A model generated the notes under the pieces. The model saw only the letters and a list, made by a program, of their open reading frames with translations, was not told the origin of the DNA and ran no database searches. Positions 1 to 51,448 of a stretch of DNA of 51,448 bases are shown one piece after another. Positions within the stretch are counted from its first letter, which is position 1; each line of letters starts with the position of its first letter. Both the position numbers and the translations under genes were made by a program. Source of the DNA: Spirochaetota bacterium (GTDB lineage Bacteria > Spirochaetota > UBA4802 > JAGODF01); assembly GCA_029573825.1 (NCBI GenBank), contig JAKQCH010000420.1, positions 1 to 51,448 of the forward strand. Direction: 5' to 3'.

Positions 1-69
1 CTTTCGTAATGCTCAAAAAGGGATTTATTCCTAATCAAGTTTAATATTAGTATTCAGGAGGTTTTTTTG

Positions 70-633
70 ATGAAAAGATTTAAGATGGTTACTCTTGCGA
101 CCACGGTTCTTGTTGTTGCTGCAATGGTGTTGCCTGTATTCGCATGGCAGCTTGGTGGTAAGGAAATGGTTAAAAGAGGAACGGGAGCCAGGAAAAAGGC
201 ATTTCTTACAGTTTACTATGCAAGCCTTTATGTGCCTGCTGAACTCCAGTCTGCAAATGCACAGCAGGTTATAGATGGGGACCAGCCGATGTCAATAGTA
301 ATGCAGATCGATTCACGGCTTGTATCACGGGATACGTTCGTATCGGCAGTAAGGGAAGGTTTCGCGAAAGCAGCAAGCGCCGGTTACAGGACTGCCAGTG
401 TGCAGCAGTATCTTGGTTATTTTAACAGCATTACAATCGTGAAAGGTGACGTGTTTTATCAGAACTATGTGCCGGGCAGGGGCGTGACTGTCGTCTATAA
501 GTCAAAGACGACAGGCCGGCAGACAACCCTGGGGACTGTTTCAGGACTTGATTTCAAGAAGGCATTCTGGGCAATGTTTCTCGGCTCAAACTGCATCAAT
601 TCAGGCCTTCGAAGCGGTATGCTGGGCCGATAA
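70..633 (+). CDS. Chalcone-isomerase-like exported protein
   Basis: This 187-residue protein has an N-terminal signal peptide (a basic MKRFK stretch, then a hydrophobic run ending near VFAWQ) and so is probably periplasmic. The rest resembles the bacterial chalcone-isomerase-like family: the segment KKAFLTVYYASLYVP near residues 40-55, the central SRDTFVSAVREGF helix, and the C-terminal GLDFKKAFWAMFLG segment. Bacterial members are not known to isomerise chalcones and may bind fatty acids or other hydrophobic ligands, so the function is open. ATG at 70 is preferred over the in-frame TTG at 67 because AGGAGG at 56-61 is well spaced for it. A hairpin terminator follows the stop, so the gene looks monocistronic. 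Confidence 0.75.
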   Translation: MKRFKMVTLATTVLVVAAMVLPVFAWQLGGKEMVKRGTGARKKAFLTVYYASLYVPAELQSANAQQVIDGDQPMSIVMQIDSRLVSRDTFVSAVREGFAKAASAGYRTASVQQYLGYFNSITIVKGDVFYQNYVPGRGVTVVYKSKTTGRQTTLGTVSGLDFKKAFWAMFLGSNCINSGLRSGMLGR

Positions 634-656
634 GTAAGTATTCCATCAGGTTTATT

Positions 657-686
657 AAAAGGGCATCCTTCGCGGGATGCCCTTTC
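657..686 (+). terminator. Rho-independent terminator
   Basis: GGGCATCC at 661-668 pairs with GGATGCCC at 675-682, flanked by AAA and TTT that extend the stem, then a short T-rich stretch. It ends the chalcone-isomerase-like gene. It also shows that an ATG at 677, inside the hairpin, is not the start of the next gene. Confidence 0.75.
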
Positions 687-793
687 TCAATATAATTTCG
701 TTGTATGGGGCAGGTGAGAATAGTATTGATTATTTTACCATATACGTATACAATGCTGCCATAAACAGTGTGAATGACGGGAGGGAGATAAAA

Positions 794-1402
794 ATGTGGA
801 CTGAAGGGGGAAGCTTTTACAGCTGGTGTATTGACCCGCTCCTTTCCGGGATTCGCGAGGCAATGCGAAGGATGATTGATCCCGGCTGTTCTGTTGTTGA
901 TATTGCCTGCGGAACAGGGGCGTTTGCGTTTTCTATTGCCGATATGTCGCCGAGGGTTGTTGGCGTGGAACTCCTGCCGCAGCTTGTTGCCTGTGCAGAC
1001 CGGGCAAACATGCATTACCGGCATCAGCATGTGCAGTTTCTTCACCGGGACGCATCTTCAATGCCGGAGATTGATGATGATGAATTTGATTACGCTACCA
1101 TCTCCATGGCGCTTCATCAGATGGATGAGGAAAGCAGGGGCGCGGTGCTTTCGGAGGCGAAGCGAATTTCCAGGCGTATCATACTGGCGGATTACGCGGT
1201 GCCTCTCCCGAAAGGTGTTGCAGGGATCAGCGCCCGGACGGTGGAGTTTCTTGCGGGGCCTGCGCACTTCCGTGGTTTCCGCTCTTTCATGCGCGGGGGA
1301 GGGCTGGGCTGCCTTATGGCCGATAACGGCCTTTACCCGGAGCGTGAGGGATCTGCGGGGGCGGGTATTTTCAGGATTGTGCGGTGCGCCCCCCACAGGT
1401 GA
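794..1402 (+). CDS. SAM-dependent class I methyltransferase
   Basis: This 202-residue protein shows the class I methyltransferase fold. Motif I is VDIACGTGAFAFSIA near residues 34-48. The acidic end of beta-2 is GVELLPQLVA, and there is a D-rich motif IDDDEFDYATISMALHQM with the usual post-motif-III MALHQ segment. It resembles UbiE/BioC-like small-molecule methyltransferases; the substrate cannot be read from sequence. The start at 794 is chosen because GGGAGGGAG lies just upstream (about 780-787). The in-frame ATG at 677 would lie inside the preceding terminator. It converges on the DUF4442 gene with about 46 bases between stops. Confidence 0.8.
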   Translation: MWTEGGSFYSWCIDPLLSGIREAMRRMIDPGCSVVDIACGTGAFAFSIADMSPRVVGVELLPQLVACADRANMHYRHQHVQFLHRDASSMPEIDDDEFDYATISMALHQMDEESRGAVLSEAKRISRRIILADYAVPLPKGVAGISARTVEFLAGPAHFRGFRSFMRGGGLGCLMADNGLYPEREGSAGAGIFRIVRCAPHR

Positions 1403-1448
1403 AGCACTTTTTTCCACGGCGCGGGGTGATATCGCCCCCCGAAAAAAA

Positions 1449-1925
1449 CTATCCTTTGACATTTCCTGTTTTTCTTTCCGAAACATACATGAAGATTACC
1501 GCCCTCACCACTTCGATATCATTTTTGTCCAAGACATGAACGGTGACCGGGTAGTCCTTTCCCGCCTTCCATTGCGCCGCATCAATGTCGCATGAACTCC
1601 GGAGATTGGTGCGTGCGATCTTCAGGTACTCAATGTTCATGGACTTCGCGATCCAGCGGAGATTCCCCGGAAGCGTGACTTCGATGCAGGTGCCCCCGGT
1701 GAGCTCGCACAGATTCGCCATAGCGATGGCATGGACAGTGCCGAGGTGATTGGTCACTGCGCGGCGCTTTTTCATGGATATCGCGCAGCGGCCCGGTTTC
1801 AGTTCCATGAAGCGGGGTTTGATGGTGCCGAAATAGGGTGCTTTGATACAGAGAATTTTTGAAAAAAGTGATTTCCCGAATGGTTTTGATTCGAGGCGGT
1901 TGAAAATTTTCAATGCGGTACTCAT
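1449..1925 (-). CDS. DUF4442 hotdog-fold thioesterase-like protein
   Basis: This 158-residue protein matches the DUF4442 branch of the hotdog-fold thioesterase superfamily (related to PaaI and YiiD C-terminal domains). Typical features are the FNRLESKPFGKSLFSK start, the APYFGTIKPRFMELKPGRC strand region, and the helix-forming NHLGTVHAIAMANLCELTGG segment. Family members are usually inferred to act on acyl-CoA or acyl-ACP thioesters, but substrates are unproven. Two copies of a TTG-N7-CAA 13-mer lie just upstream and recur before the neighbouring MarR gene. This gene is therefore probably the target of that regulator, responding to an acyl or aromatic ligand. Confidence 0.75.
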   Translation of the reverse strand: MSTALKIFNRLESKPFGKSLFSKILCIKAPYFGTIKPRFMELKPGRCAISMKKRRAVTNHLGTVHAIAMANLCELTGGTCIEVTLPGNLRWIAKSMNIEYLKIARTNLRSSCDIDAAQWKAGKDYPVTVHVLDKNDIEVVRAVIFMYVSERKTGNVKG

Positions 1926-1946
1926 GATGTCCTCCCTGGTATAATA

Positions 1947-1975
1947 TTGTATAAGTCAAAATTTGTATAAGGCAA
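1947..1975 (-). promoter_or_regulatory. Tandem candidate MarR operators
   Basis: Two near-identical 13-mers, TTGTATAAGTCAA at 1947-1959 and TTGTATAAGGCAA at 1963-1975, sit 16 bp apart upstream of the DUF4442 start. Each has TTG/CAA ends in inverted orientation, as in many MarR-family half-site layouts. A third related copy precedes the MarR gene. Confidence 0.5.
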
Positions 1976-1994
1976 GTAATGTGTAAAAGAAATA

Positions 1995-2414
1995 CTACTG
2001 GAACTTAATGGTGAAGCTTTCAAGTACTCTTTTAAAGGCATCGATTTCCTCTTTCGAAAAATCTTTTTTGATGAGATCGTTGGTGCTTTGAACAATATTT
2101 TTTGCGCTGTTAATCGTTTCAGTCCCCTTTTCTGTTATTGACAGGAGATACTGGCGGCGATCGTCGGGATTCATGAGACGTTTAACAAGTCCCTTTGATT
2201 CAAGGCGGTCCACGAGCCGTGTTATGGTGGAGTTGTCGATATAAAGGGCTGTGCCCAGTTCACTCATTGAGATTGCGTCACGGCTTTTCAGCAGAAAGAG
2301 AATACCCATCTGCCCCGGGGTGATGGAAATATTTTTTTCCCGGAATTTACCCTTGAGATACTTTTTTAGGGAAAATTCAGCACGTGAAAGAAGAAATAAA
2401 AGGCGGTTGTCCAT
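1995..2414 (-). CDS. MarR-family transcriptional regulator
   Basis: This 139-residue winged-helix regulator has the family signature: recognition region MSELGTALYIDNSTITRLVDRLESKGLVKR, then the wing motif NPDDRRQYLLSITEKG, then a C-terminal dimerisation helix. The start at 2414 (MDNRLLFLL) is preferred over the in-frame upstream ATG at 2474 because it has a GGAG-like site and matches the family's N terminus. It lies immediately upstream of the DUF4442 gene on the same strand. Shared operator-like 13-mers suggest autoregulation and control of that gene. Confidence 0.88.
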   Translation of the reverse strand: MDNRLLFLLSRAEFSLKKYLKGKFREKNISITPGQMGILFLLKSRDAISMSELGTALYIDNSTITRLVDRLESKGLVKRLMNPDDRRQYLLSITEKGTETINSAKNIVQSTNDLIKKDFSKEEIDAFKRVLESFTIKFQ

Positions 2415-2433
2415 GTGCGCTCCATTATTAATA

Positions 2434-2446
2434 TTGTATATGACAA
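2434..2446 (-). promoter_or_regulatory. Candidate MarR autoregulatory operator
   Basis: TTGTATATGACAA matches the two 13-mers before the DUF4442 gene at 11 of 13 positions and lies about 20 bp upstream of the MarR start codon. The repetition before both neighbouring genes is what supports the call. Confidence 0.45.
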
Positions 2447-2548
2447 ATATTGCACATGCGTAGTAATGATACAAGAAAAATTTAATATTTGTGCCGAAAT
2501 ATTTCCGGATATTTTTCTGTTACTGTAATGGTGTTTCGATGATGTGAA

Positions 2549-2586
2549 AATCACTCCCCTTTTTGTACATGATAAGGGGAGTGATT
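2549..2586 (-). terminator. Rho-independent terminator of the double-cubane reductase gene
   Basis: AATCACTCCCCTT at 2549-2561 pairs perfectly with AAGGGGAGTGATT at 2574-2586 around a 12-base loop. On the minus strand the stem is followed by a short T-run (complement of 2547-2550). It lies 16 bases downstream of the stop of the reductase gene. Confidence 0.75.
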
Positions 2587-2601
2587 GTTAAATGAGGTCT
2601 T

Positions 2602-3774
2602 TTATCGTTCAATACTTTCGAAAAGGGCCTGTACCCTTGTTTTAATCTGTTCAATATCTCCATCGGAATAGTCAGTCACGATTTTAAGAAATGGCAGGTT
2701 GTGCCTGTTTTTGACATGTTCCCCGACTTTATAAGATTCCACATTGTAGGTGTGACATGCGTGGAGCACGAAATCGATTACCACATCTGGTCGGTATTTT
2801 TCGATTATGGCATCTGTATTGGTAAGCCTTCTTTCGTTTGGCGTCATGCATGAACATGGAATCCGGAGGTATCTTTCTGCGATAGCCCCAATGGGGTCTC
2901 CGGTATTTTCATCGATGGGGTCCATAAATGTTTTCATGCCGCTGCAGGCGTCAAGGGCCACCACAACGCCTCCCAGGTCTTCTATGATTCTGTAAATTTT
3001 TAGCGCATCCCCCCCCACAGGACAGCCAGTGACCATTACGCGGGGAGAATTGATATTCCCGTAATGGAATCCGGTTTCAACACGGGTCTCGAGTTTTTCG
3101 ATTATGTCTTCAAGTAGATGCAGTATCTCATCTCCTGATGACGGCATCGTAATAGAAATTATATCATTGATCTCATTCCAGTTTATAACAGGAGGATGGA
3201 CCGCGCCGTACTCGAAAATTTTCATCATGAGTGAATTCTTTCTGTTTGATTCCTGAATGCAATTTTCAATTTTTTCATCGGTGGTGGTCTTGCCTGTATG
3301 GGTTTCCATGAAAGATTTTAGTTTCAGTATCATGACCTTCCATTCATCACGTGCTTCCTTTTCATTCGGAACCTGGGGCAGGTCCATAATGTATAACGGT
3401 TTTATATGAGACATCATCTCAAACATCTTTTTTTTCCCGTCGCAGGTGGTTTCCGCGATAACAACATCGGATAGCCCGTAAAATGGACAGGTGCCGCTTA
3501 TGACAAATCCATAGCTGGATTTGATCAGCGGGCACAGGTTGGCGGGCAGATGCTCTTCTGCGGCCTCAATGGGAATATCCGAAAAGGAGCAGAGTCCTGC
3601 CGGGACAATATCCATGGCAAAGATGAGTTCCATTGGGGCGTATGCGCAGTACAGGCCCGCGACTGACGCTCCCTGCTCGCGACGGGACTGGATATAACCA
3701 AGGACGCGTTTCGCGGCCGGCCCACTGGCATACTCGTCATTGAAAAGGGGTTCGGGGGTAACTTTTTTATTCAT
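2602..3774 (-). CDS. Double-cubane-cluster anaerobic reductase (2-hydroxyacyl-CoA dehydratase D family)
   Basis: This 390-residue protein is of the HgdB/BcrC type, closest in pattern to the YjiM-like double-cubane-cluster reductases. Characteristic cysteine sites are GLYCAYAPMELIFAMDIVP near the N terminus, ANLCPLIKSSYGF, SGTCPFYG, AETTCDGKKKMFE, TGCPVGGDALK, LRIPCSCMTPNERR and DFVLHACHTYNVE. Family proteins carry a [Fe8S9] double cubane and use ATP-driven electrons from an HgdC/YjiL-type activator for low-potential reductions. No activator gene occurs in this window, so it must be encoded elsewhere. The protein is cytoplasmic and oxygen-sensitive. ATG at 3774 has an AGGA site upstream. The natural substrate is unknown. 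Confidence 0.85.
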   Translation of the reverse strand: MNKKVTPEPLFNDEYASGPAAKRVLGYIQSRREQGASVAGLYCAYAPMELIFAMDIVPAGLCSFSDIPIEAAEEHLPANLCPLIKSSYGFVISGTCPFYGLSDVVIAETTCDGKKKMFEMMSHIKPLYIMDLPQVPNEKEARDEWKVMILKLKSFMETHTGKTTTDEKIENCIQESNRKNSLMMKIFEYGAVHPPVINWNEINDIISITMPSSGDEILHLLEDIIEKLETRVETGFHYGNINSPRVMVTGCPVGGDALKIYRIIEDLGGVVVALDACSGMKTFMDPIDENTGDPIGAIAERYLRIPCSCMTPNERRLTNTDAIIEKYRPDVVIDFVLHACHTYNVESYKVGEHVKNRHNLPFLKIVTDYSDGDIEQIKTRVQALFESIER

Positions 3775-4021
3775 ACTATTATCCTGTTATAAGAAATGTA
3801 ATACCGGTGATGATATAAGCAGAACACATTTTATAGCTTGCTTATGGTATATGGACATTGTGAATACGCTGTCGATTCAGTCAATAATTAAAAAAGTAGA
3901 TATATAAATTTAAAAAATAAATACAATAATGTTTGACAAACTGCCGAGTTCCGTTTCTCTGGTGACCATATATCATTATAATTATTGTGCTGGACTGAAA
4001 AACAGCATGGAGGTAAGGAAT

Positions 4022-4687
4022 ATGGCGGATGGAATGGACGGGGATTATTTTTATGAAAAAGTCACAGAGATAAGTGAAAACTATTTTAAATCAGAGGACA
4101 CGAAAACAGTCTGGGAATTAGCAGAAACATGCATGGATGTTGAAGGAATGCCTTTACACCATCCAATACATCACTACATCGTTCCGGCAGTTTTATTGGC
4201 AGCCTGTTACAAGAAGCAGGGTAATCTCTTTGAAAATTTCCGGGATGACTTACAAACGGTATTGTCCCGTGCAAAGAATGTACTTCCCGGTTTTTGCGGA
4301 TGGTATGGAGCATGCGGAAGTTGTGTGGGAGTGGGTGTTTTCATGAGTGTGTTTACAAAAACAGACCCCCATTCAAAAGAGTCCTGGTCCTGGACAAACC
4401 GTGCTACGGCAGACGCATTGATGAGTATTTCGGAATTTGAAGGGCCGCAGTGCTGTAAGCGAAATACATATATTGCGCTGGAGAGCGCAAAAAAAATAAT
4501 TGCTCAGTATTTAAACATTGAACTGGAAAAACCGGAAAAGGTTTGCTGCAAATACAACAGGGGCAATAAAAACTGCAAGGGAAAGAAGTGTTCATTTTTT
4601 CAGCCGAAGAGCGTAGCAGCAAGTGTGCAAAAAGGGGAATCCGGGCACGTGGCGCATAGCGAAATGCTGAATGAGGTAATCTCGTAA
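4022..4687 (+). CDS. Cysteine-rich DUF5714 protein
   Basis: This 221-residue protein resembles DUF5714. It has an N-terminal MPLHHPIHHYIVPAVLL motif, a central GFCGWYGACGSCVGVGVF motif, and the FEGPQCCKRNTYIALESA motif. The C-terminal cluster VCCKYNRGNKNCKGKKCSFF adds more cysteines. The conserved His and Cys residues suggest metal or Fe-S binding. In other genomes the domain can be attached to radical-SAM or methyltransferase proteins, but its biochemical role is not established. GGAGG at 4009-4013 selects ATG 4022 rather than the earlier in-frame starts at 3929 or 4007. It diverges from the double-cubane reductase gene, and tRNA-Gln starts 9 bases after its stop. Confidence 0.7.
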   Translation: MADGMDGDYFYEKVTEISENYFKSEDTKTVWELAETCMDVEGMPLHHPIHHYIVPAVLLAACYKKQGNLFENFRDDLQTVLSRAKNVLPGFCGWYGACGSCVGVGVFMSVFTKTDPHSKESWSWTNRATADALMSISEFEGPQCCKRNTYIALESAKKIIAQYLNIELEKPEKVCCKYNRGNKNCKGKKCSFFQPKSVAASVQKGESGHVAHSEMLNEVIS

Positions 4688-4696
4688 ATTCGTTAT

Positions 4697-4767
4697 TGGG
4701 GGATCGTCCAATGGCAGGACAGCGGGTTCTGGCCCCGCAAATCAAGGTTCGAACCCTTGTCCCTCAG
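4697..4767 (+). tRNA. tRNA-Gln (anticodon CUG)
   Basis: The cloverleaf folds cleanly. The acceptor is 4697-4703 with 4760-4766, including a U1-A72 pair typical of bacterial tRNA-Gln. The D stem is GTCC/GGAC at 4706-4709 and 4717-4720. The anticodon stem GCGGG/CCCGC encloses loop TTCTGGC with CTG at 4729-4731. The T arm is CAAGG-TTCGAAC-CCTTG. Discriminator base is G73, also typical of Gln. CCA is not encoded. It starts 9 bases after the DUF5714 stop, so co-transcription is possible. Confidence 0.93.
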
Positions 4768-4834
4768 CATAGGTTTTTTTGAAGGTTTAAGGGATGTAAG
4801 CCTCCCCGTGATGATGGTGCTCGGAAAAACGTTT

Positions 4835-5506
4835 TTAACGGTCCTGTGAAGGCTCGAAGGTCGATGAGACAGCAGCATTGACGGTGTAATCAGGGCTGAC
4901 ATCAATCACATATCTGTCCGGATTCCCAACCGCCATTCCGTAATACACGGTGTAGAATATTATTTTCACACCATCACGGGTTTTTATAATTTCCGGGGGT
5001 GATATCTTTTTGCCTTTCATGGCGGAGAGATGTTTTGCTGCATGTTCCTCTACAAGCATGTCCCTTCCGATTGTGCAGAGTGCGATATCGGCAATCTTCT
5101 TCGGCGTGTACTTCTTGAAATCGAAAATCAAATTTATCGATTTGAATATTTTTCCAAGCTCCAGAAGTTTTTCCCGGCGGGAATTGCCGACCACAGTACC
5201 GTTGTTCCGTACCACTGCGTATGTATGATGCGGGTTGAAATCTGTCCGGGACACGTCATCGCGTCTGATGATGCTGAAAAAAACCCATCCCTGTATGTCG
5301 CGGTTTACACAGCTGATGTTGTATTTTGATTCAGAAAAGCGTGATTCAAGGAGCATTTTCCCTGCATTAACCCGGTTCCAGGCAATGCCTGTTGGGGTGT
5401 CATCGTTTGTCGATACCTTGCAGCATGTGAATAAAATAATGGCGAGAGCGGCAATAATCTCTTTGGCTGACAGTATGGAGCATTGTTTGCAAAGTTGATC
5501 GGTCAT
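4835..5506 (-). CDS. Predicted lipoprotein of unknown function
   Basis: No family was recognised for this 223-residue protein. The N terminus has about 16 residues, then a hydrophobic segment IIAALAIILFTCC ending in a lipobox-like LFTC, so a lipid-anchored envelope protein is likely. The body is mixed alpha/beta with motifs such as GWVFFSIIRRDD, KYTPKKIADIALCTIGRDML and KIIFYTVYYGMAVGNPDRYVIDVSPDY, without recognisable catalytic residues. GGGAGG lies at good distance from ATG 5506. It points toward the tRNA and is transcribed divergently from the FecR-domain lipoprotein. Confidence 0.6.
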   Translation of the reverse strand: MTDQLCKQCSILSAKEIIAALAIILFTCCKVSTNDDTPTGIAWNRVNAGKMLLESRFSESKYNISCVNRDIQGWVFFSIIRRDDVSRTDFNPHHTYAVVRNNGTVVGNSRREKLLELGKIFKSINLIFDFKKYTPKKIADIALCTIGRDMLVEEHAAKHLSAMKGKKISPPEIIKTRDGVKIIFYTVYYGMAVGNPDRYVIDVSPDYTVNAAVSSTFEPSQDR

Positions 5507-5734
5507 TCCGCAACCTCCCGTTGTAATTTTATTATCCTCCTCTTCATGGGCACCGCATCGAGGATTATCGACCTTACGTTGTAATCATAAAACCAGTGTG
5601 TATAAAATACAAAAACATTTTATTAATATTATTGACTTATAAATGCACTTGTTGTAGTTTCATTATATGATGAGTAGGGCTTGCGGATTCGAAATAGGAA
5701 TTGTTGCGTCTATAAAATTAGAGAATATGTACAA

Positions 5735-6670
5735 ATGAAAACAAAAAATTATAAATATCATATAATTATATTGGTTCTAATAATTGCAACTTGTTCATGT
5801 GTACAGTGTAAACCGGACCCCATTGAAAGCGGTAAATTAACTTTTTTACTGGGATCGGTTCATATTAATGGTGTTGCTGCAAAAGTGGGGAAACGAATAA
5901 TGTTGGGAGATACCGTTATAACCGGAGAACAGTCTTCCGCTGTTATCCAGTTTGGCAATATTTCCCTGCTCTCATTAAAGAACAATACCAGGGTAACAAT
6001 CAATAAGATTTTTTTTCAAAAGAGAACGATACACATCCTTCAGGAGACAGGCAAAACCTTTAACAAAATAAGAAAGAATACTGACTACATGATAGTGACA
6101 CCGACTCTCGTTGCCGCGGTACGGGGAACGTCGTTTGCCCTGTCCATTGATAAAAAAACAGGGAATACCAGAATCGGGGTTATGAACGGGACAGTGGTTG
6201 TGAACAGGGCAAAGGGTGCAGAAAATGCCCGCATCAATATTCCCGCAGATATGGAAATTGCTGAGGGCTTTGGTGTCGATATTGCAATAGATTCTCCGGT
6301 CGTTCCACGGCCTCTTCTGCGTGAGGAAAAAAAGGAACTCTCCGGTATCGAATCAATGGAATTTATTGTTGATTCTTCGACCGGAATGAAGGTTGATGAT
6401 GCCGCCACTCCCGGTTCACAGACGACGCAGCTTCAAGAGGGTGTTTCTGATACCGGCGCGGTATCAGAAAAAAAAGAGAAAACCTATGATGAAATTCTTG
6501 AAGAAATAAAGATCAGAAACAAGGGGAAACTGGATATTATTAGACTGAAAAACGGCAGGCAGATCGCGGGGATGATAGTTGAGCGTGGACTGATGTTTAA
6601 AATCCAGACTCCGCGCGGTATGCTCTCTGTCACAAGAGATGAAATAGAGTCACAGACAATTTCCTATTGA
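5735..6670 (+). CDS. FecR-domain lipoprotein
   Basis: This 311-residue protein begins MKTKNYKYH, followed by a hydrophobic helix and the lipobox-like IIATCSC, so it is probably lipidated. Residues about 35-160 form a FecR domain: LTFLLGSVHINGVAAKVGKR, LGDTVITGEQSSAVIQFGN, and the conserved TPTLVAAVRGTSFALS. The C-terminal stretch LKNGRQIAGMIVERGLMFKI looks like a small beta-barrel repeat that also occurs in the next gene. No FecI sigma factor is adjacent, so classical iron-dicitrate signalling is unlikely. An envelope structural or sensing role is more plausible. ATG 5735 is chosen for its lipoprotein signal; its ribosome site is weak. Confidence 0.75.
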   Translation: MKTKNYKYHIIILVLIIATCSCVQCKPDPIESGKLTFLLGSVHINGVAAKVGKRIMLGDTVITGEQSSAVIQFGNISLLSLKNNTRVTINKIFFQKRTIHILQETGKTFNKIRKNTDYMIVTPTLVAAVRGTSFALSIDKKTGNTRIGVMNGTVVVNRAKGAENARINIPADMEIAEGFGVDIAIDSPVVPRPLLREEKKELSGIESMEFIVDSSTGMKVDDAATPGSQTTQLQEGVSDTGAVSEKKEKTYDEILEEIKIRNKGKLDIIRLKNGRQIAGMIVERGLMFKIQTPRGMLSVTRDEIESQTISY

Positions 6671-6681
6671 GGGTGGGATCT

Positions 6682-7371
6682 ATGAGAACAGTTACAACGC
6701 ATTTAATAGTTCTTATGCTGTCTGCAGTGATGGTGCTGCAATGCGCAAGTTCAACGGTTATCCGGCAGGGTGACGACGACAAAACAAGCGCTATCAATTA
6801 TGCGGGGAAAACCGGTACTCCCGTGGCATTGATGTCATTTTTGGAAAAAGTTGAATTTAAAGAGGTTGTTGTTAATACGACAAACAGGAACCTTTATATT
6901 GTTGATAAAAGGACAAACCGGAAGGATTCGCTGAACCCTATAAATGTGAAATACATTTTTGTTATGAATCCGGGCTACATTAATAAAATTAATTATCAAG
7001 CTGCCGGTGGGGCATACCCGCTTGAATTTTTTATTAAAAATGTCAACGGAGCAGCAATGGTCACCGGATCAAAAATTAATGCTGAAGTGCTTTTGACGGA
7101 TAATACGCGGATATTGGGTAAAATTGCCAGAATCAATTTCGCGAACGGCGATATAACGATCCAGTCGAAGCTGCGGGATTTCAACCTCACAAAAAAAGTT
7201 ATTCGTGAAGTAAAAATGTCCATGAATGAAGTCAAACTTATCCTGATTGACGGAACCGAGAGGAAAGGTGGCATCATCAGGGACGACGGGAATGAAATTG
7301 TGATACGTACGATTCTGGGAGATGAGACATACCAGCGGAGGAAAATCCACAAAATCGTTTATCACGAGTGA
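6682..7371 (+). CDS. Lipoprotein with small beta-barrel repeats
   Basis: This 229-residue protein begins with a signal peptide and lipobox LQCASS. The C-terminal half has two successive repeats of the pattern V-L-x-D-x-T-x-x-x-G-x-I (INAEVLLTDNTRILGKI and VKLILIDGTERKGGII), similar to the tail of the upstream FecR lipoprotein. The start is ATG 6682, preceded by GAGGGTGGG at 6670-6678. A TTG at 6667 overlapping the upstream stop is less likely. The 11-base gap to the FecR gene indicates an operon and probably a joint envelope function, which is not known. Confidence 0.65.
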   Translation: MRTVTTHLIVLMLSAVMVLQCASSTVIRQGDDDKTSAINYAGKTGTPVALMSFLEKVEFKEVVVNTTNRNLYIVDKRTNRKDSLNPINVKYIFVMNPGYINKINYQAAGGAYPLEFFIKNVNGAAMVTGSKINAEVLLTDNTRILGKIARINFANGDITIQSKLRDFNLTKKVIREVKMSMNEVKLILIDGTERKGGIIRDDGNEIVIRTILGDETYQRRKIHKIVYHE

Positions 7372-7508
7372 CGTATCGAACAAAAATGATTCTGCATATC
7401 AGTCAATCCAGCCGCTGATGTAAAAAAACAAAAGCATATATCCCGGAAGTGTTTTGTCCGATGATGCCGGGGCCGGTCGCGGTATCCACCAATAAAAAAA
7501 GTCACTAT

Positions 7509-7550
7509 TTGATCCAGGTCAATGACAGAGGTGTCATGTTTTTGTATTAT
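7509..7550 (+). promoter_or_regulatory. FNR/CRP-type box and promoter of the cupin-flavodiiron operon
   Basis: TTGAT-CCAG-GTCAA at 7509-7522 matches the FNR consensus TTGAT-N4-ATCAA at 9 of 10 specified bases. A -10-like TATTAT lies at 7545-7550, predicting a start near 7557. The box centre at 7515.5 is then about -41.5, the canonical class II activator position. The site is inferred; the regulator is not in the window. Confidence 0.5.
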
Positions 7551-7582
7551 TATAGTAAGATTATGACTATGAGAGGTTGAAT

Positions 7583-7936
7583 ATGGGGAAAAATCCAAGT
7601 GCATCAATGCCGGAAGGGATATTCCGTCCTGACGGCATTATCGAATATCAGGAGGGCGCGGTGGTGAGCCGGACCCTTGTTAATACAGTTTCAGGGACTG
7701 TGACGGTGTTTGCTTTCGACGCGGACCAGGGACTCAGTGAGCACACTGCGCCATTTGATGCCCTGGTGCATGTTCTTGAAGGGGCCGCGGATGTGCGTAT
7801 AGGCGGCGTGTCTCATGTGCTGGAAGCGGGGGAGTGCATCATGATGCCCGCAGGTGTGCCCCATGCCCTGAAGGCAGTGGAACGATTTAAAATGCAGCTT
7901 ACTATGATTAAAGAAAAGGAGGGACACAATGCATAG
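7583..7936 (+). CDS. Small cupin-domain protein
   Basis: This 117-residue single-domain cupin has motif 1 around APFDALVHVLEGAADVRIGG and motif 2 around LEAGECIMMPAGVPHALKAVERFK. In motif 1 the usual H-x-H pair is replaced (HTAPFDALVHVLEG), while the motif 2 His is present in GVPHAL. Metal binding may therefore be partial. Similar small cupins sit beside rubrerythrin- or flavodiiron-type genes in other anaerobes, but the role is unknown. ATG 7583 has AGAGG at 7572-7576; a TTG at 7577 is less likely. The gene overlaps the flavodiiron gene by 8 bases, so the two are probably translationally coupled. Confidence 0.8.
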   Translation: MGKNPSASMPEGIFRPDGIIEYQEGAVVSRTLVNTVSGTVTVFAFDADQGLSEHTAPFDALVHVLEGAADVRIGGVSHVLEAGECIMMPAGVPHALKAVERFKMQLTMIKEKEGHNA

Positions 7937-9116
7937 AGAAATCGCGGATGGAGTATTCTGGGCGGGAAAGATAGACTGGGAACTTAAAAAATTTCATGGT
8001 GATGAGTATTCCACACACCGGGGGTCATCGTATAACAGCTATCTGGTTAAGGATGAAAAAATTGCCCTCATTGATACAGTGTGGGCCCCTTTTTCGAAGG
8101 AGTATGTGGAAAATCTCGGGAAGCTCGTGGACCTCAATAAAATTGATTTCATTATCGCCAATCACGGAGAGGTGGACCATAGCGGCGCCCTGCAGGAACT
8201 GATGAGGAATATCCCCGATACGCCGGTATACTGCACCGCGAACGGCGTCAAAAGCCTGAAGGGGCAGTATCACGGGGACTGGAATTTCCAGGTGGTGAAA
8301 ACAGGTGACCGCCTGAACCTCGGGTCGCGGGAGATTGTGTTCGTGGAGGCGCCGATGCTCCACTGGCCTGACAGCATGTTTACGTATCTCACCGGGAGTA
8401 ATATCCTGTTCAGCAATGACGCCTTCGGCCAGCACTATGCCAGTGAATTTCTCTATAACGACCTGGTTGACCAGGAGGAACTGTTTGCGGAATGCATCAA
8501 GTATTACGCAAACATCCTCACTCCCTTCAGCGTCCTGGTGAAAAAGAAGATAGAAGAGGTCCTCGCGATGAAGCTGCCTCTCTCCATGATCTGCACGAGC
8601 CACGGGGTGATATGGAGGGACCGCCCGGAGCAGATTGTCCACCGGTACCTTGAATGGGCGGACAGCTACAGCGAGAACATGATCACCATTGTGTACGATA
8701 CCATGTGGAACAATACCCGTATTATGGCGGAGCAGATTGCCGAAGGAATTCACGGGAAAGACCCCCTGGTGAACATCAGGCTTCACAATGCGGCAAAAAC
8801 CGACAAGAACGATATTATCACCGATATCTTCAGATCGAAGGCCATCCTTGTGGGTTCATCCACCATCAACAGGGGGATACTTACCTCCATCGCGGGGCTT
8901 CTTGAGGAAATCAGGGGCCTTGGGTTTAAAAACAAAAAGGCTGCCGCTTTCGGCAGTTATGGCTGGAGCGGGGAATCGGTGAAGATGATTTCCGAAGGGC
9001 TGAAGCAGGCCGGGTTTGCTGTGGTGAATGAAGGATTTCGGGCTATGTGGACCCCCGGTGAAGAGGCGAAACGGGAATGCGCTGAGTTCGGGGCGGGGTT
9101 TGTTGAACAGCTGTAA
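7929..9116 (+). CDS. fprA: Flavodiiron protein (A-type flavoprotein)
   Basis: This 395-residue cytoplasmic enzyme is expected to reduce O2 to water and/or NO to N2O using electrons from rubredoxin or a similar donor. The N-terminal beta-lactamase-like domain has the di-iron ligand set H79-x-E81-x-D83-H84 (HGEVDH), H145 in MLHWPD, D164 in SNDAFG and H225 in TSHGVIW. The C-terminal flavodoxin domain begins near residue 252 (ITIVYDTMWNNTRIMAEQI binds FMN phosphate) and includes VGSSTINRG and AAFGSYGWSGES. Length is normal for the core two-domain form. It is co-transcribed with the cupin from an FNR-like promoter, and a strong terminator follows. O2 versus NO preference cannot be told. Confidence 0.95.
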   Translation: MHREIADGVFWAGKIDWELKKFHGDEYSTHRGSSYNSYLVKDEKIALIDTVWAPFSKEYVENLGKLVDLNKIDFIIANHGEVDHSGALQELMRNIPDTPVYCTANGVKSLKGQYHGDWNFQVVKTGDRLNLGSREIVFVEAPMLHWPDSMFTYLTGSNILFSNDAFGQHYASEFLYNDLVDQEELFAECIKYYANILTPFSVLVKKKIEEVLAMKLPLSMICTSHGVIWRDRPEQIVHRYLEWADSYSENMITIVYDTMWNNTRIMAEQIAEGIHGKDPLVNIRLHNAAKTDKNDIITDIFRSKAILVGSSTINRGILTSIAGLLEEIRGLGFKNKKAAAFGSYGWSGESVKMISEGLKQAGFAVVNEGFRAMWTPGEEAKRECAEFGAGFVEQL

Positions 9117-9193
9117 TGTGAAAAATAAAAATGTATTGAAAAATTATTGATAACGATTCTGTTTTAATAGCAGAATAGCTGGTGTGATTGAAT

Positions 9194-9218
9194 GCCCCCC
9201 TGAAAAAGGGGGCTTTTT
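9194..9218 (+). terminator. Rho-independent terminator after the flavodiiron gene
   Basis: GCCCCC at 9194-9199 pairs with GGGGGC at 9208-9213, followed by a T5 run at 9214-9218. Its position rules out translation starts upstream of it for the next gene. Confidence 0.85.
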
Positions 9219-9250
9219 ATACCGGCAGTAGTGAGGAGGGCGTCATTGAT

Positions 9251-10126
9251 TTGAAAAAGAAACCTGACGGTAATGAGCATAAATCTTTTACAATCATATC
9301 ATGGAAGCTGGGAGCTACTGTTCTTGCAGTTGTTGTAACAGTAATTTTTTCCACGGTTCTCTACAGGTTTATTAAACATCAGGAGGACGCGGGGGTGAGA
9401 ATAAATCTTGCGGGAAGACAGAGAATGCTGACCAACAGGATGATGAAAAAAGTTCTCATCCACAAATACCGGGCTGGTGAAACCCGCGATGTGAGCCGTT
9501 CGGTTAAAGTCTTTGATCTGACTCAGAACGCTCTTCTCTCCGGGGGGGCGGCGCCAATGGACCTCGGAATGTCTCAGTTCAGAAATATCCCCATGGCTGT
9601 TGATAAGGAAGTCATCGCCCGGCTAAAAAGTGTTACTGCGATGTGGGTTCCCTTCAGGGAAAAGCTGGTACGTTTCATCGAAACAGGTGACGGAGCATCG
9701 CTGCAGTATCTGATAAATATGAATGATCTTCTGGTGGCGGAAATCGATACTGCGGTGCATGCCTTACAGGAAGAGTCCGAGCGATATAACCGCATAATAC
9801 GTATAATGGTTACCATGTCTGCGGTAGTGGTCCTTGGGGTGCTGATGCTGTTCCTGATAATAAACGTCAAAAAGCTGAGAAAAGCGGCAGCGCGGATTGA
9901 TGAACTTGAAAAAATTCTCCCGATATGCAGCAGCTGTAAGAAAATAAGAACTGATAATAATCGATCATGGGACCCCTCCGCGTGGATATCCATTGAAGAA
10001 TATCTTCATAACACGGGAGAGACTGCGGTGACCCACGGAATTTGTCCCGATTGCGCGAGGGAACTTTACCCGGAACAATACAAATCGATAATGGAGAGAA
10101 AAAAAAGTGAAAATGAAACGCCCTGA
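9251..10126 (+). CDS. Membrane sensor: PilJ-like periplasmic domain with C-terminal zinc-ribbon motif
   Basis: This 291-residue protein has two transmembrane helices (about residues 20-40 and 185-210). The periplasmic loop opens with RINLAGRQRMLTNRMMKK, the signature of the type IV pili methyl-accepting/NarX-like nitrate-sensor region. The cytoplasmic end is LEKILPICSSCKKIRTD, SWDPSAWISIEEYL, then HGICPDCARELYPEQY. That four-Cys module is usually found at the end of PAS or receiver proteins. No kinase, HAMP or GGDEF domain is present. GAGGAGG at about 9233-9239 points to TTG 9251; an earlier TTG at 9188 lies before the upstream terminator and is rejected. Output partner is unknown. Confidence 0.7.
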   Translation: MKKKPDGNEHKSFTIISWKLGATVLAVVVTVIFSTVLYRFIKHQEDAGVRINLAGRQRMLTNRMMKKVLIHKYRAGETRDVSRSVKVFDLTQNALLSGGAAPMDLGMSQFRNIPMAVDKEVIARLKSVTAMWVPFREKLVRFIETGDGASLQYLINMNDLLVAEIDTAVHALQEESERYNRIIRIMVTMSAVVVLGVLMLFLIINVKKLRKAAARIDELEKILPICSSCKKIRTDNNRSWDPSAWISIEEYLHNTGETAVTHGICPDCARELYPEQYKSIMERKKSENETP

Positions 10127-10145
10127 TCATACCATAACCAGGGCG
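10119..10145. terminator. Bidirectional hairpin between convergent genes
   Basis: CGCCCTG at 10119-10125 pairs with CAGGGCG at 10139-10145 around a 13-base loop. It overlaps the stop of the sensor gene and lies downstream of the minus-strand FecR gene. The T-run is better on the minus strand (TTTCATTTTC). Confidence 0.45.
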
Positions 10146-10176
10146 GAGAATTTACGCTGTTGAAATTCCGGCAGTG

Positions 10177-10992
10177 TTATCGGGCGCCTTTTGCTTTTTG
10201 ACGGATGTCTTTGCTCCGGTCCATTACCATGTATCCTGATGATTCGACTTCAATATTGCGGGATACGTTTTCGTCGATTACTTCCTCAAGTTCTTCCTGA
10301 ACATCCGCTGAAAAGCCTTCGGTTGTTTTCGCCGTATGAAGTCCTTTGATTTCTTCGTTTATCGTTACCCGGTCCTGATTGCTGAGCGGCGCTGTTGAAA
10401 TCCTGATATCTGCGGGAGCATTGCTGCCTTCCGATTTTTTTATCAATGTTGCCGATGTGTTTTCCGTGGTTATCGTTTCATTAACAGCAGGAGATGTCCC
10501 TGCCGGACGAATGCTGACCTTACCCTTCAACACATCCACGCGTGTGGTGTTCCCGTCGGCGATAACACGGAGACTGGTGCCGCGGACAGCAGCAACTGCG
10601 GTGCTCGTGGTAACTTCAAAGCTGGACCCTTTTTTAAACTTTCCGAGGGTTGAGAAAATCTTTCCTCTGCTCAGACTGATCTGTGCATTGTCTTTTTCCG
10701 CGCTGTGGAAAAGGACAGCCATGACAACCTCCGAGTTTTCAGTGATACGGATCAGGCCATGATCTGAATATTGAAGGTCGGCAATTGACTGCTTTCCGGT
10801 AATAATGGTATCGCCCTTGTGAAGGATCTCTCCCCAGCGGGGGACACGCTCCACAGTGCCGGAAAGGACTTTCACATCACCCACGGAACCTACGATCGTG
10901 ATCACTGTTTCATGCACTTCTTTCTTACAGGAGAATGTGAACAGCAGTAAGGGAGTCAGTACGACGACAAGGTATTTTTTTATTTGATTCAT
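10177..10992 (-). CDS. FecR-domain lipoprotein (second paralogue)
   Basis: This 271-residue protein begins MNQIKKYLVVVLTPLL with a lipobox LFTFSC near residue 22. The FecR domain spans about residues 32-160: VGSVGDVKVLSGTVERVPRWGE, KGDTIITGKQSIADLQYSDHG, and VTTSTAVAAVRGTSLRV. The C-terminal third is acidic and helix-rich (EVQEELEEVIDE-like) and unlike the paralogue at 5735. As there, no FecI-type sigma gene is adjacent. ATG 10992 is preceded by TGAGGGGA at good spacing. It follows the HTH/PBP-like regulator on the same strand with a 94-base gap. Confidence 0.75.
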   Translation of the reverse strand: MNQIKKYLVVVLTPLLLFTFSCKKEVHETVITIVGSVGDVKVLSGTVERVPRWGEILHKGDTIITGKQSIADLQYSDHGLIRITENSEVVMAVLFHSAEKDNAQISLSRGKIFSTLGKFKKGSSFEVTTSTAVAAVRGTSLRVIADGNTTRVDVLKGKVSIRPAGTSPAVNETITTENTSATLIKKSEGSNAPADIRISTAPLSNQDRVTINEEIKGLHTAKTTEGFSADVQEELEEVIDENVSRNIEVESSGYMVMDRSKDIRQKAKGAR

Positions 10993-11086
10993 AATGAGTA
11001 TCCCCTCAGTAATATGTAAACGCTGAATACCATTCATTATTTTGCACGTGGCTGAATAAAACAAGCAGAAAATAAAAAAAATTATA

Positions 11087-11998
11087 TTATTCTGAAGAAT
11101 AAATAATTTTTCCGGATTCAGTGAAATCATAATCCCCCAGGGGTTTTACCTCATTCCTGAATTCATCGGAACTGAGCTGCTGGATGAAGGACTGTATGCT
11201 TTTTTTAAAAAATGTGCTCTGTGTCAGCACCATGTCGAAACTCTCACGGATGATGGGGACAAAAGGGAGACCGAAAAGCTTTGATACTGCAATCGTGGCA
11301 ATGCCTGCATCGGCGGCGCCGGAAAGGATATTCAGCCCAACTTCAAAATGCGTATAGACTTCCCTCTCGTATCCGGAAATACCGGCGATATCAATATTTT
11401 GATTTTTCAGATGATGATCCAGCAGTACCCGTGTTCCTGAACCCTTCTGGCGGTTGATAAACCTAATTTTTTTATTACCGAGATCGGCGAAGTCCTTTAC
11501 CGGCGATGATAGTGACGGCGAGGAAAGAAACCCGATCTCACGGTAGAAAAGATGCACCAGGGCAATTTTCATGGTGGGATAGTACTCTTTGAGATGGGGA
11601 ATATTGTATTCGCCGCTTTCCGGGTCCAGGAGGTGGCACCAGGAGACATCAACCATTCCCTGCTTCAGGAGGTTCAATCCTTCCATGCTTCCGGTGCTGC
11701 AGCTGAAAATGTACACATTTTCCTTTTTGATGCCGTTCATCAGTATATCAAGAATCGGGTCGTTGCTGCCTGCCGCAAAAATGGTGTCAGCATCACCGCG
11801 TTTATTTTTTTGGGATGATATGGAATCCCTGTTGATATTTGAAGTAAGCCATTCATCAATGATATGCTTCGGAAATACCCATTTCCCTGTTACCCGTGTG
11901 CAGGGTATCTGGTTTGCTTTAATTAGCGCATACACCTGTTTTTCATGGATACCGAGATATGCGGCTACTTCCTTCGTGCTCATTAGTTCTTCTGACAT
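11087..11998 (-). CDS. HTH (excisionase-type) regulator with periplasmic-binding-like domain
   Basis: This 303-residue cytoplasmic protein joins an N-terminal MerR-like/HTH_17 helix-turn-helix to a ligand domain. The HTH is MSTKEVAAYLGIHEKQVYALIKAN, then TGKWVFPKHIIDEWL. After a polar linker, residues about 85-290 resemble the substrate-binding-protein-like domain seen in molybdate- or tungstate-related regulators: STGSMEGLNLLKQGMVDVSWCHLLDP, then RFINRQKGSGTRVLLDHHL, then SGAADAGIATIAVS. The RQKGSGTR motif is highly typical. The ligand is probably a small anion or metabolite but cannot be assigned. It diverges from the TrpF-like gene across a 270-base region, so autoregulation or control of that gene is possible. 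GGAGTCAGGAA precedes ATG 11998. Confidence 0.82.
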   Translation of the reverse strand: MSEELMSTKEVAAYLGIHEKQVYALIKANQIPCTRVTGKWVFPKHIIDEWLTSNINRDSISSQKNKRGDADTIFAAGSNDPILDILMNGIKKENVYIFSCSTGSMEGLNLLKQGMVDVSWCHLLDPESGEYNIPHLKEYYPTMKIALVHLFYREIGFLSSPSLSSPVKDFADLGNKKIRFINRQKGSGTRVLLDHHLKNQNIDIAGISGYEREVYTHFEVGLNILSGAADAGIATIAVSKLFGLPFVPIIRESFDMVLTQSTFFKKSIQSFIQQLSSDEFRNEVKPLGDYDFTESGKIIYSSE

Positions 11999-12267
11999 TT
12001 CCTGACTCCCTCACTGTTGGCAGGCGCCGTATGATTGATCGGCTGACTGTGTTGATTTTATGATACGATAATATATAATTTTCCGCAATAAAAATAATTA
12101 TTCACAGGGCATTACAGCGATAATTTTTCTGCAATTTTCAGGGATTATCTTCTTTGTTGCGGTTGACAGATTGATTGGCATTCTGTCTTTTTTAATCGCG
12201 TTGAAGACAGATGCAATAAGTAAAAAAGGTCTTCATGAAAAGAACAGGTATTGGTGAAAGGGGAAAA

Positions 12268-13035
12268 ATGGTAAGGGGCGATATTCTGGTGCAGATTTAC
12301 GAGATTCAGACTCCCGGTGAGGCGGAAAAGTGCGCTGAAGCGGGAATTCATCATATCGGTTCCGTGGTGCTTTCTGAAGAAACATGGAAGGACCCGGTAC
12401 TGAAGGACACTCTCCGCGTGATTGCATCAACGCCGTCAAAGAGCAGCCTTATTCCGCTTTTCAGCTCTCCTGACACGGTATACCGGACACTTGAATACTA
12501 TCGCCCCGATATCGTCCACTTCTGCGAATTGCTTCATCCCGGAGAACATGGCAGGGAAATGAGAGAACAGTTACAGGAGCTTCAGCGGAATGTGAAGCGG
12601 CGATTCCCTGAAATTGCAATAATGCGCTCAATCCCGATACCCCTCGCGGGATCCGGGATTGATTTTCCTGTCATTGAACTTGCCAGGGAATTTCAGGATG
12701 TGAGTGATTTTTTTCTCACCGATACTCTGATTGCCGGAGTGCAGGGCGCTGTTGCAGGAGATCAGCCGGTGAAAGGATTTGTCGGCATTACCGGAAAAAT
12801 CTGCGATTGGGACATGGCCGCAGACCTTGTGAAAGCAGTGCCGGTGCCGGTAATTCTCGCAGGGGGGCTTTCGCCCGACAATGTTGCAGAGGGGGTGCGG
12901 CGTGTCGGCCCGGCGGGAGTAGACAGCTGTACTGCAACCAATGCCCTGGATTCCAACGGCAATCCGGTACGTTTCAGAAAGGATATGGAGAAGGTGAGAA
13001 TGTTTTACATGAATGCGGCAGGCTTGCGGCAGTAA
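12268..13035 (+). CDS. TrpF-like TIM-barrel protein without the catalytic Cys
   Basis: This protein of about 255 residues resembles phosphoribosylanthranilate isomerase (TrpF) in the later strands. It shows DFFLTDTLIAG (Asp equivalent retained), GITGKICDWDMAADLV, PVILAGGLSPDNVAEGVRRV and the end GPAGVDSCTATNALDSNG. The first strand is LVQIYEIQTPGEAEKCAEAG, where true TrpF has KICGIT. The catalytic Cys is thus Tyr, so ordinary isomerase activity is doubtful. No other trp gene is nearby. An alternative ATG at 12235 would add 11 residues; 12268 has AAAGGGG just upstream. It diverges from the HTH/PBP-like regulator. The function is unknown. Confidence 0.7.
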   Translation: MVRGDILVQIYEIQTPGEAEKCAEAGIHHIGSVVLSEETWKDPVLKDTLRVIASTPSKSSLIPLFSSPDTVYRTLEYYRPDIVHFCELLHPGEHGREMREQLQELQRNVKRRFPEIAIMRSIPIPLAGSGIDFPVIELAREFQDVSDFFLTDTLIAGVQGAVAGDQPVKGFVGITGKICDWDMAADLVKAVPVPVILAGGLSPDNVAEGVRRVGPAGVDSCTATNALDSNGNPVRFRKDMEKVRMFYMNAAGLRQ

Positions 13036-13100
13036 CACAGTATCACGTTGGGGACTGAATAACACTGTTGTCAGGTCAAGGCACAATGTGACATAATATT

Positions 13101-13130
13101 TGATCTCCGTTCTTACCGGACCGGAGATCA
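13101..13130. terminator. Hairpin between TrpF-like and SpoIIE-type genes
   Basis: TGATCTCCG at 13101-13109 pairs perfectly with CGGAGATCA at 13122-13130. It overlaps the stop codon of the minus-strand phosphatase gene. Neither side has a good T-run, so termination strength is uncertain. Confidence 0.4.
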
Positions 13131-14516
13131 GTCGGCTTTCTTTACTGCCATCAATGTTACATCATCATTGATGAAGCTCTGGCCGGTGAAGGTGTAAAAA
13201 TCGTTGATGATGTGGCTGGTAATATCCCGGGCGGTGTCGGTGGGGGCGGAGCTGAAAGCGTCAAGGAGCCGTTTCATGCCGTATGATTTTTTCTCACTGT
13301 TGAATCCGTCAATTATGCCGTCTGTAAATATAAGAAGGATATCGCCCGGTTCCATGTCAAACTGAATCGTGTTAAACGGAGCAGAGGTGAAATCCATACC
13401 TATGGGGAGTCCCCTGAATTCAGCATTTGGCGCCGCTTCCTTTACAATCCCGGATCTGCCTTTTTTTAACAGGATGTTCGGGTGTCCCGCATTGACATAT
13501 TGAACGGTGCCTCCCGTAAACCTGAGAAGTACCCCGGTAATATAATTGTCAATGTTGGAAATTTCATTTGAAATAATTTCTCTGGCCTGCCGTGCTATTT
13601 CGCCGAGAGTGCTTTCCTGCAGGTAGGTGAAAAGCCTGAACATAATAGGTTTCGCGATCATTGTAATAAGGCCTGATGAAATGCCGTGCCCGGAAACATC
13701 AAAGACCGCAATTCCCGTGAGGGTTGTTCCCCGTGTATAAATATCGAAAAAATCTCCGGAAACGCCATGTGCCGGCCGCAACAAAAAAGAGATATCCCAT
13801 CCGTCAGTTTCCGGAGGCTTCTGAAGGAAAAAAGCTGCCTGAACATGGGAAGCAAGTTCCAGTTCGTAGGTGTCCTGTATCTGGGACTTCAACAGGGCGG
13901 TGTTCTTGGCTTTAAGTTCATTATTCAGCATGCGCAATGCTTCCCTGTCGCGGAGCATCTCCTTCTTCTGCCCGCTGATCTGCTGCGACACATAGGAAAT
14001 AAAAATAAGCGGAACAGTAAAACATGCCGCGAATAATAATTCCTGGGACAGGATTCCTTTCTGGTTCGCAACTTCAATCGCATAGTAGGAGGTAATGGTG
14101 AAGGCCACCAGTGCTCCGACGGATATCGCCAGAGATTCTTTGACCGTGGTAAAGGGTAGTTCCACAGATACCGCGACCAGCGCGAAAATAAGCCCCGCCA
14201 TCCTGAGTTCCCGCAGGTAAAAGACCGCACATGAAAAAAGAATAAGAAACAGGAGCAGTTCAATAAAGAAAAAAACAGGCTCAGTCCACTTCGGAACCGA
14301 GGGCATAAGGAAGAGGGCAATGATAAAACCAATTGTTCCGGTATTTACAATTGCCGCAAGGAGGGCAATTTCAGCATAGCTGATTCCGGAAATGCCGATG
14401 TTTGAGGCGATCAAAGCAAAAATCTCAACGAAAATATATCCAATCAGGGCGTTTATGTTCATCTGGAGCAGCCGTTTCCGGCGCAGCTGGCCTTTGTCTT
14501 TCTGCAGTATGGTCAT
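13128..14516 (-). CDS. Membrane SpoIIE/RsbU-type PP2C phosphatase
   Basis: This 462-residue protein has about six hydrophobic helices in residues 18-180 and a short coiled linker (KKEMLRDREALRMLNNELKAKN). The SpoIIE-type PP2C serine phosphatase domain begins near residue 235. Metal-binding and signature motifs are HGVSGDFFDIYT, VFDVSGHGISSGLI, NAGHPNILL, LLIFTDGIIDGFN and NDDVTLMAV. Family members dephosphorylate anti-sigma-factor antagonists in partner-switching pathways. The membrane region suggests it senses an envelope signal. No anti-sigma or STAS gene is adjacent. The start at 14516 has a GCGGGA-type site. Confidence 0.9.
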   Translation of the reverse strand: MTILQKDKGQLRRKRLLQMNINALIGYIFVEIFALIASNIGISGISYAEIALLAAIVNTGTIGFIIALFLMPSVPKWTEPVFFFIELLLFLILFSCAVFYLRELRMAGLIFALVAVSVELPFTTVKESLAISVGALVAFTITSYYAIEVANQKGILSQELLFAACFTVPLIFISYVSQQISGQKKEMLRDREALRMLNNELKAKNTALLKSQIQDTYELELASHVQAAFFLQKPPETDGWDISFLLRPAHGVSGDFFDIYTRGTTLTGIAVFDVSGHGISSGLITMIAKPIMFRLFTYLQESTLGEIARQAREIISNEISNIDNYITGVLLRFTGGTVQYVNAGHPNILLKKGRSGIVKEAAPNAEFRGLPIGMDFTSAPFNTIQFDMEPGDILLIFTDGIIDGFNSEKKSYGMKRLLDAFSSAPTDTARDITSHIINDFYTFTGQSFINDDVTLMAVKKAD

Positions 14517-14681
14517 AACGTATCCCGCGCCCCTGATGTGAATGTCCGGTACGTGACAGGGGGTCTGTTTGTGATATCAGAAACATTTATATGCATTGCG
14601 GATTGTGTCAATGAAAATTAGAATGATTTTTTATATTTCGTGCAGTTTGTATAATGGTCAATGTCGGACGTGGGGTGTAGG

Positions 14682-15575
14682 TCACTGCCCTGCCGGCATG
14701 GATGCAGGAACCGCAAGAATATAATCGGCAATCCCTTTGCTTTCCTCGCGAAGCTGTGTGACGTCTTTCTGTGACACCGTGGCGATAGTGCCGATTCTGA
14801 GGCCGTTCTTCTGACGGAGCAGATGCCAGATAATCCCCTCCCTGTTGATGCTGTGGTAGGAACCGTTTATATGAAAAAAAAGTCCTCCGGATTTCAGATT
14901 TGTGATGATAAAATGAGCCATTGTGGCATCGCGGATTGCCTGTGCCGCCGCGAGGTTGCCGGTGCTGTGTCCGGGCACATGAGATGGTATGCGGCTCTGA
15001 ATATCGCGGTAGGATTTCAGGGATGGGTCATATTCCACAGGGAGGGGGGCGATAAATTTCTTTGCAGATAGTGAAAGGCCGTTAAGAGAATCCAGGCCTT
15101 TGTTGAACACCATCGAGGCGTATCGTTTCGGCACATTGGTCGCGATGAAAGGGATATTTCCGGTTCCCGCAAATTCAAGAAGCGGACGATAATCACGCCT
15201 GTAGTTTGACCAGGGCCGGGCCTCTTGTTCGAAGCTGCGGGAGGATATGTGTCCCTGCAGAAATTCATTAATCACATGCTGTGTATCGGCATCAAAAAAT
15301 TCACCGCCCATTATAAATTCTTTTTCCCCGGCACTGCAAAGAGCAAAGAGATCCCGGGCAAGTTCATATTCAAGCCAGTGCGCTATCGGGTTCCCGTGCT
15401 GCTCTCCGAAGAGGATGATGTTGTTTCCCGTAAGAGCTGTTACCATGCCCCGGTAGTCTGCGGTTGTTCCATCGCCCTTGAATAACCGGTAGGCCGGCTT
15501 GTCGTATGCAAGGAGAGGAGCTGTTGATAAAATAATTGATAAAAAAAGAATTGTTTGTTTCATTGCATTATTCAA
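14682..15575 (-). CDS. ChaN-like exported protein (PF04187/Tiki-type fold)
   Basis: This 297-residue protein has an N-terminal signal peptide ending near LLAYDKP. The body matches the ChaN/DUF399 family: NNIILFGEQHGNPIAHWLEYELA, MGGEFFDADTQHVINEFLQG, then RPWSNYRRDYRPLLEFA and PFIATNVPKRYA. The GEQH motif and the downstream C-terminal H-containing segment FFHINGSYHS are the usual conserved residues. Related proteins bind haem or act like the metal-dependent protease Tiki, but the function here is unknown. Start is either 15575 or 15563 (MKQTIL); neither has a strong ribosome site. Confidence 0.75.
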   Translation of the reverse strand: MNNAMKQTILFLSIILSTAPLLAYDKPAYRLFKGDGTTADYRGMVTALTGNNIILFGEQHGNPIAHWLEYELARDLFALCSAGEKEFIMGGEFFDADTQHVINEFLQGHISSRSFEQEARPWSNYRRDYRPLLEFAGTGNIPFIATNVPKRYASMVFNKGLDSLNGLSLSAKKFIAPLPVEYDPSLKSYRDIQSRIPSHVPGHSTGNLAAAQAIRDATMAHFIITNLKSGGLFFHINGSYHSINREGIIWHLLRQKNGLRIGTIATVSQKDVTQLREESKGIADYILAVPASMPAGQ

Positions 15576-15648
15576 TCCGCATTATTTAATTACCAATAAT
15601 CAATTACAGCATCTCTTACATGACAAGCATATAATAATGATGAAGTCG

Positions 15649-15682
15649 AAAAAAAAGCCCCTTCCATGAAAATATAAGGGGC
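15649..15682 (-). terminator. Rho-independent terminator of the 59-residue gene
   Basis: GCCCCTT at 15657-15663 pairs with AAGGGGC at 15676-15682. On the minus strand the stem is followed by an eight-T run (complement of 15649-15656). It lies about 21 bases after the stop of the small gene. Confidence 0.8.
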
Positions 15683-15703
15683 GGATATTCACCTCATGGT
15701 TTT

Positions 15704-15883
15704 TTAAACACGGGTAACTTCAACCCTGATGTTTTTATCGGGGTCTGTTAGCAGCATACAGTTGAGATATGCCCTGTTTTCAGCTTCATCCCAGTTTATC
15801 GCTTCAATCTCCAGGTTTTGAATATCTTTCCCGTTTACCGTGCTTACGCATTTTGTTCTATATTTTTGAGGTACTTTCCACAT
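15704..15883 (-). CDS. 59-residue protein of unknown function
   Basis: The reading frame runs from ATG at 15883 to TAA at 15704 and encodes a small soluble protein beginning MWKVPQKYRTKCVSTVNGKD and ending NIRVEVTRV. The composition is balanced, with no signal peptide or transmembrane helix, and a middle helix EIEAINWDEAENRAYLN. AGGGAGG sits five bases before the ATG. A -35/-10 pair lies upstream and a strong terminator lies downstream, so this is a complete transcription unit. It resembles no family that I recognise. Its neighbours are a ChaN-like gene and the degenerate GGDEF gene, both on the same strand. Confidence 0.75.
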   Translation of the reverse strand: MWKVPQKYRTKCVSTVNGKDIQNLEIEAINWDEAENRAYLNCMLLTDPDKNIRVEVTRV

Positions 15884-15928
15884 GATGACCTCCCTTTTGT
15901 TTCGTTGTTTAGATAATTAGATATATAT

Positions 15929-15957
15929 AAAATACTGTAAATCTGCAGTATTGTCAA
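15929..15957 (-). promoter_or_regulatory. Promoter with inverted repeat, for the 59-residue gene
   Basis: On the minus strand TTGACA (15957-15952), 17 bases, then TATTTT (15934-15929) form a good sigma-70 promoter about 40 bases before the start codon. The inverted repeat AATACTG-N8-CAGTATT at 15931-15952 fills the spacer and could be an operator, or a weak terminator for the gene upstream. Confidence 0.6.
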
Positions 15958-15984
15958 GTTTTTTTTCAAAGAGCGGTGTGGATA

Positions 15985-18501
15985 TCAGCGGGGTGTGTGG
16001 AGAAGAGCGAGCAGGGATTTGTCAATCCCCTCACGCCGGTTGTAGTCGCGTTCAGTAATGATTCGGTGCTGGTTTTTGATAAATCCGATATTGTTCCCAC
16101 GGTGGTGTTGTACGAAGTCCATAATTTTTACTGCGATGCTGAGGTTTTCATGAACATCCGTACCCCGGTGTTCCTGGTACACCCCGATGCTCAACGGTAT
16201 CGCGGATATGATCTTTTCTCCGGTATCAATTGTAATTTCACCTGCCGCCCGGTGGACCGAATCAAGTATATCCAAAACTGAAGCGTGGGATGCGTTGGTG
16301 ATGTATCCGGCGAAAAGGTTGCCATTATAACGGAACACAATATTTTTTTTCTCTCTGCTCTGAAAGCATACAAAATGCAGAAATCTTTGGGATACTTCAA
16401 TTATCACACGGTCCCCATTGTCATGTCCATAGGTAGCATTGATGGCATCAATCGTGTCGATACAGGCGACAAATACGAACCTGAGCGTGTCGGAATAATA
16501 GCGGTTGTCGGTATCGTACACATCGGGAATCACGTGGTCTTCAAGGAATTCCTGCTTCAATAACCCTGTCAGCGAGTCGCGGTAGATATGAAGCGCTGAT
16601 TCGTCAATATCTTCATCAAAACCATATAGTGCATGAATGCCTGGAAGTGAAACATGTTTCCCGGAAGTGGCCTCTTTTCTCTGTGCAGCAATTTCATCAG
16701 CTTTCGGCTTCATGATTTCCATTTCTTTCTGCATTTCCGCAACACCGGGATGATTCAGGATCTGTGAAATATAAAATGCAAGCGCGCATGTGTTTTCAAG
16801 AAACTGCTGCAGGGTAAGTGACGGCATATTCAGAACACGGTGCGCCTTTGCTGACCGGGTTTTCGCAATGACCGCACTGGTGTAAAAATCAAATCCGGAT
16901 TCGATTTTTTCCGGGATCAGCTCTTTCCGGGAATAAAAATCATTGATCAGGCTGTTCAGCTCGCCGGCAAGGGTGTAGCTTTTTCTGCTGATAGCAAGCA
17001 GCATCTGCCGGACATCATTTTCAATGAGGGAGTATCCTGTTCGCGGTGTTTCCTGAAGTGTAAGGTAGTGCAGATATTCCTCCGCTTCCATCGTCTCGGG
17101 GACAGTGAGCTTCGAGAGATCTGCGGCGCGTGATGCCGCAAGGTCGAATTCATACAGGTTGTAAGGAGACGCCGCTTCCCGCAGTTTCGTATACGGGGAG
17201 AAAAATCCAGGGAACTGTGCTCCGTCATATTCAAGAATGAAACCGTCCTCATCGTTTATTGCCTCGACAAAAAAGGAAATAAAACCTTCAAGAATACGCC
17301 TGATGCGCAGGGCGGGTTTGATGCGGTGTTCTTCAATCCATGACTGGTATTTTGTTCCGGTTGCAATCCGGTATAGCTTTTCCTCAAGTGCGGCGCCTGC
17401 AGGCAGGAAGCGGTCAATGATTCTTTCAAGTTCCTGATATGAATCAAGAAGATGCTGGTTGTCATCGTCTTTAACCTCCCGGCGGTTTTTCTCAGTTTCA
17501 ATGGCACCGGTGGTGAGATTTTTTTTTGAGGAATCAAGCGTCGCGTCACCCTGTATGATGTAGAGAATCTGGTTGATTGTCGTGACCCTGCATCCCATAC
17601 GAGTTGAATAGTATGAAAAGAGAACACCGGGAATGCTGTTTCGGATGTTTTCCTGTGCGGACCGGACAAGGGGCCTGTTGTTGAATATCGGGCGGTCGAT
17701 AAGATCATACAGAACGCCAAAAAAACCGTGAGGAGCTTTTTTCTTTTCGAAATTTTTTTTTGCAGATTGCAGTATGATGTCCGAGTTACTGAGGATTACC
17801 GCGTATACCCTCGTGAACGCATCAATCGCGGAATCAATTTCATAAGGCTGATATGAGGTCTGCTGCCTTATACTGGCGATGTCTTCCAGGGGACTGCGCA
17901 GCTGTGTAATTATTTCCAGGGAGTTGTATTCAATATTTGTCAGTGTGTAGTACTCGTTGTTGAGTGTGTCTTCAAGTCCCTCGGAAATAATCTCCACTGA
18001 TGCTGTTGTTTTACCCCGCAACAGCGAAAAGTATTTATCCTTAAGTCTGTGTGAAAATGCCGTGATCGTACCATGGGTAAGAGCGAACCGTGTGAGCTGA
18101 AGCCATCCTTTCAGTGTACCCTGCATGGCCTTCATGTCGTGAATTTCCTTTTCGACGCGTTCACGGGTCTGGTGGTCTATATGTTGCTGTTGATAACGTG
18201 ATTTGATTGAATAAAGGATGTCTTCCATCATCCTTTTCTTCACATGAGGAGAAAAGCCGGAACCGGTAATCCCCTGAATTTGTTTTGTTTCATGATCTGA
18301 AAGTGAAAAGTTCTTTTTTCGTTTGAATTCTTCGAAGTCGGCAATAATTTTTTCAAGATCTGAAACTGCCATGGTGTCGGATTTTTCCCGCAGATCCCCC
18401 TTCATGCTTTCAAGGAGTCGGGAAAACTTTTCATGGTCACGCCTTTGCGTTTCCATGGTGACAGTATCCTGCGCAGAATTTTCCGGAGGAGATTCTTTCA
18501 T
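15985..18501 (-). CDS. Large helical protein with degenerate GGDEF domain
   Basis: This 838-residue soluble protein is mostly charged alpha-helix, for example residues 1-150. The last ~180 residues form a diguanylate-cyclase-like domain with a recognisable fold: HIYRDSLTGLLKQEFLEDHV, NATYGHDNGDRVIIEVSQRF, then RYNGNLFAGY where active enzymes have RYGGDEF. The GGDEF signature is therefore NGNLF, so cyclase activity is unlikely; GTP or c-di-GMP binding or a scaffold role is possible. No known domain was recognised in residues 1-650. It follows the PBP1A gene by 81 bases on the same strand, so it is probably part of that operon. A GTG at 18549 would add 16 residues but has no better site. Confidence 0.75.
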   Translation of the reverse strand: MKESPPENSAQDTVTMETQRRDHEKFSRLLESMKGDLREKSDTMAVSDLEKIIADFEEFKRKKNFSLSDHETKQIQGITGSGFSPHVKKRMMEDILYSIKSRYQQQHIDHQTRERVEKEIHDMKAMQGTLKGWLQLTRFALTHGTITAFSHRLKDKYFSLLRGKTTASVEIISEGLEDTLNNEYYTLTNIEYNSLEIITQLRSPLEDIASIRQQTSYQPYEIDSAIDAFTRVYAVILSNSDIILQSAKKNFEKKKAPHGFFGVLYDLIDRPIFNNRPLVRSAQENIRNSIPGVLFSYYSTRMGCRVTTINQILYIIQGDATLDSSKKNLTTGAIETEKNRREVKDDDNQHLLDSYQELERIIDRFLPAGAALEEKLYRIATGTKYQSWIEEHRIKPALRIRRILEGFISFFVEAINDEDGFILEYDGAQFPGFFSPYTKLREAASPYNLYEFDLAASRAADLSKLTVPETMEAEEYLHYLTLQETPRTGYSLIENDVRQMLLAISRKSYTLAGELNSLINDFYSRKELIPEKIESGFDFYTSAVIAKTRSAKAHRVLNMPSLTLQQFLENTCALAFYISQILNHPGVAEMQKEMEIMKPKADEIAAQRKEATSGKHVSLPGIHALYGFDEDIDESALHIYRDSLTGLLKQEFLEDHVIPDVYDTDNRYYSDTLRFVFVACIDTIDAINATYGHDNGDRVIIEVSQRFLHFVCFQSREKKNIVFRYNGNLFAGYITNASHASVLDILDSVHRAAGEITIDTGEKIISAIPLSIGVYQEHRGTDVHENLSIAVKIMDFVQHHRGNNIGFIKNQHRIITERDYNRREGIDKSLLALLHTPR

Positions 18502-18582
18502 TTGTTTTTGCCAGAGTGTATAGATTAAAATGCAGCAATAGTGAACCACTGTTTCTTCGGGAGGTCAAGAAAAATGTTGCCG

Positions 18583-21132
18583 CTACCGCAGCAGGTCATC
18601 TCCGACATGCTCAAGGATGGAAGAGCCGGATTTTTTCTTTTTCATTACATTCTTCATGATGGAAGAATGCTGCCGCTGGGTTATATTGCTGGCAGGCCCC
18701 TTTTTCGAGAAATGAACCGACTGCCTGAAATTGCCGCATACAGAACAGGTCTCAGTCGGGACTGTTCCTCCGGGAAATATTTCATTGTAGGTGTGTGTGC
18801 AGCTTCCGGAAGGTTTTAACCCTGACCGTGCGCACACCCGGTGCTCCTCAACGGCGCCAAACACTGGGAAGTCAATAACTGCTTCATCCTGCATGGCAAT
18901 GCGCATATACTGCCCCCATAACGGGGCCGCGACGCCCCCAGCTGCCTGACCGGACCCGAGAGTAAGTCCAAGATTATCGTAACCAATCCATACGCAGGTG
19001 GTGAGCTGCGGGGTAAATCCTACGAACCATGCGTCGCGCCAGTTGTTGGTGGTGCCTGTTTTACCGCCCACAGGGCGGCCGATGCCTGCGGCAGAGGCGG
19101 TACCTTCAGATATTACCGATTTCAGCATGCTGATCATTATCTGTGCTGTTGCAGGTTTTACAATCTGAATGGTCCCTTTTTCCTCCTGCTCCATGATTTT
19201 CTTTTTTATTGTCTCCTCGATGTTCTCGAGTACTTTTCCCTCCCGGTCTTTTATCATCCTGATGGAAAATGGAATCACGTTTTTTCCGCCGTTGGCGATT
19301 ATCGCATAGGCCCTGGTAAGTTCAAGAGGCGTCACTTCAAATGACCCAATAGCGATTGAAAGGTTCCTGGGTATGCGCTGTTTCATTTCAGCCTTGTCAT
19401 ACGAGAGCAGTTTCGCGAAGTACTGCATGACAGTATCGATCCCAAGCGCTTCTGCGATGCGTATCGATACTACATTTATTGATAGCGCGAGCGCTGTCCG
19501 CAGCCTCACAAGACCCTGATACTGGCTGTGATAATTTTCCGGAATCCAGTCACCCCCTTCGCTGTCAAGATATACTATGGGTGAGTCCATTACCGTTGAT
19601 GCCGGAGAAAAGTTTCCGGCATCCATGGCCGCAGCATAAAGAAGGGGCTTGATCGCAGAACCGGGCTGGCGCTTCGACTGTGTTACCCTGTTCAGCTGGT
19701 TGATGCTGGAAAACTCGCTCCCCCCCACCATTGCTTCAATGTATCCGGTCCTGTGGTCAATGGAGACAAGACAACCTTCAACGGTCTGGGATTCACGTTC
19801 GTCGGAAAATGATTTACGGTAATCTTCAATTAACTGTCCAATGTTGTTCATTCCCCAGAAAAAATTGAGGATTTCGATTTCGTCAATGGCGCTTTCCTGT
19901 ATGTAGTTGTTTACCTTCAGGGATTCGCGGGAGCCGGATTTCCTGAACTGGTCGATATCGAAGAGCAGGGAAAACATCTCAACAGTGTCAGTGAAGGTGT
20001 CGATAAAATAGTCCTCATTTCTGTACAGCATGCTGCCTGATACGGAAGACTGCCGCCGCAGGGCATCCTTCAGGAGCTTCTGGGCCGCTATCTGCTTTTT
20101 TACATCAAGGGTCGTATATACCAGGAGCCCTTTTTCATAGACAGTTTCCTCTCCGTATTTTTTGACCAGGATCCGCCTGATATGCTCGGTAAACCATGGT
20201 GCTTTATCGAGCCGTGCGGACCATGTATTATAGCTGGGGGGGAGGTCGTTGATCTGATCAAGGTAATCCGGCCAGAATTTCAGATAAGCTTCCTCTGCCT
20301 GACGGATCGTTATGTATCCCATATCAACCATCCTCGCGAGAACAACACGGTGGCGTTCCATTGAACGCTGGGGATGGCGTATCGGCGAAAGTCTGTTGGG
20401 TGCTGAGGGCAGTGAGGCAAGAAGGGCACACTCGGCGAGATCAAGCTCCCATACATGTTTCTGGAAATAAAAGCGCGATGCTGATTCCACGCCGTATGCG
20501 CCGTGACCAAGAAATATCTGGTTCAGATAAAAGGAGAGTATCTGGTCCTTTGAATATGTCATTTCCATCATGAGCGCGATGAAGGCTTCCTTGATTTTCC
20601 GGTAAATGCTTCGTTCCCGTTCCGTGAGCAGGATTTTTGAGAGCTGCTGTGTTATCGTCGAGCCGCCCTGGCGTATCCTCCCTGAAAAAATATTGATGAA
20701 AAAAGCGCGCACAATTCCCTTGATGTTAACACCGTAGTGGTCATAGAATTCATTATCTTCGATTGCGATAAACGCGTGTATAAGATGCCGGGGTATTCTA
20801 TCAAACAGTACTACTTCGCGCTTCTGTCTGAAAAGTTCAGAAATCAGGACGTTGTTTTTATCATAAATTTTTGTGGTTATATTCGGCTGGAAATTCGCGA
20901 GTCCTTTTACCCGGTAAAAGTCAATAATGACGATAACAATGAACGCAATGATGATGCCCGCACCAAGTCCTGCGGCAATGGTTCTCCCGGTGTGTGACGT
21001 CAGCCCGAAACGGTCAAAGATGTCCCGGATCCTGTTTGTCGAACCACTTCCGCCGAAGCTGGACCCTCCTGACGGCCCACGGCCCTGCCCCGGGGTTCTC
21101 AGGCGTGTTGATATGCCGCTGTATTTTCCCAC
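18583..21132 (-). CDS. Bifunctional penicillin-binding protein 1A (GT51 and transpeptidase)
   Basis: This 849-residue cell-wall synthase polymerises and cross-links peptidoglycan. A Gly/Ser-rich cytoplasmic tail (residues 1-50) precedes one transmembrane helix (51-72). The glycosyltransferase domain has IAIEDNEFYDHYG near 123-133 (catalytic Glu125), QGGSTITQQLSKILL at 155-169 and FLNQIFLGHGAYG-like motifs. The transpeptidase domain has SAIK (Ser492), SIN (551-553) and KTG (691-693). Residues about 365-450 form an insert between the domains. The C terminus has extra Cys residues (RVCARSG, SGSCTH, ETCSVCGN). Start is GTG 21132, with AGGG upstream. It heads an operon with the degenerate GGDEF gene. 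Confidence 0.93.
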   Translation of the reverse strand: MGKYSGISTRLRTPGQGRGPSGGSSFGGSGSTNRIRDIFDRFGLTSHTGRTIAAGLGAGIIIAFIVIVIIDFYRVKGLANFQPNITTKIYDKNNVLISELFRQKREVVLFDRIPRHLIHAFIAIEDNEFYDHYGVNIKGIVRAFFINIFSGRIRQGGSTITQQLSKILLTERERSIYRKIKEAFIALMMEMTYSKDQILSFYLNQIFLGHGAYGVESASRFYFQKHVWELDLAECALLASLPSAPNRLSPIRHPQRSMERHRVVLARMVDMGYITIRQAEEAYLKFWPDYLDQINDLPPSYNTWSARLDKAPWFTEHIRRILVKKYGEETVYEKGLLVYTTLDVKKQIAAQKLLKDALRRQSSVSGSMLYRNEDYFIDTFTDTVEMFSLLFDIDQFRKSGSRESLKVNNYIQESAIDEIEILNFFWGMNNIGQLIEDYRKSFSDERESQTVEGCLVSIDHRTGYIEAMVGGSEFSSINQLNRVTQSKRQPGSAIKPLLYAAAMDAGNFSPASTVMDSPIVYLDSEGGDWIPENYHSQYQGLVRLRTALALSINVVSIRIAEALGIDTVMQYFAKLLSYDKAEMKQRIPRNLSIAIGSFEVTPLELTRAYAIIANGGKNVIPFSIRMIKDREGKVLENIEETIKKKIMEQEEKGTIQIVKPATAQIMISMLKSVISEGTASAAGIGRPVGGKTGTTNNWRDAWFVGFTPQLTTCVWIGYDNLGLTLGSGQAAGGVAAPLWGQYMRIAMQDEAVIDFPVFGAVEEHRVCARSGLKPSGSCTHTYNEIFPGGTVPTETCSVCGNFRQSVHFSKKGPASNITQRQHSSIMKNVMKKKKSGSSILEHVGDDLLR

Positions 21133-21479
21133 GTAAAATTGCCCTGATAATTAGTATGAACCGGTTAGTCCCGATGATATTACACTCTCTGAGAACACGA
21201 TAGCCGTAATTCTGGCAAGTGTTTTTTACAAATAATATTCGATGGACCCATTGAACGAAAGCGCGCTATAGAAATGTAATTTTTTTTTATTATCTCAAAA
21301 AAAATAAAAACAATAAAATATGATAGATATGGGGACATAAATTAAAATAAACGGCTATAAAAACCTTTAAACACCCATAGAATGGCTTACGTGATATTGT
21401 AAATGTGACGAGTGTTTACTGATGATATTATAATCATTTAGCTATCAGGGACGATAGCAATAAATTCAAGGAGGATGTT
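21133..21479 (+). promoter_or_regulatory. Intergenic region: flaB promoter and CsrA-type leader hairpin
   Basis: This AT-rich gap separates the divergent PBP1A and flaB genes. Upstream of flaB a TATAAT lies at 21429-21434 with a GTGACG-like -35 about 18 bases before it. Alternatively TAAT-N15-GACGATAG (21431-21457) loosely fits the sigma-28 pattern TAAA-N15-GCCGATAA. GCTATC (21441-21446) and GATAGC (21453-21458) form a perfect 6-bp hairpin with loop AGGGAC, and the Shine-Dalgarno AAGGAGG lies at about 21468-21474. No small gene was seen in the rest. Confidence 0.5.
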
Positions 21480-22328
21480 ATGATTATAAATCACAATGTT
21501 AGTGCAATATTTGCACATAGAACATTAAAATTTCATGACTGGAGCATGACGAGGGACATAGAGAAGCTCTCATCAGGATTAAGAATTAACAGGGCTGGAG
21601 ATGACGCTTCTGGTCTGGCAGTTTCTGAAAAAATGAGATCGCAGATACAGGGTCTTCGGCAGGCCGAAAGGAATACTGAGGACGGTATGTCTCTGATACA
21701 AACCGCTGAAGGATATCTTCAGGAATCCCATGACATTCTCCAGAGAATAAGGGTTCTTGCGGTACAATCTGCAAACGGAATATACACACCGGAAGACAGA
21801 CAGCAGATCCAGGTTGAAATATCTGAACTTGTAGATGAAATTGATAGAATTTCTTCACAGGCTGAGTTCAACAAGATGAAGCTTCTTACGGGTTCTTTTG
21901 CCCGATTGAACCCGACAGCTTCAATGTGGTTTCACATGGGTCCGAATATGCACCAGCGTGAGCGTGTGTTCATTGAAACAATGACCAGTGCTGCGCTTGG
22001 ATTGCGGAATCCCACCGTGTTGACGTTCATTTCGCTTTCAACACCTTCAAAGGCAAATGCTGTTATCGGTCTTGCTGATGAGGCGCTTCGTGTTATTTCG
22101 AAGCAGCGGGCGGACCTCGGTGCGTATTACAACAGGCTGGAGCATGCCGCGAAGGGACTCCTGAATGCCTATGAAAACGTGCAGGCTTCTGAAAGCCGTA
22201 TAAGAGACACAGATATGGCTGAACAGATGTCATCGTTTACACGGTATCAGATTCTGACTCAGGCAGCAACAGCAATGCTTGCCCAGGCGAACATGAAGTC
22301 ACAGGGCGTCTTACAGTTGTTAAAATAA
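21480..22328 (+). CDS. flaB: FlaB-type periplasmic flagellin
   Basis: This 282-residue flagellin forms the core of the spirochaetal periplasmic filament. The N-terminal D0/D1 helices start [20 protein letters not shown] and include [39 protein letters not shown] and [12 protein letters not shown]. The short middle contains [20 protein letters not shown], which is typical of spirochaetal FlaB. The C-terminal helices end [16 protein letters not shown]. There is no D2/D3 domain, as expected for a periplasmic flagellin. AGGAGG precedes ATG by six bases. The leader has a CsrA-like hairpin, and a strong terminator follows. This is the best phylum marker in the window. Confidence 0.95.
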
Positions 22329-22352
22329 TTGAGCCAACATCGCAGTATCATT

Positions 22353-22400
22353 TGAAAAAAATAAAACGCCGGGTACTCCCACCCGGCGTTTTTTTATTTT
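22353..22400. terminator. Bidirectional terminator between flaB and the hydrolase gene
   Basis: AACGCCGGGT at 22365-22374 pairs with ACCCGGCGTT at 22381-22390, with T-runs on both strands (plus: T7 then ATTTT; minus: complement of AAAAAATAAAA). It serves both convergent genes. Confidence 0.9.
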
Positions 22401-22421
22401 GTTCACATGTCTGGTGAAAAA

Positions 22422-23420
22422 TTATTTTTTCACTTTTTTCGCTTTAGTTTTGGCTTTGGCTTTTGCTTTAGGAGCTGCCTTTTTGGCCGGGGCCGATTTT
22501 GCCTTTCCGGCAGGTGCTGCGGATTTCTTCGGAGCGGCTTTTTTAACTAAACCAGACTTTGCAGCTTTTGCCGGTTTAATGTGTTTGGTTATCCATGTGC
22601 TTACCATATCCAGAACTTTCGCTCTTTCAAACTCCACTTCATTCATTGTTTCGTGGTACAGCCCTTCAAAGAGGTGGATTGTTTTGTCTTTTGAAGATGC
22701 CTTTTCGTGGGTGAGGATTGATCCTGAAAAATCACAGATTCTGTCGTCAGTGCCGTGAAATACAAGGAGCGGCATGTTGAGATCAGCGGCATGGTCCATG
22801 CACTTCTGTTCTTCGGCTACAAATTCACTGAACCACTTAAATGTTATCCGGTCATGAACCAGGGGATCGCTTATGTAGGTGTCAATTGTTTTTCTGTCAT
22901 GAGATATCTGTTCGGCATCAAGTTCGTTCGATACGGCTACTCCGGGGAGTATTTTGGAAAAGAATAACGCCATTTTCGCTTTCACTGCCGGCGGTTCAAC
23001 CGCGGGGATGAGACCAGCGGAGGAAAGAATAAGGGCATTGATGTCGTTCGGGTATGCAAGAGCGTATGAAAACGCAATTACCCCTCCCATGCTGTGACCG
23101 AGAAGAATTACCGGAAGATCAGGGTGATAGTTTTTGACAATGTTCATAAAAATTTTAAGGTCATCAGTGTATTCGCTGAAAGAATTGACATGTCCTCTTT
23201 TCCCGGCGGACATTCCATGACCGCGATGGTCAAGGGCGTACACGTGGACGCCCTTCCCGCTCAGCGCATTGATCAGATTCGCGTAGCGTCCGGAATGTTC
23301 TCCAAGTCCGTGTGCGATTACAAGAACTCCCTCCGGCTTTCTGGCAATCCAGCTCTGGAAGAAAATTTCAAATCCGTCTTTTCCTATTATTGTTCCGGTT
23401 GCATGTGTGTAGTCCTGCAT
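22422..23420 (-). CDS. Monoacylglycerol-lipase-like alpha/beta hydrolase with H1-like Lys/Ala tail
   Basis: This 332-residue serine hydrolase has the lysophospholipase/monoacylglycerol-lipase pattern. HGLGEHSGRYANL gives the oxyanion loop, DHRGHGMSAGKRGH follows, and GHSMGG holds the nucleophile Ser. FHGTDDRICD carries the Asp and GLYHETMNE the His. The last ~50 residues are almost only K, A and P (KKAAPKKSAAP, KKAAPKAKAKAKTKAKK), like histone H1 tails. A similar tail ends the enzyme at 43414-44553. ATG 23420 is chosen because GAGG lies seven bases upstream; earlier ATGs at 23438 and 23432 lack one. It lies on the opposite strand to flaB, sharing a terminator. Confidence 0.85.
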   Translation of the reverse strand: MQDYTHATGTIIGKDGFEIFFQSWIARKPEGVLVIAHGLGEHSGRYANLINALSGKGVHVYALDHRGHGMSAGKRGHVNSFSEYTDDLKIFMNIVKNYHPDLPVILLGHSMGGVIAFSYALAYPNDINALILSSAGLIPAVEPPAVKAKMALFFSKILPGVAVSNELDAEQISHDRKTIDTYISDPLVHDRITFKWFSEFVAEEQKCMDHAADLNMPLLVFHGTDDRICDFSGSILTHEKASSKDKTIHLFEGLYHETMNEVEFERAKVLDMVSTWITKHIKPAKAAKSGLVKKAAPKKSAAPAGKAKSAPAKKAAPKAKAKAKTKAKKVKK

Positions 23421-23521
23421 TGTTATCCTCATCTGCATTCTTATAATATTATTATCTGCCTCCTTTAAAGGCTGCTCCGTGAATGATCATTCAGAAGCAG
23501 GGAGGCTCCCTGAGAATTACA

Positions 23522-23559
23522 TAAAAAACCCCTCGGCCCGCATTTAACGGGTGAGGGGT
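23522..23559 (-). terminator. Rho-independent terminator of the FlgT/LPP20-like gene
   Basis: ACCCCTC at 23528-23534 pairs with GAGGGGT at 23553-23559, with an inner CCCG/CGGG pairing. On the minus strand it is followed by six T (complement of 23523-23528). It lies 45 bases after the stop of the lipoprotein gene. Confidence 0.8.
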
Positions 23560-23603
23560 GAAGAATGCAAGAATAATTTAAAAATATGTGTAATTAAAAA
23601 TTT

Positions 23604-24836
23604 TTACTGGTTTCGTACAGCTTTAATAGAAAGCCTGTTCGGTTTCTGCTCCAGAATTTCAATGCCGAACCCGATGCTCGATGCTTTCGAGTTGAGCTCC
23701 TGGGCGAAATCGTGTGTTTTGCCTGCGAATTCAATTTCAAGTTTTGCAGCAGTTCCCGTCTGTCCCCTCGGATAAACTTTACCAACTCCGCGGATACGTC
23801 CCTGAAGCTGCTCCCGGAATTTTGTCATGTCGGCAAAATTAAGGCCGGCAACGGTTATGGTGATCATACGGCGCGTCGCCGATTCGAGAAATTTTTTCGT
23901 TATCTGGTTGAGGAACGGCCCTGATTCGAACTGATTGGTGTCCTCATCAAGCCTGCCGAGCATTTTCCTGAGACATCGCTGAATCGCGTCTTTCGAAGCT
24001 GTTTCCGCGTCAATATGAACTGCGGGAGCGTTCTGCGCGCTGGAGGCGAGAATTCTTCCTGTATACACATCAATGGCGCGGAGGCGGATATTTGCCTGCT
24101 TGGATTTCATGTTGCGTGAAACGCCACGGAGGGCACCTGACTGATCTGAAGTCTGTGCGGTTCCAATTATTATCACCTCTGCCCCAAGATCATCCAGGAG
24201 GAGGCTCTGGACATCTGCCCCGACTTTACCGTCCACCGCTTTCCCCATGAGATTGCGTTCTTTTCTCATGAGTTCCTGGGTCATCTGGGAATCAACAAAT
24301 TCAAATCCGTGATTTCCCATGATTTCCATCATGGTGAGCTCGGCCACAGTGTTCCCCGGCTGATTTCTTGTCCCTTCAAATGTTTCCTGAATGAGCACCA
24401 TGAATTTCGGACGCCCATAGTTGCGCAGTGTCGCTTCGATAGCTTCGTTTACCGCTGCCGGGAACACTTCGCCGCGGATAGTGGTAAAGTATGCGTTGTC
24501 CTGCGGGTATTCTTTCAGCACGGTCCAGTTTTTTACCATTCCTGTTGAACTTGCTTCAACAAGGGATTCCACCAGCGCGAAATCCTGAACTACCTGGCGT
24601 CCTGTAACAGTGGTGCCAAGCTTGGATTTAACCAGTTTATTCATCGCATCATCAATAGCTCTGTCCCGCGCAAGGGCTCTGTCGTTATCAAAAATAGTGG
24701 CGATTCCGGTCGCTTCGCCGATCATGTCGTTCCCGGGCTGTGAGCCATTCTGCCTGACGGAAGAACCGCCGCCGCAGTAAATAGTTGAAAAAATAAAAAA
24801 CATTGCCACAAGCGCCATTACTGTTTTGCGTTTCAT
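23604..24836 (-). CDS. FlgT/LPP20-like lipoprotein
   Basis: This 410-residue protein starts MKRKTVMALVAMFFIF with a lipobox (STIYCGGG), so it is probably lipid-anchored. Next comes GEATGIATIFDNDRALARDRAIDDAMNKLVKSKLG, the alanine-rich helix typical of FlgT N-terminal and LPP20 domains. Two alpha/beta domains follow, for example VLIQETFEGT, LLDDLGAEVIIIGTAQTS and AIDVYTGRILASSAQN, resembling CsgG/TolB-like outer-membrane assembly proteins. A flagellar or secretion-related envelope role is possible, but the name is only by resemblance. ATG 24836 has AAAGGGGTG well placed; the earlier in-frame start at 24950 would hide the signal peptide. Confidence 0.65.
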   Translation of the reverse strand: MKRKTVMALVAMFFIFSTIYCGGGSSVRQNGSQPGNDMIGEATGIATIFDNDRALARDRAIDDAMNKLVKSKLGTTVTGRQVVQDFALVESLVEASSTGMVKNWTVLKEYPQDNAYFTTIRGEVFPAAVNEAIEATLRNYGRPKFMVLIQETFEGTRNQPGNTVAELTMMEIMGNHGFEFVDSQMTQELMRKERNLMGKAVDGKVGADVQSLLLDDLGAEVIIIGTAQTSDQSGALRGVSRNMKSKQANIRLRAIDVYTGRILASSAQNAPAVHIDAETASKDAIQRCLRKMLGRLDEDTNQFESGPFLNQITKKFLESATRRMITITVAGLNFADMTKFREQLQGRIRGVGKVYPRGQTGTAAKLEIEFAGKTHDFAQELNSKASSIGFGIEILEQKPNRLSIKAVRNQ

Positions 24837-25332
24837 CAATATCACCCCTTTAAAATATTTGGCATCCCTCACGGTCGTAATTACCGATAGAATGCCGTCT
24901 CTATGTTGTGAACGGTCTTTCATTTCCCGTATTTCCTGACGTAAACTCACCCGTAAAGAAAGCCATATTGTAATTCGGGGATTTAGAAATTCCAGGATTG
25001 AATGTGTAAAATTAATTTAACAGTACAAATATAATTATAATTATAGAAAATAGTCAAACTATTTTTACAAAGGCGCTTCAAAAACTGTGTTACGTCTTAA
25101 AAAACGGCGGCAGGAGCCCTGTGGGTTTTGAATTGCAGTAATTGGTGGTGTTTCAAATTGTCAGCATCTGTATTTCAGGGTTCCAGGAAGTGCTCATAAA
25201 GAATCGTGGAGGCGGAATTGAGAATTTCATTTGATTGAGATAGTGAAGCGGTATCAGTTTTTTGATTGATATTCCCGGATACTTATCTTCATTATATAAA
25301 AAGTACACCATCACTATTCGCGGGAAAAATTT
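24837..25332. other. Divergent intergenic region
   Basis: This 496-base AT-rich gap lies between the minus-strand lipoprotein gene and the plus-strand HEAT-repeat gene. On the minus strand TTGACT (25057-25052) with TTATAT 17 bases on is a weak promoter candidate for the lipoprotein. Upstream of the HEAT gene TTGATA near 25265 is followed by ATTATATAAAA at about 25292, without ideal spacing. I see no small coding frame with a ribosome site. Confidence 0.4.
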
Positions 25333-28300
25333 ATGGAAAAAGATATTCTCCAGTCGATTAAACTTGAAATAAGCAGAAGTTTTAAACTCATGCCCTATGA
25401 GAGGATTTCTCTGCATAAAGTCCTTGGTATTATGAAGTCGGAACAGGGTTTTGCGGTGTTGCTGGGAGATATCTACAAGGGGACGATAATACGTCAGAGC
25501 GCGATTTCCGTTTTAAAAAATTATGACGACCCTCAGGTGCTCGCAATTTTTGTGGAACTGCTTGGAAAACCCCTCGGCATTGAAGAGAAAATTGATATGC
25601 TTGATTATGTCGGGCGAAACGGTGGTGAAAGGGAAGTCCCCGTTGTCCTTGACATTGTTCGGGATAATATTGATGAAAACGGCAATGCCGCAGATTATTC
25701 ACTTGTTGCGAAGTGCATGAATGTGCTCAGCCTGGTGGGCAGAGGCAGTGATGAGGTATTTAATTTTTTCAGGAACATGGCTCTCGACAGGGGGCTTGCG
25801 GCGGAAATTCGTTCCCTGGCGATTATCGGGCTTTCCTCGTTTAAGAATATACCCCTTTTTGAGGAGCTGCTGAAGGATGACAATGAGGAGATATTTGGCT
25901 CTGTCTACCGGTCAATTGCGCTGCTGTGTAACAACCTCATGCGGGAGATGGAATCGAGCAGGACCGAAGAGGAGCAGATGTTCACCTATACTCCCGAGAA
26001 AGAGGACAAGGTCGTTCTTGAAATCAGGGTGCTCCTCGGGAAAATGACAATTCATTTTGAGTCGTTTCCGAACAGAGTAAAGGCTGAATATATCAACGCG
26101 ATGCTTTCGAGCAACCACCGGGAGCTTATTATTTACGCGATGAAAGCGCTTACCTCCAATGATTCAGTTTTAATTGAACGCACGCTCTATCTTCTCTATG
26201 CCAATGTTGACCGGCTCAGGGACCCCGACAAGCTCTTCAGGAACCTGATTTCGCTTTCCATGGATACGGACCGGCAGAACAAGCTGATTGTGGAAATTTT
26301 TGAGAGTTATTTCACCAGTTTGACTGAGAACAGAAAAAATATTCTCCTGACGGATAAAATATTTAATTACATTATTGTCACGCTGGAGACTTTTTTTGAA
26401 ACATATAGAAAAGAATTCATGGTGACCAGTGTAGCCGAAAAGGACTTTCCGGAAAATTTTCGGAGAATACGCCACTATATCCTTGAGCGTCTCACTCCTG
26501 AACTGAAAAACCGCATTGTCTATTATCTGCAGCATGAGGATACAACGAATATCCACAAACTGTTAGGGGGAATCGCGGAAAAAGTCCCCTTCATGCAGGG
26601 CGGCGATACTGAGGATTTTACTCTGCTGGTTGAAGTCCTCTATGATGATGATGAGAAGTCGCGGGAGATATCGGCATCACGCATCGATACGGTCAATTTT
26701 GAAAAACGGTATCTGCGGAACAGGATTGTCCGGCTCTGTGAATTGATCGGGCGGCTGAAAATCAATAATGCCGCAACGATCCTTGTGAAGATATTCAATT
26801 ATGTGAAAAAATATCAGGATGAGGATATTTTTAATGCTACTGCCCATTGCCTTTCAGTGCTGAACTATTCCTACATGCTTGGAGAACTCGAACTGCTGCT
26901 CGCCACGGGAGATCAGGCTGATCACATGAAAGGGGTGAGGCTGCTTTCGCAGTTTTCTGACCAGCGTTCGCTGACAATTCTTATTGAGTACCTGCGTGAG
27001 CGGGCCGGTGAAATCAGTGAAGTGATTAAATCTATACTGCAAATTCTGGTCAGGAGAGATCTCGGGGCGAATATCGGGGCGCAGCAGGTATTTCATAATA
27101 TAATAGAAGAAAACAGCGACCATGACATTAGAAGCGTTGCTGTTCTTTGCCTTGGACGATGCAGTTTTGAGTCTGACATGGAATATCTGAATGAAGTATT
27201 TTTTAATGTTTCGGATAATCAGTCAAAAGAAGCGGTGGTGCAGGCGATCGGCCACATCATCAGCACCGTGCCCTCGTTCAACAAGCGTCATGCGGTGGGT
27301 TTCCTTCAGGAATACCTGAAGGACCCGGGTATAAAGGTGCGTATATATTCATGCGCCCTTTTGATACAGCTGGGGCACCGGGATGCATTCAAAACAGTGC
27401 GCGATATGATGATAATAAAAAACAAGTCAATTCAGCGGGGGATACTGTCAATTCTCGGAGGACAGCGTTCCACCGAGCTCGGGTATTTTCTCATATCGCT
27501 CCTGAAAGAAGATTACGGGATTTCACATGATATTGTCTCAATTCTTAAAATGCTTCCAGAAGAGGAGCTGCGGGAAATTGATCAGTTCGTTGTAAATATA
27601 TTCAAAAAGTATGAAAGCCCGGAATCCGATCTCCTTGAGAAAAAGCGTTCGCTGCAGCTGAGCGATGAGGATAAACCAATAAAAAATCTTGATGATGTCA
27701 ACGCAACCATGCTCATCGTGGAGATTGCCGGATACAAAAGCATGGTTCAGAGCGTCAATATGTCGGAGCTTTCAGTGATCGCGGACCTCGTGAGTACAGG
27801 GATTCTTTCTGTAATCATGGATAACAAAGGTATCATAAACAGTATTGCTGACGGTGTCATCGTGGCGTATTATGAAGATGCAACCCTCGCGGCACAAACT
27901 GCAATGTATATGCTGGAAAAACTTGTTCGGGATAATCAGATGCGGAGAATCGGCCAGAAAGTTTCATTGCGTCTGATGATATCGTCGAGAAAAATGAAGA
28001 TACTGAATCAGGAGTTCGTTTTTCTCCCTGAAGATACAATAAATATTCTTTCCCGGTCCTTTCTGTATAACAGGGTTGTCATTGACGGAGTCACTGCTCC
28101 TCGTGTCATGGAGAACTATTACAGTGAACCGCTGCCGGACCACGTGTTCCGGGAATCGTTCCAGGGACAGGAATACCGGGAGATTATTTCCCCTGTGAAT
28201 TATCTCTCAAATGCGGAATCGGTCCTGAATATGTTCATAAAGCGGGTGCAGGAAAAGAGAATGCGCCAGGTTGAGCTTGATGAGGAACTGAAAAAAAGGA

Positions 28301-28506
28301 GGACTGTTTACAAATCCCCCACTGCAATCGCCTATGCACAGGCGATTGATGAAGTAGGTCGAAAGCTGAAAAATGATTTCAGCGATGTTGCCACTTATAT
28401 AGAAAGAAGAGTCACCGACAGGGAGATGGTGACCAATGTGAATAAAATGCTTAACGATTCCTATAAGCGGTTTATTATGGAAATATCCAAGATAATAGTC
28501 GAGTAG
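25333..28506 (+). CDS. HEAT-repeat protein with C-terminal cyclase-fold domain
   Basis: This 1057-residue soluble protein has no signal peptide. Residues about 1-780 are a long array of HEAT-like helical repeats, such as DPQVLAIFVELLGKP, HDIRSVAVLCLGRCSF and DPGIKVRIYSCALLIQLGH. Residues about 788-980 show the pattern of a class III nucleotide-cyclase fold: ATMLIVEIAGYKSMVQS, then GIINSIADGVIVAYY with following ATLAAQTAMYMLEKL. The first metal Asp position is Glu in VEIAGYK, and the usual GD before the second strand is AD, so activity is uncertain. The end is a charged helix (LKKRRTVYKSP onward). No partner gene is obvious. The start at 25333 has only a weak GGGA site. Confidence 0.75.
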   Translation: MEKDILQSIKLEISRSFKLMPYERISLHKVLGIMKSEQGFAVLLGDIYKGTIIRQSAISVLKNYDDPQVLAIFVELLGKPLGIEEKIDMLDYVGRNGGEREVPVVLDIVRDNIDENGNAADYSLVAKCMNVLSLVGRGSDEVFNFFRNMALDRGLAAEIRSLAIIGLSSFKNIPLFEELLKDDNEEIFGSVYRSIALLCNNLMREMESSRTEEEQMFTYTPEKEDKVVLEIRVLLGKMTIHFESFPNRVKAEYINAMLSSNHRELIIYAMKALTSNDSVLIERTLYLLYANVDRLRDPDKLFRNLISLSMDTDRQNKLIVEIFESYFTSLTENRKNILLTDKIFNYIIVTLETFFETYRKEFMVTSVAEKDFPENFRRIRHYILERLTPELKNRIVYYLQHEDTTNIHKLLGGIAEKVPFMQGGDTEDFTLLVEVLYDDDEKSREISASRIDTVNFEKRYLRNRIVRLCELIGRLKINNAATILVKIFNYVKKYQDEDIFNATAHCLSVLNYSYMLGELELLLATGDQADHMKGVRLLSQFSDQRSLTILIEYLRERAGEISEVIKSILQILVRRDLGANIGAQQVFHNIIEENSDHDIRSVAVLCLGRCSFESDMEYLNEVFFNVSDNQSKEAVVQAIGHIISTVPSFNKRHAVGFLQEYLKDPGIKVRIYSCALLIQLGHRDAFKTVRDMMIIKNKSIQRGILSILGGQRSTELGYFLISLLKEDYGISHDIVSILKMLPEEELREIDQFVVNIFKKYESPESDLLEKKRSLQLSDEDKPIKNLDDVNATMLIVEIAGYKSMVQSVNMSELSVIADLVSTGILSVIMDNKGIINSIADGVIVAYYEDATLAAQTAMYMLEKLVRDNQMRRIGQKVSLRLMISSRKMKILNQEFVFLPEDTINILSRSFLYNRVVIDGVTAPRVMENYYSEPLPDHVFRESFQGQEYREIISPVNYLSNAESVLNMFIKRVQEKRMRQVELDEELKKRRTVYKSPTAIAYAQAIDEVGRKLKNDFSDVATYIERRVTDREMVTNVNKMLNDSYKRFIMEISKIIVE

Positions 28507-28543
28507 CAGGTTTTTCTGTATTAATTAAGTTTAATGCCAGGCA

Positions 28544-28568
28544 TTCTCCCCGCCTCCGGCGGGGAGAA
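28544..28568 (+). terminator. Very stable GC-rich hairpin
   Basis: TTCTCCCCGCC (28544-28554) pairs with GGCGGGGAGAA (28558-28568), an 11-bp perfect stem with loop TCC. It follows the HEAT gene and lacks a clear T-run, so it may be a factor-dependent terminator or mRNA 3' protector. Confidence 0.4.
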
Positions 28569-28608
28569 CCCTGTAGAACGGTATCGTTTCAGTTTATAAT
28601 AACTGTTA

Positions 28609-29163
28609 TTATGAAATGATATCGGAAAATGTCGTTTTCGTTTCCCGAAAGTCATTCTTTTTAAGATGTTCATATTCTTCCGGTGTCAGAATTCTACAGT
28701 TGTGATTTTCCATGTAGAGGTCGTTCAACTCGGTTTTCTTCGCGAAAAAGGGATCTTTTTTATTCCCCGCAAATACCAGATGCAGCGATATAAAAAAAGA
28801 TATTGTCGCTGCAAATCCCAGAACAAGGCTTACCCAGAAAAGGATAGAACTTTTTCCGGCATCAAATCCCCCTGAAATGGAAAAGAGAATTACCGCGGGA
28901 ACAAGGAGTGCCGGGAACAGAATCATGAGGAGCCGGAGTCCTGTTTTTCTGCTTTTGTACAGGCAGTTGGTGCAGTACCCGAAAACATGTTCCGTTGTTT
29001 CATCAAAGGATGTGATAACTTTGTAGTGGACCCTCTTCTGGGGCTTGAAATTGGTGGGTATGTATTCGGTACGGGTTTCCACTTTTTCAATATCTCCAAT
29101 CCGGCATTCATACATGGTGTATGTTCGTTCCGTCGGTGCGCCACAGCTGATGCATTTTTCCAT
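28609..29163 (-). CDS. Membrane protein with zinc-ribbon-like N terminus
   Basis: No family was recognised for this 184-residue protein. It begins MEKCISCGAPTERTY, and a second pair occurs at FGYCTNCLYKS, so the cytoplasmic N-terminal part may bind zinc (two C-x2-C pairs). Two transmembrane helices follow (LLMILFPALLVPAVILFSI and a second at about SILFWVSLVLGFAATISFFISL), then a charged tail ending in RILTPEEYEHLKKND. GGAGG precedes the ATG at 29163. It lies 23 bases downstream of the outer-membrane protein gene on the same strand, so co-transcription is likely. Confidence 0.6.
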   Translation of the reverse strand: MEKCISCGAPTERTYTMYECRIGDIEKVETRTEYIPTNFKPQKRVHYKVITSFDETTEHVFGYCTNCLYKSRKTGLRLLMILFPALLVPAVILFSISGGFDAGKSSILFWVSLVLGFAATISFFISLHLVFAGNKKDPFFAKKTELNDLYMENHNCRILTPEEYEHLKKNDFRETKTTFSDIIS

Positions 29164-29186
29164 CGCGTCCTCCCGCAGGCAGATTA

Positions 29187-30533
29187 TTAGAAATTTATCT
29201 GAACGCCGATCATCGCTTCAATAACCGGATCATCCGATTCATGCTGAATTGCGTCGAGGGCCATGTAGGCGTCCCCGGGCAGAAATGCCCCTGCAGTCAT
29301 GAAAACTGCCACCGCTTCCTGATACTGGTACTCCAGCCGGAGATCAGCTTCGTTGCCTAACACTGTTGACGATGTGCCGTTCCATTCAAGTGTTTTGGTT
29401 GTGCGGAAATGCAGTATGCGCAGCTGCATGGTTACAGAAAAGTGAAAGATGTGCTGGAGCCTGATGCCGGTTCCATAGAGGCCGTACCAGCTTGATTCAC
29501 CGCTTCCCCGAAGCGCCAGGCCTCCGGTATTGTCAACAACGATGTTCGAGAATTCGTGGGACGCCTTGATGTCCTGAAAGGAATTTTTTGCTTCGGCACT
29601 GTTGGGGTCACCCGTGGCACCTTCCGCGACAATGCTTATCTGGGTACTGTTGAAACGGCAGCCGGCTTCAAATTCCCCGAGCCATGCGTGTATATCAGTA
29701 CGCCGGAAATCGCTATATATATCATTGATATCACGCAGATTGATGTGTCCGAAGTTGTAAATCCCTCCCGCGCTGACAAACCAGTCTCCCATGGAGAGCT
29801 TCACATGGAGCCCGGCCCAGTGGAGTGATGCTTTTCTGATATCGTCATCTTCATCCCCGTCATCAGTGGTGTAGGAGTCGTGTTCATGGGCGTAATATGC
29901 TTCACCGGAACAATAGGATGTGATGTTGAAGTTTGTCCCTGCTATGAAGATATTGTCATTTGTCTGCTTCGGAGAGTCAGAGCCCTCACCGAAGCTGTCC
30001 TCGGCATTATCGTACGCATTGATATATGCCCCGTACAGTTTCAGCTTTCTGCTGAAAAAATAACGGCTTAAATATGCGCCTGTGGCATCGCGGGCGAGGA
30101 TATATCCTCCGGGAAGGCTGAAAGGCTGCAGCCCGATGGAAAGTTCCGTGTCGCTGCTGAGTGTAAATACCGCATACACGTCCCGTGTAATTATATTGGT
30201 GCCGCCATTACCCAATGCGAAGTCGTCCTTTCCGAAGGATGAACTGATATCGAACACGGTACGAATTTCAACATCCGGCAGCACCTTGAGGTACAGGCGG
30301 CCCCGTAAAAACAGGTCCTGATAATGGACGTCGTTGTAGCTGCTGTCCGGGGGAAATGTTTCCGGCATTTTAGACTTGCTTCCCGCATACCACTGACGCA
30401 CACGGAGAAAGCCTGAAAGGTCAAGCTTTTCGAGTGTCGGGTCTATTTCGTTTGCGACTAACGCAGCGTCATGAAAAAGGGAAAGTGCAGATGTAATCAG
30501 TGTGACAATAAATACAATTTTAAAAAATCTCAT
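29187..30533 (-). CDS. Predicted outer-membrane beta-barrel protein
   Basis: This 448-residue protein has an N-terminal signal peptide (MRFFKIVFIVTLITSALS) followed by alternating amphipathic strands and turns, and it ends in the typical barrel terminus VIEAMIGVQINF with C-terminal Phe. Segments such as LSGFLRVRQWYAG, DLFLRGRLYLKVLPDVEIRTVFD and RDVYAVFTLSSDTELSIGLQPFSLPG resemble porin or alginate-export-like barrels. The substrate is unknown. It is 12 bases downstream of the solute-binding protein gene, so the two may act together in uptake across the outer and inner membranes. Confidence 0.7.
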   Translation of the reverse strand: MRFFKIVFIVTLITSALSLFHDAALVANEIDPTLEKLDLSGFLRVRQWYAGSKSKMPETFPPDSSYNDVHYQDLFLRGRLYLKVLPDVEIRTVFDISSSFGKDDFALGNGGTNIITRDVYAVFTLSSDTELSIGLQPFSLPGGYILARDATGAYLSRYFFSRKLKLYGAYINAYDNAEDSFGEGSDSPKQTNDNIFIAGTNFNITSYCSGEAYYAHEHDSYTTDDGDEDDDIRKASLHWAGLHVKLSMGDWFVSAGGIYNFGHINLRDINDIYSDFRRTDIHAWLGEFEAGCRFNSTQISIVAEGATGDPNSAEAKNSFQDIKASHEFSNIVVDNTGGLALRGSGESSWYGLYGTGIRLQHIFHFSVTMQLRILHFRTTKTLEWNGTSSTVLGNEADLRLEYQYQEAVAVFMTAGAFLPGDAYMALDAIQHESDDPVIEAMIGVQINF

Positions 30534-30545
30534 TGTTCCGAACTC

Positions 30546-31367
30546 TTATTTTTTGTTGTAGTATTCAAGCCATTCGTCAATCCGTCCCTGCCGTGTCAGT
30601 TCCAGGATAAAGGTGTCTATCTGGTTTTTTAGGACAGTGTCCCCGAAGGGGAGTCCCGCACAGATTTTTTCGTGTCTGCTGCCTCCTTGGAGCAGGGTAT
30701 AATTACCCCTTAATTCTGATGAATTGGTGTAAAGGTACTGGAGGAACAGCGAATCATGGACAAATCCGTGAGCTTGGCCGGATTTCAGTGCCTTAAGTCC
30801 CTCGTCATTCGTCGATACGATAATTTTCTGAATATCGGGAAATTCTCTGTCCAGGAGATGCTCATAGGAGCTCTTCTTCTTTACGGCAAACTTGAATCCG
30901 CTTATGTTTTTCAGGTCCCAGATTGTCCTGATCGGGTTCTGCTCAAATTTATCGCCGAAACGGGTCTGCGGGAGCCGGTGCCTGTTGGCGATGACCCCGG
31001 GGGTCATGGAAATATAGGATTCTGAAAACCATATCTTTTTAGCCCGTTCCATATTCCGGGAAAGCCCCGCCATAACAATGTCAACTTTTCCGGTTTCGAT
31101 AGCGGATATATAGTCAGTGAGACTGAGGGGCACCGTGGTTGTTCTTACTCCGAGAAATTTTCCCAGCTCCTTTGCCATTTCAACCTCCACTCCACTCCTG
31201 CCGGCATTAAAATTAAGGGGGGGATAGTGCTCCGAGATGCCTATCCTTATTTCACCTCGCTGAATTATGCTCTGGTAGATTTTCCCATGTGGCATGGTTT
31301 CCGCTGAAACAGGCAGTGCGATCATGATCAGGCATAGTGCGGCGTATAATTTTCTTACAACATTCAT
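30546..31367 (-). CDS. Periplasmic solute-binding protein (family 3)
   Basis: This 273-residue protein is a type 3 (amino-acid-like) substrate-binding protein. Signs are a signal peptide ending near VSAETM, then GEIRIGISEHYPPLNFNAGR and VEVEMAKELGKFLG, LTDYISAIETGKVDIVMAGLSRN, then YEHLLDREFPDIQKI and GLPFGDTVLKNQIDTFI. The usual RPI-like ligand-binding segment (SRNMERAKKIWFSESY) is present. No ABC permease or ATPase gene is adjacent, so it may serve a distant transporter or feed a sensor. GAGGTTATA lies just before ATG 31367. It starts an operon with the outer-membrane protein. Confidence 0.85.
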   Translation of the reverse strand: MNVVRKLYAALCLIMIALPVSAETMPHGKIYQSIIQRGEIRIGISEHYPPLNFNAGRSGVEVEMAKELGKFLGVRTTTVPLSLTDYISAIETGKVDIVMAGLSRNMERAKKIWFSESYISMTPGVIANRHRLPQTRFGDKFEQNPIRTIWDLKNISGFKFAVKKKSSYEHLLDREFPDIQKIIVSTNDEGLKALKSGQAHGFVHDSLFLQYLYTNSSELRGNYTLLQGGSRHEKICAGLPFGDTVLKNQIDTFILELTRQGRIDEWLEYYNKK

Positions 31368-31674
31368 TATAACCTCTATTTGATCAGTAAGGAAAGAGAT
31401 TCATAGCCGGCGATGATTTTCTCCGGGTATGTGTTTCATAAAAGGGGACTGAAAAGTCATGGATAACATTTTTTAAGTTTTTTTGATAAAATCAAGGGAA
31501 AAATAAAAAAAATCTGGAAATAATTGCGGGGTATTTTAAGTATGCTATTAATGTTGTGATATCTCCAGTTTTCCGCTGAAAGATACTTCACTATTGCAAT
31601 GTTTGTTGCAAGTCAACTATCTATGGAATTTAGTCACTTAATTTCCGTGTAGTTTTCTATTATTACTGGTTATT
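31368..31674. other. Divergent intergenic region upstream of rpsP
   Basis: A 307-base AT-rich stretch between the solute-binding gene and the rpsP promoter. I see no coding frame with a ribosome site and no clear structured RNA. Confidence 0.4.
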
Positions 31675-31703
31675 TTGTATTGACAAAAAAATAGCCGTAT
31701 AAT
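31675..31703 (+). promoter_or_regulatory. rpsP operon promoter
   Basis: TTGTAT (31675-31680) and a perfect TATAAT (31698-31703) are separated by 17 bases, predicting a start near 31710. A TTGACA that overlaps this region lies only 12 bases from TATAAT and is probably fortuitous. AGGAGG lies at 31724-31729 before the GTG start. Confidence 0.6.
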
Positions 31704-31737
31704 CTATTTCCCCTAACTATATCAGGAGGTAACATAC

Positions 31738-32001
31738 GTGGCCGTCAAGATTCGATTGCAGAGAGTTGGAAAAAAGAAAATGCCCTACTACAAAGTGGTA
31801 GCCGTTGACAGCAGGAAAAGGCGTGACGGGAGCTTTATTGAAAACCTTGGACAATATCAGCCGGTAGCAGATGGCGAGCAGTTCAAGGTAGATGAAGAGC
31901 GGGTAATCAGCTGGCTAAAAAATGGTGCACAGCCTACAGACACTATTGAACAGTTATTGAAAAAGTCAGGGATCTGGAAAAAGTATAACGAAGCAAAATA
32001 A
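31738..32001 (+). CDS. rpsP: 30S ribosomal protein S16
   Basis: This 87-residue small-subunit protein starts GTG-encoded [31 protein letters not shown], which is the S16 signature, and contains [35 protein letters not shown]. Length is normal. AGGAGG precedes the GTG by eight bases. It is the first gene of the rpsP-khpA-rimM-trmD-rplS-rnhB operon, which couples ribosomal proteins with rRNA and tRNA maturation factors. Confidence 0.98.
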
Positions 32002-32018
32002 TTCTACTGGAGGCGGGA

Positions 32019-32255
32019 ATGAATTATAAGGATCTGGTGGAGTATATGGTCAAATCGCTTGTCGATAATCCTGATAGTGTACAAATTCGAGAGATTGAAG
32101 GGGAAAAATCCACAATCCTTGAGCTTAAAGTCACGAAAGAAGATATTGGTAAAGTCATTGGTAAACATGGAAGGATTGCAAGGGCAATCAGAACTATTAT
32201 TAATGCCTCAGCTACAAAATCCGGCAAAAGGGTTGTGCTGGAAATACTTGACTGA
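32019..32255 (+). CDS. khpA: KH-domain RNA-binding protein KhpA
   Basis: This 78-residue protein consists of a single KH domain with the GxxG-type loop in GKVIGKHGRIARAIRTIINA and the preceding LELKVTKEDI strand. Family members (YlqC/KhpA) bind RNA and often pair with KhpB/Jag to affect cell-wall and division gene expression. A GGAGG site precedes the ATG. It follows rpsP by 17 bases and ends 5 bases before rimM, its usual position. Confidence 0.95.
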   Translation: MNYKDLVEYMVKSLVDNPDSVQIREIEGEKSTILELKVTKEDIGKVIGKHGRIARAIRTIINASATKSGKRVVLEILD

Positions 32256-32260
32256 TTAAT

Positions 32261-32782
32261 GTGCAATACTTACGAATTGGCAAAATAACAGGCGCTCATG
32301 GCTTACATGGGCGCCTTAAAGTTTTTGTTACGACTGATATACGGGAGCGCTTTGACGTTGGGCAGGAAGTGTTCCTCAAAAAGGGGGAGCAGTATAGCCC
32401 CCGCCGGATACTTGAATCCATTGAGCAGAAAGGGGCCCTGTATCTGATTGTGCTGGAAGGTGTCGAAGGCAGGGACCAGGCAATCGCCGAAAAAGGGAAT
32501 GAGCTGTATATCCCCCAATCTCTCGCTGAAGAGACAAAGGCCCTGCTTTCGCCGGATGAATTTTATCATTATGATTTGATTCAGTGTGATGTTTATTATA
32601 ATGATGTAAAGTTCGGTACCGTCGCTGATATCCTGAAGGCCGGGAGCGGGGATATCCTGCTGATTGAAGACCTCGCAGGGAAGCAGTTCATGGTTCCTTT
32701 CGTGAAAACCATGGTTGACCTGAAAGAACTGCAGCATCGCAGAATTGATATCTTCCCGGTAGAGGGACTGCTGGATATATAG
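32261..32782 (+). CDS. rimM: Ribosome maturation factor RimM
   Basis: This 173-residue protein assists 30S head assembly around S19. The N-terminal domain contains LRIGKITGAHGLHGRLKVFV. The PRC-barrel part carries DEFYHYDLIQCDVYYNDVKFGTVADIL and ends KQFMVPFVKTMVDLKELQHRRIDIFPVEGLLDI, the usual RimM pattern. Start is GTG 32261, just five bases after the khpA stop with no clear separate ribosome site, so translational coupling is likely. Confidence 0.95.
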   Translation: MQYLRIGKITGAHGLHGRLKVFVTTDIRERFDVGQEVFLKKGEQYSPRRILESIEQKGALYLIVLEGVEGRDQAIAEKGNELYIPQSLAEETKALLSPDEFYHYDLIQCDVYYNDVKFGTVADILKAGSGDILLIEDLAGKQFMVPFVKTMVDLKELQHRRIDIFPVEGLLDI

Positions 32783-32825
32783 CCCGCTGATGTGTCCGGG
32801 AAGAAAAGGGAGAGGCCCGGTTTAC

Positions 32826-33524
32826 GTGAAGTGCAGGATAATTACACTGTTCCCGGAGTTTTTCACAAGTCCCCTTTCCACGGGGCTCATGGGGAAAGCG
32901 ATTACGGCGGGAATACTTGATGTCGATATAATTGATCTGAGAACATATTCAGATGACCCGCATCGCAGATGTGATGACTACACATACGGAGGCGGAAGCG
33001 GCATGGTGCTGAAGCCGGAGCCGCTTTTCCGGGCCATTGACGCCGCTGCCGGCGAAGCGGCAACGGTGCTGTTGACATCCCCTTCGGGAAAGGTTCTGAA
33101 CCAGAAAATGGTAAAGGAACTGTACGCATCGAAGGATATCTGCATCGTGTGCGGGAATTACGAGGGTGTCGATCACCGGGTTGTTGAATCCCGCGTTGAT
33201 TTCGAGGTTTCCCTGGGTGATTATATCATCTCCGGGGGCGAATTCGCGGCCCTTGTGATACTTGACGCCGTTGCGAGATATGCCCCAGGATTCATGTCAA
33301 ACAGCGAATCGTTGCTGGATGAAAGCTTTGAGAACGGACTTCTGGAGTATCCCCATTATACGCGGCCGGAAATCTGCGGGGGGATGGCGGTGCCGGAAGT
33401 TCTTATGAGCGGCGATCATAAAAAGATTGACCTGTGGCGGCGTGGGGTGAGTATTGATAAAACAAGGTCTGTGAGGCCTGATTTATATAGAGACTATCTT
33501 ATCAGGAAAATACGAGGAGAATAA
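32826..33524 (+). CDS. trmD: tRNA (guanine37-N1)-methyltransferase TrmD
   Basis: This enzyme of about 232 residues methylates G37 of tRNA. The start [20 protein letters not shown], the SPOUT-fold knot motifs [12 protein letters not shown] and [18 protein letters not shown], and the C-terminal [19 protein letters not shown] are diagnostic. I choose GTG 32826 because it gives the normal N terminus and has GGGAGAGG about nine bases upstream. The in-frame ATG at 32790 would add 12 atypical residues without a ribosome site. It is followed by rplS after two bases. Confidence 0.95.
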
Positions 33525-33526
33525 CA

Positions 33527-33967
33527 ATGAAGCTGATCCGTGAAATCGAAAAGGAACTGCAGCCGGTTGAAAGGGAGCTCAACTTCACTATAGGTGACAC
33601 GGTTAAGGTTCACTACAAAATAGTTGAGGGTAACAGAGAGAGAGTCCAGATTTATGAGGGCATCGTTATTGCCATTAATAACAGAGGCATCGGGAAAACT
33701 TTTACGGTCCGGAGAATTTCCTACGATGTGGGCGTTGAGCGTGTGTTTCCTCTGTTTTCCCCGCGCATCGCGAATATTGAAGTAGTGAGACAGGGAAAGA
33801 TCCGACGGTCAAAGCTGTATTTCCTCAGAGAAAGAAGAGGAAAATCCGCGAAACTGAAAGAGCGGCGGTACAAAGGCGCGACAAAAAAGGGTCCGAAGGC
33901 CTCAATGAAGGACGCTGTAGTGCCTGAAACCCCTGCTGAACTCGTTGAAACGAAAGAAAAAGAATAG
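33527..33967 (+). CDS. rplS: 50S ribosomal protein L19 with C-terminal extension
   Basis: This 146-residue protein shows the L19 core: [25 protein letters not shown]-like [33 protein letters not shown], and [26 protein letters not shown]. Standard L19 is about 115 residues, so the last ~30 residues ([34 protein letters not shown], split here at the acidic end) are an extra tail, basic then acidic. AGGAGAAT precedes the ATG. The 3' end overlaps the next gene by 23 bases. Confidence 0.95.
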
Positions 33968-34619
33968 GGATTCGCAGATAGCGGTATCCTTTGACATTGA
34001 ATCTGAATGTTGTACCAATATAACGGCAGTAATTGCCGGAGCTGACGAAGCCGGGAGAGGGGCCCTTGCGGGTCCCCTTGCGGTTGGTCTTGTGGTATAT
34101 CCCCGTGAGCTCTTTTCTCATCCCCCCGAAGAATTGCTGCACCTTGTCCGTGATTCCAAAAAACTAACTCACAAAGGCAGAATCAGGGCTCTAGCATGCA
34201 TACAAATACACGCGTTATGTGTTTCCACATGCCTTGTGTCACACAGGATCGTTGACCGCCTCAATGTAAACGGGGCCACGGAATATGCCCTGCGCCGCCT
34301 TGTTGCCGGGCTTTCAATTTGTCCTGACCTCGTGCTTATGGATGGAAACTTCCGTTTGCAGGTGGGTGTTCCCGTGAAGTCGGTAGTGGGGGGGGACGGG
34401 CTTTCTCTGTCCATTGCCTCCGCCTCGATAGCCGCGAAGGTCCGGCGGGACAGTATTATGGAACGCCTCGATGTGCGGTATCCGGGTTATGGATTTAGTC
34501 AGCACAAGGGGTATGGGACGGCATTCCACCGGCACAGGATTGTGGAAATGGGTCCCTCCCCGGTGCACCGCCGCACCTATGAACCGGTAAAGAGCATGCA
34601 TTGCCCCACTTTATTTTAA
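33945..34619 (+). CDS. rnhB: Ribonuclease HII
   Basis: This 224-residue enzyme removes ribonucleotides and RNA from RNA-DNA hybrids. The N-terminal [17 protein letters not shown] holds the catalytic Asp-Glu, and [10 protein letters not shown] follows. [10 protein letters not shown] carries another acidic residue, and [33 protein letters not shown] is the diagnostic block. Only a TTG at 33945, inside rplS, gives an in-frame start upstream of the conserved domain, and no clear ribosome site precedes it, so translation is probably coupled to rplS. The true start may be a little downstream. Confidence 0.92.
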
Positions 34620-34640
34620 AAAAAAATATACAAAAAACTT

Positions 34641-34648
34641 GCCGATAT
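34641..34648 (+). promoter_or_regulatory. Possible sigma-28 -10 element
   Basis: GCCGATAT at 34641-34648 matches the sigma-28 -10 consensus GCCGATAA at 7 of 8 positions, with an A-rich stretch where TAAA would be expected. The start codon of the downstream barrel gene is about 245 bases away, so this is only a candidate. Confidence 0.25.
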
Positions 34649-34893
34649 AGAATTTTTTATGTACCTTCCTCTAATGAAAAATTTTATACAGGGGAATGTA
34701 ATTTCCGGGAAATGCCGGTCAGTAATCTGTGTGATCATGATTCCGGGTAATCCGAATAAAGTGACATAATTATTCGGAAAAGTGGTTGCAAAATTAAATC
34801 CCCGTGGTATCAGGGAAGAAGTATAGTTTTGTGAGAGAAGTTTTAAGAAGCGTAATCGTAAAAAAAATTTTAATTTTTTTTGGAGGATTTTGT

Positions 34894-35523
34894 ATGAAGA
34901 AATTACTTGGTGTAGTTGCAGCCCTTGTTATGTTCATGGGTGTTTCGGTTGCCGCACAGGCGCAGTATGCGGTGACAAATGATGTGATTTTTGTCCGGCT
35001 TGGATATATTCCTGCTTACACAGTATCGTTCGATGAACAGGATTGGGACGACCTGGAATTTTCCGGTTTTGCAGCAAACGGTGAATACAATGTGAACATG
35101 GGTCAGTTCTGGATTGGTATAGGCCTTGAGTACCAGTATGTTGTTGATGAAGATGCGCAGGATGGAACGGAAGACTATACAGCGCAGTTCCTTCTTCCTC
35201 AGGTTAATGCGAAGTTTGTTACCGGTGGAGGACTTTATATTGGGGCGGGTTTTTCTGGGAAATATCTTATAAGTCAGGATTACGGTAATAGCGACTATGA
35301 AGCGAAGAAAAAAATTGATCTCTGGGGTAACATCATTATAGGATTTTTTACTCCAATTACTGAAGGAGTATATTTTGATGTAGAGGGAAGATTCGGGTAC
35401 AACCTCACAAACAACCAGTTTAGTGAGTGGGAGGACTCTTCTGATAAGATTGGTATGGATTCAGCATATGATATCGCAATTTATGTTGGTGTTGGTTTTA
35501 GGGCCCTTTCAACAGGTCTGTAA
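34894..35523 (+). CDS. Small outer-membrane beta-barrel protein
   Basis: This 209-residue protein has a signal peptide (MKKLLGVVAALVMFMGVSVAAQA) then eight or so amphipathic strands with aromatic girdles: VIFVRLGYIPAYTVSF, FWIGIGLEYQYVVD, GGLYIGAGFSGKYLI, EGVYFDVEGRFGYNL and YDIAIYVGVGFRALSTGL. This is typical of OmpA-like small barrels common in spirochaetes. The function is unknown. TGGAGG selects ATG 34894 instead of the in-frame ATG at 34804. It interrupts the otherwise conserved rnhB-ylqG order and has its own terminator, so it looks like an inserted independent unit. Confidence 0.7.
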   Translation: MKKLLGVVAALVMFMGVSVAAQAQYAVTNDVIFVRLGYIPAYTVSFDEQDWDDLEFSGFAANGEYNVNMGQFWIGIGLEYQYVVDEDAQDGTEDYTAQFLLPQVNAKFVTGGGLYIGAGFSGKYLISQDYGNSDYEAKKKIDLWGNIIIGFFTPITEGVYFDVEGRFGYNLTNNQFSEWEDSSDKIGMDSAYDIAIYVGVGFRALSTGL

Positions 35524-35552
35524 AAAACAACCGTCATTTATTTTGAAAAACA

Positions 35553-35584
35553 AAAGACCCGCCCGGAAACGAGCGGGTCTTTTT
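35553..35584 (+). terminator. Rho-independent terminator of the barrel gene
   Basis: AGACCCGC at 35555-35562 pairs with GCGGGTCT at 35573-35580, with flanking A and T runs (TCTTTTTG). It ends the beta-barrel transcript. Confidence 0.85.
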
Positions 35585-35704
35585 GTGTGCGACCATATTC
35601 TCCCAGTGGTTGTCTGTATGAGTAACAACTGTCAGGTCTGCGGCAGATAGAGGGCGGGGTAATGTTTTTCACCTGAAGCCTTTCGCCGGAAACCCATATT
35701 GCCG

Positions 35705-35733
35705 TTGACAATACGCCTCAGGTAATGTAGGTT
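35705..35733 (+). promoter_or_regulatory. Candidate promoter for the YlqG-like operon
   Basis: TTGACA (35705-35710), 17 bases, then TAGGTT (35728-35733) lie 60 bases upstream of the YlqG-like start. The -35 is perfect and the -10 partial. Confidence 0.45.
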
Positions 35734-35796
35734 TTTTATATTGATGTCGGGAGTCCCCTGACACGGCGTAATCATCTGTGGCCGTCTCGTGTTCGG

Positions 35797-36900
35797 GTGA
35801 AAAGAAAAATTGTGAAAATAAATACTCAGAATATTATAACAATTTCCGGAAAAGCCGCGGTAAAGGATATGCTCCGGAGCATCCCCGAGGGGGGACGGGT
35901 CACGGCGCAGGTTGTTGAACGCCTTGACTCCCGGAATGCTGTTATCGAAATCAGGGGGAAGCACATCAACGCAAGTTTCGAAACGGGAATTCCTTCCAGG
36001 GGGCGCTTTGTTCTTGTGATGAAGGAAAAGAGCGGTTCTTCGTTCATCTTTTCCATATTGAGCCGTGACAATATATCGACGGAATTGAAAAAACTTTCAG
36101 GATATATCCTTGATGATGTTTCAGGCAGGATGATGCCCGGAAAGGGAATGGCGGACTCCCTTGGGAGAAGCAGTGTACGGACCCTCATGGACCTGAATCT
36201 GCTGCTGTTCGGGGCGGGGAAGTCCGGGGATGAAGGGGCTGTTATCATCCGCCTGTTGAACAATATAATGAAAAAAGACCTGAAAATGGCGTCGCTGCCT
36301 TTTTTTTCTTATCTTTTTCTGCAGAAAAGCGGTATTAATAGCGATTATCTCATTCCCCTCCTTTCCCTGATGGGGGGCGGAAAACGCAGGGATGAGCGCG
36401 CGGTGAAGGATATGCATGGGGGAGGGAACCTCAGGGATCTGGTTGATGGTATCGCGGGAAACATCAGAGATAGTGCTGACTCCGGGGATCTTTCCGGGGA
36501 TGATATGGGAAGGATCATGAAGTTTCTTTTCGGACCGGGAGAAAAGGCGGGAGATTTTATTTCCGGGGCCATCCCGGTGCGGGACGGGGATGAATGGAAG
36601 GCGATGCGGTATCTTCACCGGAAGAATGCGGTGCTATGGGGGATGGAGTTTTCTGCGCTGGGTTATATCGACATCCTCGTGCGGGACTTCCCTGATATGC
36701 TTGATATAGGCGTGTTCTGCCGCGAGATAAAAGCTGTCGATTTTCTAAAAAAAGATATTAACGGATTGCATAAAAGAATAAAAAATTTTGTTGAAAAAAA
36801 ATTATCAATATCGCTATATAACAGTGTCGAAGTATTGAATGAGTGCATCAGTACATTTGAATCATCGTCGGCCCTTCTCGGTGTCGATATGAAGGCCTGA
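35797..36900 (+). CDS. YlqG-like protein of unknown function
   Basis: This 367-residue protein has no clear signal peptide or transmembrane helix. The N-terminal ~90 residues look like a small beta domain (GGRVTAQVVERLDSRNAVIEI, RGRFVLVMKEKSGSSFIFSIL), followed by a helical region. Its position just before the FlhB-C-like gene and after rnhB matches Bacillus subtilis ylqG, and similar genes are sometimes called FliK-like, but sequence evidence for a hook-length role is weak. GTG starts are at 35797 or 35812, neither with a strong ribosome site. It ends one base before the next gene. Confidence 0.6.
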   Translation: MKRKIVKINTQNIITISGKAAVKDMLRSIPEGGRVTAQVVERLDSRNAVIEIRGKHINASFETGIPSRGRFVLVMKEKSGSSFIFSILSRDNISTELKKLSGYILDDVSGRMMPGKGMADSLGRSSVRTLMDLNLLLFGAGKSGDEGAVIIRLLNNIMKKDLKMASLPFFSYLFLQKSGINSDYLIPLLSLMGGGKRRDERAVKDMHGGGNLRDLVDGIAGNIRDSADSGDLSGDDMGRIMKFLFGPGEKAGDFISGAIPVRDGDEWKAMRYLHRKNAVLWGMEFSALGYIDILVRDFPDMLDIGVFCREIKAVDFLKKDINGLHKRIKNFVEKKLSISLYNSVEVLNECISTFESSSALLGVDMKA

Positions 36901-36901
36901 T

Positions 36902-37183
36902 ATGGACAGGAAGAAGGCAGTTGCTCTCGGATATGAAAAGGGTGATACCTCTCCTTCGGTGCTTGCAGTCGCACGGGGGTTTCTCGCGGAAAAGCTTCTT
37001 GAAGTGGCCCGGGAACACGGAATAACAATTGTAAATGACCCCGATCTTGCCGGCGTACTGAGTGAATTACATACGGGTGATGAAATACCGGAACATCTTT
37101 ACCGCGCGGTGGCTGAGGTGTTCAGTTTCTGTTACAGAATGAACAGTGAATTCAGGAAAAAAATTGACGGTTTTGGATATTAA
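36902..37183 (+). CDS. FlhB C-terminal-like (YlqH-type) protein
   Basis: This 93-residue protein resembles the cytoplasmic C-terminal domain of FlhB/EscU export-switch proteins: KKAVALGYEKGDTSPSVLAVARGFLAEKLLEVAREHGI, then DPDLAGVLSELHTGDEIPEHLYRAVAEVFSFCYRMN. It lacks the membrane part and the NPTH autocleavage motif. B. subtilis YlqH has the same architecture and gene position. It may interact with the flagellar export apparatus or be a relic of it. The start is one base after the previous stop; no separate ribosome site is obvious. Confidence 0.85.
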   Translation: MDRKKAVALGYEKGDTSPSVLAVARGFLAEKLLEVAREHGITIVNDPDLAGVLSELHTGDEIPEHLYRAVAEVFSFCYRMNSEFRKKIDGFGY

Positions 37184-37186
37184 GCG

Positions 37187-38374
37187 ATGTCTCAGATGAA
37201 AGAAATTCTTGTGGAAGACCTGAAGCCTGGTATGCGGTTTGACAAGCCGGTATATATTGACAGCAGTAATATGCTGGTGGGAGCAAATGTTTCCATAAAA
37301 GAGAGTGATATTAAAAAGCTGATGAAATGGGGTGTCGCCAGTATTGAAACAGCGGGTGCCCTGGTTTCAACTGATGCTGACCTGAAGCTGGAAAAGAGAA
37401 TTGAAACATTTCATCCTGTTGATGTTAATGCGATTGTTCAAAACTATAATAATCTGCTGAGGAAGCGAAGAAATCTCATTGAAGTGCACCGGCGGGCATG
37501 TACTGAAGTGGAAAAGGTGCATTCCGCGATCAAGACAGACCAGAAGTTTACCACTGAAGGCCTCGAAGAAGCCCTGGATGGTATCATTCGTCTCATGGGG
37601 GAGAGCAGCAATATATTCCTGTTTCTCTATGGCCTTGACGAAGGGAAGAACACCCATGTGGTGCATTCGGTTAATGTCACATTTTATTCCATATTGATCG
37701 GTATTGCGTTGAAATATACGCCGGAAAAACTCGGCGAACTCGGCCTCGCGACGCTTCTGATCGATGCGGGGATGCTGAAAATCCCCCCGTATATCATGAG
37801 TAAACAGTCAAACCTCACCGAACAGGAGTTTAATCTTATCCGCACCCACCCGCTTCATGGATACCGGGCGCTGAAACAGCTGGGTCAGGTCAGTGACGCT
37901 GTGGCGGCAGTGGCGCTGCAGCACCATGAGCAGTATGACGGGAGGGGGTATCCCCGGGGATTGAAGGGGCATGAGATTAGCGAGTACGCAAAGGTTGCCG
38001 CCATTGCGGACAGCTATGAGGCGCAGATATCCAACAGGAGCTACCGGAAGAAGCAGTTTTTTTACCATGCCATGAGAAATTTGCTCTCAAGCGGCGTTAA
38101 TAAATTTGATCCTGTTATCCTGAAGGTGTTCCTGTCCAGGATGTCGGTATATCCAATAGGGTCCCTTGTGCGGCTTAACGACAACAGTACCGGAATTGTG
38201 GTGGGTTCTGTCCCCCAGAAGCCCATGCGTCCCATTGTGAAACTTGTATTTGATGAGCAGGGAAAGCGGATTCCCGAAACAAAAATTGTCAATCTCCTCG
38301 AAGAAATATCACTATATGTTGTGAAGGCTCTGGACGAGGAGGAAGCGGGAGTGAATTTCCTCGAAGTGCTGTAA
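37187..38374 (+). CDS. Degenerate HD-GYP domain protein
   Basis: This 395-residue protein has an N-terminal DUF3391-like segment (EILVEDLKPGMRFDKPVYI) and a C-terminal HD-GYP domain. The second-half motif HHEQYDGRGYPRGLKG and IADSYEAQISNRSY are intact. At the HD site active enzymes have LLHDIGK, while here it reads LLIDAGM, so one metal-binding His and the following Lys are lost. Phosphodiesterase activity against c-di-GMP is therefore doubtful. A terminal ~60-residue segment (VYPIGSLVRLNDNSTGIVV) is usual in these proteins. It lies three bases after the YlqH-like gene. Confidence 0.85.
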   Translation: MSQMKEILVEDLKPGMRFDKPVYIDSSNMLVGANVSIKESDIKKLMKWGVASIETAGALVSTDADLKLEKRIETFHPVDVNAIVQNYNNLLRKRRNLIEVHRRACTEVEKVHSAIKTDQKFTTEGLEEALDGIIRLMGESSNIFLFLYGLDEGKNTHVVHSVNVTFYSILIGIALKYTPEKLGELGLATLLIDAGMLKIPPYIMSKQSNLTEQEFNLIRTHPLHGYRALKQLGQVSDAVAAVALQHHEQYDGRGYPRGLKGHEISEYAKVAAIADSYEAQISNRSYRKKQFFYHAMRNLLSSGVNKFDPVILKVFLSRMSVYPIGSLVRLNDNSTGIVVGSVPQKPMRPIVKLVFDEQGKRIPETKIVNLLEEISLYVVKALDEEEAGVNFLEVL

Positions 38375-38434
38375 TCCCACTTACTGTTTTATCCTTCCAC
38401 CCTTTTACACACCACATTGATCCGGAGGTATATT

Positions 38435-38800
38435 ATGGCCGGAAGCGGAGCACGAAAGGACCTCGGCCAGTGGGGAGAGGATAAGGCCGCAGAGTTCCTC
38501 CTGGAACAGGGATTTGAGATTGTCTGCAGAAATTTCCGGAACGGCAGGTACGGAGAGATAGATATTATTGCCGTGAGGGAGAACCTGCTGATCTTTGTTG
38601 AGGTCAAAACCAGAACCGGTGAATATTACGGCGGTTCCCTGTATTCGATTACCGGAAGAAAAAAGTCCATTCTCAGGCGCTGTGCCCTGCGGTTCCTTAT
38701 GGAAAACAGGAAATACTATTCGAAAGAGATTATGTGCAGGTTTGATCTCCTGTATAATGAAAAGGGGGAGATTTTCTGGGTAGAAGACATTATTCGGTAA
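38435..38800 (+). CDS. yraN: YraN/UPF0102 endonuclease-fold protein
   Basis: This 121-residue protein has the UPF0102 pattern: GQWGEDKAAEFLLEQGFEIVCRNFRNGRYGEIDIIA, then LLIFVEVKTRTGEYYGG, with the E, D and E-x-K residues of a restriction-endonuclease-like fold. Biochemical function is uncharacterised; DNA processing is inferred. GGAGG at 38421-38425 region picks ATG 38435 over the TTG at 38417. It is the usual neighbour of rnhB in many bacteria. Confidence 0.9.
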   Translation: MAGSGARKDLGQWGEDKAAEFLLEQGFEIVCRNFRNGRYGEIDIIAVRENLLIFVEVKTRTGEYYGGSLYSITGRKKSILRRCALRFLMENRKYYSKEIMCRFDLLYNEKGEIFWVEDIIR

Positions 38801-39044
38801 AATGCTGATATTTTTATTACATCCTGTATTCGGGTAATATATACATTATTTTCCGTACTCAATTATTGCTGATAGAGTGAGTATTTGACGGATCGGGAAG
38901 GGCCGCGCAGTCACGAAAAAGAAGGAAAAAAAGGCGTTATTTTATAAAGATTCGTTAAGTGCTTTTTCGTTTATACCGAATGATTAATATGGTCTGAGAA
39001 CTCTGTTCAAGGAGGAGCAGGGGGACCTGAAAAGGGGTGTAGAT

Positions 39045-39209
39045 ATGGAAAATCTCATGAACAAGGAGGATCGTGAGATAAAGCAGGGTAAAATATCTGG
39101 TGATTCCGAACTGATTGACGAATATCGGAAACGAATCGCAGATCCGCAATATCTCGATCACGCTATTATGAAAATAGCTGCTGATTTATCTCACTATCTA
39201 ACTAAGTGA
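39045..39209 (+). CDS. FlgM-like small protein (54 residues)
   Basis: The frame runs from ATG 39045 to TGA 39207-39209 and has AAGGGG just upstream. The residues ELIDEYRKRIADPQYLDHAI and the following MKIAADLSHYL resemble the C-terminal sigma-28-binding region of spirochaetal FlgM, where a D-P-x-Y-I/L motif is typical. The N-terminal disordered part is short. Upstream TAAG-N15-ACCGAATG (38956-38982) is a weak sigma-28-like promoter. An anti-sigma-28 role is a guess that fits with flaB in the window; otherwise the gene is unknown. Confidence 0.45.
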   Translation: MENLMNKEDREIKQGKISGDSELIDEYRKRIADPQYLDHAIMKIAADLSHYLTK

Positions 39210-39280
39210 AGGTTGAGAGGTTTCATCCTTGACAGCGTTGCCGGTGCCGGCAGGCGCCGGCAGCGCAGAAAGGGGACTTT

Positions 39281-40399
39281 ATGCTTGAAAAAAGCGATTC
39301 TTATTTTCAACTCAGGGAAAGCAGAAAGCTGGTAAGGCTTTTTTTCGTGCTTTTCAGCTGTGTGATTTTCGGGCTCGGGTACATCTACCGGTTTTATTTC
39401 TGGCCGTTTTTGTTCGCACTGATAATATATCTGGCGCTTCGCCCACTCCACGACAAAATTCTGCACTATGTGAAAAAACGCTTTGCCAGCGCAAGCATCA
39501 TGGTAATTCTCATTATCGGGCTGATTCTTCTGCCCTTGTTCTTTCTGCTTCTGTCCCTTGCTGATCAGGCATACGAATTATACATGCATATCCAGACAAC
39601 GGTAAGTGTGGCTTCAATCAACAAGTGGGTTGATCAGAGCGCACTCATGTCAATGGTTGATGCGAATCTCAATATAAGCCGTGCAGAAATAATTCAGAAG
39701 ACGATTCAGATGATCCAGAACACCTCCCTTGCGGTGTTCGCGAACCTTACCAGCCTTGTGACTTTTTCCCTTAAGCTCGGAATAAATTTTTTCTTCATGA
39801 TTCTGATCCTGTTTTTTCTTTTTAAAGATGCCTACCGGCTTGGGGAATCATTTTACCGGATACTCCCCTTTCCCGATGATATTGAACGGGACATTGTGGG
39901 TCGCTTAAAGGATGTTATAAAAATTCTCCTCGCGGGAAACCTGTTAATAATGATACTTCAGGGACTGATGGTTGGAATCGGGCTGTATGTGGGCGGTTTC
40001 AGCATGCCGTTGCTCTGGGGTAGTATCGCGGCGGTGCTGTCGCTGATACCGGTTATAGGGACGTCCCTGGTATGGTTACCCGCAACACTGTTTTTTATTC
40101 TGATCGGAAAATACTGGGCTGCAATATTTGTCAGTATATGGTGTATGGTGTGGTACATGGTCCTTGAAAATGTCGCGAAACCGAATATTTTCGGGAAAAA
40201 ACTTAACTTTCATCCAATCATTTTCTTTTTTCTTCTTCTTGGCAGCATTCAGGCCTTCGGACTTGCCGGCGTACTTATAGGCCCCATTCTCCTGACGCTT
40301 TTTTTCTCCTTGTGGGAGATATATAAAATCCTCAATAACTATGATGTGCAGCTGCCGGAATCAGATCAGGCTGCCGACAAACCTCTTGATACAGAGTAA
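39281..40399 (+). CDS. AI-2E family transporter (PerM-like permease)
   Basis: This 372-residue inner-membrane protein has about eight hydrophobic helices, for example LFFVLFSCVIFGLGYIYRFY and SIMVILIIGLILLPLFFLLL. The family motif region LPLFFLLLSLADQAYELY and later LIPVIGTSLVWLPATLFFILIG, then GKYWAAIFVSIWCMVWYMVLEN fit the AI-2E/PerM family (PF01594). Substrates are uncertain; some members are antiporters rather than autoinducer exporters. AAAGGGGAC precedes the ATG. It is separated from the FlgM-like gene by 71 bases. Confidence 0.9.
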   Translation: MLEKSDSYFQLRESRKLVRLFFVLFSCVIFGLGYIYRFYFWPFLFALIIYLALRPLHDKILHYVKKRFASASIMVILIIGLILLPLFFLLLSLADQAYELYMHIQTTVSVASINKWVDQSALMSMVDANLNISRAEIIQKTIQMIQNTSLAVFANLTSLVTFSLKLGINFFFMILILFFLFKDAYRLGESFYRILPFPDDIERDIVGRLKDVIKILLAGNLLIMILQGLMVGIGLYVGGFSMPLLWGSIAAVLSLIPVIGTSLVWLPATLFFILIGKYWAAIFVSIWCMVWYMVLENVAKPNIFGKKLNFHPIIFFFLLLGSIQAFGLAGVLIGPILLTLFFSLWEIYKILNNYDVQLPESDQAADKPLDTE

Positions 40400-40536
40400 C
40401 ATTACCTCTATAAAAAATTCTCTTTTATTATTGACACATTCAGCATTTGCTATTTGTTGAAACAGTAATTGCTGTTTGCTGTAATGGGTGCTGAGGTCCG
40501 TGGCATTATAAATAATAATTATCAGGAGAATTCTTT

Positions 40537-41574
40537 ATGAAAACCCGTATCACTGAACTTTTTAAAATTAAATATCCCATTATCCTTTCAGGAATGAGCT
40601 GGATAAGCACACCGGAACTTGTTGCGGCAGTTTCCAATGCAGGGGGCATGGGGATACTTGCAACAGGGGTCCTCGGTGTAGAGGAGACCAGAGAGTATAT
40701 CAAACGGATAAAGGAACTGACAAAGAAGCCCTATGCGGCAAATGTGACACTGTATTTTCCCGGCGCCGAAAGGAATGCGGAAATCCTGATCGAGAACAAG
40801 GTCCCCGTGGTAAATTATGCCCTGGGGAAAGGGGACTGGATAGCAAAAGAAGTGCACAAGTATGGCGGCAAGGTGATCGCGACAGTTACCACGGCGAAAC
40901 ATGCCCTTGCGGCACAGCGGGACGGCGCTGACGCGCTGATTGTTACTGGCCATGAAGCCGCAGGACACGGCGGAGCGGTAACGTCAATGGTGTTGATACC
41001 AAGCATTGCTGATATCGTTGATATTCCTGTTATCGCGGCAGGGGGGTTTGCGGATGGTCGGGGGCTTGCTGCGGCGCTTTCCCTCGGTGCAGAGGGTATC
41101 GCAATGGGGACGCGTTTTATGAATTCCGTGGAAAGCCCTGTCCACGAAACGCAGAAGCGAATGAGCAGTGAGAGCGATGTGTATGATACGGTGTATACCG
41201 ACAAGGTGGACGGCCTGAAAGCGAGGGTTCTCAACACAAAGGGAGCGCGGCGGCTTATAAAAAAGAGGCTGAATCCTTTCAGCGCTGTTATCCGTTCAAA
41301 GGCGATTGCGGATATGCTCGGTTTTCCATGGCTGAAACTGGCAGTGGGTATTATGTTTTCCGGCTTTAAGCGGTCAATGCAGATGGCGCGGATGGCAATC
41401 GGATTCAAGGCGTTTCTGGTTGGCACCATGAACGGCGATAACAGGATGGGTGTACTCCCCATGGGACAGATTACCGGAATAATCCACGATACCCCTACCG
41501 TTGAGCAGATATTAAAGAATATTATTGCCGAGGCGAAGAAGGTTAAGAAAAAGCTTGATGTGACAATAAAATAA
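40537..41574 (+). CDS. Nitronate monooxygenase/FabK-family flavoenzyme 1
   Basis: This 345-residue FMN-dependent TIM-barrel protein starts MKTRITELFKIKYPIILSGM, then STPELVAAVSNAGGMG. The catalytic-His block is VTGHEAAGHGGAVTSMVLIP near residue 140-160. FMN-phosphate motifs PVIAAGGFADGRGLAAALSLGAEGIAMGT follow. The family contains nitronate monooxygenase and the enoyl-ACP reductase FabK, and sequence does not separate them here. AGGAG precedes the ATG. A TTGACA at about 40433 is a promoter candidate. A paralogue with nearly the same N terminus lies at 43414. Confidence 0.88.
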   Translation: MKTRITELFKIKYPIILSGMSWISTPELVAAVSNAGGMGILATGVLGVEETREYIKRIKELTKKPYAANVTLYFPGAERNAEILIENKVPVVNYALGKGDWIAKEVHKYGGKVIATVTTAKHALAAQRDGADALIVTGHEAAGHGGAVTSMVLIPSIADIVDIPVIAAGGFADGRGLAAALSLGAEGIAMGTRFMNSVESPVHETQKRMSSESDVYDTVYTDKVDGLKARVLNTKGARRLIKKRLNPFSAVIRSKAIADMLGFPWLKLAVGIMFSGFKRSMQMARMAIGFKAFLVGTMNGDNRMGVLPMGQITGIIHDTPTVEQILKNIIAEAKKVKKKLDVTIK

Positions 41575-41621
41575 TATCACCCGCATAACTGTGCTGCTGT
41601 TCTTTTGGTGTGAATTTGTAA

Positions 41622-41648
41622 AAACCCGGAAAAATTCCGGGTTTTTTT
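41622..41648 (+). terminator. Rho-independent terminator after paralogue 1
   Basis: AAACCCGGAA (41622-41631) pairs with TTCCGGGTTT (41635-41644) around an AAA loop, then T-rich. Paralogue 1 is therefore probably a separate transcript from paralogue 2. Confidence 0.88.
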
Positions 41649-41702
41649 ATGAACTTTGCCGGTGATTGTTATTGACAAATTTTTTTCAAATAAAATGATT
41701 GA

Positions 41703-41722
41703 ATATGCACTTATTTGCATAT
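41703..41722 (+). promoter_or_regulatory. Palindrome upstream of the flavoenzyme 2-padR operon
   Basis: ATATGCA (41703-41709) and TGCATAT (41716-41722) form a perfect 7+6+7 palindrome, about 60 bases before the start at 41785 and just after a TTGACA (41672-41677). It resembles PadR-type operators, and a padR gene lies in the same operon. Confidence 0.5.
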
Positions 41723-41784
41723 AGTTTTTAGAAGTGCTTTTTCAGCGTGATATACTTATATCCGGGTCACAGGGGAGGACGTAC

Positions 41785-42768
41785 ATGAAAACAGCAATTA
41801 CTGAAATGTTCGGTGTTGAATATCCTATTATCTGCGGCGCCATGATGTGGCTTTGTACGCCGAAGCTTTGTGCCGCCATATCGAACGCAGGGGGGCTTGG
41901 AAATCTCACCGCGGGAAATTATCCCACAGAAGAGGAATTCCGGAACGCGATCAATGAAACGCGGAGTATGACGGATAAACCTTTTATGGTTAATGTCACA
42001 ATTCTGCCGTCAGTGCATATCGGGCCGGAACAGCATAAAATGTATCTGCGGGTGTGTGCACAGGAAAAGATCGCGGGACTTGAAATTTCCGGCGCTCCCC
42101 TTGACAAGGCGGTGGGGATGGAGATTGTGGATCTCCTGAAGAAAGCGGGAGTAAAGCTGTTCCACAAGGTTGGTTCTGTCCGTCATGCCGAGCACGCGGT
42201 AAAGGCGGGATATGACGGAATTTACGCCGCGGGAATTGAGGAAGGCGGACATCCCCTGAATGATGATGTCACCACAATGGTGCTGACGCCGCGGATTAAA
42301 GATGTATGCCGGGTCCCGGTGGTAACCGTGGGTGGTATTGCTGACGGGCGTTCAATGGCGGCGGCAATGGTCCTGGGGGCCGACGGTGTTATGATGGCGA
42401 CACGGTTTGTGGCGACGCAGGAATGTGAAGTCCACGAAAATATCAAGCAGCACCTGATAAAAAGGCATGAAAACGATACCGCACTGATCTGCAAGAGCAT
42501 CGGGCTCCAGGGACGCGCAATCCGGAACAAGGTCGTAGAGGATGTCCTGGCTCTTGAAGCGAAGGGATGCGGCTTTGAGGAACTGCTGCCTCTTATTGCG
42601 GGGAAGAAAGTGAAGGAGGCATGGGAAACCGGAAATGTTGATCTCGCACCCATGATGATGGGGCAGTCTGTCGGGCTGGTGCATGATGTGCCTTCGTGCA
42701 GAGAGCTTATTGAACGGATGGTAAGGGAAGCGAAAGAAGAGATATCCCGCGTTTCAGGCCTTCTGTAA
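41785..42768 (+). CDS. Nitronate monooxygenase/FabK-family flavoenzyme 2
   Basis: This 327-residue paralogue is more divergent: MKTAITEMFGVEYPIICGAM, then CTPKLCAAISNAGGLG. The catalytic-His block is IEEGGHPLNDDVTTMVLTP and the FMN site is PVVTVGGIADGRSMAAAMVLGADGVMMAT. Several conserved positions differ from paralogues 1 and 3, so the substrate may differ. GGGAGG at 41774-41779 picks ATG 41785 over the in-frame ATG at 41734, which would cover extra non-family residues. It is 21 bases before the padR gene and likely co-transcribed. Confidence 0.86.
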   Translation: MKTAITEMFGVEYPIICGAMMWLCTPKLCAAISNAGGLGNLTAGNYPTEEEFRNAINETRSMTDKPFMVNVTILPSVHIGPEQHKMYLRVCAQEKIAGLEISGAPLDKAVGMEIVDLLKKAGVKLFHKVGSVRHAEHAVKAGYDGIYAAGIEEGGHPLNDDVTTMVLTPRIKDVCRVPVVTVGGIADGRSMAAAMVLGADGVMMATRFVATQECEVHENIKQHLIKRHENDTALICKSIGLQGRAIRNKVVEDVLALEAKGCGFEELLPLIAGKKVKEAWETGNVDLAPMMMGQSVGLVHDVPSCRELIERMVREAKEEISRVSGLL

Positions 42769-42789
42769 ATTCAGGAGTTACGATTTATT

Positions 42790-43338
42790 ATGGCAATAAC
42801 CCACGCAATCCTTGCATCACTTGTAGGAGACAAACCCTGCAGCGGGTACGACCTTGCGAAGCAGTTTAACAGCTCCCTCGGTTTTTTCTGGAAGGCCTCT
42901 CATCAGCAGATTTATCGTGAGCTGGCAAGAATGGAAAAAAAGGGGCTGGTGATGTCTGAAGTGGTGCAGCAGGAGGACAGGCCTCATAAAAAGATTTACA
43001 GGGTAACGGATGAAGGGACGCAGTATCTTGTGGAGTGGATCGCGTTGCCGACGGAGCCGTCACCGGTAAAGGAGGACCTCCTCGCAAAATTTCATGTGGG
43101 ATATCATGTTCCGATACATATTATCATTGACGAAATTTTAAGGCGCAGAAAAATTCATGAAGAAAAACTGAAATTATATTATGAACGGGAAAGGGAATAT
43201 TTTCCCGATGTTGCACAGATGTCAATGAAAGCAAAATTCCGCTACCTTAATCTGCGGCGGGGAATAACTCATGAAGCTTCGTGGATTTCATGGTTTGATG
43301 AGGCCCTGGCCCTCCTCGGGGGAGCGGCTGTCGAGTAA
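42790..43338 (+). CDS. PadR-family transcriptional regulator
   Basis: This 182-residue regulator has an N-terminal winged helix (ITHAILASLVGDKPCSGYDLAKQFNSSLGFFWKASHQQIYRELARMEKKGLV, cut in blocks of under 20 when read as motifs) and a C-terminal helical dimerisation domain of the Vir/PadR-C type. The SGYDLAK and YRELARMEKKGLV motifs and the EDRPHKKIYRVTDEG wing are diagnostic. AGGAG precedes the ATG. It probably controls the flanking flavoenzymes by binding the palindrome at 41703-41722. Confidence 0.92.
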   Translation: MAITHAILASLVGDKPCSGYDLAKQFNSSLGFFWKASHQQIYRELARMEKKGLVMSEVVQQEDRPHKKIYRVTDEGTQYLVEWIALPTEPSPVKEDLLAKFHVGYHVPIHIIIDEILRRRKIHEEKLKLYYEREREYFPDVAQMSMKAKFRYLNLRRGITHEASWISWFDEALALLGGAAVE

Positions 43339-43413
43339 GCTTCATTGAGGACTATATACAACGAAACGGATGAAATATGCCGTTTTAAAAAAATTATTTT
43401 TTAGGAGTTTTGT

Positions 43414-44553
43414 ATGAAAACAAAAATTACCGATCTTTTTAAAATTAAATATCCGATCATCCTTCCCGGCATGAGCTGGATCAGTGTTCCGGAACTGGTT
43501 GCGGCGGTGTCAAATGCAGGGGGGCTTGGATATCTTGCGACAGGACCTCTTACTCCGGAAATGACCCGTGAATCAATCAGGAGAATCCGTCAGCTAACCG
43601 ACAAACCATTCGGCGCAGGCTGTACCCTTCTGATGCCGGGGGCACGGGAAAACGCCGAGGTTCTCATTGAGGAAAAAGTCCCTGTTATTAATATCTCACT
43701 GGGACGGGGCGAAGATATTATCGAGCGTGTGCATCAATACGGTGGAAAAGTAATATCAACTGTTACCACGGAGAAACACGCCCTTGCGGCGGAAAAAGCA
43801 GGGGCGGATGCGCTCCAGGTGACAGGACACGAAGCTGCCGCCCATGGTGGACTTGCCACGACGATGGTCCTTGTTCCTGCGATTGTTGACGCGGTGAGCA
43901 TTCCTGTTGTTGCTATCGGCGGATTCGCTGACGGAAGGGGCCTTGCGGCAGCCCTTGCCCTGGGAGCGGAAGGTATAGGTATGGGTACCCGTCTCTCAAT
44001 GACAAAGGAAAGCCCGGTTCATCAGGACACAATTCAGAAACAGCTTGAGTCTGGAATTCTGGATACCCTTTATTCAAACCGGTTTGACGGGCTGAACTGC
44101 CGTGTACTCAAGACTCCTGCGGCGTCAAGGGCGATAAGACGCGGTATGAGCCTCCCGAGGGCAATCATTGCGGGTCCGCGAATTGCCCGTGAAATGAATC
44201 TTCCATTCTTTAAGCTGATGCTGGGCATGATAGCCCAGGGACCAAAGACCATGATGACCCTTGCTCACATGGCAACAGCATTCGATAAAATTCAGGCGGC
44301 AACCGAGGGTGATCTGAAGAATGGCGTGCAGCTGATCGGTCAGTGCCAGGGTATTATTCATGATGTGCCTTCGGTTGAAGAAGTGATAAAACGCACGGTG
44401 GATGAAGCGCTGAAAATTCAGAAGGCAATGGGCGTTAAGCTTGAGGGAAAAACCGGGGGAACATCAAAGCCCGCAGCAGCGAAGAAAGCCGCACCAAAAG
44501 CGAAGGCTGCCCCCAAAGCAAAAGCCAAAAAAGCGGTTTCTAAAAAGAAATAA
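43414..44553 (+). CDS. Nitronate monooxygenase/FabK-family flavoenzyme 3 with H1-like tail
   Basis: This 379-residue paralogue is very close to paralogue 1 at the N terminus (MKTKITDLFKIKYPIILPGM) and has VTGHEAAAHGGLATTMVLVP and PVVAIGGFADGRGLAAALAL. After the normal end near residue 345 comes a tail rich in Lys, Ala and Pro (SKPAAAKKAAPKAKAAPKAK, then AKKAVSKKK), absent in paralogues 1 and 2. A similar tail ends the hydrolase at 22422. AGGAG precedes the ATG. A strong terminator follows. Confidence 0.88.
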   Translation: MKTKITDLFKIKYPIILPGMSWISVPELVAAVSNAGGLGYLATGPLTPEMTRESIRRIRQLTDKPFGAGCTLLMPGARENAEVLIEEKVPVINISLGRGEDIIERVHQYGGKVISTVTTEKHALAAEKAGADALQVTGHEAAAHGGLATTMVLVPAIVDAVSIPVVAIGGFADGRGLAAALALGAEGIGMGTRLSMTKESPVHQDTIQKQLESGILDTLYSNRFDGLNCRVLKTPAASRAIRRGMSLPRAIIAGPRIAREMNLPFFKLMLGMIAQGPKTMMTLAHMATAFDKIQAATEGDLKNGVQLIGQCQGIIHDVPSVEEVIKRTVDEALKIQKAMGVKLEGKTGGTSKPAAAKKAAPKAKAAPKAKAKKAVSKKK

Positions 44554-44582
44554 ACATTATTAAGCCGCACAGCAATCAAAGG

Positions 44583-44620
44583 GGGCTGACCTTTCAATGA
44601 CGGGTCAGCCCTCTTTTTTT
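44583..44620 (+). terminator. Rho-independent terminator after paralogue 3
   Basis: GGGCTGAC (44583-44590) pairs with GTCAGCCC (44604-44611), followed by TCTTTTTTT. It sits between convergent genes, with the T-run on the plus side. Confidence 0.88.
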
Positions 44621-44630
44621 ATCATGCAGA

Positions 44631-45389
44631 TTATTTACCCTGCTGAAAGAGTGTCATACCCAGCATTACCTGATTGCGGTCCTCCATGTTCAGTGCCGCC
44701 TCCAGGCCCCCGGCATCAATATTGATGTTTATCGCTTCTTTTGTAAGGCGGAGTCCAAAGTGATTTTTTGACATGAGAATGGCGGCGTATTCCTTTGCGG
44801 TGTCCAGAAGCTTTTCCCGGTCAACCATCTTGCTTACGAGACCGAGGTTTACAGCCTCTTCGGAGGACATAAATTGCCCGGTGTACATGAATTCATACGC
44901 CCTTCCTGATCCGATCATGCGCGGAAGAAAATAGCTGCATGACATGTCGGCGCCGCCAAGGCCGATATTGATGTAGGCGGCGCAGAAACGGGCATCAGGT
45001 GAGATTACCCGTATGTCGGAAGCGAGAACGAAGCTGAATCCCTGGCCAGCTGCGGCGCCATGGACCGCGGTGATAATAGGCTGCGGCGCCCGGCGCATCG
45101 CAAGATTGATCCTGGCAAGGCGGGCCTGGAAGCGATAAAATTCCTGGGTGTTCATTTTAGGGGCCATTTCCATGGTCTCTTTCATGTCAAGACCGGCGCA
45201 GAAACCTTTGTCGCCATTTCCCTTCAGTATGATGACCTTTGTATCGAGATCATAAAGCCGTTCTCTCCAGAACTCGTCCAGTTCCTCCATCATCTTGTGG
45301 CTTACGGCGTTGTATACGTCAGGCCGGTTAAGGGAGAGAAGCCCGACGCCCTTTTCAATTACTTCATATTCGATTGTAGTATAGCTCAT
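44631..45389 (-). CDS. Enoyl-CoA hydratase/isomerase family protein (crotonase fold)
   Basis: This 252-residue protein has the crotonase oxyanion-hole sequence KGFCAGLDM and the helix HGAAAGQGFSFVLASDIRV. At the positions of the two usual catalytic Glu (in ELA and PEV motifs) it has FSFVLA and AYINIGLGG, so neither Glu is present. It is therefore probably an isomerase, hydrolase or other crotonase-family enzyme and not a classical hydratase. The later SYFLPRMIG loop and GQFMSSEEAVNLGLVSKMV are family-typical. It has its own promoter and diverges from the TetR gene. Confidence 0.82.
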   Translation of the reverse strand: MSYTTIEYEVIEKGVGLLSLNRPDVYNAVSHKMMEELDEFWRERLYDLDTKVIILKGNGDKGFCAGLDMKETMEMAPKMNTQEFYRFQARLARINLAMRRAPQPIITAVHGAAAGQGFSFVLASDIRVISPDARFCAAYINIGLGGADMSCSYFLPRMIGSGRAYEFMYTGQFMSSEEAVNLGLVSKMVDREKLLDTAKEYAAILMSKNHFGLRLTKEAININIDAGGLEAALNMEDRNQVMLGMTLFQQGK

Positions 45390-45423
45390 AGTGCACCTTC
45401 TTTATAATGATAGGATTACTCAC

Positions 45424-45451
45424 AGTATCTGCCGGTTTTGCCGGGTGTCAA
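45424..45451 (-). promoter_or_regulatory. Promoter of the crotonase gene
   Basis: On the minus strand TTGACA (45451-45446), 16 bases, then GATACT (45429-45424) form a plausible sigma-70 promoter about 35 bases before the ATG. The spacer carries a CCGG-AAAA-type inverted repeat (CCGGC/AACCGG-like). Confidence 0.5.
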
Positions 45452-45539
45452 CAGGAATTAATTGTTTTTGCCGACGGCGATGTGCGTTTTCCTGCGGGTC
45501 ACATAAAGTACAGCAACAGGCAAAAATGATATTTTATGG

Positions 45540-45580
45540 TTGACAAAAATAAAGAATGAAACATAACAGTGTTATGTTTC
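45540..45580 (+). promoter_or_regulatory. TetR operator over the tetR-fadH promoter
   Basis: GAAACATAAC (45558-45567), spacer AGT, and GTTATGTTTC (45571-45580) form a perfect 23-bp palindrome. TTGACA at 45540-45545 with CATAAC at 45562-45567 (16-base spacer) gives a promoter whose -10 lies inside the palindrome. A repressor bound there would block transcription. The palindrome lies between the TetR gene and the divergent crotonase gene. Confidence 0.75.
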
Positions 45581-45622
45581 GGGCTTCAGGCGGGGCACCG
45601 GGAAAAACAGGGGGAGAAGGAC

Positions 45623-46219
45623 TTGGAGAGAAAAAACAGCCGTACGCATATTCTGAATGTCGCACGGAAACTGTTTTTAAAGCAGGGTTATAATGGCGTG
45701 TCCCTGCGGGAGATCGCTGCGGCAGCAGACCTTACGACAGGAGCGGTGTATCATCATTTTAAAAATAAAAAAGAAATATATAATGCAATATGTTTTGAGG
45801 CGGGGGACATGCTCGTTTCACTGTTCCATGAAAGTGAGATACACCAAGACACCCCCAGCAAAAAGCTCATATCGATATACGATTCCTTTATAAGTTTTTT
45901 TTACCGGCACCGGGACTATTACAATATACTCATGGAATACAAGGCAGAGTACAGCGGCGGGAAGGGTGACAACGAAGATATAATCAAAAAAATGGCGGAA
46001 GTTGCCGGTGTCGTGGAGCCTCCGATTCTGCAGGGTATCGATGAAGGTATCTTCAGGACTATCGATCCGAAACTGCTCGCGATGTTTCTGGCCGCGGTTT
46101 CGGAGGGGATGCTGCAGTATAAGAAAATCGGACTGTTCGATTATATGGGGATATCAGACAGCGATTTTCGAAGCTTTATGTATGAACTGGTGGGGAGAGG
46201 AATTCGCAGCGATTCGTGA
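45623..46219 (+). CDS. TetR-family transcriptional regulator
   Basis: This 198-residue repressor has an N-terminal TetR HTH: THILNVARKLFLKQGYNGVS, then LREIAAAADLTTGAVYHHFKNKKEIY, followed by an all-helical ligand domain. The TTG at 45623 is preferred because GGAG at about 45613-45616 lies six bases before it. An in-frame GTG at 45569 would lie inside the operator palindrome. The HTH and the operator suggest autoregulation. The FadH-like gene starts 25 bases after its stop, forming an operon. Confidence 0.9.
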   Translation: MERKNSRTHILNVARKLFLKQGYNGVSLREIAAAADLTTGAVYHHFKNKKEIYNAICFEAGDMLVSLFHESEIHQDTPSKKLISIYDSFISFFYRHRDYYNILMEYKAEYSGGKGDNEDIIKKMAEVAGVVEPPILQGIDEGIFRTIDPKLLAMFLAAVSEGMLQYKKIGLFDYMGISDSDFRSFMYELVGRGIRSDS

Positions 46220-46244
46220 CGAATATAATTTTGAGGAGGCCGCA

Positions 46245-48266
46245 ATGTATACGAAACTGTTCAGCCCGATTTTCATTAATACCGTTGAAGTGAGAAACCG
46301 GATCGCGTATCCTTCGATGGGGCTTTTATACTCAAATGACGGCGCTTTCAATGACAGATATTACGAGTACTTCAGGGAAAAAGCGCGGGGAGGCGCGGGA
46401 ATTGTTACTGTCGGACCTGTCGGTATTGATAAGGTGGGGGGGATGGGAGTTACGCTTTCTTTAAAGGGGGATGATACCATACCTGCATTCGCGAAATGCG
46501 CCGAAATTATAAAACAGGAGGGGGCCAGGGCATGGGTACAGCTCTTTCATGCGGGGGGATATGCGGCGTCATGGCTGATTGACGGTGAGACACCGATGGC
46601 TCCGTCATCAGTGTACAATAGCTATTCCAAGGAAACCCCGCGTGAAATGACCTCAGACGATATAGGGCAGACAATTGAAAACTTTATTCGTGGAGCTGAG
46701 CGCGTGAAGGAGGCCGGGTTTGACGGTGTGGAAATAATAGCCTCAGCGGGGTATCTTATTACACAGTTTCTTTCGCCGATCAGGAATATCCGGACTGATG
46801 AATACGGCGGCAGCTTTGAAAACAGGACACGCTTCCCCCGTGAGATTATTGAAGGGATGCGGAAACGTCTGGGGCCTGACTTCCCCGTGACCATACGCAT
46901 GGCGGGAAATGACTTTATTCCCGGCAGCAATACCGGTGTGGAAGCCCAGGACATCGCGCGGGTTTATGAAAAGGCAGGCGTTGATCTCATCAACGTCACC
47001 GGAGGATGGCATGAAGCCCGTGTGCCTCAGCTTCCCATGCGGGTGCCGATATCCGCGTATTCATATCTGGCGCTTAATGTTAAGCGGGCGGTGTCGGTGC
47101 CGGTAATGGCGTCAAACCGGATTGCCGATCCCGGCACAGCGGAGCAGATCATCAGGGACGGTGTCGCGGACATGGTGAACCTGGGGCGGGTTCTCCTCGC
47201 TGACCCCCAATGGCCCCTGAAGGCGAAAGAGGGCCGGGCACGTGAGATCAGGCCCTGTGTTGCCTGCAACCAGGGATGTACTGATACAATTTTCAGCGGT
47301 CAGCCGGTTTTCTGCATCGTCAACCCCCGGGCAGGGTATGAAGGAGTCCGCGTCATTGAGAAAACGGCTTCGCCGAAAAACATTATGGTAGTGGGTGCCG
47401 GTCCCGGGGGCCTTGAGGCCGCAGTGCGGGCCGCTGAAGCCGGGCATAATGTTTCCATCTATGAAAAGGGGCCGGATATCGGCGGGCAGCTCTGGATAGC
47501 GGGAGTGCCTCCCCACAAGAAGGACATCCATGAGATACTGCGGTATTACCGGTCGATGATAAACCGCCCGAATATCAACTGCCTTCTTAACACCACAGTG
47601 TCAATTGACATGATTAAGGATCTGCATCCGGACTATGTGATTCTCGCGGAGGGAGCCGCGGCGGCGATGCCTCATGTCGACGGGATTGATGACGAACATG
47701 TCGTGTCTGCATGGGATGTTCTGAAAAATGATCCTCCCCTGGGAAGGAAGATTGCGGTTATTGGCGGCGGGGCCGTGGGGCTTGAGACAGCGCATTTTCT
47801 CGCTGCAAAGGGGACGATATCTCCCGAAACCCTTCACTTCCTGTTTGTCTATAACGGAGAGAGTATTGAACGGCTGAAGGAGCTCACTACGAAAGGAGTG
47901 AAAGATGTCACGGTGTTTGAAATGCTTCCAAAGACTGGTGCCGACGTGGGGAAATCGACCCGGTGGGTCCTTACGGGCGACATTGAGCGGCTGGGAGTGA
48001 AAGTAATAATCGGAGCGAAGGTCTTGTCTGTTGGGAAATGTACCGTGGCGTACGAGAAGGGGGGTATCAGGGGGGAAGAAAAATTTGATGATGTGGTAAT
48101 CGCGGTGGGTTCAGTTTCAGAGCGGACCCTGGCGGATCAGATCGCAGCAACGGGAATTCCCTTCTATGTAGTGGGCGATGGGAAGCGTCCCGCCAGATTG
48201 AATGATGCGATACATGAGGCGTTTCTGGCGGTTCTGGATATCCAGAACAATATCAAAGAAAGGTGA
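46245..48266 (+). CDS. NADH:flavin oxidoreductase/2,4-dienoyl-CoA reductase (FadH-type)
   Basis: This 673-residue enzyme has an N-terminal Old Yellow Enzyme TIM barrel (LFSPIFINTVEVRNRIAYPS, QLFHAGGYA and DGVEIIASAGYLITQFLSP). An Fe-S motif follows: PCVACNQGCTDTIFSGQPVFC, with C-x2-C-x3-C then C about 11 on. The C-terminal NAD(P)/FAD domains have VVGAGPGGLEAAVRAAEAGH and VIGGGAVGLETAHFLA. Family members reduce 2,4-dienoyl-CoA, enones or bile-acid-like enoyl substrates; the exact substrate is unknown. GAGGAGG precedes ATG 46245; an earlier start at 46002 would lie inside tetR. Its 3' end overlaps the kinase gene by 14 bases in convergent orientation. Confidence 0.9.
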   Translation: MYTKLFSPIFINTVEVRNRIAYPSMGLLYSNDGAFNDRYYEYFREKARGGAGIVTVGPVGIDKVGGMGVTLSLKGDDTIPAFAKCAEIIKQEGARAWVQLFHAGGYAASWLIDGETPMAPSSVYNSYSKETPREMTSDDIGQTIENFIRGAERVKEAGFDGVEIIASAGYLITQFLSPIRNIRTDEYGGSFENRTRFPREIIEGMRKRLGPDFPVTIRMAGNDFIPGSNTGVEAQDIARVYEKAGVDLINVTGGWHEARVPQLPMRVPISAYSYLALNVKRAVSVPVMASNRIADPGTAEQIIRDGVADMVNLGRVLLADPQWPLKAKEGRAREIRPCVACNQGCTDTIFSGQPVFCIVNPRAGYEGVRVIEKTASPKNIMVVGAGPGGLEAAVRAAEAGHNVSIYEKGPDIGGQLWIAGVPPHKKDIHEILRYYRSMINRPNINCLLNTTVSIDMIKDLHPDYVILAEGAAAAMPHVDGIDDEHVVSAWDVLKNDPPLGRKIAVIGGGAVGLETAHFLAAKGTISPETLHFLFVYNGESIERLKELTTKGVKDVTVFEMLPKTGADVGKSTRWVLTGDIERLGVKVIIGAKVLSVGKCTVAYEKGGIRGEEKFDDVVIAVGSVSERTLADQIAATGIPFYVVGDGKRPARLNDAIHEAFLAVLDIQNNIKER

Positions 48267-49635
48267 TAGTAAACTCTGTGCTGTTGTGTGCGGTGAGTTC
48301 CAGATGTCCCCGGAGGTCCATGACGAGGAGGCGGACAAGCTGGAGCCCCATTGTCATGGGTTTGCTGATGTTGACGGTATCCGGCATGCCGCACCCATTG
48401 TCCCCGATGATAAGGGAGTAGTGGCCGTCATTCTGCGCTCTGAAAAATTTGATAAATATCATGTTGCCGGCATTGCTGCTGAAGGCGTGTTTGAACGAAT
48501 TCGTTACCAGTTCATTAATTATCAGGCCGCATGAACGTGATTGTTTCATGTCAAGAAATGCCTCCTCAACGGTCATGTCCAGCTGTACCGTAAGGCCCTT
48601 CTCCCGGTATGCAGAGAAGAGGTTGTCGAGGATGCATTGTATATAGTCCCTGAAATATATCCGCCCTGACTCTTTTGAGCTGTAGAGCATCTGGTGGACC
48701 ATCGATATTGACTGTATGCGGTTGCTGCATTCCTTGAAAAGGTCCTGGATGTTTTTATCCTTAATGTTCCGTGACTGCAGAAAGAGCAGGTTTGAAATGA
48801 TCTGAAGATCATTTTTTACATGATGTGTGGTTTCACGGAACAGCGTCTCTTTCTCGCGGAGCGCTGACGCTATTTCTTTTTCCCTGTTTTTTTTTTCAGT
48901 TATATCCCTGATGAAGCATGCGGTCATGTTGTACGGCGAGTCCGTCAGCTGGAAAAGGCACAGATTGAGGGAGACAGATGCCCCGCTCTTCCCGATTCCC
49001 TGTATTTCCCGTTCAGCGGGTACTTTCTCTGTTGTGTCGTACGCAGAGAAATAATCAAGGACCTGCTGTACTGCAAGTTTTGATGAGAGTTCCATGAAGA
49101 ACGTGCATGGCTTTCTGAAGGCGTCGTATTCGTCAAAACCAAGAAGATATTTCATCTCCTTATTCCAGAAGATAATATTGGCATCAGCATCAATGAGAAT
49201 AATGCCGTAGGGAATTGAATCTGCCACGAGACGAAACCGTTCAATGATACTGTCAGGTTTTTCCGGGAGGAATTTTCTTTCAATCGCAATTTCAATGGCA
49301 GCTTTAATTTCGTCGATGTGGAACGGTTTCAGAATATAACCGGCGGGGTTGAGCTTCTTCGCGCGTTCGATGTATTTGTCATCACCATAGGCAGTGATGA
49401 AAATTACCGGGATTTCCAGTTCGTTGATAATTATTTCCGAAGCGGCAATTCCATCGAATTCTCCCGGCATCACAATGTCCATGAGGATCACATCGGGAAG
49501 GACATGTTTTGCCATCAGGACGCTTTCCTCACCCGATGACGCACGGCCCACAACATTGTAACCCATCAGCGTGAGACGCTCTTCGAGTTGTGTTGATATA
49601 AGGGCCTCATCATCGACAACCATAATGTTTTTCAT
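48253..49635 (-). CDS. Receiver-PAS-HisKA_2 histidine kinase
   Basis: This 460-residue soluble protein has a response-regulator receiver domain first (MKNIMVVDDEALISTQLEER, phospho-Asp in VILMDIVMPG, then ITAYGDD and YILKPFH). A PAS domain spans about residues 130-255. The C-terminal HisKA_2 domain (RETTHHVKNDLQIISNLL, phospho-His) and HATPase (NELVTNSFKHAF, GDNGCGMPD) follow. A receiver at the N terminus of a HisKA_2 kinase is a common layout for two-component input relays. It lies downstream of a membrane HisKA_2 kinase on the same strand (145-base gap). No separate output regulator is adjacent. Confidence 0.92.
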   Translation of the reverse strand: MKNIMVVDDEALISTQLEERLTLMGYNVVGRASSGEESVLMAKHVLPDVILMDIVMPGEFDGIAASEIIINELEIPVIFITAYGDDKYIERAKKLNPAGYILKPFHIDEIKAAIEIAIERKFLPEKPDSIIERFRLVADSIPYGIILIDADANIIFWNKEMKYLLGFDEYDAFRKPCTFFMELSSKLAVQQVLDYFSAYDTTEKVPAEREIQGIGKSGASVSLNLCLFQLTDSPYNMTACFIRDITEKKNREKEIASALREKETLFRETTHHVKNDLQIISNLLFLQSRNIKDKNIQDLFKECSNRIQSISMVHQMLYSSKESGRIYFRDYIQCILDNLFSAYREKGLTVQLDMTVEEAFLDMKQSRSCGLIINELVTNSFKHAFSSNAGNMIFIKFFRAQNDGHYSLIIGDNGCGMPDTVNISKPMTMGLQLVRLLVMDLRGHLELTAHNSTEFTITFL

Positions 49636-49780
49636 CTATTTCTCCCGGATTTTTTTATAGGGATGCGTGTTGTGAGTAGAGTTAATATAATTGAATACAA
49701 TACGGTATAAATATATCAATAAATTTTTTACAAATGATTCGTAAAAAAACTGCAGATTGATCTCAACCCGGCAAAATCTG

Positions 49781-51112
49781 CTACACAGGGAAGTCGCTGT
49801 GCGGACAGCTGAATTGTATGACTATTTCCGTGCCGTTAATATTTTGTATGGAGAATGATCCCTTGAGCTGGTCATGGACAATTGTCCGCATAAGCTTTAA
49901 ACCGATGCTCGAGGTTGTGTCTGAGTCGATTTTTTTCGGGAATCCTATTCCGTTATCACGGACGGAAAGGATAATTTTTCCCTCTGGATTTAATGATGAA
50001 CATATCCATATAACGCACATTCTATCTTTCCCGATGCCGGTGAATGCATGGCGTGTCGCATTTGAAAGGGCCTCATTGATGACAAGGCAGACCGGAATCG
50101 CGGTATTGATAGGAATAAATATATCGGGGCAGTCAATATGAATACAAATATTTTCCGTGTTGTAAAGCCGGCCAAGGTGCTGAATTATTTCACGAAAGCA
50201 TTCGCCGATATTGATTGAATCAAAACGCTCATGTTTATAGAGATGTGTGTGGAGCAGGGACATGGTATAAATTTTTGATTCGAGGTCTTTCAGAAAATTA
50301 AGTGCGTCATTGTCTCTGACACGCATGGAAACCATGTCAAGGAGACTTGATATGATCTGCAGGTTGTTTTTTACCCGGTGATGTATTTCATAGAGCATGA
50401 CTTCCTTTTCTTTCAGGGCGATATGAATTTTCTGTTCGCTCAGAAATCGTTCTGTTATGTCCCGCATTATCATGAGGATATAGTTCTCATCCTTCAGGGA
50501 ATAGGCGTGGAAGCTTATTTCAACAGGAATCGCGACTCCGTTTTTCATGCGTGCCTGCATCTGGAAGATATTCAGATTTTGTGAAAGCAGTACCTCCTTG
50601 ATCTCACTGATGCTGGAAAAACTTGATCTGATGATGATGTCGTCAATTGAGAGCGACCGGATTTCATTCGCGCTGTAACCGAGAAGATCACATGCGGCGT
50701 TGTTGGCATCGATAAATGTGCCTCCAAGGGCCTCGTCTTTGACCATAAAAAGGAGAAATGACTCATTGGAGTTCGCGAATATGGAATGATATTTTTCCAG
50801 ACCTTCCTTCAGGCGTTTCTGCTCGTCGCCGATGGAGCGGGAGTGCCCTGCGATGATAAAAACAAGGGCAGAGAAAAGCACGGAACAGAAGGAAATAAAC
50901 ACGATGAATATTGTTTGTGTTGAGGATGCAGTGATTTCGGAAAATATCCCGAAGTGGAATGCTGTATTAAAAAGGATCAGGGAGATGGACCCTGCTGCGA
51001 GCAGGATCCCCGCTGAACGATATGACCGGTAACGGATGATGGGGATAGAAAATATCCCCCCTGCCGCAGTAAAAAGAACAACAGCGATATACAGGATGTC
51101 CGGCATCATCAT
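49781..51112 (-). CDS. Membrane PAS-HisKA_2 sensor histidine kinase
   Basis: This 443-residue protein has an N-terminal region with about three transmembrane helices (residues 5-85), then a short coiled linker and a PAS domain (YHSIFANSNESFLLFMV onward). HisKA_2 has LYEIHHRVKNNLQIISSLLD with the phospho-His, and HATPase contains NEALSNATRHAF and DNGIGFPKK. The membrane part suggests it senses an extracellular or membrane signal. The downstream receiver-kinase gene may accept its phosphoryl group. Confidence 0.92.
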   Translation of the reverse strand: MMMPDILYIAVVLFTAAGGIFSIPIIRYRSYRSAGILLAAGSISLILFNTAFHFGIFSEITASSTQTIFIVFISFCSVLFSALVFIIAGHSRSIGDEQKRLKEGLEKYHSIFANSNESFLLFMVKDEALGGTFIDANNAACDLLGYSANEIRSLSIDDIIIRSSFSSISEIKEVLLSQNLNIFQMQARMKNGVAIPVEISFHAYSLKDENYILMIMRDITERFLSEQKIHIALKEKEVMLYEIHHRVKNNLQIISSLLDMVSMRVRDNDALNFLKDLESKIYTMSLLHTHLYKHERFDSINIGECFREIIQHLGRLYNTENICIHIDCPDIFIPINTAIPVCLVINEALSNATRHAFTGIGKDRMCVIWICSSLNPEGKIILSVRDNGIGFPKKIDSDTTSSIGLKLMRTIVHDQLKGSFSIQNINGTEIVIQFSCPHSDFPV

Positions 51113-51157
51113 GGCGCCGGGTAGTGGTGTGGTTTGATTTCACAGTGAGACACCGTG

Positions 51158-51448
51158 CTATTGACCTTTTTCCCTGAGGTTTTTAATGACTTCGGCGTCT
51201 GATTTCCGGGCATAGTTCGGAAGAACATTTGTGAAATCGGAAAAGTCGGAAGGCCTGGCGAGGTAGGTTTTCTCAATGAGACGGCAAGCCCGGGCCCCCG
51301 ATGGAAGGAAGTCCTCCTTGATCTCCGCGCCGGGAATGTATTCCGTGATTACCTCGTGATATTTTATGGAACCGCTGCCGAAAGCGATGAGCGGATGTCC
51401 GGTGTCGGCGGCACGGGCGATATGTTCCATGGTGTAATCACCGGGGGC
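51158..51448 (-). CDS. tsaB: TsaB C-terminal part (runs off the window)
   Basis: The 3' end of a gene that continues past the right edge; the frame is open through 51448. The visible residues (LIAFGSGSIKYHEVITEYIP, then the end VLPNYARKSDAEVIKNLREK) match the C-terminal region of TsaB, the partner of TsaD in N6-threonylcarbamoyladenosine formation on tRNA; TsaB typically ends in a P-x-Y-x-R-x-S-x-A-E motif as here. An ATG at 51430 is internal, not the start. It is upstream of the membrane kinase gene by 45 bases. Confidence 0.7.
   Translation of the reverse strand, partial: APGDYTMEHIARAADTGHPLIAFGSGSIKYHEVITEYIPGAEIKEDFLPSGARACRLIEKTYLARPSDFSDFTNVLPNYARKSDAEVIKNLREKGQ

Follow-up and report, generated by a model that had tools for sequence, protein, structure and literature searches.

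Closest described systems and the locus

Several described systems offer points of comparison for the locus analysed here. IpdC is an FMN acyl-CoA oxidoreductase in steroid C/D-ring catabolism (PMC5380842), TetR regulons of the PsrA/FadP/FadR type govern fatty acid degradation (PMC5343134), and AphA, a PadR-family protein of Vibrio cholerae, has the ChIP-seq consensus ATGCAA-N4-TTGCAT (PMC6855506). Populations of the order UBA4802 express or carry butyrate oxidation, and its families UBA5368/UBA5550 have been reported as degraders of long-chain fatty acids (PMC7382037, PMC13248872). In the open-access literature on nitronate monooxygenase together with beta-oxidation or syntrophy, or on dienoyl-CoA reductase together with TetR, we found no description of the module reported below.

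The window (the whole stretch analysed, 51,448 nucleotides from a Spirochaetota genome probably of this order) was confirmed to carry seven genes at 40537–48266, namely NPD1, NPD2, PadR, NPD3, a crotonase (ECH), TetR and a FadH-type Fe-S flavoenzyme. Pfam agreed with the sequence-only reading, an earlier annotation of this DNA, that three FMN enzymes, crotonase and FadH lie together here with PadR and TetR. We consider it likely that these genes form an auxiliary conserved catabolic module preparing awkward (unsaturated, possibly cyclic) acyl-CoAs for beta-oxidation. The theme proposed earlier, reduction or isomerisation of enoyl-CoA-type substrates, appears right, as does the view that this is not a standard beta-oxidation cluster, since it is no core beta-oxidation operon.

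Flavoenzymes related to FabK and IpdC

NPD1 (40537–41574), NPD2 (41785–42768) and NPD3 (43414–44553), all on the plus strand, match the NMO domain (PF03060; E values of 5e-65, 3.5e-53, and 2.7e-61) and have the active-site His of the NMO/FabK superfamily, which NPD1 retains within GHEAAGH. NPD1 and NPD3 are paralogues (57%), NPD3 having a C-terminal tail rich in Lys and Ala. The start of NPD2, judged from homology, is most likely 41785 and not 41734. Orthologues of NPD1 (65–79%) occur across many families of the order, and NPD2 reaches 83% against genome G029.

The FabK-type label given earlier to these enzymes would make them enoyl-ACP reductases of fatty acid synthesis. They share the superfamily and the active-site His with FabK, which was both their top NCBIfam model and their top solved relative. 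However, they scored 241–248 bits against a cut-off of 453 for the FabK equivalog TIGR03151, and formed their own clades in the tree with Streptococcus pneumoniae FabK placed elsewhere. Nearby fab genes were not recognised, and several diverged NPD copies lie among catabolic genes. On the curated cut-off and the tree, the identification with FabK was rejected, and a role in fatty acid synthesis is highly improbable.

The same tree placed NPD1 and NPD3 as sister to IpdC-like proteins of Tsukamurella and Nocardia with 99% SH-aLRT, a grouping that depends on long branches; they stand beside, not within, the IpdC-like rows, and NPD2 forms a separate clade. Further, NPD1 is 40% identical to an NMO-family protein of Tsukamurella encoded beside CoA-transferase (ipdAB-like) genes. 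As the substrate of IpdC is a ring, this grouping speaks against our preferred reading and for ring catabolism, in which NPD1 and NPD3 would oxidise or reduce cyclic beta-keto acyl-CoAs, and ECH and FadH would act on CoA thioesters that are alicyclic, steroid-like or hydroaromatic. It is also favoured by a match of FadH to naphthoyl-CoA reductase (6qkg, E value of 5e-99) and by KstR2 and MbdR among the closest TetR folds, and IpdC likewise has a crotonase as a working neighbour. On the other hand, identity to IpdC is about 40%, and neither an ipdAB/ipdF-like partner nor the linked set of ipdAB, ipdF and a Glu-bearing EchA20 that would mark a steroid ring module was recognised among annotated conserved neighbours, the partners being ECI, acyl-CoA ligase and acyl-CoA dehydrogenase. 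The crotonase is also of another type; an assignment of ECH as EchA20 was rejected by its residues, since an EchA20-like protein keeps the Glu that ECH lacks. Ring catabolism is thus an unlikely role.

We regard NPD1–3 as putative FMN acyl-CoA oxidoreductases of the FabK/IpdC type, whose substrates and direction of reaction are conjectural above all others in the module. More tentatively, they may belong to FMN-dependent acyl-CoA oxidoreductase clades that have so far gone unrecognised and that also have relatives in Thermoanaerobaculales, Desulfobacterales and Syntrophaceae. Together with FadH and crotonase isomerases, they would then help to break down unsaturated acyl-CoAs anaerobically, controlled by a TetR regulon specific to the lineage in which PadR and TetR replace one another.

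Crotonase and FadH-type enzyme

ECH (44631–45389, minus strand; Pfam ECH_1) carries Ser and Asn at the sites of rat Glu144/Glu164, both of which are Glu in the hydratase-type homologue PaaF of E. coli; close orthologues of ECH have the same two residues. The absence of both Glu noted earlier thus holds, and the two catalytic residues of an enoyl-CoA hydratase are lacking. Its Asp148 aligns with the Asp of PaaG (GGADM in ECH, IPD in PaaG, after the IGL motif) and is invariant in 18 orthologues, giving ECH, at residue level, the single catalytic Asp of a PaaG-like isomerase. An isomerase-type active site is predicted from these residues. PaaG and ECH share the crotonase fold, and both hydratase Glu are missing in each. 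ECH presumably also resembles delta3,5-delta2,4-dienoyl-CoA isomerase (DCI) and 4-chlorobenzoyl-CoA dehalogenase; to these and PaaG, however, its identity is about 35–40% or less and its function is a prediction. An AlphaFold model of ECH, of poor quality (pLDDT 67), was left aside.

The FadH-type FMN/FAD/4Fe-4S enoyl reductase starts near 46236 and extends to 48266 on the plus strand (Pfam Oxidored_FMN and Pyr_redox_2). It has the domain order, Fe-S Cys, catalytic Tyr/His and GWHEAR motif of E. coli FadH (2,4-dienoyl-CoA reductase, 1ps9), and the Tyr/His pair and four Fe-S Cys were present in 25 of 25 aligned rows. Nevertheless, it is linked to NPDs and TetR, and the NCBIfam models for BaiCD, bilirubin reductase and mycofactocin OYE match it about equally, each below its curated cut-off, with BaiCD and bilirubin reductase the highest-ranking. 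Because of these comparable matches and an identity of 35% to the E. coli enzyme, its substrate may be other than dienoyl-CoA.

TetR and its predicted regulon

Both regulators have a palindrome nearby, as had been noted. Between the divergent ECH and TetR lies the candidate TetR operator GAAACATAACAgTGTTATGTTTC (45558–45580, no strand assigned), a perfect 23-bp palindrome that is unique in the window, with 0 expected in shuffles. A -35-like TTGACA of the TetR promoter (45540–45545, plus strand) was read from the sequence, and the expected -10 is overlapped by the operator. TetR itself (45623–46219, plus strand; Pfam TetR_N) most likely starts at TTG 45623, since GTG 45569 falls within the operator.

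The operator core AACATAACA-N-TGTTATGTT was found at ≤1 mismatch 49 times in 25 of 59 genomes, against 1 match for a control pattern. These are exactly the 25 genomes with a TetR orthologue, one copy each (Fisher 3e-17, with genomes counted as independent and kinship ignored). The sites precede FadH, NPD2, ECH, an ECI-type crotonase, an acyl-CoA ligase, an Fe-S protein or TetR, as well as a CrtI-like/PaaE-like redox pair heading NPD operons; at ≤1 mismatch none was found directly 5' of NPD1. The window's own MAG (69% complete) has a single site at this threshold. Matches at 2 mismatches (e.g., on its own contig C162) may be noise, since the control pattern has matches at that level too.

A conserved palindrome 5' of the regulator's own gene and of its targets, tracking the regulator across genomes, makes it well supported that 45558–45580 defines a TetR regulon, a real co-regulated set newly described here, with TetR predicted to bind its palindromes. 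It resembles regulons of the PsrA/FadP/FadR type in placing a TetR regulator over fatty-acid or acyl-CoA genes, but in the gene sets compared it adds NPDs and the Fe-S protein, and as searched it belongs only to this order. The effector is probably an acyl-CoA; the nearest folds, many of them of TetRs that respond to acyl-CoAs or fatty acids, included PfmR, AibR, a putative fatty-acid regulator of C. perfringens, KstR2, FadR, FasR and MbdR, a weak guide to effector class because TetR folds all resemble one another.

PadR as an apparent alternative regulator

PadR (42790–43338, plus strand; PF03551 and PF10400) has the PadR and Vir_act_alpha_C domains of AphA. Its candidate operator ATATGCA-N6-TGCATAT (41703–41722, no strand assigned) lies 5' of the NPD2-PadR operon, just 3' of the -10 of a sigma-70-like NPD2 promoter (TTGACA-16-AATGAT, 41672–41699, plus strand; consensus match only). 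The site is exact in the window and at 2 mismatches is not significant there; support comes from its conservation, with equivalent sites (≤1 mismatch) where the operon begins in all 8 genomes that carry this PadR. It matches the AphA consensus at 11 of 12 positions, which together with the domains points to a PadR of AphA type, though one that appears local, governing one enzyme operon. A further palindrome 5' of NPD1 (40460–40477) was dropped, being absent from orthologous positions.

Only the genome of the window has PadR and TetR together; some relatives have PadR in place of TetR. PadR may be an alternative regulator to TetR in an apparent swap over the same enzymes, which would offer a clear natural example of one regulator replacing another.

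Proposed function

Gene content, active-site residues, operators, TetR–operator co-occurrence and recurrent linkage are established at the level of sequence. As for repression, effector, substrates and reaction direction, we infer the following. TetR would occupy the palindrome over its own promoter, from which an acyl-CoA would probably release it, and in relatives would bind the same palindrome 5' of other module genes; in some relatives the AphA-like PadR would take its place, with both in the window. ECH would shift a double bond using its single Asp, the FadH-type enzyme would reduce conjugated 2,4-dienoyl-CoA with NAD(P)H via FAD, 4Fe-4S and FMN, and NPD1–3, as FMN enzymes of FabK/IpdC type, would oxidise or reduce acyl-CoAs.

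With a single motif, a single regulator and few targets, the regulon is a testable one for uncultured spirochaetes thought to be syntrophic oxidisers of butyrate and long-chain fatty acids. The numerous annotations of "nitronate monooxygenase" in anaerobes would also gain a better-founded context in acyl-CoA chemistry, with IpdC as the nearest characterised relative of two clades.

Linkage and possible exchange within the order

Homologues occur in most families of the order, probably UBA4802, and the genes recur re-shuffled. By hand counts from coordinates, the convergent NPD3-ECH pair was present in 10 genomes, NPD2 and NPD3 adjoined in 9, and FadH adjoined NPD1 or NPD3 in approximately 17; these arrangements span several families. 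The suggestion of an accessory island therefore stands as far as the genes belong together, but not in its accessory nature, as homologues are order-wide and a same-family relative has NPD1-FadH at the equivalent position (AI2E ... NPD1-FadH). What sets the window apart is that a PadR-type block is combined with TetR-FadH. The genes were not unlinked in all relatives, the finding that would have counted against the grouping; they are linked in many, and a common operator precedes them even when scattered.

This linkage also bears on detoxification, in which the NPDs would be nitronate monooxygenases, or reductases of quinones or xenobiotic enones, with PadR and TetR exerting stress control. 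The NMO Pfam match, the frequent role of PadR and TetR in controlling detoxification and the membership of FadH in the old-yellow-enzyme superfamily would suit it, yet operator and linkage are common to acyl-CoA ligase, ECI, crotonase and FadH, and an O2-dependent nitronate oxidase fits an anaerobic lineage poorly. Detoxification is accordingly quite improbable, and the nitro or nitroalkane substrates once considered are disfavoured by partners that are acyl-CoA ligase, acyl-CoA dehydrogenase and enoyl-CoA isomerase.

For a module serving beta-oxidation, the recurrent partners were an ECI-type crotonase, acyl-CoA dehydrogenases and AMP-ligases, and the same MAG has 12 acyl-CoA dehydrogenase matches and an ECI homologue (54%). 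NPD2 and NPD3 cluster with G029/UBA5368 genomes, and FadH and TetR also fall outside their own family, so that the block points to no one donor family and suggests no more than repeated exchange among members of the order.

Gene content and linkage in relatives

The seven-gene set read from the sequence at 40537-48266 was recovered with clear Pfam assignments throughout, in the order NPD1, NPD2, PadR, NPD3, ECH (minus strand), TetR and a FadH-type Fe-S flavoenzyme. NPD1-3 are FMN enzymes of the NMO/FabK superfamily (NPD1 and NPD3 57% identical, NPD2 33-35% identical to both), ECH is a crotonase-fold protein, and PadR and TetR are regulators. The window is one contig (C54) of a MAG that is 69% complete. 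Two apparent sensor histidine kinase genes (48253-51112, minus strand) flank the module; the first has a receiver-like N-terminus, and the 3' end of the pair overlaps the FadH stop codon. Sequence-matched named relatives include uncultured Spirochaetes/Spirochaetia MAGs, and G027, which belongs to this order, matches the contig of MAG UBA5368. That MAG gives its name to a GTDB family in class UBA4802, so the order is probably UBA4802. Syntrophic butyrate oxidation has been described for MAGs of UBA4802, and UBA5368 and UBA5550 are reported to degrade long-chain fatty acids (LCFA) (PMC7382037, PMC13248872).

NPD1, NPD2, ECH and FadH were used as queries against 59 related genomes (own included), gene maps were drawn around the matches, and recurrent gene pairs were counted from coordinates. 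NPD3 and ECH are convergent and adjoining in 10 of these genomes, NPD2 and NPD3 adjoin in nine, and NPD1 or NPD3 lies beside FadH in about 17. Six genomes of one genus carry, whole or partially, ECI-TetR-(NPD2-NPD3)-FadH, ECI being a separate ECI-type crotonase, and G029 has NPD2-PadR-NPD3-ECH-FadH. The sequence-only reading, a pathway reducing or isomerising enoyl-CoA or nitro/enone substrates, is partly supported and is extended here. G001, from the same family, has an HDGYP-YraN-AI2E flank followed by ECI-NPD1-FadH, a smaller module in the corresponding slot. A search of the three own-family genomes (93, 89 and 76% complete) detected no close ECH orthologue.

Predicted TetR operator and regulon

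A palindrome lies by each regulator, as had been proposed. That of TetR is a perfect 23-bp palindrome, GAAACATAACAgTGTTATGTTTC, at 45558-45580, with none expected by chance in the window. TetR probably starts at TTG 45623, because the upstream GTG lies inside the palindrome and the orthologue alignment begins at about the TTG. With at most one mismatch, the palindrome core was found at 49 sites in 25 of the 59 genomes, against one site for a reversed control pattern. A TetR orthologue, one per genome, occurs in exactly these 25 genomes, spanning five families (operator in 25/25 genomes with TetR versus 0/34 without; Fisher 3e-17, ignoring shared ancestry). Genes preceded by the core in other genomes include TetR and NPD2. 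Nearly all readable sites lie ahead of FadH, NPD2, ECI, ECH, an acyl-CoA ligase, a 360-aa 4Fe-4S protein, TetR itself or a CrtI-like/PaaE-like pair (which in turn precedes NPD2 or NPD3), at a few sites by more than 200 bp; a 1408-aa BcrAD/DUF2229 protein was met as a target only once. The TetR model (pLDDT 84) has many fatty-acid or acyl-CoA regulators among its closest solved folds, which is suggestive only of such a role.

The pair, a CrtI-like FAD protein and a PaaE-like FAD/NAD/2Fe-2S reductase, sits between operator and NPD2 or NPD3 at L149-L151, L153, L185 and L251. The 360-aa protein, which follows the operator repeatedly (L235, L236, L237, L238, L239, L240, L244), combines a C-terminal 4Fe-4S dicluster with an unnamed N-terminal part (MADE.YY.LRDVLD.MPNG.P); no NCBIfam name was found for it.

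PadR as an apparent alternative regulator

Close PadR orthologues occur in eight genomes, seven of which lack TetR (Fisher 0.016 within the order, kinship ignored); only the window genome has both regulators. All eight carry a TATGCA-N6-TGCATA-like site (at most one mismatch) upstream of PadR or the NPD2-PadR operon, at 41703-41722 in the window, and the predicted sites match the published consensus of AphA, the Vibrio cholerae PadR-family regulator (PMC6855506). The PadR block probably moved within the order, since the NPD2, NPD3 and PadR sequences of the window are closest to those of G029 and UBA5368. FadH and TetR trees gave no clear source for the window copies.

Active sites and predicted function

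FadH keeps the four Fe-S cysteines and the E. coli Tyr167/His253 (coding numbering) in 25 of 25 aligned rows; the literature numbers this pair Tyr166/His252. ECH lacks both hydratase glutamates, as first read, with Ser and Asn in their place. Its Asp148, invariant among orthologues, aligns with the PaaG Asp, and by analogy the site would be of the isomerase type. In the distinct ECI-like crotonase of relatives, one Glu is retained.

The active-site His is conserved in the NPDs. In a quick-search tree with long branches, NPD1 and NPD3 group together, with IpdC-like proteins as their sister group (99% SH-aLRT) and apart from S. pneumoniae FabK, and NPD2 forms its own clade (99% support). IpdC, of steroid C/D-ring catabolism, is a flavin enzyme with 30% identity to FabK and a CoA thioester as substrate (PMC5380842). 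Because of the relationship to IpdC and the resemblance of FadH to naphthoyl-CoA reductase, we retain action on ring substrates as an unlikely alternative.

Beyond the presence of regulators and operators, we infer each step of the most likely scheme, in which TetR would be relieved by acyl-CoA and PadR by a different signal, ECH and ECI would shift double bonds, FadH would reduce dienoyl-CoA, the NPDs would carry out FMN-based acyl-CoA reduction or oxidation, and the products would enter beta-oxidation. The MAG has 12 acyl-CoA dehydrogenase matches and an ECI homologue on contig C39.

Several further features of the NPD genes were observed. NPD3 closes with a Lys/Ala-rich, histone-H1-like tail (44449-44550, KTGGTSKPAAAKKAAPKAKAAPKAKAKKAVSKKK), shared among the NPDs compared only, in shorter form, by the UBA5368 orthologue (L055), and an NPD3 orthologue in G022 (L137) is in two pieces, likely by frameshift or assembly error. 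A TldD/PmbA pair directly precedes NPD1 in two families (L117-L119, L127, L131, L132, L134). Outside spirochaetes, Syntrophaceae (L047, L048) have an NPD1/NPD3-like gene arranged in tandem with an NPD2 orthologue (71-72%). On contig C151 of the MAG itself (L158, 2.6-5.7 kb), a long acyl-CoA dehydrogenase gene and a further TetR gene enclose a second NPD2 paralogue (66%), a trio also found in G036, G039, G040 and G041.
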